In this document: piece after piece, positions 1 to 35,425 of the stretch
Layout: the number at the start of each line of letters is the position of its first letter
Numbering within the stretch: the first letter of the stretch is position 1
The notes under the pieces: model-generated
The model's database searches: none
The model's input: the letters and a program-made list of their open reading frames with translations, nothing else
What the model was told of the DNA's origin: nothing
DNA from: a virus
Reading direction: 5' to 3' (one strand)
DNA length: 35,425 bases
IMG/VR virus record: IMGVR_UViG_3300028027_000005
Coordinates: 1 to 35,425 of that record
Position numbers and translations under genes: made by a program

Positions 1-127
1 AATTCTCTAACTTCGTTTAGCATAAATTTCTATTATTTGTTGGTTTGTAAAATATTGTCCGTGATATAAAAAACCGTCTTGTACTTTGACTAAATTCGGT
101 TCTGTATCAAGCCATTCTATTAATTCA
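1..127. repeat. 127-bp terminal direct repeat, first copy
   Basis: Bases 1-127 are identical to 35299-35425. An exact 127-base end overlap is what a de Bruijn assembler using k=127 leaves on a circular or circularly permuted molecule, so it is best read as a closure artefact, not a biological terminal repeat. The unique circle is 35,298 bp. The repeat carries most of the 46-aa gene at 7-147 and the first codons of the MazG-like gene that starts at 35321 (equivalent to 23). Confidence 0.95.
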
Positions 128-147
128 GCTATTTTATTTGTTTCCAT
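7..147 (-). CDS. 46-aa hypothetical protein across the circle junction
   Basis: A complete 46-codon frame starts METNKIAELIEWLDTEP and ends IYAKRS. Its start overlaps the end of the MazG-like gene at 134-472 by 14 bases. Its end overlaps the start of the second MazG-like gene by about 17 bases (that gene starts at 23 on the circle). The tight overlaps on both sides suggest translational coupling in a nucleotide-metabolism operon. It is acidic at the N-terminus with no membrane segment, and I do not recognise a family. A 5'-truncated copy of the same frame sits at the right end of the window (35305-35425) because of the terminal repeat; it is not a second gene. Confidence 0.7.
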   Translation of the reverse strand: METNKIAELIEWLDTEPNLVKVQDGFLYHGQYFTNQQIIEIYAKRS

Positions 148-472
148 TGTTTTTAAGTTTTTGTAAGTATAAAATCGCATCCATTAACTCCTCTTGTAAG
201 TGATTTAAAAAGTCATCAGTGTTATTTTCGTGTAAAGTTGTTCCGTACTTTTTAATCCCTATTTTAGAGCGTTCTTTGAACTTGTTTAATACTTGGCTTA
301 CTACTTTGTCTTTTTTCTGTTTTTGTTCAGGTTCAAAATAATTTTCTAAATTTTCTTTTAAAAACATATATCCACTTGTTACATAATAATTAGAAAAATC
401 AGGGTCTTGATATATTGTATATTCTTTTCCTACTTCCAAGCCTATTCTATTTTTTTTTGCTATTCTTTTCAT
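134..472 (-). CDS. MazG-like nucleotide pyrophosphohydrolase domain protein
   Basis: This 112-aa protein has a C-terminal half (about residues 55-107) that looks like an all-alpha NTP pyrophosphatase (MazG-like). A 'KYGTTL' segment is followed by 'LQEELMDAILYL', where the EE...D pattern supplies acidic metal-binding residues. Such enzymes hydrolyse (d)NTPs to NMP and pyrophosphate; in phages they are thought to adjust nucleotide pools or remove alarmone-like or modified nucleotides. The N-terminal 50 residues are not recognised. It lies two bases after the 475-723 gene and overlaps the next gene. The first E-rich helix expected of full MazG is less clear, so the substrate is unknown. Confidence 0.65.
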   Translation of the reverse strand: MKRIAKKNRIGLEVGKEYTIYQDPDFSNYYVTSGYMFLKENLENYFEPEQKQKKDKVVSQVLNKFKERSKIGIKKYGTTLHENNTDDFLNHLQEELMDAILYLQKLKNNGNK

Positions 473-474
473 AA

Positions 475-723
475 TTACATATTTTCATTAAAGTTAATCC
501 TTAAAATTGTATCTATTTTTTTAGTGATTTCCTGAAAATATGTACTTTTTTGAATAGCCGCCGTATCGGCAACCTCATTATTTAATAATTCGCACATTTC
601 AATAATGTCTTTTTTTAATTGTATCATTCTCGGTGCAGTTACTTTTAAATCATCTAAATTTTCCAAGACCAATTGCATCAAACAATAAAATTTGTGCATA
701 TTTTTATTTTTACTTTTGCTCAT
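475..723 (-). CDS. 82-aa hypothetical protein
   Basis: This 82-aa helical protein has a basic N-terminus (MSKSKNKNMHKFYCL). Its leader reads ACAAAAACAAA before the ATG, the A-rich type seen throughout this genome. It is the first gene after the hairpin at 742-761 and is followed after 2 bases by the MazG-like gene, so it probably shares an mRNA with it. No motif or membrane segment is recognised and I assign no function. Confidence 0.7.
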   Translation of the reverse strand: MSKSKNKNMHKFYCLMQLVLENLDDLKVTAPRMIQLKKDIIEMCELLNNEVADTAAIQKSTYFQEITKKIDTILRINFNENM

Positions 724-741
724 TTTGTTTTTGTTTTATAA

Positions 742-765
742 CCCCCTAAATTAATAGGGGGTTTT
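742..765 (-). terminator. Strong hairpin between SSB-like gene and downstream genes
   Basis: Perfect 7-bp arms CCCCCTA (742-748) and TAGGGGG (755-761) enclose a 6-base loop. On the minus strand, the direction of the genes, the stem is followed by TTATAAAAC, a poor U-tract. On the plus strand it is followed by TTTTT. It may act as a partial terminator or attenuator, or as a 3' stabiliser for the SSB-like mRNA, rather than a full stop. Confidence 0.5.
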
Positions 766-773
766 TATTAATA

Positions 774-1112
774 TTAAAAAGGGAGATCCGAACTTTCAAT
801 TTCTTCTTGTGAAACTTCTTCTTCTTTTGAATCAGCTTTAAAGATTTTCCAAGCCGATAATTTAGTGAAATATTTACCATTCCACTCGTTGCAACCTACG
901 TTGAAATCAACTTTTACCGATTGACCTACTTTATTAAATTTAATAAAGTTTTCTACTTTCTCATCCCCGAAAATTTCAAAGCAATAAAGGTTGTTATATT
1001 GCTCAGCTGTTTTTAATAAAAAACTTTGTTTTTGCCATTCTTTACCATCTTTAGTTTGTCCTTTTTCTAATGGTAAAATGTTTTCGATTACTCCTGTTAC
1101 TTCTAAAGCCAT
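774..1112 (-). CDS. DUF3127-type OB-fold, SSB-like protein
   Basis: This 112-aa protein has the features of the DUF3127 family. The N-terminal 'VTGVIENILPLEKG' is followed by 'GKEWQKQSFLL', a central 'YNNLYCFEIFGDEK' and 'VDFNVGCNEWNGKYFTKLSAWKI', the order of strands in an OB-fold. The tail is acidic and ends SSDLPF, like the protein-interaction tip of bacterial SSB. It probably coats single-stranded DNA during phage replication and recombination. It overlaps the YqaJ exonuclease gene by 10 bases, which fits a recombination partnership. Function is inferred from fold and tail, not demonstrated. Confidence 0.85.
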   Translation of the reverse strand: MALEVTGVIENILPLEKGQTKDGKEWQKQSFLLKTAEQYNNLYCFEIFGDEKVENFIKFNKVGQSVKVDFNVGCNEWNGKYFTKLSAWKIFKADSKEEEVSQEEIESSDLPF

Positions 1113-1726
1113 TGTTTGTTTGTATTTAATTTGTTAATAAATTCTTTTTTAATTTCTGTTGCTTCTAAAATTCTGTTTTTAATCAATTCTATCATAACCT
1201 CGTCACGTTCAACTAATATTTCGTGCCAATACTCTTTTCCCTGGTGAACTAAATAGTTGAAGAAATAGGCTTTATTTCGATTTGTAGCTAACATTTGCAT
1301 TTGCATCTGTGCGTAATACTTTTTGTCTACTTCATTTGTCGCTACTAATTCAAAGAAAGTAGTTGAACGTGGGCATTTTATTTCTAAAATTGCATCTTCT
1401 CCAACCAAACCATCAGGACTTGCTCCAGCATCTTCGCCAAACTCAAAGAAACCGCACGTTTTAACCTCAATAAACTCTAATTCTTTTGTGTCCGCAAATT
1501 TAGCAAAGGCTAACGGCTCTAAGTCAATACCTCGTTGCATATCATAAGAAACAAATGTTTCATCCATTTCTCCGTATAATTGTTCAATCGCTTTGTCGAT
1601 TGCATAGCTTTTGCCTGTTTCTCCTAATCCACGAACTCCAAGCAGTTTAACAATTTCGGAAGCTGTAAATCTTCCTTTGCGCTGCTCGTGCCATTCTGCA
1701 GTTCTTTGTTCAATGTTATTTTCCAT
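1103..1726 (-). CDS. YqaJ/lambda-exonuclease family recombination nuclease
   Basis: This 207-aa protein of the PD-(D/E)XK superfamily starts with the family hallmark 'RTAEWHEQRKGRFTASEI' (residues 8-25). Glu70 follows in 'RGIDLEPLA', then Asp105 in 'ASPDGLVG' and the E-x-K pair Glu115/Lys117 in 'ILEIKCP', with a Q-rich helix near 140-146. These match the metal-binding active site of YqaJ and lambda exonuclease, which resect a strand from double-strand ends. It is flanked by the SSB-like gene and the 168-aa conserved gene, with overlaps on both sides, so it forms a small recombination operon. No RecT/Beta-type annealase is obvious; the 168-aa neighbour is the candidate partner. Confidence 0.88.
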   Translation of the reverse strand: MENNIEQRTAEWHEQRKGRFTASEIVKLLGVRGLGETGKSYAIDKAIEQLYGEMDETFVSYDMQRGIDLEPLAFAKFADTKELEFIEVKTCGFFEFGEDAGASPDGLVGEDAILEIKCPRSTTFFELVATNEVDKKYYAQMQMQMLATNRNKAYFFNYLVHQGKEYWHEILVERDEVMIELIKNRILEATEIKKEFINKLNTNKQWL

Positions 1727-2222
1727 AGTTCAAATATTTAGTTTTAATTTCTTCGCTTATTGTATATGATTTTTCAATTTGCTCGATAGTTGCATTAGCT
1801 TTAAATGCTGCTTCAAAATTACTCTCTGTAAATTCCTTTTTTACCTTTGCTTTTGGTCTTAATGGCTTTATTCTAATTCCGTCGGTAATTGCACCCATCA
1901 TTTTAACATTACGATCCACAAACAATTCTATTTTCATTCCTGACCAATTCTCGATAACGTGGCACTCTTTACCTATTAAACCATATTGTTTAGCGAATCC
2001 AGCTAAAATCTTATTATTTGTACTATTCAATTTTAACGGCTTTACAGCCTCCATAAAGTAACAAAAAATTCCATCTTGTTTAGTTCCTGAAACATCCACG
2101 CCAGTTTCGTATTTTACTTCTTTAATAGTGAATATTAATGCTAATCCGTCCGTTTCCATTGCATCCAAATCCGCACTTGCTAAATGCGTACTTTTTCTAT
2201 ATTTTCTCCAATCAGTTGCCAT
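1716..2222 (-). CDS. Conserved phage protein linked to recombination genes
   Basis: This 168-aa protein includes 'STHLASADL', 'VKPLKLNSTN', 'ENWSGMKIELFVD' and 'DGIRIKPLRP'. I associate this pattern with a widespread phage family encoded beside recombination nucleases and SSBs and usually left as hypothetical. The alternating strands and basic stretch 'RPKAKVKK' fit a nucleic-acid binding or OB-like fold. Its last codons overlap the YqaJ start by 11 bases. A role in single-strand binding or annealing is inference from context only. Confidence 0.75.
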   Translation of the reverse strand: MATDWRKYRKSTHLASADLDAMETDGLALIFTIKEVKYETGVDVSGTKQDGIFCYFMEAVKPLKLNSTNNKILAGFAKQYGLIGKECHVIENWSGMKIELFVDRNVKMMGAITDGIRIKPLRPKAKVKKEFTESNFEAAFKANATIEQIEKSYTISEEIKTKYLNYGK

Positions 2223-2224
2223 AA

Positions 2225-2476
2225 TTATTTACATTTATTTATTAAGTCTTCAATTCTGCTTTTTGTTCCTGATGCGTTTAATTTTGCTATCTCTAATAGT
2301 ATATCTAATTCTTTTAGTATATCTATTTGAAGATTATAAAATGCTTCTTCGTGTCCGCTGTAGTAGGCTTGTGATAATGTATCGTATCCTGTAACTATTT
2401 CGGCATCAACTTCTATTTGGTTTATTGGTGATGTACTATCAAATCTTCCATCCTTCCAAGCATCGTAACTATTCAT
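2225..2476 (-). CDS. 83-aa hypothetical protein
   Basis: I chose the start MNSYDAWKDG at 2476. An upstream in-frame ATG at 2515 would add 13 residues, but these only read through the preceding small gene in another frame. The product is acidic ('INQIEVDAEIVTGYD') with a helical C-terminus and no membrane segment. It is followed two bases later by the 168-aa recombination-linked gene. No family is recognised. Confidence 0.65.
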   Translation of the reverse strand: MNSYDAWKDGRFDSTSPINQIEVDAEIVTGYDTLSQAYYSGHEEAFYNLQIDILKELDILLEIAKLNASGTKSRIEDLINKCK

Positions 2477-2477
2477 A

Positions 2478-2579
2478 TTAATTAATTTTAGTAAAAGCGT
2501 TGCACATTTGTTCATTATCGGTAAAATAGATATTACCTATTTTTTTCATCCATTCGTTAAATTTTTCTTTGTTTTCCAT
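2478..2579 (-). CDS. 33-aa hypothetical peptide
   Basis: A 33-codon frame starts MENKEKFNEWMKKIG. It begins at the stop of the upstream membrane peptide (TAATG arrangement, sharing base 2579) and ends two bases before the ATG chosen for the next gene. The perfect packing between neighbours is the main support. Function is unknown. Confidence 0.5.
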   Translation of the reverse strand: MENKEKFNEWMKKIGNIYFTDNEQMCNAFTKIN

Positions 2580-2671
2580 TATGATCTAAAGATGAAGTTT
2601 AAGATAAAAATGATTGCTAAAATGTAAGCAAACTTAATTTGGTAGTCTAATTTTAAAAATAAATTTTTCAT
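2579..2671 (-). CDS. 30-aa single-pass membrane peptide
   Basis: This 30-residue product has a basic N-terminus and a hydrophobic segment ('FAYILAIIFILNFIF') spanning most of its length. It is the first gene after the promoter at 2694-2724, with a short leader (ACAAAAACAAAAACACT). Its stop and the next start overlap. It may be a small membrane effector or simply an uncharacterised early peptide. Confidence 0.55.
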   Translation of the reverse strand: MKNLFLKLDYQIKFAYILAIIFILNFIFRS

Positions 2672-2693
2672 AGTGTTTTTGTTTTTGTTTTGA

Positions 2694-2724
2694 CAAAGAT
2701 AGTAATAATTTTTAATTACGCAAA
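2694..2724 (-). promoter_or_regulatory. Bacteroidota-type promoter with spacer dyad (P2694)
   Basis: On the minus strand a TTG at -33 (2721-2723) and TATCTTTG at -7 (2694-2701) are 19 bases apart, matching the Bacteroidota consensus. The 18-base segment between them (2702-2719) has GTAAT/ATTAC ends, an imperfect dyad also present at three other promoters here. It should drive the recombination and nucleotide-metabolism genes from 2671 downward and across the circle junction. Confidence 0.8.
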
Positions 2725-2739
2725 TAAATAATTAAAATA

Positions 2740-2901
2740 TTAAAAAAAATCTTCCCATACAAAATAACCTAACCTCATTAATTGTTCAATACATCTACTA
2801 TACTCACTATGATCTTCTGTAAAATTTGATGGAACTTTGCCAGTTTCCCACATATTATATAATTTTCTTTGAGCTTGTTTTTTTGTCATTTTATTTTCCA
2901 T
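2740..2901 (-). CDS. 53-aa hypothetical protein
   Basis: The frame MENKMTKKQAQRKLYNMWE...VWEDFF has 53 codons. Its ATG overlaps the end of the HTH gene by 11 bases, so the two are probably co-translated. The helical, basic start and aromatic C-terminus give no family. It ends just upstream of promoter P2694. Confidence 0.6.
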   Translation of the reverse strand: MENKMTKKQAQRKLYNMWETGKVPSNFTEDHSEYSRCIEQLMRLGYFVWEDFF

Positions 2902-3058
2902 AATAATTCTTTTTTATTTTTTCAAAAGTTGAAAGTTTCATTTCGTATAGGTCAGTTAAATACGGATTAAGGTTTTGTTTTTTAATTCCGCACTTTCTGG
3001 AAAACTCGGCTTTTGATAGTCCTGATTTAAGGAATAGTTCTTTTAATTTTTTATTCAT
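2891..3058 (-). CDS. Small helix-turn-helix DNA-binding protein
   Basis: This 55-aa protein is almost entirely one XRE/Cro-like HTH: 'LKELFLKSGLSKAEFSRKCG' followed by 'IKKQNLNPYL' as the recognition-helix region. It follows the pentapeptide-repeat gene by 3 bases and precedes promoter P2694. It is the most obvious small regulator in the genome and a candidate for binding the promoter dyads. It lacks the extra C-terminal domain of a typical lysogeny repressor. Confidence 0.7.
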   Translation of the reverse strand: MNKKLKELFLKSGLSKAEFSRKCGIKKQNLNPYLTDLYEMKLSTFEKIKKNYYGK

Positions 3059-3061
3059 AGT

Positions 3062-3745
3062 TTAGTTATTAATTATTTTATAATATTCTCTTACAGCTAC
3101 ATAATTAGCATAAATTCTTTTAAATTCTGAACTGTTCCTTTCAGTGTCAAATTCTTCATTAGAATTAAACCAAATATCCCATTCTTCTATAGTTTTTTCT
3201 TTACATCCGATTCTAATTAAATCATTTTTAATTGATATTGACCATTTTGAAAAAATAGGCAAATTAGCATCTCTCAAATAAGCACCTCTCAAATTAGCAC
3301 CACTCAAATCAGCACCTCTCAAATCAGCACCACTCAAATCAGCACCTCTCAAATAAGCATCTCTCAAATCAGCACCACTCAAATTAGCACCACTCAAATT
3401 AGCACCACTCAAATTAGCACCACTCAAATAAGCACCTCTCAAATAAGCATCTCTCAAATCAGCACCACTCAAATCAGCACCACTCAAATAAGCACCTCTC
3501 AAATTAGCATCTCTCAAATCAGCACCACTCAAATTAGCACCACTCAAATAAGCACCTCTCAAATCAGCACCACTCAAATCAGCACCTCTCAAATAAGCAT
3601 CTCTCAAATCAGCACCACTCAAATTAGCACCACTCAAATAAGCACCACTCAAATAAGCATTTTCAATTGTTTTTTTCAATGTATTATTTTCGCATTCATA
3701 TTCAAATAATACTGAACCAAAAATAGATTTAATTTCAATTTTCAT
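3062..3745 (-). CDS. Pentapeptide-repeat protein
   Basis: This 227-aa protein has 26 consecutive A(Y/N/D)L(S/R)(G/D) pentapeptides from residue 30 to 159. These are expected to fold as a right-handed quadrilateral beta-helix. A 29-residue N-terminus precedes the repeats and a ~68-residue unique C-terminal domain follows ('SKWSISIKNDLIRIGCKEKTIEEW'). Some family members (MfpA, Qnr) mimic DNA and bind gyrase; most have unknown roles. It has its own terminator-promoter boundary upstream, so it is expressed separately from the lysis genes. A gyrase or host-target role is speculation. The repeats are unusually uniform in DNA sequence. Confidence 0.9.
   Translation of the reverse strand: MKIEIKSIFGSVLFEYECENNTLKKTIENAYLSGAYLSGANLSGADLRDAYLRGADLSGADLRGAYLSGANLSGADLRDANLRGAYLSGADLSGADLRDAYLRGAYLSGANLSGANLSGANLSGADLRDAYLRGADLSGADLRGADLSGANLRGAYLRDANLPIFSKWSISIKNDLIRIGCKEKTIEEWDIWFNSNEEFDTERNSSEFKRIYANYVAVREYYKIINN
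3269..3658 (-). repeat. 26 tandem 15-bp units encoding pentapeptides
   Basis: The 390 bp encode 26 pentapeptides in nearly identical 15-base units. On the plus strand units read like CACCACTCAAATNAG, CACCTCTCAAATNAG or CATCTCTCAAATNAG, with variation at only a few positions. Blocks of four to six units recur (AYLSG-ANLSG-ADLRD-AYLRG-ADLSG-ADLRG type), suggesting duplication of 60-90-bp segments. Low synonymous divergence points to recent expansion or homogenisation. Confidence 0.92.
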
Positions 3746-3771
3746 TTTGTTTGTTTTTATGATTATAAATG

Positions 3772-3803
3772 CAAATATAAGTAATTAAATTTAATTACAC
3801 AAC
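3772..3803 (-). promoter_or_regulatory. Promoter with perfect 18-bp palindrome (P3772)
   Basis: The minus strand carries TATATTTG (3772-3779) as -7 and TTG (3800-3802) as -33, with a 20-base spacer. The spacer contains a perfect palindrome, GTAATTAAATTTAATTAC (3781-3798). It lies between the terminator at 3811-3842 and the pentapeptide-repeat gene and should drive 3745 to 2740. The palindrome is a likely operator. Confidence 0.8.
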
Positions 3804-3810
3804 AAAGCAT

Positions 3811-3842
3811 AAAAAAACCTCGCAAAATTAATTACAAGGTTT
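3811..3842 (-). terminator. Intrinsic terminator ending the structural/lysis transcript
   Basis: On the minus strand the arms AAACCTTG and CGAGGTTT form an 8-bp stem (one G-U pair) with a 12-base loop, followed by seven T. The wobble works only in minus-strand RNA, which supports the direction. It follows the gene at 3879-4040 and precedes promoter P3772. Confidence 0.8.
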
Positions 3843-3878
3843 TAGTTTCGACCAGGAGACACCCTAATCCCGTTTAAA

Positions 3879-4040
3879 TTACCTACTCAATTTATGAGCA
3901 AATGCCTTAACAATTAAATCAGTCGGTAAATACTTAACAATTAACCTCAACCACCTTCCAGCGTTAGTAGTTGCGGGGCTTTCGCTATATTTAATAGCGA
4001 CTCCTTTTAAAGCTAAATCAATCAATTCTTTTTTTTCCAT
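3879..4040 (-). CDS. 53-aa hypothetical protein at end of lysis cluster
   Basis: The frame MEKKELIDLALKGVAIKYSE... encodes 53 residues and ends IVKAFAHKLSR. It starts 4 bases after the endolysin stop and is the last gene before the terminator. It is a basic, amphipathic helical protein without a clear TM segment. It could be an accessory lysis protein by position, but there is no family evidence. Confidence 0.65.
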   Translation of the reverse strand: MEKKELIDLALKGVAIKYSESPATTNAGRWLRLIVKYLPTDLIVKAFAHKLSR

Positions 4041-4044
4041 TTTG

Positions 4045-4521
4045 TTAAATTTTAGGGTAAGTTATTCCGTTATCTTTTATAATTATTCCTTTGTCAAATC
4101 TGCTTTTTAATGTTTTCCAATCAAACCCAAATGTTTTTTCGAAATGAGGTTTGTCTTTAAACGACTTAAAATCGCCGCCCCATTCATAACCTTTGCTTTT
4201 AAAATAACTTACTACTCGATCCCAATGCTCATCTATTGTCCAACTTGCAGTTTCAAAAGTTCCATCACAATTTTTGTCATATAATAAAACAATATCAAAA
4301 GCTAATCCGTAATTATGGATTGATTGCCAAGAATCAGCATTTGTTACTTTAGGACGTTTTAAAAACAATTCTCTTTGCTCCTGTGGACTTCTAAAAACAT
4401 GGCTAAAACGAAGCCTAACATGTTTAGGAAGTAAGTTGTTACATTCTCTATAATATACGCTTAATTCCTCTCTAATCTTTGGATGCGCATTTTGTATTTT
4501 TTCAAGCGTTATTTTGTCCAT
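4045..4521 (-). CDS. M15-family endolysin (L-Ala-D-Glu peptidase-like)
   Basis: This 158-aa enzyme has the zinc-binding motifs of VanY/peptidase M15 lysins. His69 and Asp76 sit in 'SIHNYGLAFDIV', and a later His126 sits in 'KDKPHFEK' after 'EWGGDFKSF'. Members cut peptide stems of peptidoglycan, so this is the phage lysin. I chose the start MDKITLEKIQ at 4521; an in-frame ATG at 4554 would add 11 lysine-rich residues and a longer overlap with the holin-like gene. There is no signal peptide, so export should depend on a holin. The unit sits directly downstream of the membrane-protein gene, as in a classic lysis cassette. Confidence 0.85.
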   Translation of the reverse strand: MDKITLEKIQNAHPKIREELSVYYRECNNLLPKHVRLRFSHVFRSPQEQRELFLKRPKVTNADSWQSIHNYGLAFDIVLLYDKNCDGTFETASWTIDEHWDRVVSYFKSKGYEWGGDFKSFKDKPHFEKTFGFDWKTLKSRFDKGIIIKDNGITYPKI

Positions 4522-4954
4522 TTTCTTGTATTTCGTTTTTAATTTCTTTTCCAAAGATAATCAATTTTTTAAACTCTTTTACGAACCTTTTACCCGTAAT
4601 TTTATAAAAGTTTTCATCTATTGAATTAAGTTCTAACCAAATTAAACCAACGCTAATAACCTTTGTAATTAATAAAGGTATTCCGACTATCATTTTTACA
4701 AATTCGCCTAATAAATTAACCTCTAAAACGTAAATAATTATTAAACAAATGTTATAAGATAGAAATTTTAATATCAATCTTTTTACAAAAGTCGGACAAA
4801 ATTGCTTGTTTTTAAAGGAATTTATAATCTCTAATAAAGCATCTGCTACAATAAAAGTACAAACGGTTGCCATTAGTGGATATATTGGCGCAATAAATGC
4901 TAAAGCAATTCCGATAAATGTGATCGGTTCTATTTTCTTAATTGGTATTGTCAT
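4502..4954 (-). CDS. Putative holin (multi-pass membrane protein)
   Basis: This 150-aa protein has several hydrophobic segments: about residues 8-32 ('FIGIALAFIAPIYPLMATVC'), about 58-80 ('LSYNICLIIIYVLEVNLLGEF') and about 85-104 ('MIVGIPLLITKVISVGLIWL'). A charged C-terminus follows ('KRFVKEFKKL'). Topology and position just upstream of the endolysin make it a holin, which permeabilises the inner membrane to release the lysin. I chose MTIPIKK at 4954 because the longer start at 4990 runs through the preceding 50-aa gene. It resembles holin-like proteins of Bacteroidota phages with the 'ELNSIDENFYKITGK' motif, but experimental support is not visible here. Confidence 0.75.
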   Translation of the reverse strand: MTIPIKKIEPITFIGIALAFIAPIYPLMATVCTFIVADALLEIINSFKNKQFCPTFVKRLILKFLSYNICLIIIYVLEVNLLGEFVKMIVGIPLLITKVISVGLIWLELNSIDENFYKITGKRFVKEFKKLIIFGKEIKNEIQENGQNNA

Positions 4955-4964
4955 TATGCAAAAA

Positions 4965-5117
4965 TTAAACAGGTTCTTCATCAATCTCAAACCACATTGT
5001 TATATCACTGTCTAAAGGCGCAAATATCTCTTTTGTGATCACATCACCATTTGTTAACATTTTGCCGTTATCGGCTGTTACGTGAATATAATATTCTGGT
5101 ACTATTTCTATTTTCAT
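4965..5117 (-). CDS. 50-aa hypothetical protein
   Basis: The frame MKIEIVPEYYIHVTADNGKM...MWFEIDEEPV has 50 codons, acidic and beta-rich. It lies between the BspA-like protein gene (12-base gap) and the holin gene (10-base gap), which supports a real gene. It could be a small virion or fibre accessory protein. No family is recognised. Confidence 0.65.
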   Translation of the reverse strand: MKIEIVPEYYIHVTADNGKMLTNGDVITKEIFAPLDSDITMWFEIDEEPV

Positions 5118-5128
5118 TTTTTATATTT

Positions 5129-6382
5129 TTATGCAATTGTCCATCCTTTGGTGGTCGCTATTAATTTTTCTGGTGCCGTTACTGCTGCATAACCTGGATT
5201 AGTTGAAATTGTAATTGTTGGAGTTCCTACTGCCGTGCCTAATCCGTAAAAAATATTAACAATTTCAGTTTGACTCAAACACATATTTGCATAAGAAATA
5301 GCATAACGAGTACCTTGAAAGGCTGCTTTTGCTATTGACGGCGATAAACTAACTACACCTAAAAATTGCGTTCCTACTGCTGTATTCAAATTAGGTAATA
5401 ACTGTAATGATTGGCATTGTTGAAACATATATCTAAAATCCAATCCCGCTACCGTATTAATAAGCGGAACAGATTGCAAAGAATAACAACCGTCAAACAT
5501 AGAAAAGAAACTTGTTGAAAGGGTTGTAACTAATGCAGGAATAGTCCTTAAAGATATGCAGTTTTGAAACATTCCTGATACTGTAGTGGCTAAAGCTGTA
5601 TTTAAAAGTGGTATTGATTTCAAAGAATAACACTGTAAAAACATAGAATCAAATAAAGTACCCGCTCCAGTATTAAATGATGGGATTGATTGCAAAGAAT
5701 AACAACCCGTAAACATACTCGAAAAAGTAATCCCTGAAGCCGTACTAAATAAAGGAACAGTTATTAAACTCCTGCAATTTTGAAACATTGCAAAAAAGTT
5801 AGTTACTGCCGTTGTACTTGGTAAAGTAAGTTTTTGTAAGGTGTAAAAGTTTGAGAATAAAGTAGTAAAATTAGTTATTGCACCCATAGAATATATGTCT
5901 ACATTTTCACACATACTTTGATAAACAGTCGAACCCCCTAAAGTCATTGTCGTAATATTTGCACCTTTAATAGCTATATCTAACCAACCCATTGAATGCG
6001 CCTTAGCTAAAATGCTATTTTGCTGCTGTAAATCTATTTTAGTTAAATTTTGACCTGATTGCGGTGTAACTCTTACTAAAACTTGTTTATAACCACGAGC
6101 AGAAAGTGACCCGCTGCTTATTGTTGAATAAGTGTAAGTGTGTTGAGCCTTTACGTTAGTAGCTACATTTTCTGTAACTCCATCACCCCAATCAACTGTG
6201 TAAGCTCCCTGACAAGTTAACGCTATATGATTACTACTATCGTCTGTAACTGCTAATAACCCTATAAACTCTTGCGTCCCTATTGTTGGCATAGCTAACC
6301 AATCAGAAGGCCTAGTCCATCCTGAAGGATCTACAGGTGCGGACGCTGTTACATTTGGTAATTTAAAACTCCCTACTGCCAT
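5129..6382 (-). CDS. BspA-type leucine-rich repeat surface/fibre protein
   Basis: This 417-aa protein has an N-terminal region with a PKD-like signature ('VDWGDGVTENV' followed by 'HTYTY', residues ~60-85). About eight repeats follow, of roughly 23 residues, of the form 'MFxxCxSLxxIPxxxT' (about residues 175-350), the DUF285/BspA-like leucine-rich repeat. BspA-type repeats occur on Bacteroidota cell surfaces and mediate binding. Encoded at the end of the tail-fibre block and sharing base 6382 with the preceding gene, it is probably a virion adhesin or receptor-binding protein. No signal peptide is present, which fits a virion part rather than a secreted host protein. Confidence 0.78.
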   Translation of the reverse strand: MAVGSFKLPNVTASAPVDPSGWTRPSDWLAMPTIGTQEFIGLLAVTDDSSNHIALTCQGAYTVDWGDGVTENVATNVKAQHTYTYSTISSGSLSARGYKQVLVRVTPQSGQNLTKIDLQQQNSILAKAHSMGWLDIAIKGANITTMTLGGSTVYQSMCENVDIYSMGAITNFTTLFSNFYTLQKLTLPSTTAVTNFFAMFQNCRSLITVPLFSTASGITFSSMFTGCYSLQSIPSFNTGAGTLFDSMFLQCYSLKSIPLLNTALATTVSGMFQNCISLRTIPALVTTLSTSFFSMFDGCYSLQSVPLINTVAGLDFRYMFQQCQSLQLLPNLNTAVGTQFLGVVSLSPSIAKAAFQGTRYAISYANMCLSQTEIVNIFYGLGTAVGTPTITISTNPGYAAVTAPEKLIATTKGWTIA

Positions 6383-6690
6383 TAGTTGTAAATATTAAAA
6401 GTTACTGTTATGTCCGATGTCGGTAAATTAGTAGCGTATATTTTAACACTACCAGAAGTGCTTAAAGTTGCTGGCATAATATCTGCAGCTTTTACAATTG
6501 CAATTGTAGAACTTGCTGGAATTACGTCTACAATACTTGTGCTTAATATATTAGCATTTGAATAAGTGTATTCATACAATCCACTAACTAATAACCAACT
6601 GGCAGCCGTTAGTGTTATAGGTGTTACTTGCAATACGTCAACTAATCCATCTTGTAGTTGTCCTTTTGGTAATTTTTTAATTCCGTTCAT
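6382..6690 (-). CDS. 102-aa tail-fibre associated protein
   Basis: This 102-aa beta-rich protein (MNGIKKLPKGQLQDGLVDV...VTFNIYN) alternates hydrophobic and Thr/Ser residues, typical of virion beta-sandwich modules. Its start and stop overlap the neighbouring fibre genes by single bases. It may be a fibre tip or attachment module; no family is recognised. Confidence 0.7.
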   Translation of the reverse strand: MNGIKKLPKGQLQDGLVDVLQVTPITLTAASWLLVSGLYEYTYSNANILSTSIVDVIPASSTIAIVKAADIMPATLSTSGSVKIYATNLPTSDITVTFNIYN

Positions 6691-9473
6691 TATACTGGTA
6701 TTTTTAAAATATTCATATTCAAATCAGAAACTATTACGTTGTTAACACTTGAAGTATTTCTAACAAATAACTCGATATAATCATTAGCGGTTAACTCAAT
6801 TACTGCTTGAGTACCGCCAAAAGAAGGCGTACTACCTGCAGCGCAAAGAATAGTCATTTCACTTTCACTTATATTAGTTCCGTTTTTAACTATTACAATA
6901 TTAATTGTTTGAGTAGAAACCGAAGTTCTAACATTACAATTTACAGTTACAAAAAAACTTTGTGTAAATGCGCCTGTATATGTCAATCGGTTTGAACTTG
7001 GCGAAGTGAATTTTGAGTTCGCACTACTTGCCGTGGTAGTTCCTGCAGCTTTAAAATAAGAAGCTGTTCCTGTTATTGCCGTTGCTGTTGTATTGTCCAA
7101 CATGTGAAGGAATCCACGTGTTGAAGTATTGGTAATACCTACACAATTAGAGAATAAAGACTTATTAGAAGTAGCATCAAATCCACTAATATAAGTACCT
7201 CCTCCGCTAAAGTTACAAGTATCTAAAATATATTTTTCATCGCCTACAGTTGCCGAACTATTAAAATTTACTCCTGTTTCGCCTGATAATGTAACAAATG
7301 ATGAGTAAATAATTCTCAAACGTCTGCTAACGGTACAAGTAGATAAAACGGTAATCGCTGTTTTTGTACTTGCTGTATCGAAAAGGCAGTTACTAAATGC
7401 TATTGTACCTATCGTGCCATCAAAGATAAAACCGCCACTATTTAATAGTGCGCTATCTCCTGCTACAAAATTAGTGTAATTGCTAATTGTTCCACCACTT
7501 GCACAATTTAAAAGGTTAACCCCGAACCAATCTAAAGCCGTTGTAGTTCCATCGCCTTGTAAATCAAATACCAAAGCGTGAGTAAATGATATATTACGAA
7601 TAGGCAAAGAATAAACCGAAGTTATTAAAGCAGTTGAACCGCTTAAACCCGTTGAACTAATTGAACAATTTTCAGAACTCCAACCTACAATAACTGTATC
7701 TTGACCGCATACCAAACGAGAACCCAATAAGTCAATATGCTTTAAAAATAAGTAAGTATAACCGCCTACTAATGTAATTACTCCACTAACTGCGCTTGGT
7801 AAGTCTGTCAAAGCATTTACCTCAATAAATTCTGCGTGGTTGCTTTCGTAATCAAATGCATCAATTTCCGCTTTCGTGTAATACTCTAAAAATCCTGAAC
7901 TTGTAGGTGTATAAAGAATGTTTATTTTATCGCCACTTTCTAAAGCGTCATCTATCGTTAAAGTATTAGTTACAAAAGAATATTGTGAACTGTTTAATTC
8001 CTGACCATTTACAAAGACCGCATAAATAAAACTTGGTGTACTTGCTAAAGTGAAACTTTGAGAAGCTGTATAACTGAATTCCTCACGGGTTAAAGGCACT
8101 CCACCGCTCGGAATAACATTCAAAGGAACTGGTATGATACTTCTTACAGGACTTGTACCCCCAAATTGAAAGTCGTAAGTAGGGTTAGAACCTCCACCAA
8201 CTTTTGTACCGTAAAATTTAATTACAATTCTATCAGTTGAAACAAAAATTCCATCATTCCACAATCCATTTGTAAAAAATTCAGCATAAACAGAAGATGT
8301 AATTTGCTGTGTGTTATTAGATTGTAGTATTAATGTTTCTGTTCCTCCTAAATCTCTTTTATAAACTCGAAAGAAAAATTCTGCTTGACCTGATCCAGCT
8401 GTTTTTCTAATATTACCGATAGTGGTCATATTGAATACACCAGGATTACCAATAATTTGGTTTTGGTCTGTTATCAATCCAGCAATTAGTTGGTTTGTTC
8501 CTGTAATTGCTCCCGTGCTTACGTCTACTGCTGTGGTATTATAGTCTGGGTCTGTAATAGAAGATACCAATTTATTATAACCACCAATTCCACTTGCTAC
8601 AGTTGTAGGATAAACTGTAAGTGTACTTGGTAAATCTTCTAATGATATGAAATGACTTGTACCATTGTCGCCGTCATTTATTAAGTCGCTTGTTTTTGTT
8701 GGTATATTTGGTTGTAATACCCAAACAGCAGCCGCACTTGTGTTATCGGTACATACATATAAATCACCGTCATCTAAAATCCAACGTGAACCAACTATAA
8801 AACCTTTTGACGTGTCATCGGTAGCAGCGGGTGTAGTTGTAAAATTGTGCGATACTTCTCTAATAGTTGTACCACCATCTCCCATTACATAAAGCCTACC
8901 AGCTTCCCATTTCAACTCATAACCTACTGCGCAAATTTGAGCGATACCTTTTGTGCCTCCATAACCAGCGTCAATTGTACCTTTTTTTAATAAAGATCCG
9001 TTATCTAATATTATAGCGTCGCCACTTGAAATAGATATATTCTCTCCTCCAGTTAAATTACCCTCAACTAAAACATCGTTTAAGTTTTGAGTACCACTGC
9101 CACCAGTACTTGATATAATTGGGTTTAATGGATCGGTGTTATCAATTGTTACGTTTGTACCTGCTATAACACTTTCAATATACGATGTTGGAACGTCCCC
9201 GTCCCTATTAAAACCCACATATTTTAAAGCCTCTAATCTTATCATTAAAGCTTGAGAACTTACAAAAGTTTCCATTGCTCCTCCTGCCGTATCGTCATAA
9301 ACGGTTATATTACCGTATAAGTATTCTTTACGACTACTTCCGCTTTCTTCTACGATTTTAAAAATATTATCATCTGTTTTACAATAGAATTTTGACAATA
9401 TAAATTCATCTGCATCACTTGGTATGTGTAACCAAGTCTTTGCACTTTTTTTTCTGATTTGTAGTGTTGCCAT
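6690..9473 (-). CDS. Large tail fibre protein with beta-helix-like region
   Basis: This 927-aa protein begins with a short conserved-looking head ('MATLQIRKKSAKTWLHIPSD') that may anchor to the tail. It continues with Gly/Ser/Thr-rich fibre sequence, including 'YTKAEIDAF' (~res 545) of the type seen before trimerising fibre segments. Residues ~555-790 have repeated short strands and Asn/Ser/Thr turns, consistent with a parallel beta-helix (polysaccharide-binding or depolymerase-like) fold. The last ~130 residues look like a jelly-roll. The probable job is host-surface recognition. No catalytic residues can be assigned by eye. Confidence 0.8.
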   Translation of the reverse strand: MATLQIRKKSAKTWLHIPSDADEFILSKFYCKTDDNIFKIVEESGSSRKEYLYGNITVYDDTAGGAMETFVSSQALMIRLEALKYVGFNRDGDVPTSYIESVIAGTNVTIDNTDPLNPIISSTGGSGTQNLNDVLVEGNLTGGENISISSGDAIILDNGSLLKKGTIDAGYGGTKGIAQICAVGYELKWEAGRLYVMGDGGTTIREVSHNFTTTPAATDDTSKGFIVGSRWILDDGDLYVCTDNTSAAAVWVLQPNIPTKTSDLINDGDNGTSHFISLEDLPSTLTVYPTTVASGIGGYNKLVSSITDPDYNTTAVDVSTGAITGTNQLIAGLITDQNQIIGNPGVFNMTTIGNIRKTAGSGQAEFFFRVYKRDLGGTETLILQSNNTQQITSSVYAEFFTNGLWNDGIFVSTDRIVIKFYGTKVGGGSNPTYDFQFGGTSPVRSIIPVPLNVIPSGGVPLTREEFSYTASQSFTLASTPSFIYAVFVNGQELNSSQYSFVTNTLTIDDALESGDKINILYTPTSSGFLEYYTKAEIDAFDYESNHAEFIEVNALTDLPSAVSGVITLVGGYTYLFLKHIDLLGSRLVCGQDTVIVGWSSENCSISSTGLSGSTALITSVYSLPIRNISFTHALVFDLQGDGTTTALDWFGVNLLNCASGGTISNYTNFVAGDSALLNSGGFIFDGTIGTIAFSNCLFDTASTKTAITVLSTCTVSRRLRIIYSSFVTLSGETGVNFNSSATVGDEKYILDTCNFSGGGTYISGFDATSNKSLFSNCVGITNTSTRGFLHMLDNTTATAITGTASYFKAAGTTTASSANSKFTSPSSNRLTYTGAFTQSFFVTVNCNVRTSVSTQTINIVIVKNGTNISESEMTILCAAGSTPSFGGTQAVIELTANDYIELFVRNTSSVNNVIVSDLNMNILKIPV

Positions 9474-9474
9474 A

Positions 9475-10011
9475 TTATGCTATTCTTTGAATAAATAAAG
9501 TTACTATATAAGGTTGCATATTTTTATCAGTTCCTGAAACCCCTTCTGTATTTACTGTAGATGTTATTGGTGCTCCTGTTGTAGGCGATATAATTCCATC
9601 AATTGTGATATCCTTTGCATCACCACTACCAATTGATATATTTGCATTTGTAATAGCAGTATGACTATGACTTACAACTACCGCGTCTTTATTTCCACCT
9701 GTTGCTCCTATTGTTGCGTAATTAGTAGCATCATAGCCAATTGATGTCCTACCGCCCCTATTACGTGTTCCATTAGATCCGTTGCAAATTGCAAAACCTG
9801 CATAATTATTTATTCCAAAGCCTGTTAAATCAAAATTTGCAGTTAAAAAAGTAGCTAATTGGGAATCTGGAATATCTAATTCCTTAACCTCATAAAGTGG
9901 TGCAATTTCATTTAATAAAGCCGTTTCAACTTCTCTGTGTTTAGCTGGCACTATATTAGATAAGTCCGCTAAATTTGAATTAATTAAATTTTGTAAATTT
10001 GTGCGTGTCAT
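9475..10011 (-). CDS. Tail-collar-like fibre protein
   Basis: This 178-aa protein has features of the phage tail-collar / microcystin-dependent-protein group. 'AGFAICNGSNGTRNRGGRTS' is followed by 'GATGGNKDAVVVSHSHT' and a final 'NMQPYIVTLFIQRI'. In that family the collar region forms a trimeric fibre tip or joint and HxH residues bind metal. The first ~70 residues are helical. It sits between the 280-aa tail protein (4-base overlap) and the large fibre, so it is probably part of the adsorption apparatus. Confidence 0.75.
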   Translation of the reverse strand: MTRTNLQNLINSNLADLSNIVPAKHREVETALLNEIAPLYEVKELDIPDSQLATFLTANFDLTGFGINNYAGFAICNGSNGTRNRGGRTSIGYDATNYATIGATGGNKDAVVVSHSHTAITNANISIGSGDAKDITIDGIISPTTGAPITSTVNTEGVSGTDKNMQPYIVTLFIQRIA

Positions 10012-10850
10012 ATTGTTGTTGAATAATGAGTTGTTGAATAATGTAATCCCGAATAATGCGGCAATAAAACTGGTTGCAATCCTGAAATATAAATGTCTGA
10101 CTTGTTAATATATACAGAAAATTCAGCCTCTGATAAATTAGAATAACCTAAACGCTCCGATCCTTTTACATTGGTTTTATTTGTCATTCTAAAAGTATCT
10201 ATATAAATAATATCGTGAATTAAAAGTATATTAATACGTCTGAATACAAAAGGATTTATAGTACTAAATTTATAATGGCTTAATTCTTTAAATAAAGCCC
10301 GTGTACTTATTGTATTCCCGCGTGTTATTTGATAATAGTCTTTTACTTCTGTTTCATTATCTAAACGATCGAAAAAGCAACGTAATCTAATAGATTGTTT
10401 AATATTTAAAATATCGTATGAAATCCCGTGAAAATATCCATTTGCTTTATAGTCAAATCTCGTGGTTTCTTCTAAAAATTCATCTGTTATAATTAATTCA
10501 TTAGAATACCAAATATCAGACCCTGTAGTCTTGCTAAATTTTAATTTTAAAGGATTAAATCCAAAATCTTTAGCTATTGAATTAATTGTAAAAATTACCT
10601 GTTTAATTCCATTCCTATCGGTAAACTCATAAATATTTACTTTTGCCGTAATATCTAATAACTCAGTATTTTCACAATCAACAACAAAAACAGAATAGTC
10701 ATTGTCAAATGCTATCCCGTCAGAGTTGTTTGATATTTGAGTATAAATTTCATCAGTTGCTAATTGGATGCAATCTGAATAATTTATTTTAGATATTGCT
10801 GGATTTTCACTATCCTCAATCTTCGATAATCTTATGAAACTATAATCCAT
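10008..10850 (-). CDS. Tail-tip region protein, unassigned
   Basis: This 280-aa mainly beta protein overlaps the 869-aa tail protein by 11 bases and the collar-like gene by 4. Its C-terminus carries the local repeat 'HYSGLHYSTTHYSTT'. Location between the tail-tip hub and fibres suggests a baseplate or fibre-connector protein. No domain is recognised. Confidence 0.7.
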   Translation of the reverse strand: MDYSFIRLSKIEDSENPAISKINYSDCIQLATDEIYTQISNNSDGIAFDNDYSVFVVDCENTELLDITAKVNIYEFTDRNGIKQVIFTINSIAKDFGFNPLKLKFSKTTGSDIWYSNELIITDEFLEETTRFDYKANGYFHGISYDILNIKQSIRLRCFFDRLDNETEVKDYYQITRGNTISTRALFKELSHYKFSTINPFVFRRINILLIHDIIYIDTFRMTNKTNVKGSERLGYSNLSEAEFSVYINKSDIYISGLQPVLLPHYSGLHYSTTHYSTTI

Positions 10851-13449
10851 TTAAAGCGTCTGAAAGGGTTATTGATGTCGTGTAAATAATACCGTTAACT
10901 TTGATTTTGTCAAACCTCGTTGGAGTGATTAAAGGAACACTATTGAAATCATACAAAGTTACAAAAAAACTATCAATTTTAAACCATTTACGCTTAAGTA
11001 TAACAGAATCATATCCAACCTCGTTAATTTTTATTAATTTAGTTCCTACTGTGTCAATAGTTACGAAATCGCTTTCATTTCTTTGCTCTCCTTCAATTGT
11101 CAATAAATTAGTTGACCATTCGTAATCTAATTTGGTAGGATGTATTTTTAAAACTCTTTCATTTGTGTCTACTACCCTAATAAATCCCTTTTGAATTGCC
11201 AAATTATCTAACAAAGTTTTAACCGTTTCAAATTCAGCTACAACTTTTGTTTTATAAAATATAGGTGATAAAATAGCATCGTTTAAATCAGTTACATTAA
11301 TATTTGCACCCTCAATAGTTGCCACAGTTTCTGATCCGTATTTTGTTGAAAGTAAACCGTTATTTTTAAAGAATGTATTTTGTATTATTCCGTTTGGTTT
11401 ATATTTTGATGCAGTTTTTAAATAACTTTGCCAGTGATTCATATTTCTTTTAATAGAATATCTTAAATTACTATAATTATCACCGCTTGACAAATTTAGT
11501 ATTTCAGTAAACCCCTGATTTGTTCTATTTACATAAAATACATCATTTAAAGTATATTGAGTTTTGATAAAACCGTCGCCCTCAAAAGTTGGCGTAAATC
11601 CAGAAGGTGTTAAAACTATTTTTTCTCTTTCTAACGAATAAACAATATAAGACCCCATATTAACCCCTGAAACAATATTGAAATTAGTTCCTACAATAAA
11701 ACCTAATAAAGTCCAATCAAACGGAGTGCCTTCACCATTTAAAGTGTTATTTAGTATTTCAAGTCTACCACTATTAATTCTCATTAATAAACGTAATCCA
11801 AAACCTCCATTTGGAAAATCTAATAACGGATATACATCTATTAAAAATATTTTGTCGTCATTATCCAAAGAAGTGCTTTCTTTTGTATTTATGCCCTGCC
11901 TTCTTGCACTTTCAATACTAAACGGATCGCGTATATGGTTTACTTCAACTTTTTTATTGTTTTCAACTAATTTATTTGGTATTAAAAATTGAGAGTCCGT
12001 ATGTATGCTATCAATTGTATTACTCTCATCTCTATTTTGTTCGTAATTCTTATAAGAATAATTAAAAGCATTAATAGTATATCTGTCATTAAATTGTGTG
12101 TTAAATTCTGTGTCTGGGGCTTGTAAATATCCTCCTAAGTCTACATTATTGTAAAAGTCATCATATTGCCCTATAAATACATCGTTTTGGTTTATCTGAT
12201 AGTCTGCATTAACTTCTTGTAATCCTTCCGTTAAATCCTTAAAATTAACATAAAACGGCTTGTCTGTATATTGTCTTATTAATTTACCATTAAATGCAAA
12301 TTGTTCATAAAACTCGCCAGAAACATCAAATTTTGGCGCATCAACTGTTAATCCTGATATTGATTTAATATTTTGTTTAAATAAATCAACATATCTAACG
12401 CCTTTTATTACGCTATCAATAGCAGTTGAAGTAGCTTGAACCTTTGCATTAAAATTCCTATGAGTTATGTCAATATTGCAATCTGCAGAACCTACAGCAG
12501 CCCAAAATAACCAAACTTTACCGCCTTGATTAACCTCATCAATTGTAAATTCAAAAGTATCGTTTAATATTACAGTTTTTTCTACTGTAGACCCCCAAGT
12601 GTCATTATATAATAAATGACGTGTAGTCGATAACGTTGAAGGGTCAAAAGTATCACCCCAACAAAGATATAAAGCAACAAAACCAAAGTCAGCAAATACC
12701 CCCTGAGTTACTACATAAGTCATGTCTATTGTAGCAGTTACTTTTATTTCATTTAATCTATTTTGCGCATATAATAAACCAAATTTTTCAGCGTCTAAAA
12801 TGCTATTTGTATAAATAGTATCTTCTAACCAATTCAAACTATTATCTATTCCCGAACTTGTATTTGTTTGAGCAAGGTTAAAAGCGCACCATAATTCAGT
12901 AGGATCTAATGAGTCGGCATGGAATGATTTTTCTCCTACACTTTTCCACTCACTTACTTGTAATACTGGCTTTGCTTTTAATAGTATATTTTCAGTTATT
13001 AAAGGTGTGATTGTGTTTAAATCTAAATCTTTATCGCTAAAAACATCAACATTAATATCTTTGCGCCTATTTATTATTGCACGATTATTTTCCTGAATTA
13101 CTTTGCATTCAAAATAAGTAAGTAAGTCAGTTTTTGCCATTTGAAAGTCTAACAATCCAACCGTAAAAGTTACACCGTTTTTCTTTAATATAAATTCAAC
13201 CTCACTTTCAAAGCCGTATGTTTTGTAATAATCTAATAATTGGAATAAACCCATTGTTAAACCATTATCAAAAATGCCATCATAAAACTCCAGACTGACT
13301 TCCTCATTTCCGTAGCTTATATCCCTACCATAACGGCTTTTATCCTGTTCAACTGTAAAGCTGGCACCATCGAATTTAACAGGCTCGGTTATTTCAATCA
13401 AGCCTGTAGCATCATTCTTAAAGTTTAAATAAAATGTAAAGTTTTCCAT
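10840..13449 (-). CDS. Tail-tip / baseplate hub-like protein
   Basis: This 869-aa protein is encoded directly after the tape measure gene with a one-base overlap. That is where siphophages encode the distal-tail and tail-associated (hub) proteins. The N-terminal ~130 residues ('FTFYLNFKNDATGLIEITEP', then 'EVSLEFYDGIFDNG') look like a small beta domain that could play the Dit role. The rest is beta-rich without a recognised hydrolase motif. I infer a structural hub; a fused Dit-Tal arrangement is possible but not shown. Confidence 0.7.
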   Translation of the reverse strand: MENFTFYLNFKNDATGLIEITEPVKFDGASFTVEQDKSRYGRDISYGNEEVSLEFYDGIFDNGLTMGLFQLLDYYKTYGFESEVEFILKKNGVTFTVGLLDFQMAKTDLLTYFECKVIQENNRAIINRRKDINVDVFSDKDLDLNTITPLITENILLKAKPVLQVSEWKSVGEKSFHADSLDPTELWCAFNLAQTNTSSGIDNSLNWLEDTIYTNSILDAEKFGLLYAQNRLNEIKVTATIDMTYVVTQGVFADFGFVALYLCWGDTFDPSTLSTTRHLLYNDTWGSTVEKTVILNDTFEFTIDEVNQGGKVWLFWAAVGSADCNIDITHRNFNAKVQATSTAIDSVIKGVRYVDLFKQNIKSISGLTVDAPKFDVSGEFYEQFAFNGKLIRQYTDKPFYVNFKDLTEGLQEVNADYQINQNDVFIGQYDDFYNNVDLGGYLQAPDTEFNTQFNDRYTINAFNYSYKNYEQNRDESNTIDSIHTDSQFLIPNKLVENNKKVEVNHIRDPFSIESARRQGINTKESTSLDNDDKIFLIDVYPLLDFPNGGFGLRLLMRINSGRLEILNNTLNGEGTPFDWTLLGFIVGTNFNIVSGVNMGSYIVYSLEREKIVLTPSGFTPTFEGDGFIKTQYTLNDVFYVNRTNQGFTEILNLSSGDNYSNLRYSIKRNMNHWQSYLKTASKYKPNGIIQNTFFKNNGLLSTKYGSETVATIEGANINVTDLNDAILSPIFYKTKVVAEFETVKTLLDNLAIQKGFIRVVDTNERVLKIHPTKLDYEWSTNLLTIEGEQRNESDFVTIDTVGTKLIKINEVGYDSVILKRKWFKIDSFFVTLYDFNSVPLITPTRFDKIKVNGIIYTTSITLSDALNGL

Positions 13450-16094
13450 TATACAATACGTCCTTTTGTTGTTAGTCTACTATTTAAAACCTCTCTTGTT
13501 CTTCCGTTTGAACTTATCATTTTCTTAAATCCATTTTCGTTTATATCAATTGCCACCTCATTTGATCCGCTATATTTTCTAAATACACTTTCAAGATCAT
13601 CTTTATTTATTCCGTTAGTTTGGTTAGTTTGCAAAGGTGAAATATTATTTTTCAAAAGTAAGTTATTAATTTGTTTGCTCCATTGATCAGGTGTGAAAAT
13701 TTGCGTTCCTTTTGGAGCATCTACAACTTTATTCCTTCCCTTAAACTGTCTTACTTTACCGTCTGGTGTTACAACTGTTTCCTGATATTTTGAACCCTTT
13801 GCATCATTGATTAACATTTTGCCACCTTCGTGAATTCCACCTTCTGCAAATGCGGGTATTTCCTGAGCTGCAACCATTGCTAATTGAGCCGCACCAATTG
13901 CAGCAACTGCAATAGCCAAAGGACTAGCGAAAAAACCACCTTTTCCAAGTGTAGACATAACAGCCTGAGCTGTATTTATAGCTATATTAAACATAGCTTG
14001 TTTCTTTTCGGATTCTGCTTGTCGCCTTTGTATTGATTTTCTTTTTTCTTCGTATTGTCGTTCTATTTCAGCTTTTGCAGCTGTGCTACTTCCAGCGAAT
14101 GCAATAGATATATTTTTTTGTTGTTCCAATCGTGAATATTCAGCGTTAAAACGTGCCTCACTTTGTTTCATTAATGTATTAGTCAATTCCTGACCTATTT
14201 CCATCATTGCGGTAGCTGTAACCTTCCAGTTATCAGTAGCTTTAAACCCAAAGCCTTCAATTTCTTTATTCATAACCTTAAACAAAGTCGGCATTCCTGA
14301 TTCACTTCCAAATTGATCGTAAAAGCCTTTTAAATATTGGCTTGTTTGCTCTAAACTTTCTTTGGCTGCTATTGGCAATTGTTCAATTTCACTTTTGCCA
14401 CCAGTTACTATTCCAGCCATATTTAACCTTTCACCGCCTCTTAAATACATCAAACTTGTATTTAGGAACTCTAATTGTGCGTTATATGATTCGTATTCTT
14501 TTGTAGTTGTTGCAACTGACGACCTTAATTTTTCCAAGCGTGAAATTTCAGAAAGGAAATATTCCTCTGTATTTCTGTTTATTTCTTTGTCAACTTTTAA
14601 TTTGTCTTTTGCTAATTTAGTTTTTTCTTTTGTTCTTGAAATTTGTTTTTTATCTTCAATTTCTAACGGCTTAGCCTGAACAAGCATTTCCTGCATTGTT
14701 TTAATAAGCAATGAATTTTCTTGCCTTTCTTGTGTTTTTAAATTGTTTTTATCCTTATTTAATATTATTAATTTTCTTTCTTGTGCTAAAATCAACTCAT
14801 TATTTGATATTCTAACTGTTTGAGTTTTTTCTTCCCTTGATCCAGCAATAATTAAATCTTTACCACTTTTTCTTAATTTTGCTATTTCAGCTTCGGTTTC
14901 TTGTATTTTTTCTTGAATACTTAAATAATCCTCTAAACTATCTTTTGCGTTTTCTGCTAATTTGTCGCCAATAGCTTGTGCCATATATTTTGCCATTATA
15001 GCATCTCTAAGCTTATAATATTGACTTTCAGCTTTACCATTTAATATGTTTTCATCTGATATATTGGCTAAAAAGTTTGGATAAAGCTCCTGTAATTTAT
15101 TAACGGCTTCACGTCTTTGATCAATAGATATTGAAACATCCTGACTTACTTTATAAAGTGTATCTAATTCAGATATTTCAGTTGATGCGCTTTCAGAAGC
15201 TTTTTTTCTCGCATCCGTTATTTGATTCATTTGATCAGATATAGTTTGCATCTGTTTACCGCCATCAAATAATTTACCTATAAATGTTACAATATCTTTA
15301 CCATATAAAGTAAGCAAAGTAACACCAACGCTTAATGCAGTTCCTAAACTAAAAACAGAAGCGGCAAGTTGTTTAAATACGCTTTGAGTTGGTAATCCTT
15401 GTTTTTGTAATTCTTTATTTTGGTTAATGATGCCACCCATAGCATCAAAAAAGATAGGTAAGTTATTTGAAATTGCCATGAATCCAGTCTGAACGGAATT
15501 GGCAAACGCTGGCATCTCACGGCTTAATTGATTGATTGAGTTGCTTAATGGATTAAAAGCCCCTGCATAGTTACCAACATTACGCTGGTATTTACCCATT
15601 TGACCATCAACAGCTTTTAAAGCTCTGTCATAGTCTTGTATTCTTTTACCTAATCGCTCTAAACTTTTTTCCTCTTTATCTGTTAATTGGCTTCCTAATT
15701 CCTTTCTAATAGCCAAATCTTTATAGCTTTTTTGCAATAAATTCATACTATTTTGAATTTTATTGTAAACTGATTCGGATGCTTTTAGTTTGGCTTCTTC
15801 CTTTTGTAATTGTGCGGTATATTTATCAAAGGCTTTTTCCCTTGTTTGTTGTAGTCTTATTTCTGCAAGTCTATTCCTTTCAATTTGTTTTTCTAATTGA
15901 GCCTGAATTTTTGCCTGATCTTTTATTTTTTCGTTTAAATCAGTAACACTTTTAGGTGATTGGCCACCATTAAAAGAAAGTTGAAGTTTTGAAATCGCTA
16001 CTACTTCTTCGTGTGTTTTGGTTAATGATTTATATAATGCATCAAGTCCAGCCTGTGCCTCTTTACTTACTATTAAATCAATACTATTTGCCAT
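13449..16094 (-). CDS. Tail tape measure protein
   Basis: This 881-aa protein has the long coiled-coil composition of a tape measure (heptad-rich residues ~40-160 and ~275-560). A hydrophobic stretch near 235-270 includes 'GTALSVGVTLLTLYG'. A C-terminal Ala-rich hydrophobic region ('PLAIAVAAIGAAQLAMVA') is followed by 'FAEGGIHEGG', common at tape measure C-termini. At roughly 0.15 nm per residue, the family's usual scaling, the tail would be about 130 nm long. It sits between the pre-tape genes and the tail-tip genes, as in all siphoviruses. No lytic transglycosylase or peptidase motif is visible. Confidence 0.9.
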   Translation of the reverse strand: MANSIDLIVSKEAQAGLDALYKSLTKTHEEVVAISKLQLSFNGGQSPKSVTDLNEKIKDQAKIQAQLEKQIERNRLAEIRLQQTREKAFDKYTAQLQKEEAKLKASESVYNKIQNSMNLLQKSYKDLAIRKELGSQLTDKEEKSLERLGKRIQDYDRALKAVDGQMGKYQRNVGNYAGAFNPLSNSINQLSREMPAFANSVQTGFMAISNNLPIFFDAMGGIINQNKELQKQGLPTQSVFKQLAASVFSLGTALSVGVTLLTLYGKDIVTFIGKLFDGGKQMQTISDQMNQITDARKKASESASTEISELDTLYKVSQDVSISIDQRREAVNKLQELYPNFLANISDENILNGKAESQYYKLRDAIMAKYMAQAIGDKLAENAKDSLEDYLSIQEKIQETEAEIAKLRKSGKDLIIAGSREEKTQTVRISNNELILAQERKLIILNKDKNNLKTQERQENSLLIKTMQEMLVQAKPLEIEDKKQISRTKEKTKLAKDKLKVDKEINRNTEEYFLSEISRLEKLRSSVATTTKEYESYNAQLEFLNTSLMYLRGGERLNMAGIVTGGKSEIEQLPIAAKESLEQTSQYLKGFYDQFGSESGMPTLFKVMNKEIEGFGFKATDNWKVTATAMMEIGQELTNTLMKQSEARFNAEYSRLEQQKNISIAFAGSSTAAKAEIERQYEEKRKSIQRRQAESEKKQAMFNIAINTAQAVMSTLGKGGFFASPLAIAVAAIGAAQLAMVAAQEIPAFAEGGIHEGGKMLINDAKGSKYQETVVTPDGKVRQFKGRNKVVDAPKGTQIFTPDQWSKQINNLLLKNNISPLQTNQTNGINKDDLESVFRKYSGSNEVAIDINENGFKKMISSNGRTREVLNSRLTTKGRIV

Positions 16095-16653
16095 TCTTTT
16101 GCGATTTTATTGTTTTTTCAGCTTGTTTTTGGAATTCAATCCATTCTTTTACCGTAATTTCTTTTGCATCTAATTTGTACTTTAATTCTAAAATACGACT
16201 AACTGAAATTAATTGGCTTTCAATACTTTGGCTTTCTTGTTGATCATCTTTTTTAAGTTCCAATTGCAGTATTTCAATTTGTGTTTTAACATTCTGCAAT
16301 CTTTGATTTATATTTTCAAGCTGTGAAAATATATCTTTTGATCTGTCAATCCTGTAATGCCATTTTTCAAGTTCCCAAGTTAAAGCGTGAAACATATCTA
16401 AATTTAAACCCTTATCGTAATTGTATAATGATTTTAATATTAATGTAACACAATTATACTTTCCTTCTAATTTTAACAGTTTATAAATTTTACTGAATCT
16501 TTGATATACTGCATTATTTTGAGTTAATTCTAAATACTCAACAAAAAAATCATTCATTACACTATCTAAGCCTTTTACGTCTTTTAATTCCTTTGTAAAG
16601 TATTTTAGTTCGTTAGTTTCAAGATACTTTTGAAAGTTCCAAAGTGGCATTTC
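16084..16653 (-). CDS. Putative tail assembly chaperone
   Basis: The likely product, starting MPLWNFQKYLETNELKYF at 16653, is 189 aa, helical and charged, with a coiled-coil middle ('QRLQNVKTQIEILQLELKK'). Longer in-frame starts at 16713 or 16737 would overlap the upstream gene by 50-74 bases; the A-rich leader TAAAAAG before 16653 favours the shorter form. Position immediately before the tape measure (11-base overlap) is where tail assembly chaperones lie. The usual -1 frameshift signal of the G/GT type was not found, so the call rests on position and size. Confidence 0.6.
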   Translation of the reverse strand, partial: EMPLWNFQKYLETNELKYFTKELKDVKGLDSVMNDFFVEYLELTQNNAVYQRFSKIYKLLKLEGKYNCVTLILKSLYNYDKGLNLDMFHALTWELEKWHYRIDRSKDIFSQLENINQRLQNVKTQIEILQLELKKDDQQESQSIESQLISVSRILELKYKLDAKEITVKEWIEFQKQAEKTIKSQKNGK

Positions 16654-16663
16654 ATCACACTTT

Positions 16664-17104
16664 TTATAAATATTGACTGATGTATTTATCCAGTTCAGGT
16701 TTAATAATTTCATAATTAAGTTTTTGTTGATTATCATAATTCAATCCAAAAATATTTTTACCATATTTTCCAATCAAATCGGGTGTTTTTGTATCGCTTG
16801 AATCAAATGTAAGTATTAAATTTTCTTTGTCTACTTTTAAATAAAAACCTCTATAAAAAGATCCTGAATAATTTAATGTAGTTCTGTCGTATGGTTGTCC
16901 TAATAATTGTTTTATCTCTACCGTAAAAAATGAATATGGTTGTAAGTCTAATCCTAAACTATCTTCCCCTTTTGCATACAATTGAGCCTGTCTATTTAAG
17001 TCTATTATTTCGGCCTTATTTCTGTTAATTATACCCTCTGTTTGTTGTGGAATATTATTCCTAACATTTTTAACAAAGTCCATATAATCCTTAATAGTTC
17101 TCAT
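16664..17104 (-). CDS. Hypothetical tail protein
   Basis: I chose the start MRTIKDYMDFVKNVRNN at 17104 (146 aa). An in-frame ATG at 17131 would read MRFFLYFCI out of the terminator stem and U-tract and is unlikely. The protein combines a helical N-terminus with a beta-rich middle ('SGSFYRGFYLKVDKENLILT'). It stands between the tail tube gene and the putative chaperone, downstream of a terminator, and so may be expressed at a lower level than the tube. It could be a minor tail or head-tail protein; no family is recognised. Confidence 0.65.
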   Translation of the reverse strand: MRTIKDYMDFVKNVRNNIPQQTEGIINRNKAEIIDLNRQAQLYAKGEDSLGLDLQPYSFFTVEIKQLLGQPYDRTTLNYSGSFYRGFYLKVDKENLILTFDSSDTKTPDLIGKYGKNIFGLNYDNQQKLNYEIIKPELDKYISQYL

Positions 17105-17108
17105 AATA

Positions 17109-17116
17109 CAAAAGTA
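17109..17116 (-). promoter_or_regulatory. Possible -7 element giving a near-leaderless transcript
   Basis: TACTTTTG on the minus strand matches TAnnTTTG and ends only four bases before the ATG at 17104. No convincing -33 TTG is found 19-20 bases upstream, where the terminator stem lies. It could restart transcription after the terminator; support is weak. Confidence 0.3.
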
Positions 17117-17117
17117 C

Positions 17118-17147
17118 AAAAAAAAGCGCACCTATTATGATGCGCTT
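17118..17147 (-). terminator. Intrinsic terminator after tail tube gene
   Basis: Perfect 7-bp arms AAGCGCA and TGCGCTT with a 10-base loop are followed by eight T on the minus strand. It lies 24 bases after the stop of the abundant tail tube gene and probably sets a step-down in expression before the tape measure operon. Confidence 0.85.
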
Positions 17148-17170
17148 ATTTATAAAAACAATCTAAACTA

Positions 17171-18106
17171 CTAAATTGCTGTTGTAGTTGCTACATTTGA
17201 TTTATACAATACATCAGATAAATTGATGGCAGTTTTTAATAATGTAGTATCCCACGTTTTTAAAGTCAATACTTTACCCGCAATAAATGAAGGAACTGTA
17301 AGCGTATATTTGCCCGCTTCTGTTGTGCTTTCAACTAAAGTAGTAATAGTTGTCGTCGCACCGTCAACAGTATAAAGCAAATCAGTTTTAAGCAATCCAC
17401 TTAATGAAACTTGGTGATTGTCAGCTAATGTTTTAGCAGTAAATACAATAGAAGTTCCAGCAGTTGGTGTAGTAAGTGTAAATACTACGTCATTAATACC
17501 GTCTAAATCCTCTTGTGCGTTATAATTCAAATTATCTGAAGTAATCCAGCTTACGCGCTCATCAAACTCTAAACGGTTAACCATTTGGAAAGTTACTGAT
17601 TGAGCAGAAGCGTCAGTACCGTTACTCATAGTGTATTTACCATTTTCAAACATTCCAAGTGTGAAACCTTTGAACTCACCCGCTTTTGTTTGTGTGAAAA
17701 TTGCATCACCTTTTGAATCAAACATGATCAAGTCATATTGTCTGTGAGATGACAAAGAAGTTAAAGCCTTGTGAAAGTTAAGACCGTTGTCAAACATTAC
17801 AGTATATTCGTATGGATTTTTACCAGCTACGATTTTCTCACCTGATCCAGCGCGTGTGATAATAGTATCCTCTGCTGTGTTATCAGTTAACTCGATTACA
17901 CCTTGTAATACGATTAATTGCCCTTTTTGTTGCAATTCTTGAATATAAGCCAATTCCAAAGAACGTGCGTTATCAAATTTTAAACCTCTTTCTAAAAGAC
18001 CAAGAGTGGTAACTCTTTTAATATCTTGTTTGCAGTTTTTCAGTCCTGTTCCTAAAACTTCTGAAGCTCCACAGTTTACTGAATTTACGATTGTTGTTAA
18101 TGCCAT
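17171..18106 (-). CDS. Major tail tube protein candidate
   Basis: This 311-aa protein is encoded two genes after the connector and followed by a strong terminator, as expected for an abundant virion protein. The N-terminal ~200 residues are beta-rich. The segment after residue ~200 ('VVFTLTTPTAGTSIVFTA' onward) looks like an added Ig-like or beta-sandwich domain, which tail tube proteins often carry on the outer surface. The assignment rests on gene order and composition, not on a sequence signature. Confidence 0.65.
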   Translation of the reverse strand: MALTTIVNSVNCGASEVLGTGLKNCKQDIKRVTTLGLLERGLKFDNARSLELAYIQELQQKGQLIVLQGVIELTDNTAEDTIITRAGSGEKIVAGKNPYEYTVMFDNGLNFHKALTSLSSHRQYDLIMFDSKGDAIFTQTKAGEFKGFTLGMFENGKYTMSNGTDASAQSVTFQMVNRLEFDERVSWITSDNLNYNAQEDLDGINDVVFTLTTPTAGTSIVFTAKTLADNHQVSLSGLLKTDLLYTVDGATTTITTLVESTTEAGKYTLTVPSFIAGKVLTLKTWDTTLLKTAINLSDVLYKSNVATTTAI

Positions 18107-18130
18107 TTTATTAATTTTTTTTAATTGTTG

Positions 18131-18622
18131 TTAGAATTTTATTAGTTTTAAACAGTTATCTTTAAAATATACATCGACTTCTAAAACAATTACATTCCAG
18201 TTATCAATAGTCTTTGCATTTTTGCCGTTGTCCTCTGAATAATTGCTAATCCTTTGAATTTTATACTTACTGTCTTTTATTTCTGTAATTGTACTCCTAT
18301 CTAATGCTTTTAAAACATTTTCCAAAAGTGGATTTAATACGTCTTTAAATTCAGTATCCCAAATGATTGGATTTGTATTGGTAACGTGTACCGATTGTTT
18401 AGCAATTATTAACTTCAAAGATTTTTCAACTGCTTGCGTTGCAAAGTTACCATTTTCAGGCGTTTCTACTAACCAAATTAACGGATACTTATTAGTTGTT
18501 TTTAACTGCGATAAATACAAATTTAAAGTATCTTGTGAACCCCAGTTAAATTTTGGCTTAAATCCATTAATAGTTGGTAATTGTGCGAATAAATCTTTTA
18601 AGCTGTTTTCGACTACTATCAT
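18131..18622 (-). CDS. Tail completion/terminator-like protein
   Basis: This 163-aa protein lies between the head-tail connector and the tail tube gene. In HK97-type phages that is where the tail terminator or head-closure protein is encoded. 'LKDLFAQLPTINGFKPKFNW' is followed by 'NKYPLIWLVETPENG', a pattern I associate with small neck proteins of Bacteroidota phages. It overlaps the connector by 4 bases. The exact role is inferred. Confidence 0.6.
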   Translation of the reverse strand: MIVVENSLKDLFAQLPTINGFKPKFNWGSQDTLNLYLSQLKTTNKYPLIWLVETPENGNFATQAVEKSLKLIIAKQSVHVTNTNPIIWDTEFKDVLNPLLENVLKALDRSTITEIKDSKYKIQRISNYSEDNGKNAKTIDNWNVIVLEVDVYFKDNCLKLIKF

Positions 18623-19257
18623 AATCCAAATTGATTTTGATTTCTGAATATAGTCATATTTGCATTGGTGTAAGTTGTATCGTTATCAGCTAAAAACTGA
18701 ATTAAACTAACATACCCCAATTGTTCACCACTTCCAAACCAATCAATAACAGTTGTACAACCTTTAAACCAAATTGAAGGAAAGTGTGTGTTATTTCCTT
18801 GATATTCGGCTGCAAAGTCATTCCATACGGTTACTAATCTTTGATTTGAATTAACAGTTTCAGAATTTTGAGCGTTAATACTTTTTTCCCCTGTTCCTGT
18901 TACCGTTGTTGTATTATCTTTTAACCAATGGTAAAATACATAGTTTGCTAATAAAGAGCCTTTAAATAAGCCCTCTGTATGCAATAATCCTTTCCATTTG
19001 TATGTATTGCCATCCTTAACGTATTCTTTACCATTAACAAGGTCTTTCCAACGTTGTGATGCTCCTACATTTAAAACTCCAGCAGTTATGTTTAGATCAA
19101 GGTCTTTAAATAATGTATACCCTAAAGCGTTTTGTAGTAATTGACGGCTATATTTATCAATGTACTGTGTTAAGATTGTCAAACTGTCCGAATCCATCTC
19201 ATTGATGTTAGGAACGTTTAATTCTTTGATAAAATATGTTTGGTCAATTAAATACAT
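18619..19257 (-). CDS. Head-tail connector protein (DUF6712-like)
   Basis: This 212-aa protein begins MYLIDQTYFIKELNVPNI and is helical through 'LTILTQYIDKYSRQLLQNAL'. This is the pattern of the helical head-tail connector (gp6-like) family known in Bacteroidota phages as DUF6712. It follows the capsid gene and a 45-aa gene that abuts it (TAAATG), and precedes the neck protein. It should form a ring under the portal. Family name from memory, moderate certainty. Confidence 0.65.
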   Translation of the reverse strand: MYLIDQTYFIKELNVPNINEMDSDSLTILTQYIDKYSRQLLQNALGYTLFKDLDLNITAGVLNVGASQRWKDLVNGKEYVKDGNTYKWKGLLHTEGLFKGSLLANYVFYHWLKDNTTTVTGTGEKSINAQNSETVNSNQRLVTVWNDFAAEYQGNNTHFPSIWFKGCTTVIDWFGSGEQLGYVSLIQFLADNDTTYTNANMTIFRNQNQFGL

Positions 19258-19395
19258 TTATTTTTTGCTTTTTGGTTCGTAATACTTAGCTACTTTGTCA
19301 ACATTTACTAAGTGAGAAGCGAGCTGGGAATCACATTCCCAGACATCGCCTTTCAATTTAGTTGCAAAGTCTTTTGTAAACTCTACTTTTTTCAT
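19258..19395 (-). CDS. 45-aa hypothetical protein after capsid gene
   Basis: The frame MKKVEFTKDFATKLKGDVWE...YYEPKSKK has 45 codons. It fits exactly between the capsid stop and the connector start (its stop directly abuts the next ATG). It is a small basic protein of the kind often found after major capsid genes in Bacteroidota phages; a head-decoration or connector role is possible but unproven. Confidence 0.7.
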   Translation of the reverse strand: MKKVEFTKDFATKLKGDVWECDSQLASHLVNVDKVAKYYEPKSKK

Positions 19396-19399
19396 ATTA

Positions 19400-20560
19400 C
19401 TATGTTGCTAATGTAGTCAAAGCAGCAGAAATAGAAGCTACTTTTCTGAATCCTGTTTTGTCAGCTTCACGAACTAAGAAAGCTAATCTCTTACGAGCTT
19501 TCAAAGTCATCATATCTTCTGCGAAGTCAGTACCGTTGAATCCTTTTGATACAACTACACCGCCCATTTCATAAATACGTGCAAATCTTGAATCACCTAA
19601 ATAAAGTGTGTTAGCTGTTACATTATTATCTTCTACGATATTCAATGCTCCAATACGTGGATCATTAAAATTAAATACATAATTGTAAGTACTATCTTTT
19701 TTCAATTTCAATTTGTTGATGTCTGCAATATTCATCGCAACGAAATCTGGAGCGTATTTTGCACCACCAACAGAAGTAATATCTTCAGAAACTTTTGCAA
19801 TCAAGTCATAAATGTTTGCATCTGTAATTCCAGAAGCTACAGCCGTGTAAGCTGGTGATGAAGTAATTAAACCTTTCAAGTTAGTTCCTGTGTTATCACC
19901 TACTACGATTTGAGAAGCAACTTTATCCAAAACGTTAGCTTCTAAAAACATATCTAATTCAGCAGCAGCCATAACCTCATCATTGAAAAACTCCTCAGAA
20001 ACTGGCAATGAATCACCGATTTTTTGCAATGCTAATGTATAACCTTTGAATTTAGCAGTACTTTCAGCAAATGCAACACCTTCAGCAACAGAAGCAGCAG
20101 CCTTTACGGTTGTAGCCTCATCCCAGTCAACATAAGCAACAGTACCATTATGGTTACCAGCTCCAACAGGAATTTTTCTGAATAGGTCGTATAAACTTCT
20201 TTTTTTACGTTGCAATTGACCAATACCGTCAACTAATTCAACGTGTGGATTTGTAGCAATAGAAGCTCTCAAAGTATCAGCTTTCAATACTACTTCAGCA
20301 TTTCCACCTTTTGCGATGTTTTTTAATGCTTCTTTGTTTTCTTTGATTTCTTCTACCAAAGTTTTTACAGTGATTGACTGTGTTCCCATTTCTTTTAATT
20401 GGTTAACTTGTTCTTGTAAATTTTCGAATACTGATTTTTCAATCGTTTCTTTTCCTTTCAAAGCCTCTAATTCAGCTTTTAATGCAGATACTTCAACATC
20501 TTGTGCTTTGTATCCTTCAACTTTTGCGCTTAATGCGTCTAATTGTTCTTGTGTAATCAT
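19400..20560 (-). CDS. Major capsid protein, HK97 fold
   Basis: This 386-aa protein has an N-terminal coiled-coil scaffold-like delta domain (residues ~1-95, rich in E/K/L heptads). The capsid core follows: 'LYDLFRKIPVGAGNHNGTVA', 'LALQKIGDSLPVSEEFFNDE' and a C-terminal 'TLKARKRLAFLVREADKTGF'. These are typical of HK97-type phage capsid proteins. The upstream S78-like protease should remove the delta domain during maturation. Codon content is less AT-biased than in neighbouring small genes, as expected for a highly expressed protein. Confidence 0.9.
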   Translation of the reverse strand: MITQEQLDALSAKVEGYKAQDVEVSALKAELEALKGKETIEKSVFENLQEQVNQLKEMGTQSITVKTLVEEIKENKEALKNIAKGGNAEVVLKADTLRASIATNPHVELVDGIGQLQRKKRSLYDLFRKIPVGAGNHNGTVAYVDWDEATTVKAAASVAEGVAFAESTAKFKGYTLALQKIGDSLPVSEEFFNDEVMAAAELDMFLEANVLDKVASQIVVGDNTGTNLKGLITSSPAYTAVASGITDANIYDLIAKVSEDITSVGGAKYAPDFVAMNIADINKLKLKKDSTYNYVFNFNDPRIGALNIVEDNNVTANTLYLGDSRFARIYEMGGVVVSKGFNGTDFAEDMMTLKARKRLAFLVREADKTGFRKVASISAALTTLAT

Positions 20561-20562
20561 TT

Positions 20563-21369
20563 TTAAAATTTGTTTAATAATTGGTTAAATTCGTTTTCAT
20601 TCATTTTTTGAGTAACTTCTACGGTTGGCTCATTTTCTGAAAGTGTGTTAACGGCTTTCATATTATTTTCTAAGGTTGGTGTAACTGGATTAGATCCTAT
20701 AACAACCGCACTCCCTTCAATTAATTTTGCTTCAAGTACGGCCCAGAAATAACCTTTTTCAATTGCTGTTTCTTGATTTGCCACTTCTGGTAAATATTTA
20801 TTCCAATTTTCAAATTCTTGTGTACTTGATGGATTATTTGCACAAAGTAACATTTTAACATAAGACATTCCGACGCTGTGATTTTTTACAAATCCTTTCG
20901 AATATTGTTCATACATAAACTCGTTACGATCTTCTTTTACTTTGCTTTCAAATATTAAACATTCTGTTTTACCTTCGTAATTATACCCTAATTGCTTAAA
21001 AGTAAATTGTTGAGTAAAAACATTCAAGTCATCACCATCGGCAATAATTTTATCAAACTCCATGCAGTGTTCTTGCAAATGTACAATATTTTTGTTTTCA
21101 CTAATAGACTTATTCCACAATCCTTTAATATGTACATCACCGTGAGAGTCTAAAAAGTTAGTTGAATTAATAACTACTTTTACTTTTAGTTCTTCTTCGG
21201 CCTCTTGAATTGGCGTATTATTAACAATTGCCTTTGTAGTTTCAATAGGACTAAAAGAAAATGTATCTGCCTTTTTAAACGACGCTTTTTTAAATGCAAT
21301 CAATTTATTTTGATTCTTTACGATAAATTCAATTTCCTGTTCTTTATTTTCGAACGATGGTATCTTCAT
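20563..21369 (-). CDS. Prohead maturation protease, S78-like
   Basis: This 268-aa protein has the usual order of catalytic signatures for HK97-type prohead proteases. 'FLDSHGDVHIKGLW' and 'NIVHLQEH' contain candidate histidines, 'NHSVGMSY' carries the probable nucleophile serine, and 'EAKLIEGSAVVIGSNPVTPT' marks the C-terminal strand with its acidic residue. It is encoded between portal and capsid and ends two bases before the capsid start. It should cleave the scaffold domain in the prohead. The ~60-residue N-terminus is unassigned. Confidence 0.82.
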   Translation of the reverse strand: MKIPSFENKEQEIEFIVKNQNKLIAFKKASFKKADTFSFSPIETTKAIVNNTPIQEAEEELKVKVVINSTNFLDSHGDVHIKGLWNKSISENKNIVHLQEHCMEFDKIIADGDDLNVFTQQFTFKQLGYNYEGKTECLIFESKVKEDRNEFMYEQYSKGFVKNHSVGMSYVKMLLCANNPSSTQEFENWNKYLPEVANQETAIEKGYFWAVLEAKLIEGSAVVIGSNPVTPTLENNMKAVNTLSENEPTVEVTQKMNENEFNQLLNKF

Positions 21370-21411
21370 TTTTTTTAGTTTTTTTTAGTTCTTCTATTTC
21401 TTCTTTGGTTA

Positions 21412-22566
21412 TCATAATTCAGCTATATTAATATTATTATCATTTGCTAATATTTGATTTTCTAATTTTAACTTAATAACCTCTTGACGTTCCTTTTCAA
21501 ATACTTGGTTAAAACTTAAATGCTCCCAGCTCATAATCAATTCAGGATAGTTAAACAAGTCCTCTAATGAATCAGTTAGCATTTGCCCCTTAGGCTTTAA
21601 AACATATTCCACATGCCTATTTACTGCCTTTTCTTGGTTCTCGTATGTACTGCCTTTTAAATTAGCTTCTAATACATCGCGAGGAATTCCATACATTGAC
21701 CCAATCATAAAATAGTCATTATAGAAACACTCATCCAATTTTAAACGTGCAATATCGTCAACAAAACGTTTTATATCAATAGGTTTTTTAATAGCGTGAA
21801 CGTTCTTATTCCCTCTTACAACTCCTTCAATATTTCTTTTTTCTGTATCGGTCATATTAACCGATTCTAAACTTTCACTCTTTGCGCTTGCTATAAATTT
21901 CTGGCTAAATTCTAAATTAATAGATTTTGCATTTAACGCATTTTCTGAATTAGAAATGACTTTATATAATGCGTCAATTCTTGAAACCCCTTTGAAACTA
22001 TTATTTGAAACGGTATTAGTAAGGTCGTAAAATGGTGTAATTTCGCTAATTGGTATTAATTTTGAAGTATTACCAAAACTATATTTAACAGTGCCTTTTA
22101 ATAAGTCTTTATAAGTTACATTTGATAAAACAAGATTGTTTAATTTATCAATTAAATTACTATCAAAATCAAGTTTGGCAGGATTAAGCCATTGAATAGG
22201 GGATGTTTCGTTTAATGAATTGTTAGGAGTCCAAAGATATGCAGTACCTAATTGAACAAAAAACATATAATCCCAAAGGAATTGAGTCCAGTTCTGTTTA
22301 AAGTTTGGTTTTTTTCTTTGAGTGTAAAGAAAGTCGTTAACTGCTGGCGTGTTAATCTTGCCTAAACTAAAAAGATCACAGTTTAATGCAAAGACTTTTA
22401 ACGCTGCTGGATTAGATAAAATAACATTGATTTTATCTTTATCGTTCTTAAACTTGTTTAGGTTTGCCTGTTGGTTTATTACCTCGTAAAAGAAATTACC
22501 ACTTAAATCTCTCTCGATTGTTTGCGGTGCGTTACTTCCAAAACCTATATTAAAATTAAAACCCAT
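21412..22566 (-). CDS. Portal protein
   Basis: This 384-aa protein lies directly after the large terminase and before the prohead protease, the fixed place of the portal. Sequence features fit HK97-type portals: 'NPAALKVFALNCDLFSLGKI', 'NWTQFLWDYMFFVQLGTAYL' (wing region), 'GVSRIDALYKVISNSENAL' and 'MYGIPRDVLEANLKG'. The portal forms the dodecameric DNA gate of the head. It has an A-rich leader and a possible -7 box just upstream. Confidence 0.85.
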   Translation of the reverse strand: MGFNFNIGFGSNAPQTIERDLSGNFFYEVINQQANLNKFKNDKDKINVILSNPAALKVFALNCDLFSLGKINTPAVNDFLYTQRKKPNFKQNWTQFLWDYMFFVQLGTAYLWTPNNSLNETSPIQWLNPAKLDFDSNLIDKLNNLVLSNVTYKDLLKGTVKYSFGNTSKLIPISEITPFYDLTNTVSNNSFKGVSRIDALYKVISNSENALNAKSINLEFSQKFIASAKSESLESVNMTDTEKRNIEGVVRGNKNVHAIKKPIDIKRFVDDIARLKLDECFYNDYFMIGSMYGIPRDVLEANLKGSTYENQEKAVNRHVEYVLKPKGQMLTDSLEDLFNYPELIMSWEHLSFNQVFEKERQEVIKLKLENQILANDNNINIAEL

Positions 22567-22580
22567 TAATTTATTTTTTA

Positions 22581-22588
22581 CAAAGATA
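22581..22588 (-). promoter_or_regulatory. Possible -7 element before portal gene
   Basis: TATCTTTG on the minus strand lies 14 bases before the portal ATG and matches TAnnTTTG exactly. No TTG occurs at the expected -33 distance, and the element directly abuts the terminase stop. It could be a weak or activator-dependent late promoter. Confidence 0.4.
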
Positions 22589-23827
22589 CTAAATATTTTT
22601 TATTATATTCATTTCGAATAGTTTTTGCGTAATATATTCGGTTGCATTGATCAGGTGATCATTTCCGTCCTCTGGTTGCTCCAAAGTAACTCCGAACCTA
22701 TCTTTTTGATAACTGTAATTTTCTTGCTCAAATTCAAGGTTTTTTGAAGTGGATGTATAGTACACATTTAAACTTTGCATAGTTCCAATTCTGTCAATTA
22801 ATCGAGTTTTCCCACCTACTGAAATAGCGTATTCCCAACCCGAACGCCTTAAAGCTATTATCTTACTTGGCCTGTTACTATCGCATACAATTGTTTTGTC
22901 TTTTGGTATATTTAGTTTTGTAAATAACCAACTTACCAAGCCCTCATCTGATTGTGCGTTTATTTGATGGTTTTCTGTAGTTGTTAATGTTTTTCTAATT
23001 TCATTTTCAGATTTGTAGTTCACCTCGTGGACATATAAATTGCCATCGTGGTACTTAACCTCAACAATTGCAAATGGATCGACTAAACCCCAATCGCAAC
23101 CATAGTAAATTTGCTTATCTATTTGTAAATATTGAAAGTAGTCGATAGGCTTCCAGTTGTATATTCGCCCTTGTTTTTCAGCTTTCAAACCTAATCCAAA
23201 GACCTGCCAGTTATACTCATTTGCTGTACCCTGACTTATATTATATTCAGTCGGCTCATATCCTAATATTTTCTTTTTTTGCTCAATTGGTATAAAAGGA
23301 TTGTCTTTAAAAGTTGAGTGAATAACAGTTGCATTATCTCGCTTCATAACACTATCCGCCCAATGATTACCAACTGGATTATAATCCATAAATACAGCTT
23401 TTGAACATCTCATATCTAACTGATCAAATGTTTCTTTGGATAATTTATAAAACTCATTAAACCATAAATAGTCTGAATGATAACCCATAACTTTCAATTC
23501 GTCATCTGTACCTTCAATAAATATTTGTGATCCATTTGGAAATGTGAAATAAGATTCTGATTTATTATAAACTACTTTATCCCAATTCTCTAAAGTTGGA
23601 TAATATTTTAACATATCCTGTAAAATTGTATCCTTACAATCTTTTTTAGTGATCCTAAAAGCTGCTAATTTAATACGTTCATTTGACCACGCTAAAACCC
23701 AAAACAACTGTAAAATACTAAAGGTCTTACTCGAACGAGAAGACCCTGAATTAATAATATATTTATATTTTCCAGTATTTAATAAATTATAATTTTTTTC
23801 AAATACCGTAGTAGCTTTAATCTTCAC
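22589..23827 (-). CDS. terL: Terminase large subunit
   Basis: This 412-aa protein has a Walker A-type motif 'SGSSRSSKT' (27-35), a probable Walker B region 'SDYLWFNEF' (118-126) and 'GCDWGLVDPFAIVEV' (243-257). The latter starts the RNase H-like nuclease with Asp245. 'IVCDSNRP' and 'NDHLINATEY' carry further acidic residues. It matches PBSX/Terminase_3-type packaging motors. It overlaps the small subunit by 11 bases. It translocates DNA into proheads through the portal. Confidence 0.92.
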   Translation of the reverse strand: MKIKATTVFEKNYNLLNTGKYKYIINSGSSRSSKTFSILQLFWVLAWSNERIKLAAFRITKKDCKDTILQDMLKYYPTLENWDKVVYNKSESYFTFPNGSQIFIEGTDDELKVMGYHSDYLWFNEFYKLSKETFDQLDMRCSKAVFMDYNPVGNHWADSVMKRDNATVIHSTFKDNPFIPIEQKKKILGYEPTEYNISQGTANEYNWQVFGLGLKAEKQGRIYNWKPIDYFQYLQIDKQIYYGCDWGLVDPFAIVEVKYHDGNLYVHEVNYKSENEIRKTLTTTENHQINAQSDEGLVSWLFTKLNIPKDKTIVCDSNRPSKIIALRRSGWEYAISVGGKTRLIDRIGTMQSLNVYYTSTSKNLEFEQENYSYQKDRFGVTLEQPEDGNDHLINATEYITQKLFEMNIIKNI

Positions 23828-24221
23828 TTGGTTTGATTATTTCGATTTGTAAGGTTGTATTTTGTATTTTTTCACCTCCAGAAGTTACATCTGTTTTATC
23901 ACCAAACACCTTAGGATACATTTTTGCCATTTTCCATTTTAAAGTATTAACTAAAGCATTATAAACAGGGTATTCAATTTCTTTAGTGATCAACATATCT
24001 CTTAAGTCATCGATTTCATTTTCCAATGCTAATGCTTTATCTTGTTGACTGCTCACATACAGTGTGCGTAATTCATCATTATTATTTTTCCACCTTCTGA
24101 ATGTTGTCCAGTTTGGATACTTTGCATCAGATTCTAATATACGTATGATATTATTACCTAATGCTATTTCATTACATATCTCTTTTGATAAATCAAAACT
24201 ATATTCACTTGGTCGTGCCAT
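23817..24221 (-). CDS. terS: Terminase small subunit
   Basis: This 134-aa protein starts MARPSEYSFDLSKEICNEIA and contains an N-terminal HTH ('NWTTFRRWKNNNDELRTLY', about 37-55) followed by a long helix. This is the layout of terminase small subunits that recognise the packaging site. A four-base reading overlap with the large subunit start plus shared operon position support the call. Confidence 0.82.
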   Translation of the reverse strand: MARPSEYSFDLSKEICNEIALGNNIIRILESDAKYPNWTTFRRWKNNNDELRTLYVSSQQDKALALENEIDDLRDMLITKEIEYPVYNALVNTLKWKMAKMYPKVFGDKTDVTSGGEKIQNTTLQIEIIKPSED

Positions 24222-24226
24222 AAATA

Positions 24227-24247
24227 CAAAGTTACAAAATTAATTAC
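24227..24247 (-). promoter_or_regulatory. Possible promoter with near-leaderless start before terS
   Basis: TAACTTTG (24227-24234, minus strand) matches the -7 consensus and ends five bases before the terS ATG. A half-site GTAATTAA (24240-24247), like those in the four strong promoters, lies just upstream. The -33 TTG is closer (12-base gap) than normal. If used, the mRNA would be almost leaderless. Confidence 0.4.
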
Positions 24248-24434
24248 AATCTTTTCTTATTTGTTTTATCTTATCATTGTACTGCCTTGTTACTTCATTT
24301 ACTGCTGCTGAATTACCATTGCAGTTAAATAAAGCGTTTTTATATTGTTTTGTGGCCGCCATTTCTAAGTCATCACAATTTTTAGAGCAGCTTGTTATAC
24401 CAACAACTGCAAAAATAAACATTAATTTTTTCAT
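24240..24434 (-). CDS. Small lipoprotein
   Basis: This 64-aa protein has an N-terminal signal (MKKLMFIFAVVGI) and lipobox ITSC with the acylated Cys at 16, leaving a 48-residue, partly helical mature protein ending 'DKIKQIRKDCN'. Its ATG overlaps the stop of the 32-aa membrane peptide (ATGA). It could be a superinfection-exclusion lipoprotein, an outer spanin subunit, or neither. Position ahead of terminase rather than in the lysis cluster argues against a simple spanin call. Confidence 0.7.
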   Translation of the reverse strand: MKKLMFIFAVVGITSCSKNCDDLEMAATKQYKNALFNCNGNSAAVNEVTRQYNDKIKQIRKDCN

Positions 24435-24529
24435 ATATACTTATTATTTTTTAAAATATACGCCACTAACGAAAAAAAGATACCCATCATAAACCCTATA
24501 ACTATTCCCTGTGCAAAATCTTCTATCAT
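24431..24529 (-). CDS. 32-aa single-pass membrane peptide
   Basis: The frame MIEDFAQGIVIGFMMGIFFS...NNKYI has one hydrophobic segment over residues 8-26. It is coupled by ATGA overlaps to both the upstream 61-aa gene and the downstream lipoprotein gene. It is too short for an inner-membrane spanin, which needs a periplasmic coiled coil. Function is unknown. Confidence 0.6.
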   Translation of the reverse strand: MIEDFAQGIVIGFMMGIFFSLVAYILKNNKYI

Positions 24530-24711
24530 AACTTTTCTATTTCTGTTTTTACTTCTTGCCAATAATATATCATTGATTCAACACAAGTATGCAAACACTC
24601 ATCAACTGCTATTAATGCTAACTTATGTGGTCTTCTATTATCACAATCTCTTAAAGGAATGTTTATATAATATTTACCAACTAACTCTTTGGCTTTTTCT
24701 TTTGGTGTCAT
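24526..24711 (-). CDS. Small helical protein, paralogue of 26322-26519
   Basis: This 61-aa protein starts MTPKEKAKELVGKYYINI and ends EVKTEIEKL. It shares the pattern 'KxKAxELxxK', a central 'ALIAxxE' and a C-terminal 'EI.xL' with the 65-aa protein at 26322-26519. This is a family I recognise as common and uncharacterised in Bacteroidota phages. It is ATGA-coupled to the next gene. Confidence 0.7.
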   Translation of the reverse strand: MTPKEKAKELVGKYYINIPLRDCDNRRPHKLALIAVDECLHTCVESMIYYWQEVKTEIEKL

Positions 24712-24731
24712 AATTTTTTATTTTTAATTCT

Positions 24732-24758
24732 GTCCCAAATATCAATTAAATTCGGGAC
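24732..24758 (-). other. Hairpin in leader of 24526-24711
   Basis: Arms GTCCCGAAT and ATTTGGGAC on the minus strand pair over 9 bp (one G-U) around a 9-base loop. No U-tract follows, so it is not a classic terminator. It could protect the 5' end of a processed mRNA or slow translation of the next gene. Confidence 0.5.
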
Positions 24759-24763
24759 TAAAG

Positions 24764-24955
24764 TTAGTCTATAATACACAAATATACAGAATCATTAGCA
24801 ACGTATTGAACTCTCATAAGATCGCCCTCACTTGGTTTAATTCCTTTTGTTATTAATACTATTGTTTTATCTAAATGTTTGTGGTTTTTCATACCTAAAT
24901 GAAACATTATAACCCCGACCGCTGCTATCAAAATAGCTATAAATACTACTCGCAT
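24764..24955 (-). CDS. Small membrane-anchored protein
   Basis: This 63-aa protein has an N-terminal TM segment or uncleaved signal (MRVVFIAILIAAVGVIMFHL) and a ~40-residue soluble tail ('KPSEGDLMRVQYVANDSVYL') that looks like a small beta domain. It sits between other tiny genes. Function is unknown. Confidence 0.7.
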   Translation of the reverse strand: MRVVFIAILIAAVGVIMFHLGMKNHKHLDKTIVLITKGIKPSEGDLMRVQYVANDSVYLCIID

Positions 24956-24977
24956 TTTTTATACGTTTTTATTATTA

Positions 24978-25265
24978 TTAAATAAATTCATCAATATTAT
25001 GTGTATCTAATCCTGTAAAAGTGTGTATCAGCTTTCGTAAAGCTAAACCACAATTTTCAGCCATTTTCATTCTATCCTCAACGGACATAATATCGTAATC
25101 TTGGATATCATACATTTTGTCCATTAATGCAGTTTGGAAAATTATAATTGTATTCATAAAATCCCTATTTGAATAGTTTGGTTTGTTTTCATGTCCTATT
25201 GCTTCTGCATTTTGTGTTAGAAAATCATTAGCTATTACTTCAAGTGCTTTTTTGTGAGTTCTCAT
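24978..25265 (-). CDS. 95-aa hypothetical protein
   Basis: This 95-aa helical protein starts MRTHKKALEVIANDFLTQNA and contains 'IIIFQTALMDKMYDIQDYD'. Its ATG overlaps the stop of the 48-aa gene (ATGA). No DNA-binding or enzymatic motif is recognised. Confidence 0.7.
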   Translation of the reverse strand: MRTHKKALEVIANDFLTQNAEAIGHENKPNYSNRDFMNTIIIFQTALMDKMYDIQDYDIMSVEDRMKMAENCGLALRKLIHTFTGLDTHNIDEFI

Positions 25266-25408
25266 TTTTTATATGTTTTAATTATTATTAATATTATTAT
25301 TATTATTCCAAAAAATACACTTTCAATCGGTAAGGATGGAATACAATCTTTATGTTCTGGATGCTCTATACACCAACAATCTGTTTTAGGTGGGCAAGGT
25401 GGCTTCAT
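25262..25408 (-). CDS. 48-aa Cys/Pro-rich membrane peptide
   Basis: The frame starts MKPPCPPKTDCWCIEHPEHK, has four cysteines in the first ~22 residues, and ends in an Ile-rich TM segment (residues 32-43, 'FFGIIIIILIII'). It is ATGA-coupled to the next gene. The layout suggests a tail-anchored peptide with a possibly metal-binding or disulphide-bonded head. Family unknown. Confidence 0.65.
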   Translation of the reverse strand: MKPPCPPKTDCWCIEHPEHKDCIPSLPIESVFFGIIIIILIIIKTYKK

Positions 25409-25438
25409 TTTAAACTTAATTTAAAATTTAATTTCATA

Positions 25439-25741
25439 CTATTTCTTTTTAAATTGTTCAAACCAATCATCAAAATTTAACCCTCTATAAGATTCTTTCT
25501 CAACTCCTGCTAAAAATGCTTCAATCATATCTTCCTCACTATAACTTCTTTCTTGTTGCCATTTAGCACCATCAATAAAACATTTTTTATACATATATTT
25601 ATTCTCAGAATATGGTGCTATATTTTCTTGAATATATCTTTCAGCATCTTCTTCAAGTGTTTCTTGTTTAGGTTCTTCATACAATCCCAATTCTTCATCT
25701 GCTTTCATTATGTCAATTATTTTTTGCTTTTGTGTTTTCAT
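25439..25741 (-). CDS. 100-aa conserved phage protein
   Basis: The acidic 100-aa product contains 'FIDGAKWQQERSYSEEDMIE' and ends 'FDDWFEQFKKK'. This GAKWQQE...YSEEDM...WFEQFKKK pattern recurs in small Bacteroidota phage proteins of unknown function. The start is overlapped by the basic 45-aa gene upstream. Confidence 0.72.
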   Translation of the reverse strand: MKTQKQKIIDIMKADEELGLYEEPKQETLEEDAERYIQENIAPYSENKYMYKKCFIDGAKWQQERSYSEEDMIEAFLAGVEKESYRGLNFDDWFEQFKKK

Positions 25742-25850
25742 TTTTTTTTATTTTTTTAAGTATTTCTTTCGCTTCTTGTTTTAAAATATATTCCTGTTCA
25801 TAAATCGATACTCTTTGCGTGATCTGTTTTTTAATTCTTTTATTTGCCAT
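25713..25850 (-). CDS. 45-aa basic hypothetical protein
   Basis: The frame MANKRIKKQITQRVSIYEQE...NTKAKNN has 45 codons and is highly basic. It overlaps the end of the DnaA-like gene by 11 bases and the start of the 100-aa gene by 29 bases. The long downstream overlap in another frame weakens the call somewhat. It may bind nucleic acid by charge alone. Confidence 0.55.
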   Translation of the reverse strand: MANKRIKKQITQRVSIYEQEYILKQEAKEILKKIKKNENTKAKNN

Positions 25851-26319
25851 TTTCTAAACTTTCCAAAATCTTATAATCATTTATTGTAAACTCTGGCATC
25901 GGTTTATCCCAAAGCTCATTTTTATTATCTTTTCTTAATGTTTCGATAATTCTTTTGTAATTCCATCTTTTAAAAGGTTTTTCATTCTTTTGAAGCACTT
26001 TTTTAACCCCAATATTATAAGTAATATAAGTTTTATTTAAAAGTGTTTCTTCTACTTCTTTAAATAAGTTTACATCTTTCCTGTCAAATGCTTTTTTTAA
26101 TTTATTGTACTCTTTGATTTTTTTGTACATTTCTTTTCTTTGCAAATAATGATATACGGTTGCGTGGTTACATTGTAATTCCAAGCAAATATCTGTTTGC
26201 TTTCTTTCTTTTAAAAGTTCCTGGTCAATATAATGACCTCTTAAATATACTAAATGCGCTTTTCTGCTTTTAAATACCAAATCTATTTTAAATATTTCCT
26301 TGATTTCCGTTAGTGTCAT
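25840..26319 (-). CDS. DNA-binding protein with DnaA-domain-IV-like motif
   Basis: In this 159-aa protein, residues 17-60 resemble the C-terminal DNA-binding domain of DnaA. 'SRKAHLVYLRGHYI' is followed by an HTH region and 'CNHATVYHYLQ', which parallels the DnaA signature (D/N)H(S/T)TV. There is no AAA+ domain. The C-terminal ~100 residues are unassigned and rich in Lys/Asn. It might recognise repeats in the 31.1-31.4 kb region or regulate late transcription; both are inference. It opens a cluster of small genes driven from P26759. Confidence 0.6.
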   Translation of the reverse strand: MTLTEIKEIFKIDLVFKSRKAHLVYLRGHYIDQELLKERKQTDICLELQCNHATVYHYLQRKEMYKKIKEYNKLKKAFDRKDVNLFKEVEETLLNKTYITYNIGVKKVLQKNEKPFKRWNYKRIIETLRKDNKNELWDKPMPEFTINDYKILESLENGK

Positions 26320-26321
26320 AA

Positions 26322-26519
26322 CTATAAATTATTTATTTCGTTTTGTAATCTTTTGTAATCTAAAATAACATTTTTATTTTGCCATTCGTGTTGTTCTAAA
26401 GCTGTTATTATTTCATTAATCGCTATTAATGCGCTTTTAATTCCTTCCCTTTCGGCTTCCGATGTATTCCAGTAGGTAAATTTATCAATTAACTCAACTG
26501 CTTTTTGTTTTGCGTCCAT
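26322..26519 (-). CDS. Small helical protein, paralogue of 24526-24711
   Basis: This 65-aa protein starts MDAKQKAVELIDKFTYWNTS and ends LQNEINNL. 'SALIAINEII' matches 'LALIAVDECL' of the other copy. It ends 2 bases before the DnaA-like gene start. It is probably a conserved but uncharacterised Bacteroidota phage family. Confidence 0.7.
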   Translation of the reverse strand: MDAKQKAVELIDKFTYWNTSEAEREGIKSALIAINEIITALEQHEWQNKNVILDYKRLQNEINNL

Positions 26520-26568
26520 CTTAATGTTGTTTTGTTTTTAAAGGGAGCTTTTAAACCCCCTATTTTTT

Positions 26569-26727
26569 TTAATTAAATTGTTTTGGTGTTAAATCATTTC
26601 CAAATATTTTTTTATGATTTTCACAAGCAATTAATATTTCATTTTTAAATTTTAAATAACCTCCTTTTTTTATAGCTTTCATTTTTAAAGAGTTTATTGC
26701 TTTTGTAGATTCTAATTGAGTTGTCAT
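26569..26727 (-). CDS. 52-aa hypothetical protein, first gene after P26759
   Basis: The frame MTTQLESTKAINSLKMKAIK...GNDLTPKQFN has 52 codons. It is the first gene downstream of a strong promoter with an A-rich leader, as expected of an early gene. It is a basic protein with no recognised motif. Confidence 0.65.
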   Translation of the reverse strand: MTTQLESTKAINSLKMKAIKKGGYLKFKNEILIACENHKKIFGNDLTPKQFN

Positions 26728-26758
26728 AATATTTGTGTTTTGTTGTTGTTTTGTTTGA

Positions 26759-26789
26759 CAAAGATAGTAATAGTTTTCAATTACGCAAT
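26759..26789 (-). promoter_or_regulatory. Promoter with spacer dyad (P26759)
   Basis: On the minus strand TTG (26786-26788) and TATCTTTG (26759-26766) are 19 bases apart. The 18-base segment GTAATTGAAAACTATTAC (26767-26784) has matching GTAAT/ATTAC ends and a G/C pair at position 7 of each half, where the other copies have A/T. It should drive the small-gene cluster and perhaps the packaging genes. Confidence 0.82.
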
Positions 26790-26791
26790 TT

Positions 26792-26998
26792 TTATTTTAA
26801 TATATTTTCTAAAAAAGATACATTATTTTGTGTTTTACTTGTATTCCACTCATTAACAGCATCTTTGTAAAGGCTATCAATCCAATAATAAAGCCTGTAT
26901 TTTTCAAAACCTTTGAACTTTAGGCCATTTTTAAAGGTATGTTCTAATCTGTCAGGATTGTTTTTTTTAAATAATTCTATCTTCTCGGCTAATTTCAT
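26792..26998 (-). CDS. 68-aa hypothetical protein
   Basis: This 68-aa protein starts MKLAEKIELFKKNNPDRLEH and contains 'YRLYYWIDSLYKDAVNEW'. It overlaps the VRR-NUC gene by 32 bases, in a different frame, and is the last gene before promoter P26759. It may be co-translated with the nuclease. No family is recognised. Confidence 0.65.
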   Translation of the reverse strand: MKLAEKIELFKKNNPDRLEHTFKNGLKFKGFEKYRLYYWIDSLYKDAVNEWNTSKTQNNVSFLENILK

Positions 26999-27251
26999 TT
27001 TTAAATTGTTCTAAATTATCAATAACCTCACAAGTAAACCCCTGCTCTCTTAATTGTCTTTGTCTTAATTCCTGTAAAGGAGATATTATACCCCCTGGTT
27101 TCTTAACTTCTATAAAAATAGTTTTGCCATCTTTAAACATAAATAAATCAGGATAACCAGCCTCACTTAATTTAATTGTTTTAATTACAATCCATCCTTT
27201 GCTTTCAGCATATTTTTTTATTTTACTTTGGATTTGTTGCTCTGTACTCAT
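26967..27251 (-). CDS. VRR-NUC domain nuclease
   Basis: This 94-aa stand-alone VRR-NUC protein carries 'TEQQIQ' near the N-terminus, 'GYPDLFMF' with Asp35, 'IFIEVKKPGG' with Glu48 and Lys50, and 'SPLQELRQRQL', the usual PD-(D/E)XK core and trailing Gln. Phage VRR-NUC proteins act as structure-specific (Holliday-junction-like) nucleases. It overlaps the helicase gene by 29 bases, and helicase + VRR-NUC pairing is common in phage replication modules. Confidence 0.88.
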   Translation of the reverse strand: MSTEQQIQSKIKKYAESKGWIVIKTIKLSEAGYPDLFMFKDGKTIFIEVKKPGGIISPLQELRQRQLREQGFTCEVIDNLEQFKNEISREDRII

Positions 27252-28452
27252 TAAATTGTTTTATGTTAAATTTTTCTTTTTTGCTTACAGTTTTATAAAT
27301 TGCCTCTGTTAGTGATCCTTTTTCAAAGATAAAATAAACATCATTTGTTGGTCTATCTTTTAAAGTTAATCTGTCAATAGCCTGAATGAAATTTTTACCT
27401 GAATAACCAAAATTATAAAATACTAAACAATCTGCTTTAGATAATGATATACCTTCACACGAACTTACCTGCTGCCCTAAGTAATGTTTATCAGTATTAT
27501 TAAACTCGTTTAAATCTGTTGTGCATTGATCCTTAAAAACATCCTGTAATAAAGTTAATTCATTTTTGAAATTATAGATAATAGCTAACTTTTTACCTTC
27601 AAAATATTTCTTAATAAATTGACCTTTTGCATCGCTTAAAATCTTATTATTACCTGATTCAAAAATAATAGTTCCATTTTCTAATTGGTGTATCTTTTGC
27701 AAAAGTTTAACACCGCTATCAGCAATAATTAACTCATCTTTACCCTCAATTAAACTATCTCTTTTTAACATTTCAATTAAAATTTTATTACTAATAGGAA
27801 AATGGATAACGTGTTTATTAACTTTTGAAACAAAACCGCTTTGCTCTTGCGTGTATTTTAACGTGTAAGGCTCTATAATTACATTTACCGATATCATATC
27901 GCATTTACTATAATCATTGATTAAACCATGCCCTAATTGCTTCTGTGTTACTTTTACGTAATCCTTCGCCCATTTATAAAAGTTTGTATAGTATTTAAAC
28001 GGACTATAATCGCTAAAATTAAACTGGTGGTATATTTGCGATCCTGATTCAACGCACATCGTACCGCTCAAAAGTATAGCTGGAATTTTTGAAAAACGTG
28101 CCTTTGCAATTTTATAAAAGTTATTAGGTTTTGGATATGTTGAGAATAAACCGTGCGCCTCATCGTAAATTATAACATCAAATTTATTGTGTTCTATTTT
28201 GTGAATGGATTCTTTGTTTATTATTGTTAGATTAAAATCATACCCAGCAACATTAAAGTCATCCTGAATACTTTTAAAGGCTTTTATCTTTGTAATAAAT
28301 AAAACATCCTTTGCATTAACATTTTGGCACGTTTGCAATGCCGTTAATGTTTTACCAACTCTTGGTGCAAAGTTATAATAAACAATTCCTTTGGACTTTA
28401 AAATATTTGCTCCTCTTGTGGATAGTTCTATTTGGTATGAACGTAAAATCAT
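27223..28452 (-). CDS. SF2 DEAH helicase
   Basis: This 409-aa protein has the Walker A-like 'APRVGKT' (29-35), 'VIIYDEAH' (93-100) and motif III 'LLSGTM' (128-132). Near the C-terminus is a motif VI-like 'FIQAIDRLTLKDR', all of superfamily 2. Gly usually precedes the Lys in this compact phage type, as seen here. It overlaps the primase gene by 4 bases and the VRR-NUC gene by 29, forming a primase-helicase-nuclease operon. It probably unwinds replication or recombination intermediates. Confidence 0.88.
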   Translation of the reverse strand: MILRSYQIELSTRGANILKSKGIVYYNFAPRVGKTLTALQTCQNVNAKDVLFITKIKAFKSIQDDFNVAGYDFNLTIINKESIHKIEHNKFDVIIYDEAHGLFSTYPKPNNFYKIAKARFSKIPAILLSGTMCVESGSQIYHQFNFSDYSPFKYYTNFYKWAKDYVKVTQKQLGHGLINDYSKCDMISVNVIIEPYTLKYTQEQSGFVSKVNKHVIHFPISNKILIEMLKRDSLIEGKDELIIADSGVKLLQKIHQLENGTIIFESGNNKILSDAKGQFIKKYFEGKKLAIIYNFKNELTLLQDVFKDQCTTDLNEFNNTDKHYLGQQVSSCEGISLSKADCLVFYNFGYSGKNFIQAIDRLTLKDRPTNDVYFIFEKGSLTEAIYKTVSKKEKFNIKQFNEYRATNPK

Positions 28453-30707
28453 AGTTTCTTTATCCAGTTGTTAATAGTAACACGGCTCACATTAAACTCC
28501 TTCGCCAATTTACTTTTATTAATATTATCTATTCCTTTGGCTTCTATTAATTTTTTCAAAGTATCAAGTACATTATCTTTGATTTTACCGCTTTTTATAT
28601 CCGATACATCCTTATTCTCTAATCCTTCTGTTTTAATTTTCTTAAATTGTAATACAAAATACTCGGCTAATTTCTCAGCTTTTATTATTGTTTCTGCATT
28701 TACTTTTACTTCTTTGATATCTTTATCATCAAAAAAACAATCAATAAAATGAATTATAAGTGATAATCTTGGAATATACGTTTTAATCTTTGCAATCATA
28801 CTTTTGTACATTTCAGGTTCATTTTCTGAATTTTGCAAATCAACATATTTATTAAATACTCTTACCCATTCATCATTTGCATTTTTATCTAATTTACAAA
28901 TGAAAGGTATTATTTCATTGTTATCATCTTTTTTAATAATATGCCTAATATTGTCATTCATTTTTAAAATAGTATTTTCATACCATTCAATTAATTGTTC
29001 TGGCAATTCATCATTATTGTACTGCTCGGCTTTTAAATTATTAGGATAAGCAAAAAGAAATCTATCTATAAATCCTGAACTAATATTTTCATTTGTGAAA
29101 TGACTGTCTAAAATTTCAGGTTGAATACCTCCAAGTACTGGAATAAATGGTGAACTAATATACAAATCATCTCTTGATAATCTATTAACAATAATACTTT
29201 CATTTGACCAAATAGATAGCCATTGTTGTTTATCTGAACCCTCTCTATATTTATTCATGTCTTTAAACCAACCATCTAATTCATCTTTAAAAACCCCAAT
29301 AGCGTTTTTGGATTCGTTATGAATAGATATTAAAGCTTCTATTGTTGTATCACTTGCAAGTAGTTGTTTTCTTTTAGGTTTGTCAATTGGAATAGTACTT
29401 TTTTGGTCTTTTTTAGACATTAAAAGATAGTTTTGATATTCCTCATATTTTTGAAAATATTCCTCAATTCTTTTTTTATTAATCTTTTTTAGTGGATAAA
29501 TAATATTGTTTATACTTGGTGTTTTACCAAGTCCAGCCTGACCAACTAATGACAAAAATAAAGTACATGATTCAGTCCATCCTTTTTTTGCTTCAATCTT
29601 TAATGAATTGCCAATAATAACAGACATCATCCAAAGAAATGAAGAGGCCATAAAGTCCTCATTTAACATCAATTTAGTTTTTGATTCTGAAATGTATAAT
29701 TGAATTTCATTTGGAAATATATCAATAGGAAATTCTTTAGTTTCTATCTTTTGGATTATATCTTTTGGAAATTCTTTTACTAAACGAGATCCGTACCCAC
29801 TTAAATACAAATCCTTTGAAGCTGCTGAATAATCTCCATTATGATACTTGTATGCAAATGCAGTAAATGGTGTTATTAGTTTTTCGTGTGGGTAACAAGT
29901 TCCAGTACTAAAAAGATACATAAAGCCACTATCTCTAAAAACATAACCGCTATGAGCTGAAGTTGCACCGTGTCTTTTAATAACTTGTTTATTTGATAAA
30001 TTAGCTACAATAGTAAAATCTGATCCAATAACGTCAAAAATACTATGCTTTTGGTTATAATCATCCCAAGGTGTTATTTTAGATTCTACATAATCATTTT
30101 TAGATACTTTTATCGGCTCTACTTCCTTTACAAAATTATAGATTTTAGAACAGGATAAAATAATATCCCTATCCTCTTTAGAAATATAGTCTATATCTAA
30201 ATAGGAACGCTTATTATATTGATTATTTGGATAAACAAAGCAATAACCACCCTTTGCCCTAGTTTCTAAAATAGCTTCGGTATAACCCTCTAAAACAGCT
30301 AATTTTTTATTACCTTCTATTTCTTCACATTTAAAGAAAATATGATATCCATCCGATTGAGTTTTATAAATAACTACTTTGTTATAAAAATCAAAAATAT
30401 TATCATCTAAGAAGTTAATATATTCATCCCAAAACTCTTTACGATCTTTAGCAGCTTTTAAAACTTTTAAATCAACATCAATACATTGTAAATTATCATA
30501 ACCAGTAACAATACCAAAGTTATTCGTTGAAGGTATTTCTGTGCCATCATTTCTAAATATACCGCCTTTGTAATTATAGTTTTTAGAAAATTCAGTAAAT
30601 GATAGTTTTTCTGTTTGTGATTTTTTCCAAGGGAAGTTGGGAACTTTATTGCTCCCAACTGTTATCAAAGAAAAATTTTCACAAAGGTTTTTTAAATTAA
30701 ATTCCAT
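28449..30707 (-). CDS. Primase-helicase (prim-pol-like N-terminus, DUF3987-like ATPase)
   Basis: This 752-aa replication protein has an N-terminal region (~1-185) that resembles a bifunctional primase-polymerase: 'FPWKKS', 'GIVTGYDNLQCIDVDLK' with Asp77/Asp79, 'SDGYHIFF' with His122 and 'ETRAKGGYCFVYP'. The middle has Walker A 'GQAGLGKT' (389-396) and 'FKDELDGWF' (473-481), as in DUF3987 helicases. The C-terminus is a small HTH ('SKLAKEFNVSRVTINNWIKK'). It probably primes and unwinds DNA at the phage origin. No DNA polymerase gene is present elsewhere, so the host replicase is presumably recruited. Confidence 0.87.
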   Translation of the reverse strand: MEFNLKNLCENFSLITVGSNKVPNFPWKKSQTEKLSFTEFSKNYNYKGGIFRNDGTEIPSTNNFGIVTGYDNLQCIDVDLKVLKAAKDRKEFWDEYINFLDDNIFDFYNKVVIYKTQSDGYHIFFKCEEIEGNKKLAVLEGYTEAILETRAKGGYCFVYPNNQYNKRSYLDIDYISKEDRDIILSCSKIYNFVKEVEPIKVSKNDYVESKITPWDDYNQKHSIFDVIGSDFTIVANLSNKQVIKRHGATSAHSGYVFRDSGFMYLFSTGTCYPHEKLITPFTAFAYKYHNGDYSAASKDLYLSGYGSRLVKEFPKDIIQKIETKEFPIDIFPNEIQLYISESKTKLMLNEDFMASSFLWMMSVIIGNSLKIEAKKGWTESCTLFLSLVGQAGLGKTPSINNIIYPLKKINKKRIEEYFQKYEEYQNYLLMSKKDQKSTIPIDKPKRKQLLASDTTIEALISIHNESKNAIGVFKDELDGWFKDMNKYREGSDKQQWLSIWSNESIIVNRLSRDDLYISSPFIPVLGGIQPEILDSHFTNENISSGFIDRFLFAYPNNLKAEQYNNDELPEQLIEWYENTILKMNDNIRHIIKKDDNNEIIPFICKLDKNANDEWVRVFNKYVDLQNSENEPEMYKSMIAKIKTYIPRLSLIIHFIDCFFDDKDIKEVKVNAETIIKAEKLAEYFVLQFKKIKTEGLENKDVSDIKSGKIKDNVLDTLKKLIEAKGIDNINKSKLAKEFNVSRVTINNWIKKL

Positions 30708-30958
30708 TACGATGCTGTTGTTTCAAATTCATAAATAATTACATCTTTAGAATACGAAACTAATCTAAAAATACAATCTCCAAAACTATTGTATTTTTTA
30801 TATTCAATCAAAATACATCCTTCTACTATATTATTTTCTAAATTATCTTTAATTTCTTTCTCTAACTTGTTTAAAATTTCATTCGCCGTGTAATGATTAA
30901 TATTTATATAATTAAATATTTCTCTAAATCTTAATTCTTCTGCTATAATAATTCTCAT
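30707..30958 (-). CDS. 83-aa hypothetical protein under structured leader
   Basis: This 83-aa protein starts MRIIIAEELRFREIFNYINI, with mixed helix and strand. Its stop overlaps the primase start (TAATG), so it should be co-translated with it. It is the first gene after the structured leader at 30974-31075, so leader control would reach the whole replication operon. It has no recognised family. Confidence 0.72.
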   Translation of the reverse strand: MRIIIAEELRFREIFNYININHYTANEILNKLEKEIKDNLENNIVEGCILIEYKKYNSFGDCIFRLVSYSKDVIIYEFETTAS

Positions 30959-30973
30959 AATATTTATTTTTTA

Positions 30974-31075
30974 AATCCATAATTGTTATTAAATAAAAAT
31001 GCCCTATGGATTGGAAGTAGAGCTCCGCACCATAAGGCTTTTAAAAAAGGTCTTTAATTGTATTAATGCTCTACC
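30974..31075 (-). promoter_or_regulatory. Structured 5' leader with possible pseudoknot/alternative hairpin
   Basis: In minus-strand RNA, 31068-31075 (GGTAGAGC) can pair with 31016-31023 (GCTCTACT). The segment 31030-31038 (GCCTTATGG) can pair 9 bp with 31001-31009 (CCATAGGGC), including a G-U that is a C-A mismatch on the other strand. The four arms interleave, as in an H-type pseudoknot. Bases 31005-31012 (AATCCATA) can instead pair with 30974-30981 (TATGGATT), just upstream of the A-rich ribosome-binding region and the ATG at 30958. No known riboswitch class is recognised. Confidence 0.5.
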
Positions 31076-31088
31076 AATAATACAAGTA

Positions 31089-31096
31089 CAAATATA
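31089..31096 (-). promoter_or_regulatory. Probable -7 element of replication operon promoter
   Basis: TATATTTG on the minus strand matches TAnnTTTG. The -33 region is weak (no TTG at 19-20 bases) and the GTAAT dyad of the other promoters is missing. If used, the transcript begins a few bases further on, so the leader would be about 125 nt and contain the whole structured element. Confidence 0.55.
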
Positions 31097-31140
31097 ATAC
31101 TTTTTTTAATATAAATACTAATAAAGTTATTTTTTTAAAA

Positions 31141-31398
31141 GTGTAAAGAAAGTGTAAACCTACCTTTACAGGTTACACCCCAAGTTACACCCCATAAAAT
31201 CAATGATAGCAAGACTTAACAGCGGAAAGTGTAAACCTTTACACTTTTTTTTTATTTTTTTTATTTTTTTTTATTTTTTTATATTTTTTTAACCTACTGT
31301 AAACTGTAAACTCTTTACAATTTACTTTGTCAACCCTTATAAACATTGAAAAAAAACTGTAAAGTATTATTGTAAATATACCTTTACACTGCTTTACA
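31141..31398. other. Iteron-like repeat field and A/T tract: replication origin candidate
   Basis: The 492-bp gap between 30958 and 31451 is the only long non-coding region. Within 258 bp it holds 12 copies of TGTAAA/TTTACA (starts 31142, 31153, 31165, 31230, 31238, 31298, 31305, 31314, 31358, 31371, 31383, 31393), in both orientations. It also holds two GTTACACCCC copies 12 bp apart (31172, 31184) and a palindrome with 10-bp arms (31226-31235 and 31238-31247). A pure A/T tract of about 48 bp (31245-31292) could be the unwinding element. It lies directly upstream of the primase-helicase operon. Confidence 0.55.
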
Positions 31399-31399
31399 T

Positions 31400-31426
31400 A
31401 AAAAAACCGCTAAATTTCTTCAGCGG
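31400..31426 (-). terminator. Intrinsic terminator after helicase-methyltransferase gene
   Basis: On the minus strand CCGCTGAA-GAAA-TTTAGCGG forms an 8-bp stem (one G-U) closed by a GAAA tetraloop and followed by seven T. It lies 25 bases after the stop at 31451. Confidence 0.88.
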
Positions 31427-31450
31427 CTAAAACAAAACTTTGTAAATGTA

Positions 31451-33634
31451 CTAAAATAAAGTTAATGTACTGTTTTTTTCTTCAACAAATGCCTTGTGAT
31501 TATTTGAATTAATTTTAAAATAACTTTCTTTTAATTCAATAGATATGCTTTTACGATTCATTTTAATAGCTGAACAACCCTCTGATCCAATTCCTCCAAA
31601 TGGACTTAATACCGTTTCGCCTTCATTTGAATATAAATGTAATATTCTTTCGATAGTATCTAATTGTAAAGGGCAAATATGTTTTTCATCATTGCCATCT
31701 CGACCGCTTCTATATTGTAAAGTTCTTGAATAATCAATATCATACCAAACAGGAGAAGCGTATTTTTGCCATAAATCTACTGGCAAATAATCTAATTTGC
31801 TGCTATCTTTATCTTGGTGTGTTATTGGTGTTTCATTATCGCCTTCATTTCTAAAAAATAAAACGTAATCAGGTATTCCAACCCTTGACATAATACTATC
31901 TTTTTTAATGGTTTTATGAAGTAATCCTAATGCTTTAGTTCTTTGCATTTCGGTTACTGGATTTTTCCATAATGTTACTTTTGAGTGATATATAAAACCC
32001 TCTTTTTGAAACCAATCAATTAACATACCTGAAAAATCACGCAATCCGATATATCCCTCTTTGCCTTTTTGTATTGGTAAGTCCATACAATGTATAGCGC
32101 ACATACGACCACTTTTAAGCGTTCTTTTTAATTCAGGGATTAGGTATTTAAAATGCTTCTCAAATTCTTTATAATTCGATACATTTCCCATATCCTCCTC
32201 TTTATCTGAATATACATATAATTCAGCAAATGGAGGACTAAATACAACTATATCCGCACAGTTATCAGGTAGTTTTGCAGTTTCCTGAACGCAATCGCCA
32301 TTTATTAAGTGGTATTCTTCTGTTTTAATTTCTTTATTCATAATTTTTACTTTTGATTTTGCTTTTTTGTAATTAGTTTCTGCGCTGTATTTTGACATTT
32401 CTTTAATACGCTCAAAATGTTGTTTTTCTTTTTCTAAAATAGTATTTCTAACATTTACTTGTGATTCAGGTATAAGAATATGAACGGTTACTTTATTTTT
32501 TTGACCGAACCTATAGCATCGTCTTACAGCTTGGTAAAATGCCTCAAATTTAAAATCATAAGACATAAATACCATTTGATTACATTGCTGGTAATTCATA
32601 CCAAATGAAGCTATAGAAGTCTTTGTAATTAATGTTTTAAAATTATCATTTGCAAATCCATTCAAATGTTTAGCTTTATATTCAGGATTATCAGAACCTT
32701 GTACATTTACGCTATTTTCAAGTAATTTTGATAATGTATCTGTTTCTTGATTTTTTAAACCCCAAACAATCCATTGATTGTCATTTGAGTTAACCAGTTC
32801 CAATGTTTTTTCAATTCTTGCATCAAATGATCTATTTAAATCTTTATGCAATTCGGTAGCAGATACAGCAACATCTCCAAATAGATTTTCGCTTAAATTA
32901 TCTACTTTTATAATATGCTCGATATATTCTATTTCAGGTAAATTATATCCTTCACTACAAAAACCTAAACTTGATGGATTATCAATTGCCATAGATAGTC
33001 CAGATATATAAGTCCAAAAGTTATCCTGTGCGTGTTTTCTTAATCGCCATTTAGAAGTTTCTCCTCCATCGTGAACGAAAAACATTGCTAACATTTCTAA
33101 ATAAGACATACCACCTAAAAACTCTGAATGTTGCCCTAATTCCATATGATCATTTGGGGATGGTGTAGCAGTACAAGCTAATTTATAAGGTGTATTTTTA
33201 AAAGTTTCAATTATCAAAGATGAAAGTTTACCATCTCTACCTTTTAAAATACTGGATTCATCTAAAACTACTCCTGAATAAATACTACAATCAATATTTT
33301 TTAATTGATCATAATTAGTAATATCAAAATAAGAAGAATCAATTCCAAATTTTGCAGCTTCATTTTTTGTCTGTTCTACAATTGCCAAAGGTGCTAATAT
33401 CAAAACCTTTTGATTTGTCTTAATTGATACTTGTTTTGCCCATTCTAACTGGCAAAAAGTTTTTCCTAAACCGCAATCAAAAAAGAATGCAAATTTTCCT
33501 TTAAATAAAGCAGTTTTAATACCATACTTTTGAAAGTCTTTTAATAATGGATTTAATTCATTTTCATTAATTTCAAATCCACTTTCAACAAAAGTCTTTC
33601 TTTTTGTTTCTAAAAATTCTTTGTAATCTGTCAT
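31451..33634 (-). CDS. SNF2-like helicase fused to DNA methyltransferase
   Basis: This 727-aa protein has two halves. Residues ~30-395 form a SNF2/SF2 helicase: Walker A 'DCGLGKT' (53-59), 'VVLDES' (122-127), motif III 'TATPS' and motif VI 'QAVRRCYRFGQ' (368-378). Residues ~440-710 form an amino-methyltransferase with catalytic 'SPPF' (466-469) before the SAM-binding 'SPFGGIGSEG' (677-686), the beta-type order of N4/N6 enzymes. An internal ATG at 32341 (residue 432), preceded by AAAAATT, could make the 296-aa methyltransferase alone. It has its own promoter and terminator. It probably modifies phage DNA against restriction; no nuclease domain is present, unlike type ISP enzymes. Confidence 0.88.
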   Translation of the reverse strand: MTDYKEFLETKRKTFVESGFEINENELNPLLKDFQKYGIKTALFKGKFAFFFDCGLGKTFCQLEWAKQVSIKTNQKVLILAPLAIVEQTKNEAAKFGIDSSYFDITNYDQLKNIDCSIYSGVVLDESSILKGRDGKLSSLIIETFKNTPYKLACTATPSPNDHMELGQHSEFLGGMSYLEMLAMFFVHDGGETSKWRLRKHAQDNFWTYISGLSMAIDNPSSLGFCSEGYNLPEIEYIEHIIKVDNLSENLFGDVAVSATELHKDLNRSFDARIEKTLELVNSNDNQWIVWGLKNQETDTLSKLLENSVNVQGSDNPEYKAKHLNGFANDNFKTLITKTSIASFGMNYQQCNQMVFMSYDFKFEAFYQAVRRCYRFGQKNKVTVHILIPESQVNVRNTILEKEKQHFERIKEMSKYSAETNYKKAKSKVKIMNKEIKTEEYHLINGDCVQETAKLPDNCADIVVFSPPFAELYVYSDKEEDMGNVSNYKEFEKHFKYLIPELKRTLKSGRMCAIHCMDLPIQKGKEGYIGLRDFSGMLIDWFQKEGFIYHSKVTLWKNPVTEMQRTKALGLLHKTIKKDSIMSRVGIPDYVLFFRNEGDNETPITHQDKDSSKLDYLPVDLWQKYASPVWYDIDYSRTLQYRSGRDGNDEKHICPLQLDTIERILHLYSNEGETVLSPFGGIGSEGCSAIKMNRKSISIELKESYFKINSNNHKAFVEEKNSTLTLF

Positions 33635-33663
33635 TTTGTGTTTTGTTTTATAGTTTATAAGTG

Positions 33664-33694
33664 CAAATATAATAATAAGTTTTTATTACGCAAA
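33664..33694 (-). promoter_or_regulatory. Promoter with spacer dyad (P33664)
   Basis: On the minus strand TTG (33691-33693) and TATATTTG (33664-33671) are 19 bases apart. The intervening segment GTAATAAAAACTTATTAT (33672-33689) is an imperfect copy of the shared dyad. It lies between the terminator at 33702-33730 and the helicase-methyltransferase gene, with a ~30-base A-rich leader. Confidence 0.82.
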
Positions 33695-33701
33695 TAAATA
33701 T

Positions 33702-33730
33702 AAAAAAAATCGGCTAAATTAATAACCGAT
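33702..33730 (-). terminator. Intrinsic terminator after phosphoesterase gene
   Basis: ATCGGTTA and TTAGCCGAT-type arms (33709-33716 with 33723-33730) pair on the minus strand around a short AT loop and are followed by eight T. It sits 12 bases after the stop at 33742 and directly before promoter P33664, insulating the two units. Confidence 0.85.
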
Positions 33731-33741
33731 TTAATTTTATA

Positions 33742-34899
33742 CTAAAAAATAAAGTCATTTATACTTTTTTGACCGTTTTCATAATAATTAAAATGAATAA
33801 AGCCACTTATTGAATTTTGGAAGTTTGTTTGTACCCAGTTTGAAGGGGGTGAAAATGCGGGAAAGTTTTGATAACTGAAATGCTTTGAAGTTGAATTGTC
33901 AAATATGTACTGGTGTGAATCGCCTTTTGAAAATTCAATCTTTTGAGAATGTAATTTATTTTCATCAATGTAGTTTTTAATCTTTTCAATTTGTCTTGCA
34001 TCTAAAACAGGTTTAAATCCAAATTTAAGGCTTTTGTCGTCTTTACCGTGTGTAAGTATAAATGTTATATTATCTTGGCTATAATGGTCAATAAATCGCC
34101 TTTGGTTAATTATTTCTATTGAATCAGGGTATTTTAATTCAATGTAGGTTTTAAAAGCTGAATTAACGATATAACCGAAAGAACCTGCGTGGTTATCATT
34201 GCAAATATTAATACATTTTATTTTGTCGTAGTGATTAATTAAAGAATCAATTAATTGTATTTTAAAAGTTAATGCAGTATCAAAGGCTTTTTGATTATCC
34301 ATATTTTGAGGTAATGAATGACCTCCTCTGGTTGTATAACCATCCCAACCATCTAAAAAATCGCCTAATTCGTGAATTAATAAAGTATTTGATTTTTTAT
34401 TATTTAATGTATGATTAACCATTAACGTTAATCTTTTGGTTAGTTCTTCTTCATTCCATAAACCTCCGTATAAAGAGTATCCGTCAGGATTTACATTCAT
34501 ACCTACATGTACATCGGTATAAACCAGCCTGTCAAATAAAGATATAGATTTAAAATTGTCATTTGTTTTTAAAGTTATAGGTTTAATTTTATCTTTAAAA
34601 ATATTTAAAAAATCAATATCTTTTATGTTTTTTTCTTCATCACTTAATTTCTCAAACAACGGATTGGTAACTCTTACACTTTCATTTTTATTTTTTAGCC
34701 ATAACATAGGAACTGTTTTAGGATCAACCCCTACGTTTTCACAAGCGTTTAAAATACCTGTATTGTCTTTTAGTTTTGCTATATGTTTTCTAATTCCTGA
34801 AATTTTATCAGGAGAAATTTGACGTGCTATTTCTCTATTGCTTAAACCCTTTCCTAATAATTCTATAATCTCGTCATTATACTTTGAAAAAATACTCAT
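33742..34899 (-). CDS. Calcineurin-like metallophosphoesterase with N-terminal HTH
   Basis: This 385-aa protein has the metal-binding motifs of the calcineurin-like superfamily in order: 'YTDVHVGMN' (DxH), 'HELGDFLDG' (GD), 'CNDNHAGSF' (GNH(D/E)-like), 'ILTHGKDDK' and 'SKGDSHQY' (GDxH-like). The first ~40 residues form an HTH of the resolvase/sigma type ('IIELLGKGLSNREIARQI'). Similar phage proteins are often left as 'phosphoesterase' or 'metallophosphatase'. It may be a nuclease or phosphatase targeted to DNA by the HTH. It is separated by a strong terminator from the MazG-like gene upstream, only 17 bases before its ATG, with no promoter seen, so it must rely on readthrough or a missed promoter. 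Confidence 0.85.
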   Translation of the reverse strand: MSIFSKYNDEIIELLGKGLSNREIARQISPDKISGIRKHIAKLKDNTGILNACENVGVDPKTVPMLWLKNKNESVRVTNPLFEKLSDEEKNIKDIDFLNIFKDKIKPITLKTNDNFKSISLFDRLVYTDVHVGMNVNPDGYSLYGGLWNEEELTKRLTLMVNHTLNNKKSNTLLIHELGDFLDGWDGYTTRGGHSLPQNMDNQKAFDTALTFKIQLIDSLINHYDKIKCINICNDNHAGSFGYIVNSAFKTYIELKYPDSIEIINQRRFIDHYSQDNITFILTHGKDDKSLKFGFKPVLDARQIEKIKNYIDENKLHSQKIEFSKGDSHQYIFDNSTSKHFSYQNFPAFSPPSNWVQTNFQNSISGFIHFNYYENGQKSINDFIF

Positions 34900-34916
34900 A
34901 TTTTGGTTATTTGATT

Positions 34917-34948
34917 AAAAAAAAATACGCTCCTGTTATAGAGCGTAT
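34917..34948 (-). terminator. Intrinsic terminator after MazG-like gene
   Basis: Perfect 8-bp arms ATACGCTC and GAGCGTAT with an 8-base loop are followed by nine T on the minus strand. It starts 7 bases after the stop at 34956 and only 17 bases before the next ATG, so readthrough probably controls the phosphoesterase. Confidence 0.92.
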
Positions 34949-34955
34949 AAATATA

Positions 34956-35321
34956 CTAAATTAAATCTGACAAATCGACTGGCACAAATCCTTCAGGCTT
35001 TATTATTTTACCTTCTAAATTCCTTAAAACTTCGCCATTTGGAAATTTTGTCATATTGTTTGCGTGAACTCGCCTAAATGCCTCTGAAAATATATCCTGC
35101 ATTCCGTGAAAATTTATGCTCCCAAATAAAACATAAGCCTGATCCACTAATGCATCTAATATATCTACTTTGTCCTCGTTATAACAAGCTCCTAAATACT
35201 CTAAATTTTCCTCTTTCATTAGCTTGTATCGTAATTCACAATCTTTAAAGCTATTAACCGTTGGTAAATCGTTTACAATTTGTTGACCTGTTTTCTGAAA
35301 TTCTCTAACTTCGTTTAGCAT
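34956..35321 (-). CDS. MazG/PRA-PH-like pyrophosphohydrolase
   Basis: This 121-aa protein belongs to the phosphoribosyl-ATP pyrophosphohydrolase-like (MazG superfamily) phage group. Metal-binding residues fit 'KEENLEYL' (Glu37/38/41) and 'DILDALVDQAYVL' (Asp53, 56, 60). The typical tail has 'RRVHANNMTKFPNGE' and 'GKIIKPEGFVPVDL'. Such enzymes hydrolyse nucleotide triphosphates. Its ATG is shared with the 127-bp terminal repeat (equal to position 23), and it overlaps the 46-aa gene on the closed circle. With 134-472 it gives the phage two different MazG-like proteins in one operon. Confidence 0.85.
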   Translation of the reverse strand: MLNEVREFQKTGQQIVNDLPTVNSFKDCELRYKLMKEENLEYLGACYNEDKVDILDALVDQAYVLFGSINFHGMQDIFSEAFRRVHANNMTKFPNGEVLRNLEGKIIKPEGFVPVDLSDLI

Positions 35322-35425
35322 AAATTTCTATTATTTGTTGGTTTGTAAAATATTGTCCGTGATATAAAAAACCGTCTTGTACTTTGACTAAATTCGGTTC
35401 TGTATCAAGCCATTCTATTAATTCA
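35299..35425. repeat. 127-bp terminal direct repeat, second copy
   Basis: This segment is identical to 1-127. It holds the start of the MazG-like gene (35299-35321) and a 5'-truncated copy of the 46-aa gene (stop at 35305, cut by the window end). Joining the two copies closes the circle. Confidence 0.95.

Follow-up and report, generated by a model that had tools for sequence, protein, structure and literature searches.

The alpha protein of satellite phage P4 unites primase, helicase and iteron-reading origin recognition in one protein and has two sites, ori and crr. In the rep-ori systems of SaPI/PICI elements, a Rep or Pri-Rep helicase goes together with two iteron sets that flank an AT-rich region, and these origins are described as lying immediately 3' of the rep gene (PMC6092414, PMC7581432). 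Both SaPI Rep and SCCmec Cch2 recognize their repeats by the C-terminal domain (PMC7581432). PrimPol-PV1 primases contain a helicase-like DUF3987 domain that was predicted to represent a type of helicase, and a C-terminal winged helix has been suggested to recognize the origin in relatives; no iterons or origins are described for the PrimPol-PV1 DUF3987 proteins in that work (PMC5862659). Nor did we find a description of iteron origins for DUF3987 proteins in searches of an open-access library.

Here, we investigated a putative iteron origin beside a DUF3987 primase-helicase gene in a stretch of 35,425 nucleotides from the IMG/VR virus record IMGVR_UViG_3300028027_000005 (referred to as the window throughout). 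A preliminary description of the window had placed an iteron-like field in the only long non-coding gap, directly upstream of the primase-helicase operon. The gap (30959-31450) is indeed the longest of the window when ORFs of at least 50 aa are considered. It is bounded by the stop of the helicase-methylase gene and by an 83-aa ORF, after which the primase-helicase gene follows, all on the minus strand; the gap thus precedes the operon as described, but the 83-aa ORF separates it from the primase-helicase gene itself. The features of the region are as follows:

28449-30707, minus strand: primase-helicase, 752 aa, with Prim-Pol N-terminus, DUF3987 helicase-like domain and C-terminal HTH
28452-28571, minus strand: C-terminal HTH, the proposed iteron reader (residues 713-752; recognition helix 742-751 with S741-R742-V743 at its start)
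30707-30958, minus strand: 83-aa ORF, first in the operon, without family match
31001-31038, minus strand: stem-loop and subsequent T run of the leader RNA, a possible attenuator; relatives show a comparable stem with T run
31089-31096, minus strand: TATATTTG, Bacteroidota-type TAnnTTTG -7 promoter element of the primase operon, aligned at the equal place in close relatives
31141-31193, no strand: outer iteron block, near side; TGTAAA at 31142 (+), 31153 (+) and 31165 (-), TGTAAC-type GTTACACCCC at 31172 and 31184
31226-31247, no strand: inner iteron block, near side; two head-to-head iterons forming the palindrome AAAGTGTAAA-CC-TTTACACTTT
31245-31292, no strand: pure A/T tract of 48 bp in the central gap that separates the inner blocks; proposed unwinding element
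31298-31319, no strand: inner iteron block, far side; TGTAAA at 31298 (+), 31305 (+) and 31314 (-)
31358-31398, no strand: outer iteron block, far side; TGTAAA at 31358 (+), 31371 (+), 31383 (-) and 31393 (-)
31405-31428, minus strand: intrinsic terminator of the helicase-methylase gene
31451-33634, minus strand: helicase-methylase gene, upstream neighbour

TGTAAA/TTTACA starts 12 times within 31141-31398, in agreement with the number first reported, and a 13th copy lies at 31441. A comparison with shuffled expectation, which had been proposed as a check, revealed clear enrichment: dinucleotide shuffles of the 258 bp gave a mean of 1.26 copies and a maximum of 6 (n = 5000), and in 2000 shuffles the count of any GC-containing hexamer stayed at 8 or below. 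The 35-kb window contains 58 copies in all, with at most two in any other 258-bp stretch, and a single TGTAAA array. The reported palindrome with 10-bp arms was recovered at 31226-31247, and the two GTTACACCCC copies are real and unique in the window. Because they read GGTGTAAC on the opposite strand, these copies look like variant iterons of the TGTAAC type rather than a separate element. The A/T tract, previously estimated at about 48 bp, measures exactly this length and is the longest of the window (runner-up 32 bp). An Rfam search of 30900-31500 gave no match near the gathering score, and GC skew showed no switch near the array, which says little because nearly all genes lie on one strand. 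Elsewhere in the window, the gene at 3062-3745 (minus strand) contains a long run of 15-nt repeats (CTCAAATxAGCACCA-like) and forms the strongest hexamer cluster of the window (CTCAAA); its product is pentapeptide-repeat-like and matches several phage families of unknown function.

The primase-helicase carries both domains that define DUF3987/PrimPol primase-helicases, with Pfam matches to PF13148 (DUF3987, 1.6e-50) and PF09250 (Prim-Pol, 3.3e-05). In the AlphaFold2 model (mean pLDDT 76, low confidence in the middle of the helicase), three C-terminal helices (713-724, 731-737 and 742-751) form an HTH whose recognition helix begins after S741. Foldseek matched the N-terminus to the pRN1 and NrS-1 primases (1rni, 2.8e-05), and the remainder of the protein gave weak MCM and Cch matches only (SCCmec Cch, E 0.34-0.38, with a weak helicase model). 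A PDB search with the family profile did not find SaPI Rep, and the Pfam results of the proteins scanned contained no RepA/TrfA/pi-type winged-helix Rep. Among annotated phages the primase-helicase has only distant relatives; the nearest ones (Flavobacterium FCV and similar) match the window in the helicase-methylase gene only, and the FCV-3 stretch is without array. The genomes that carry the array look like tailed phages and not like satellites.

To follow the array through the family, viral contigs were scanned for the primase-helicase, which yielded 80 loci, and 74 distinct complete proteins were analysed. When no motif was assumed, most loci whose primase gene is complete had their best hexamer cluster next to it. 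With a threshold of eight copies, chosen like the threshold of six below in the course of the analysis, at least eight copies of one hexamer were found beside the gene in 67 of the 74 distinct loci, compared to one of 204 control regions (656 kb of these same loci away from the gene flanks), the single exception being the window's own pentapeptide-like repeat gene. A second set obtained with other queries, which shares some clades with the first, showed arrays of at least six copies in the loci of 49 out of 51 further distinct proteins, including two contigs titled Bacteroidetes/Bacteroidota MAG at 38-39% identity. Pooling both sets, an array accompanies the primase-helicase gene in more than 110 related loci. 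In the first set it lies upstream of the gene in 40 loci and downstream in 34, and on the core tree the side changed at least five times. The motif varies between relatives (TGTAAA, TGTAAC, GTTTAA, GTTCAA, TGTGAA and others). The expectation of the preliminary description that the same cluster would stand upstream of the gene in related phages was therefore borne out for the presence of an array beside the gene, but neither for the motif nor for a constant side. The locus without array (L056) begins at the gene start, so that an upstream array would not be visible there, and the closest relative (L005, 84% identity) has only five clear copies of TGTACA.

The arrays share a layout in which outer iterons, spaced by about 10-12 bp, and inner iterons, spaced by about 7-9 bp, flank both sides of a central gap of about 63 bp (median 63 bp, IQR 60-65, 53 representatives) that holds the A/T tract. 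The exact count found most often is six iterons on each side (21 loci). In 63 of 70 loci, at least two iterons stand on either side of the array's longest A/T run, and in 45 of 70 loci of relatives the longest A/T run of the entire locus is within the array or immediately next to it (about 6% expected). The iterons are arranged in helical phase: same-strand distances show a period of about 10.75-11 bp, with peaks at 11, 21-22, 32, 42-43, 53, 64 and 74 bp, and the vector strength at 10.75 bp is 0.33 against a null maximum of 0.09, a null that is too generous as pairs within a locus are non-independent. Downstream arrays retain copy number, central gap and A/T tract. The outer and inner blocks of the relatives can also be read in the window, where the palindrome corresponds to the near inner pair and the GTTACACCCC repeats fall into the near outer group; the near-side outer block (31141-31193) has an equivalent layout in relatives.

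The similarity of motifs between loci follows the HTH. Over 70 arrays, the partial correlation of motif similarity with HTH identity was 0.41 when the core was controlled for (p 0.001), whereas controlling for the HTH left no correlation with the core (-0.01); other 40-residue blocks reached at most 0.24. This correlation is carried by the downstream-array set (0.62). In the upstream-array loci alone, motif similarity goes with the core no less than with the HTH (partial r 0.42 versus 0.20; -0.03 for the HTH given the core with one locus per helix), and for this reason only one rule separates HTH from core there, namely the association of Arg at position 3 of the recognition helix with a G at base 4 of the iteron. 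A motif was called G-type when its top hexamer lacked KTA, a definition made after the first set had been examined. In the first set, Arg helices had a G-type motif in 9/9 cases compared to 2/28 of the other helices (p 4e-7); the upstream loci alone gave 5/5 versus 1/10 (p 0.002) and the new helices of the second set 3/3 versus 5/21 (p 0.028), resulting in 12/12 versus 7/44 for all helices. On the core tree the Arg trait changes eight times, and of six independent pairs on average 5.3 point in the same direction and none in the opposite one (sign test, median p 0.06). An alternative measure of base 4 by 5-mer counts (9/9 versus 10/26 helices, with position 3 as the only helix position with p < 0.05) proved noisy, with GTGTA inside GTGTAAA scored as G-type, and was superseded by the KTA call.

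Individual loci illustrate the covariation. L079 and L113 have cores 98-99% identical to those of L072, L073, L077, L078, L081 and L082, and both HTH and motif differ. Conversely, the helix SLQMIYKY goes with GTTTAA both upstream and downstream, at cores that are 57-59% identical. Where the array is downstream, it directly neighbours the HTH sequence, so joint swaps of the two could reflect linkage. The helix SRQTVYNW was observed with TGTCAA in six loci (L310, L315, L316, L319, L339 and L348) and with TGTAAA as top hexamer in L314, so that L314 either departs from the Arg-G rule or has a mixed array.

A promoter motif accompanies the array when it lies upstream of the gene. Of 37 upstream-array loci, 35 have TAnnTTTG a short distance beyond the array, towards the primase gene (5.6 expected), as do 15 of 18 in the second set. 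On the corresponding flank of downstream arrays it is found in 2/32 loci (2.1 expected) and, in the second set, in 2/29. It is somewhat commoner on their other flank and strand (14/33, 6.0 expected; second set 8/30, 5.4 expected), where some downstream-array loci may have a promoter. Sigma-70-type scanning revealed promoter-like sites no more often than in shuffles. Between TAnnTTTG and the 83-aa ORF, the window encodes a leader RNA of 101 nt (30985-31085, minus strand) with an MFE of -26.3 (z -4.0 versus shuffles); the fold ends in a stem with a T run, a possible attenuator of the primase operon, and L003, L005 and L006 show a stem like it.

The sequences directly show the array and its layout, that it stays with the gene whichever side it is on, and that it covaries with the HTH. 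From these sequence features we infer that the array region is, with high probability, the replication origin of this Bacteroidota phage, read by the HTH of the primase-helicase. The original origin reading, iterons next to an A/T unwinding element, thus gains support from an arrangement that is family-wide and persists downstream of the gene without an adjacent promoter motif. In the proposed mechanism, copies of the primase-helicase would dock via the C-terminal HTH on the TGTAAA iterons, which are ordered outer-inner-[A/T tract]-inner-outer, and would sit there as two oligomers, one on each side, possibly hexamers by analogy with SaPI Rep. The docked oligomers might then strain and melt the 48-bp A/T tract, the helicase domains would load onto the opened strands and the Prim-Pol domain would synthesize primers, leading to initiation. 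The same iteron binding may additionally control the promoter just past the near-side iterons.

The array could instead be an operator, as the preliminary description had also considered, with the iterons serving as repressor or activator sites of the primase operon promoter and no origin involved. Such a role would be in line with the position of TAnnTTTG shortly past the array in the window and in nearly all upstream-array loci, and initiators often autoregulate. About half of the arrays, however, lie downstream, with the motif at chance level on the corresponding flank and with copy number, central gap and A/T tract kept, and in the window the far-side iterons are about 200-300 bp away from the promoter. 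Because the downstream arrays lack an adjacent promoter motif, the array is not just an operator, and we consider regulation as the main function unlikely; additional autoregulation is possible for upstream arrays, including that of the window. Chance or low-complexity clustering, for which the AT-richness of the region might speak, is already refuted by the shuffles, none of which came above six copies, and by the recurrence of a fixed layout over diverged loci.

It is very unlikely that the array is an origin with a different binding protein, whether DnaA of the host or a small protein of the phage, for instance the 159-aa protein. The covariation is statistical and the upstream loci do not separate core from HTH, which leaves room for such a binder, but host DnaA does not explain why the motif differs among near-identical primase cores, and within the HTH the best predictor of the motif is a residue at the start of the presumed recognition helix. 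Of the two candidate binders named at the outset, the C-terminal HTH of the primase-helicase is favoured by the motif-HTH covariation, and nothing was found in support of the 159-aa protein, whose sole match is a family of unknown function.

Since every plasmid needs an origin, arrays at plasmid DUF3987 genes fit the origin reading. In six out of nine plasmid loci the top hexamer cluster lies inside the 3' end of the DUF3987 gene or right after it; the remaining three (L164, L387 and L389) showed no array at the gene. The 7.6-kb plasmid pOSC7112.05 (L163) has 12 GTCCAC iterons inside the DUF3987 coding sequence near its 3' end (6887-7101), with spacers of about 43-45 bp like those of the phage arrays, and the Scytonema plasmids L384 and L385 resemble it. 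The Bacteroides conjugative plasmid pFunn3_1 (L160) carries eight CTGAAA in alternating groups directly after the DUF3987 gene (5319-5435). With appreciably less confidence than for the window's origin, we think it likely that initiators with DUF3987 form a wide class, present in Bacteroidota phages and some plasmids: all these primase-helicases would work on one rigid, helically phased scaffold, often 6+6, while HTH and iteron sequence would vary jointly as a specificity pair with a readable code. If true, phages could switch origin specificity with the enzyme core unchanged, and Arg at helix position 3 reading G at base 4 would be an element of this code, for which the natural HTH-iteron pairs provide a data set. 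DUF3987 primase-helicases would obtain a proposed function in origin recognition and initiation, a large group of uncultivated Bacteroidota phages a concrete candidate origin, and the array layout could be used to locate origins in related contigs.

Compared with the known systems, the window's protein resembles P4 alpha by its domains, with Prim-Pol, DUF3987 and predicted HTH in one chain, but P4 has two separate iteron sites and the window one TGTAAA array. The domain combination is identical to that of PrimPol-PV1, from which the window differs by a C-terminal element that is a three-helix HTH and by the array beside the gene. In the putative SCCmec Cch2 origin, the C-terminal domain of the helicase binds repeats adjoining its gene, as proposed here, but the description gives no more than three iterons, the primase is a protein of its own and the helicase belongs to another family (PMC7581432). 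The layout is like that of the SaPI/PICI rep-ori: two iteron sets around an AT-rich region beside a helicase or primase-helicase gene, a helicase with C-terminal DNA-binding domain (here a predicted HTH) and a proposed binding as two hexamers. The SaPI/PICI origin lies 3' of rep, whereas the array is upstream in the window and downstream in 34 of 74 relatives; Rep is of the D5/Primase_Cterm or DUF927 type, here DUF3987 is found without a match to SaPI Rep; and SaPI/PICI elements are satellites, in contrast to the tailed-phage appearance of the DUF3987 array carriers. Because position differs and the helicase family is unmatched, membership is not claimed. By analogy, the mechanism would be the same in kind as that of the SaPI/PICI Rep origins on a different helicase type, and an arrangement of origins credited only to PICIs in a 2018 paper would occur more widely, possibly by convergence.
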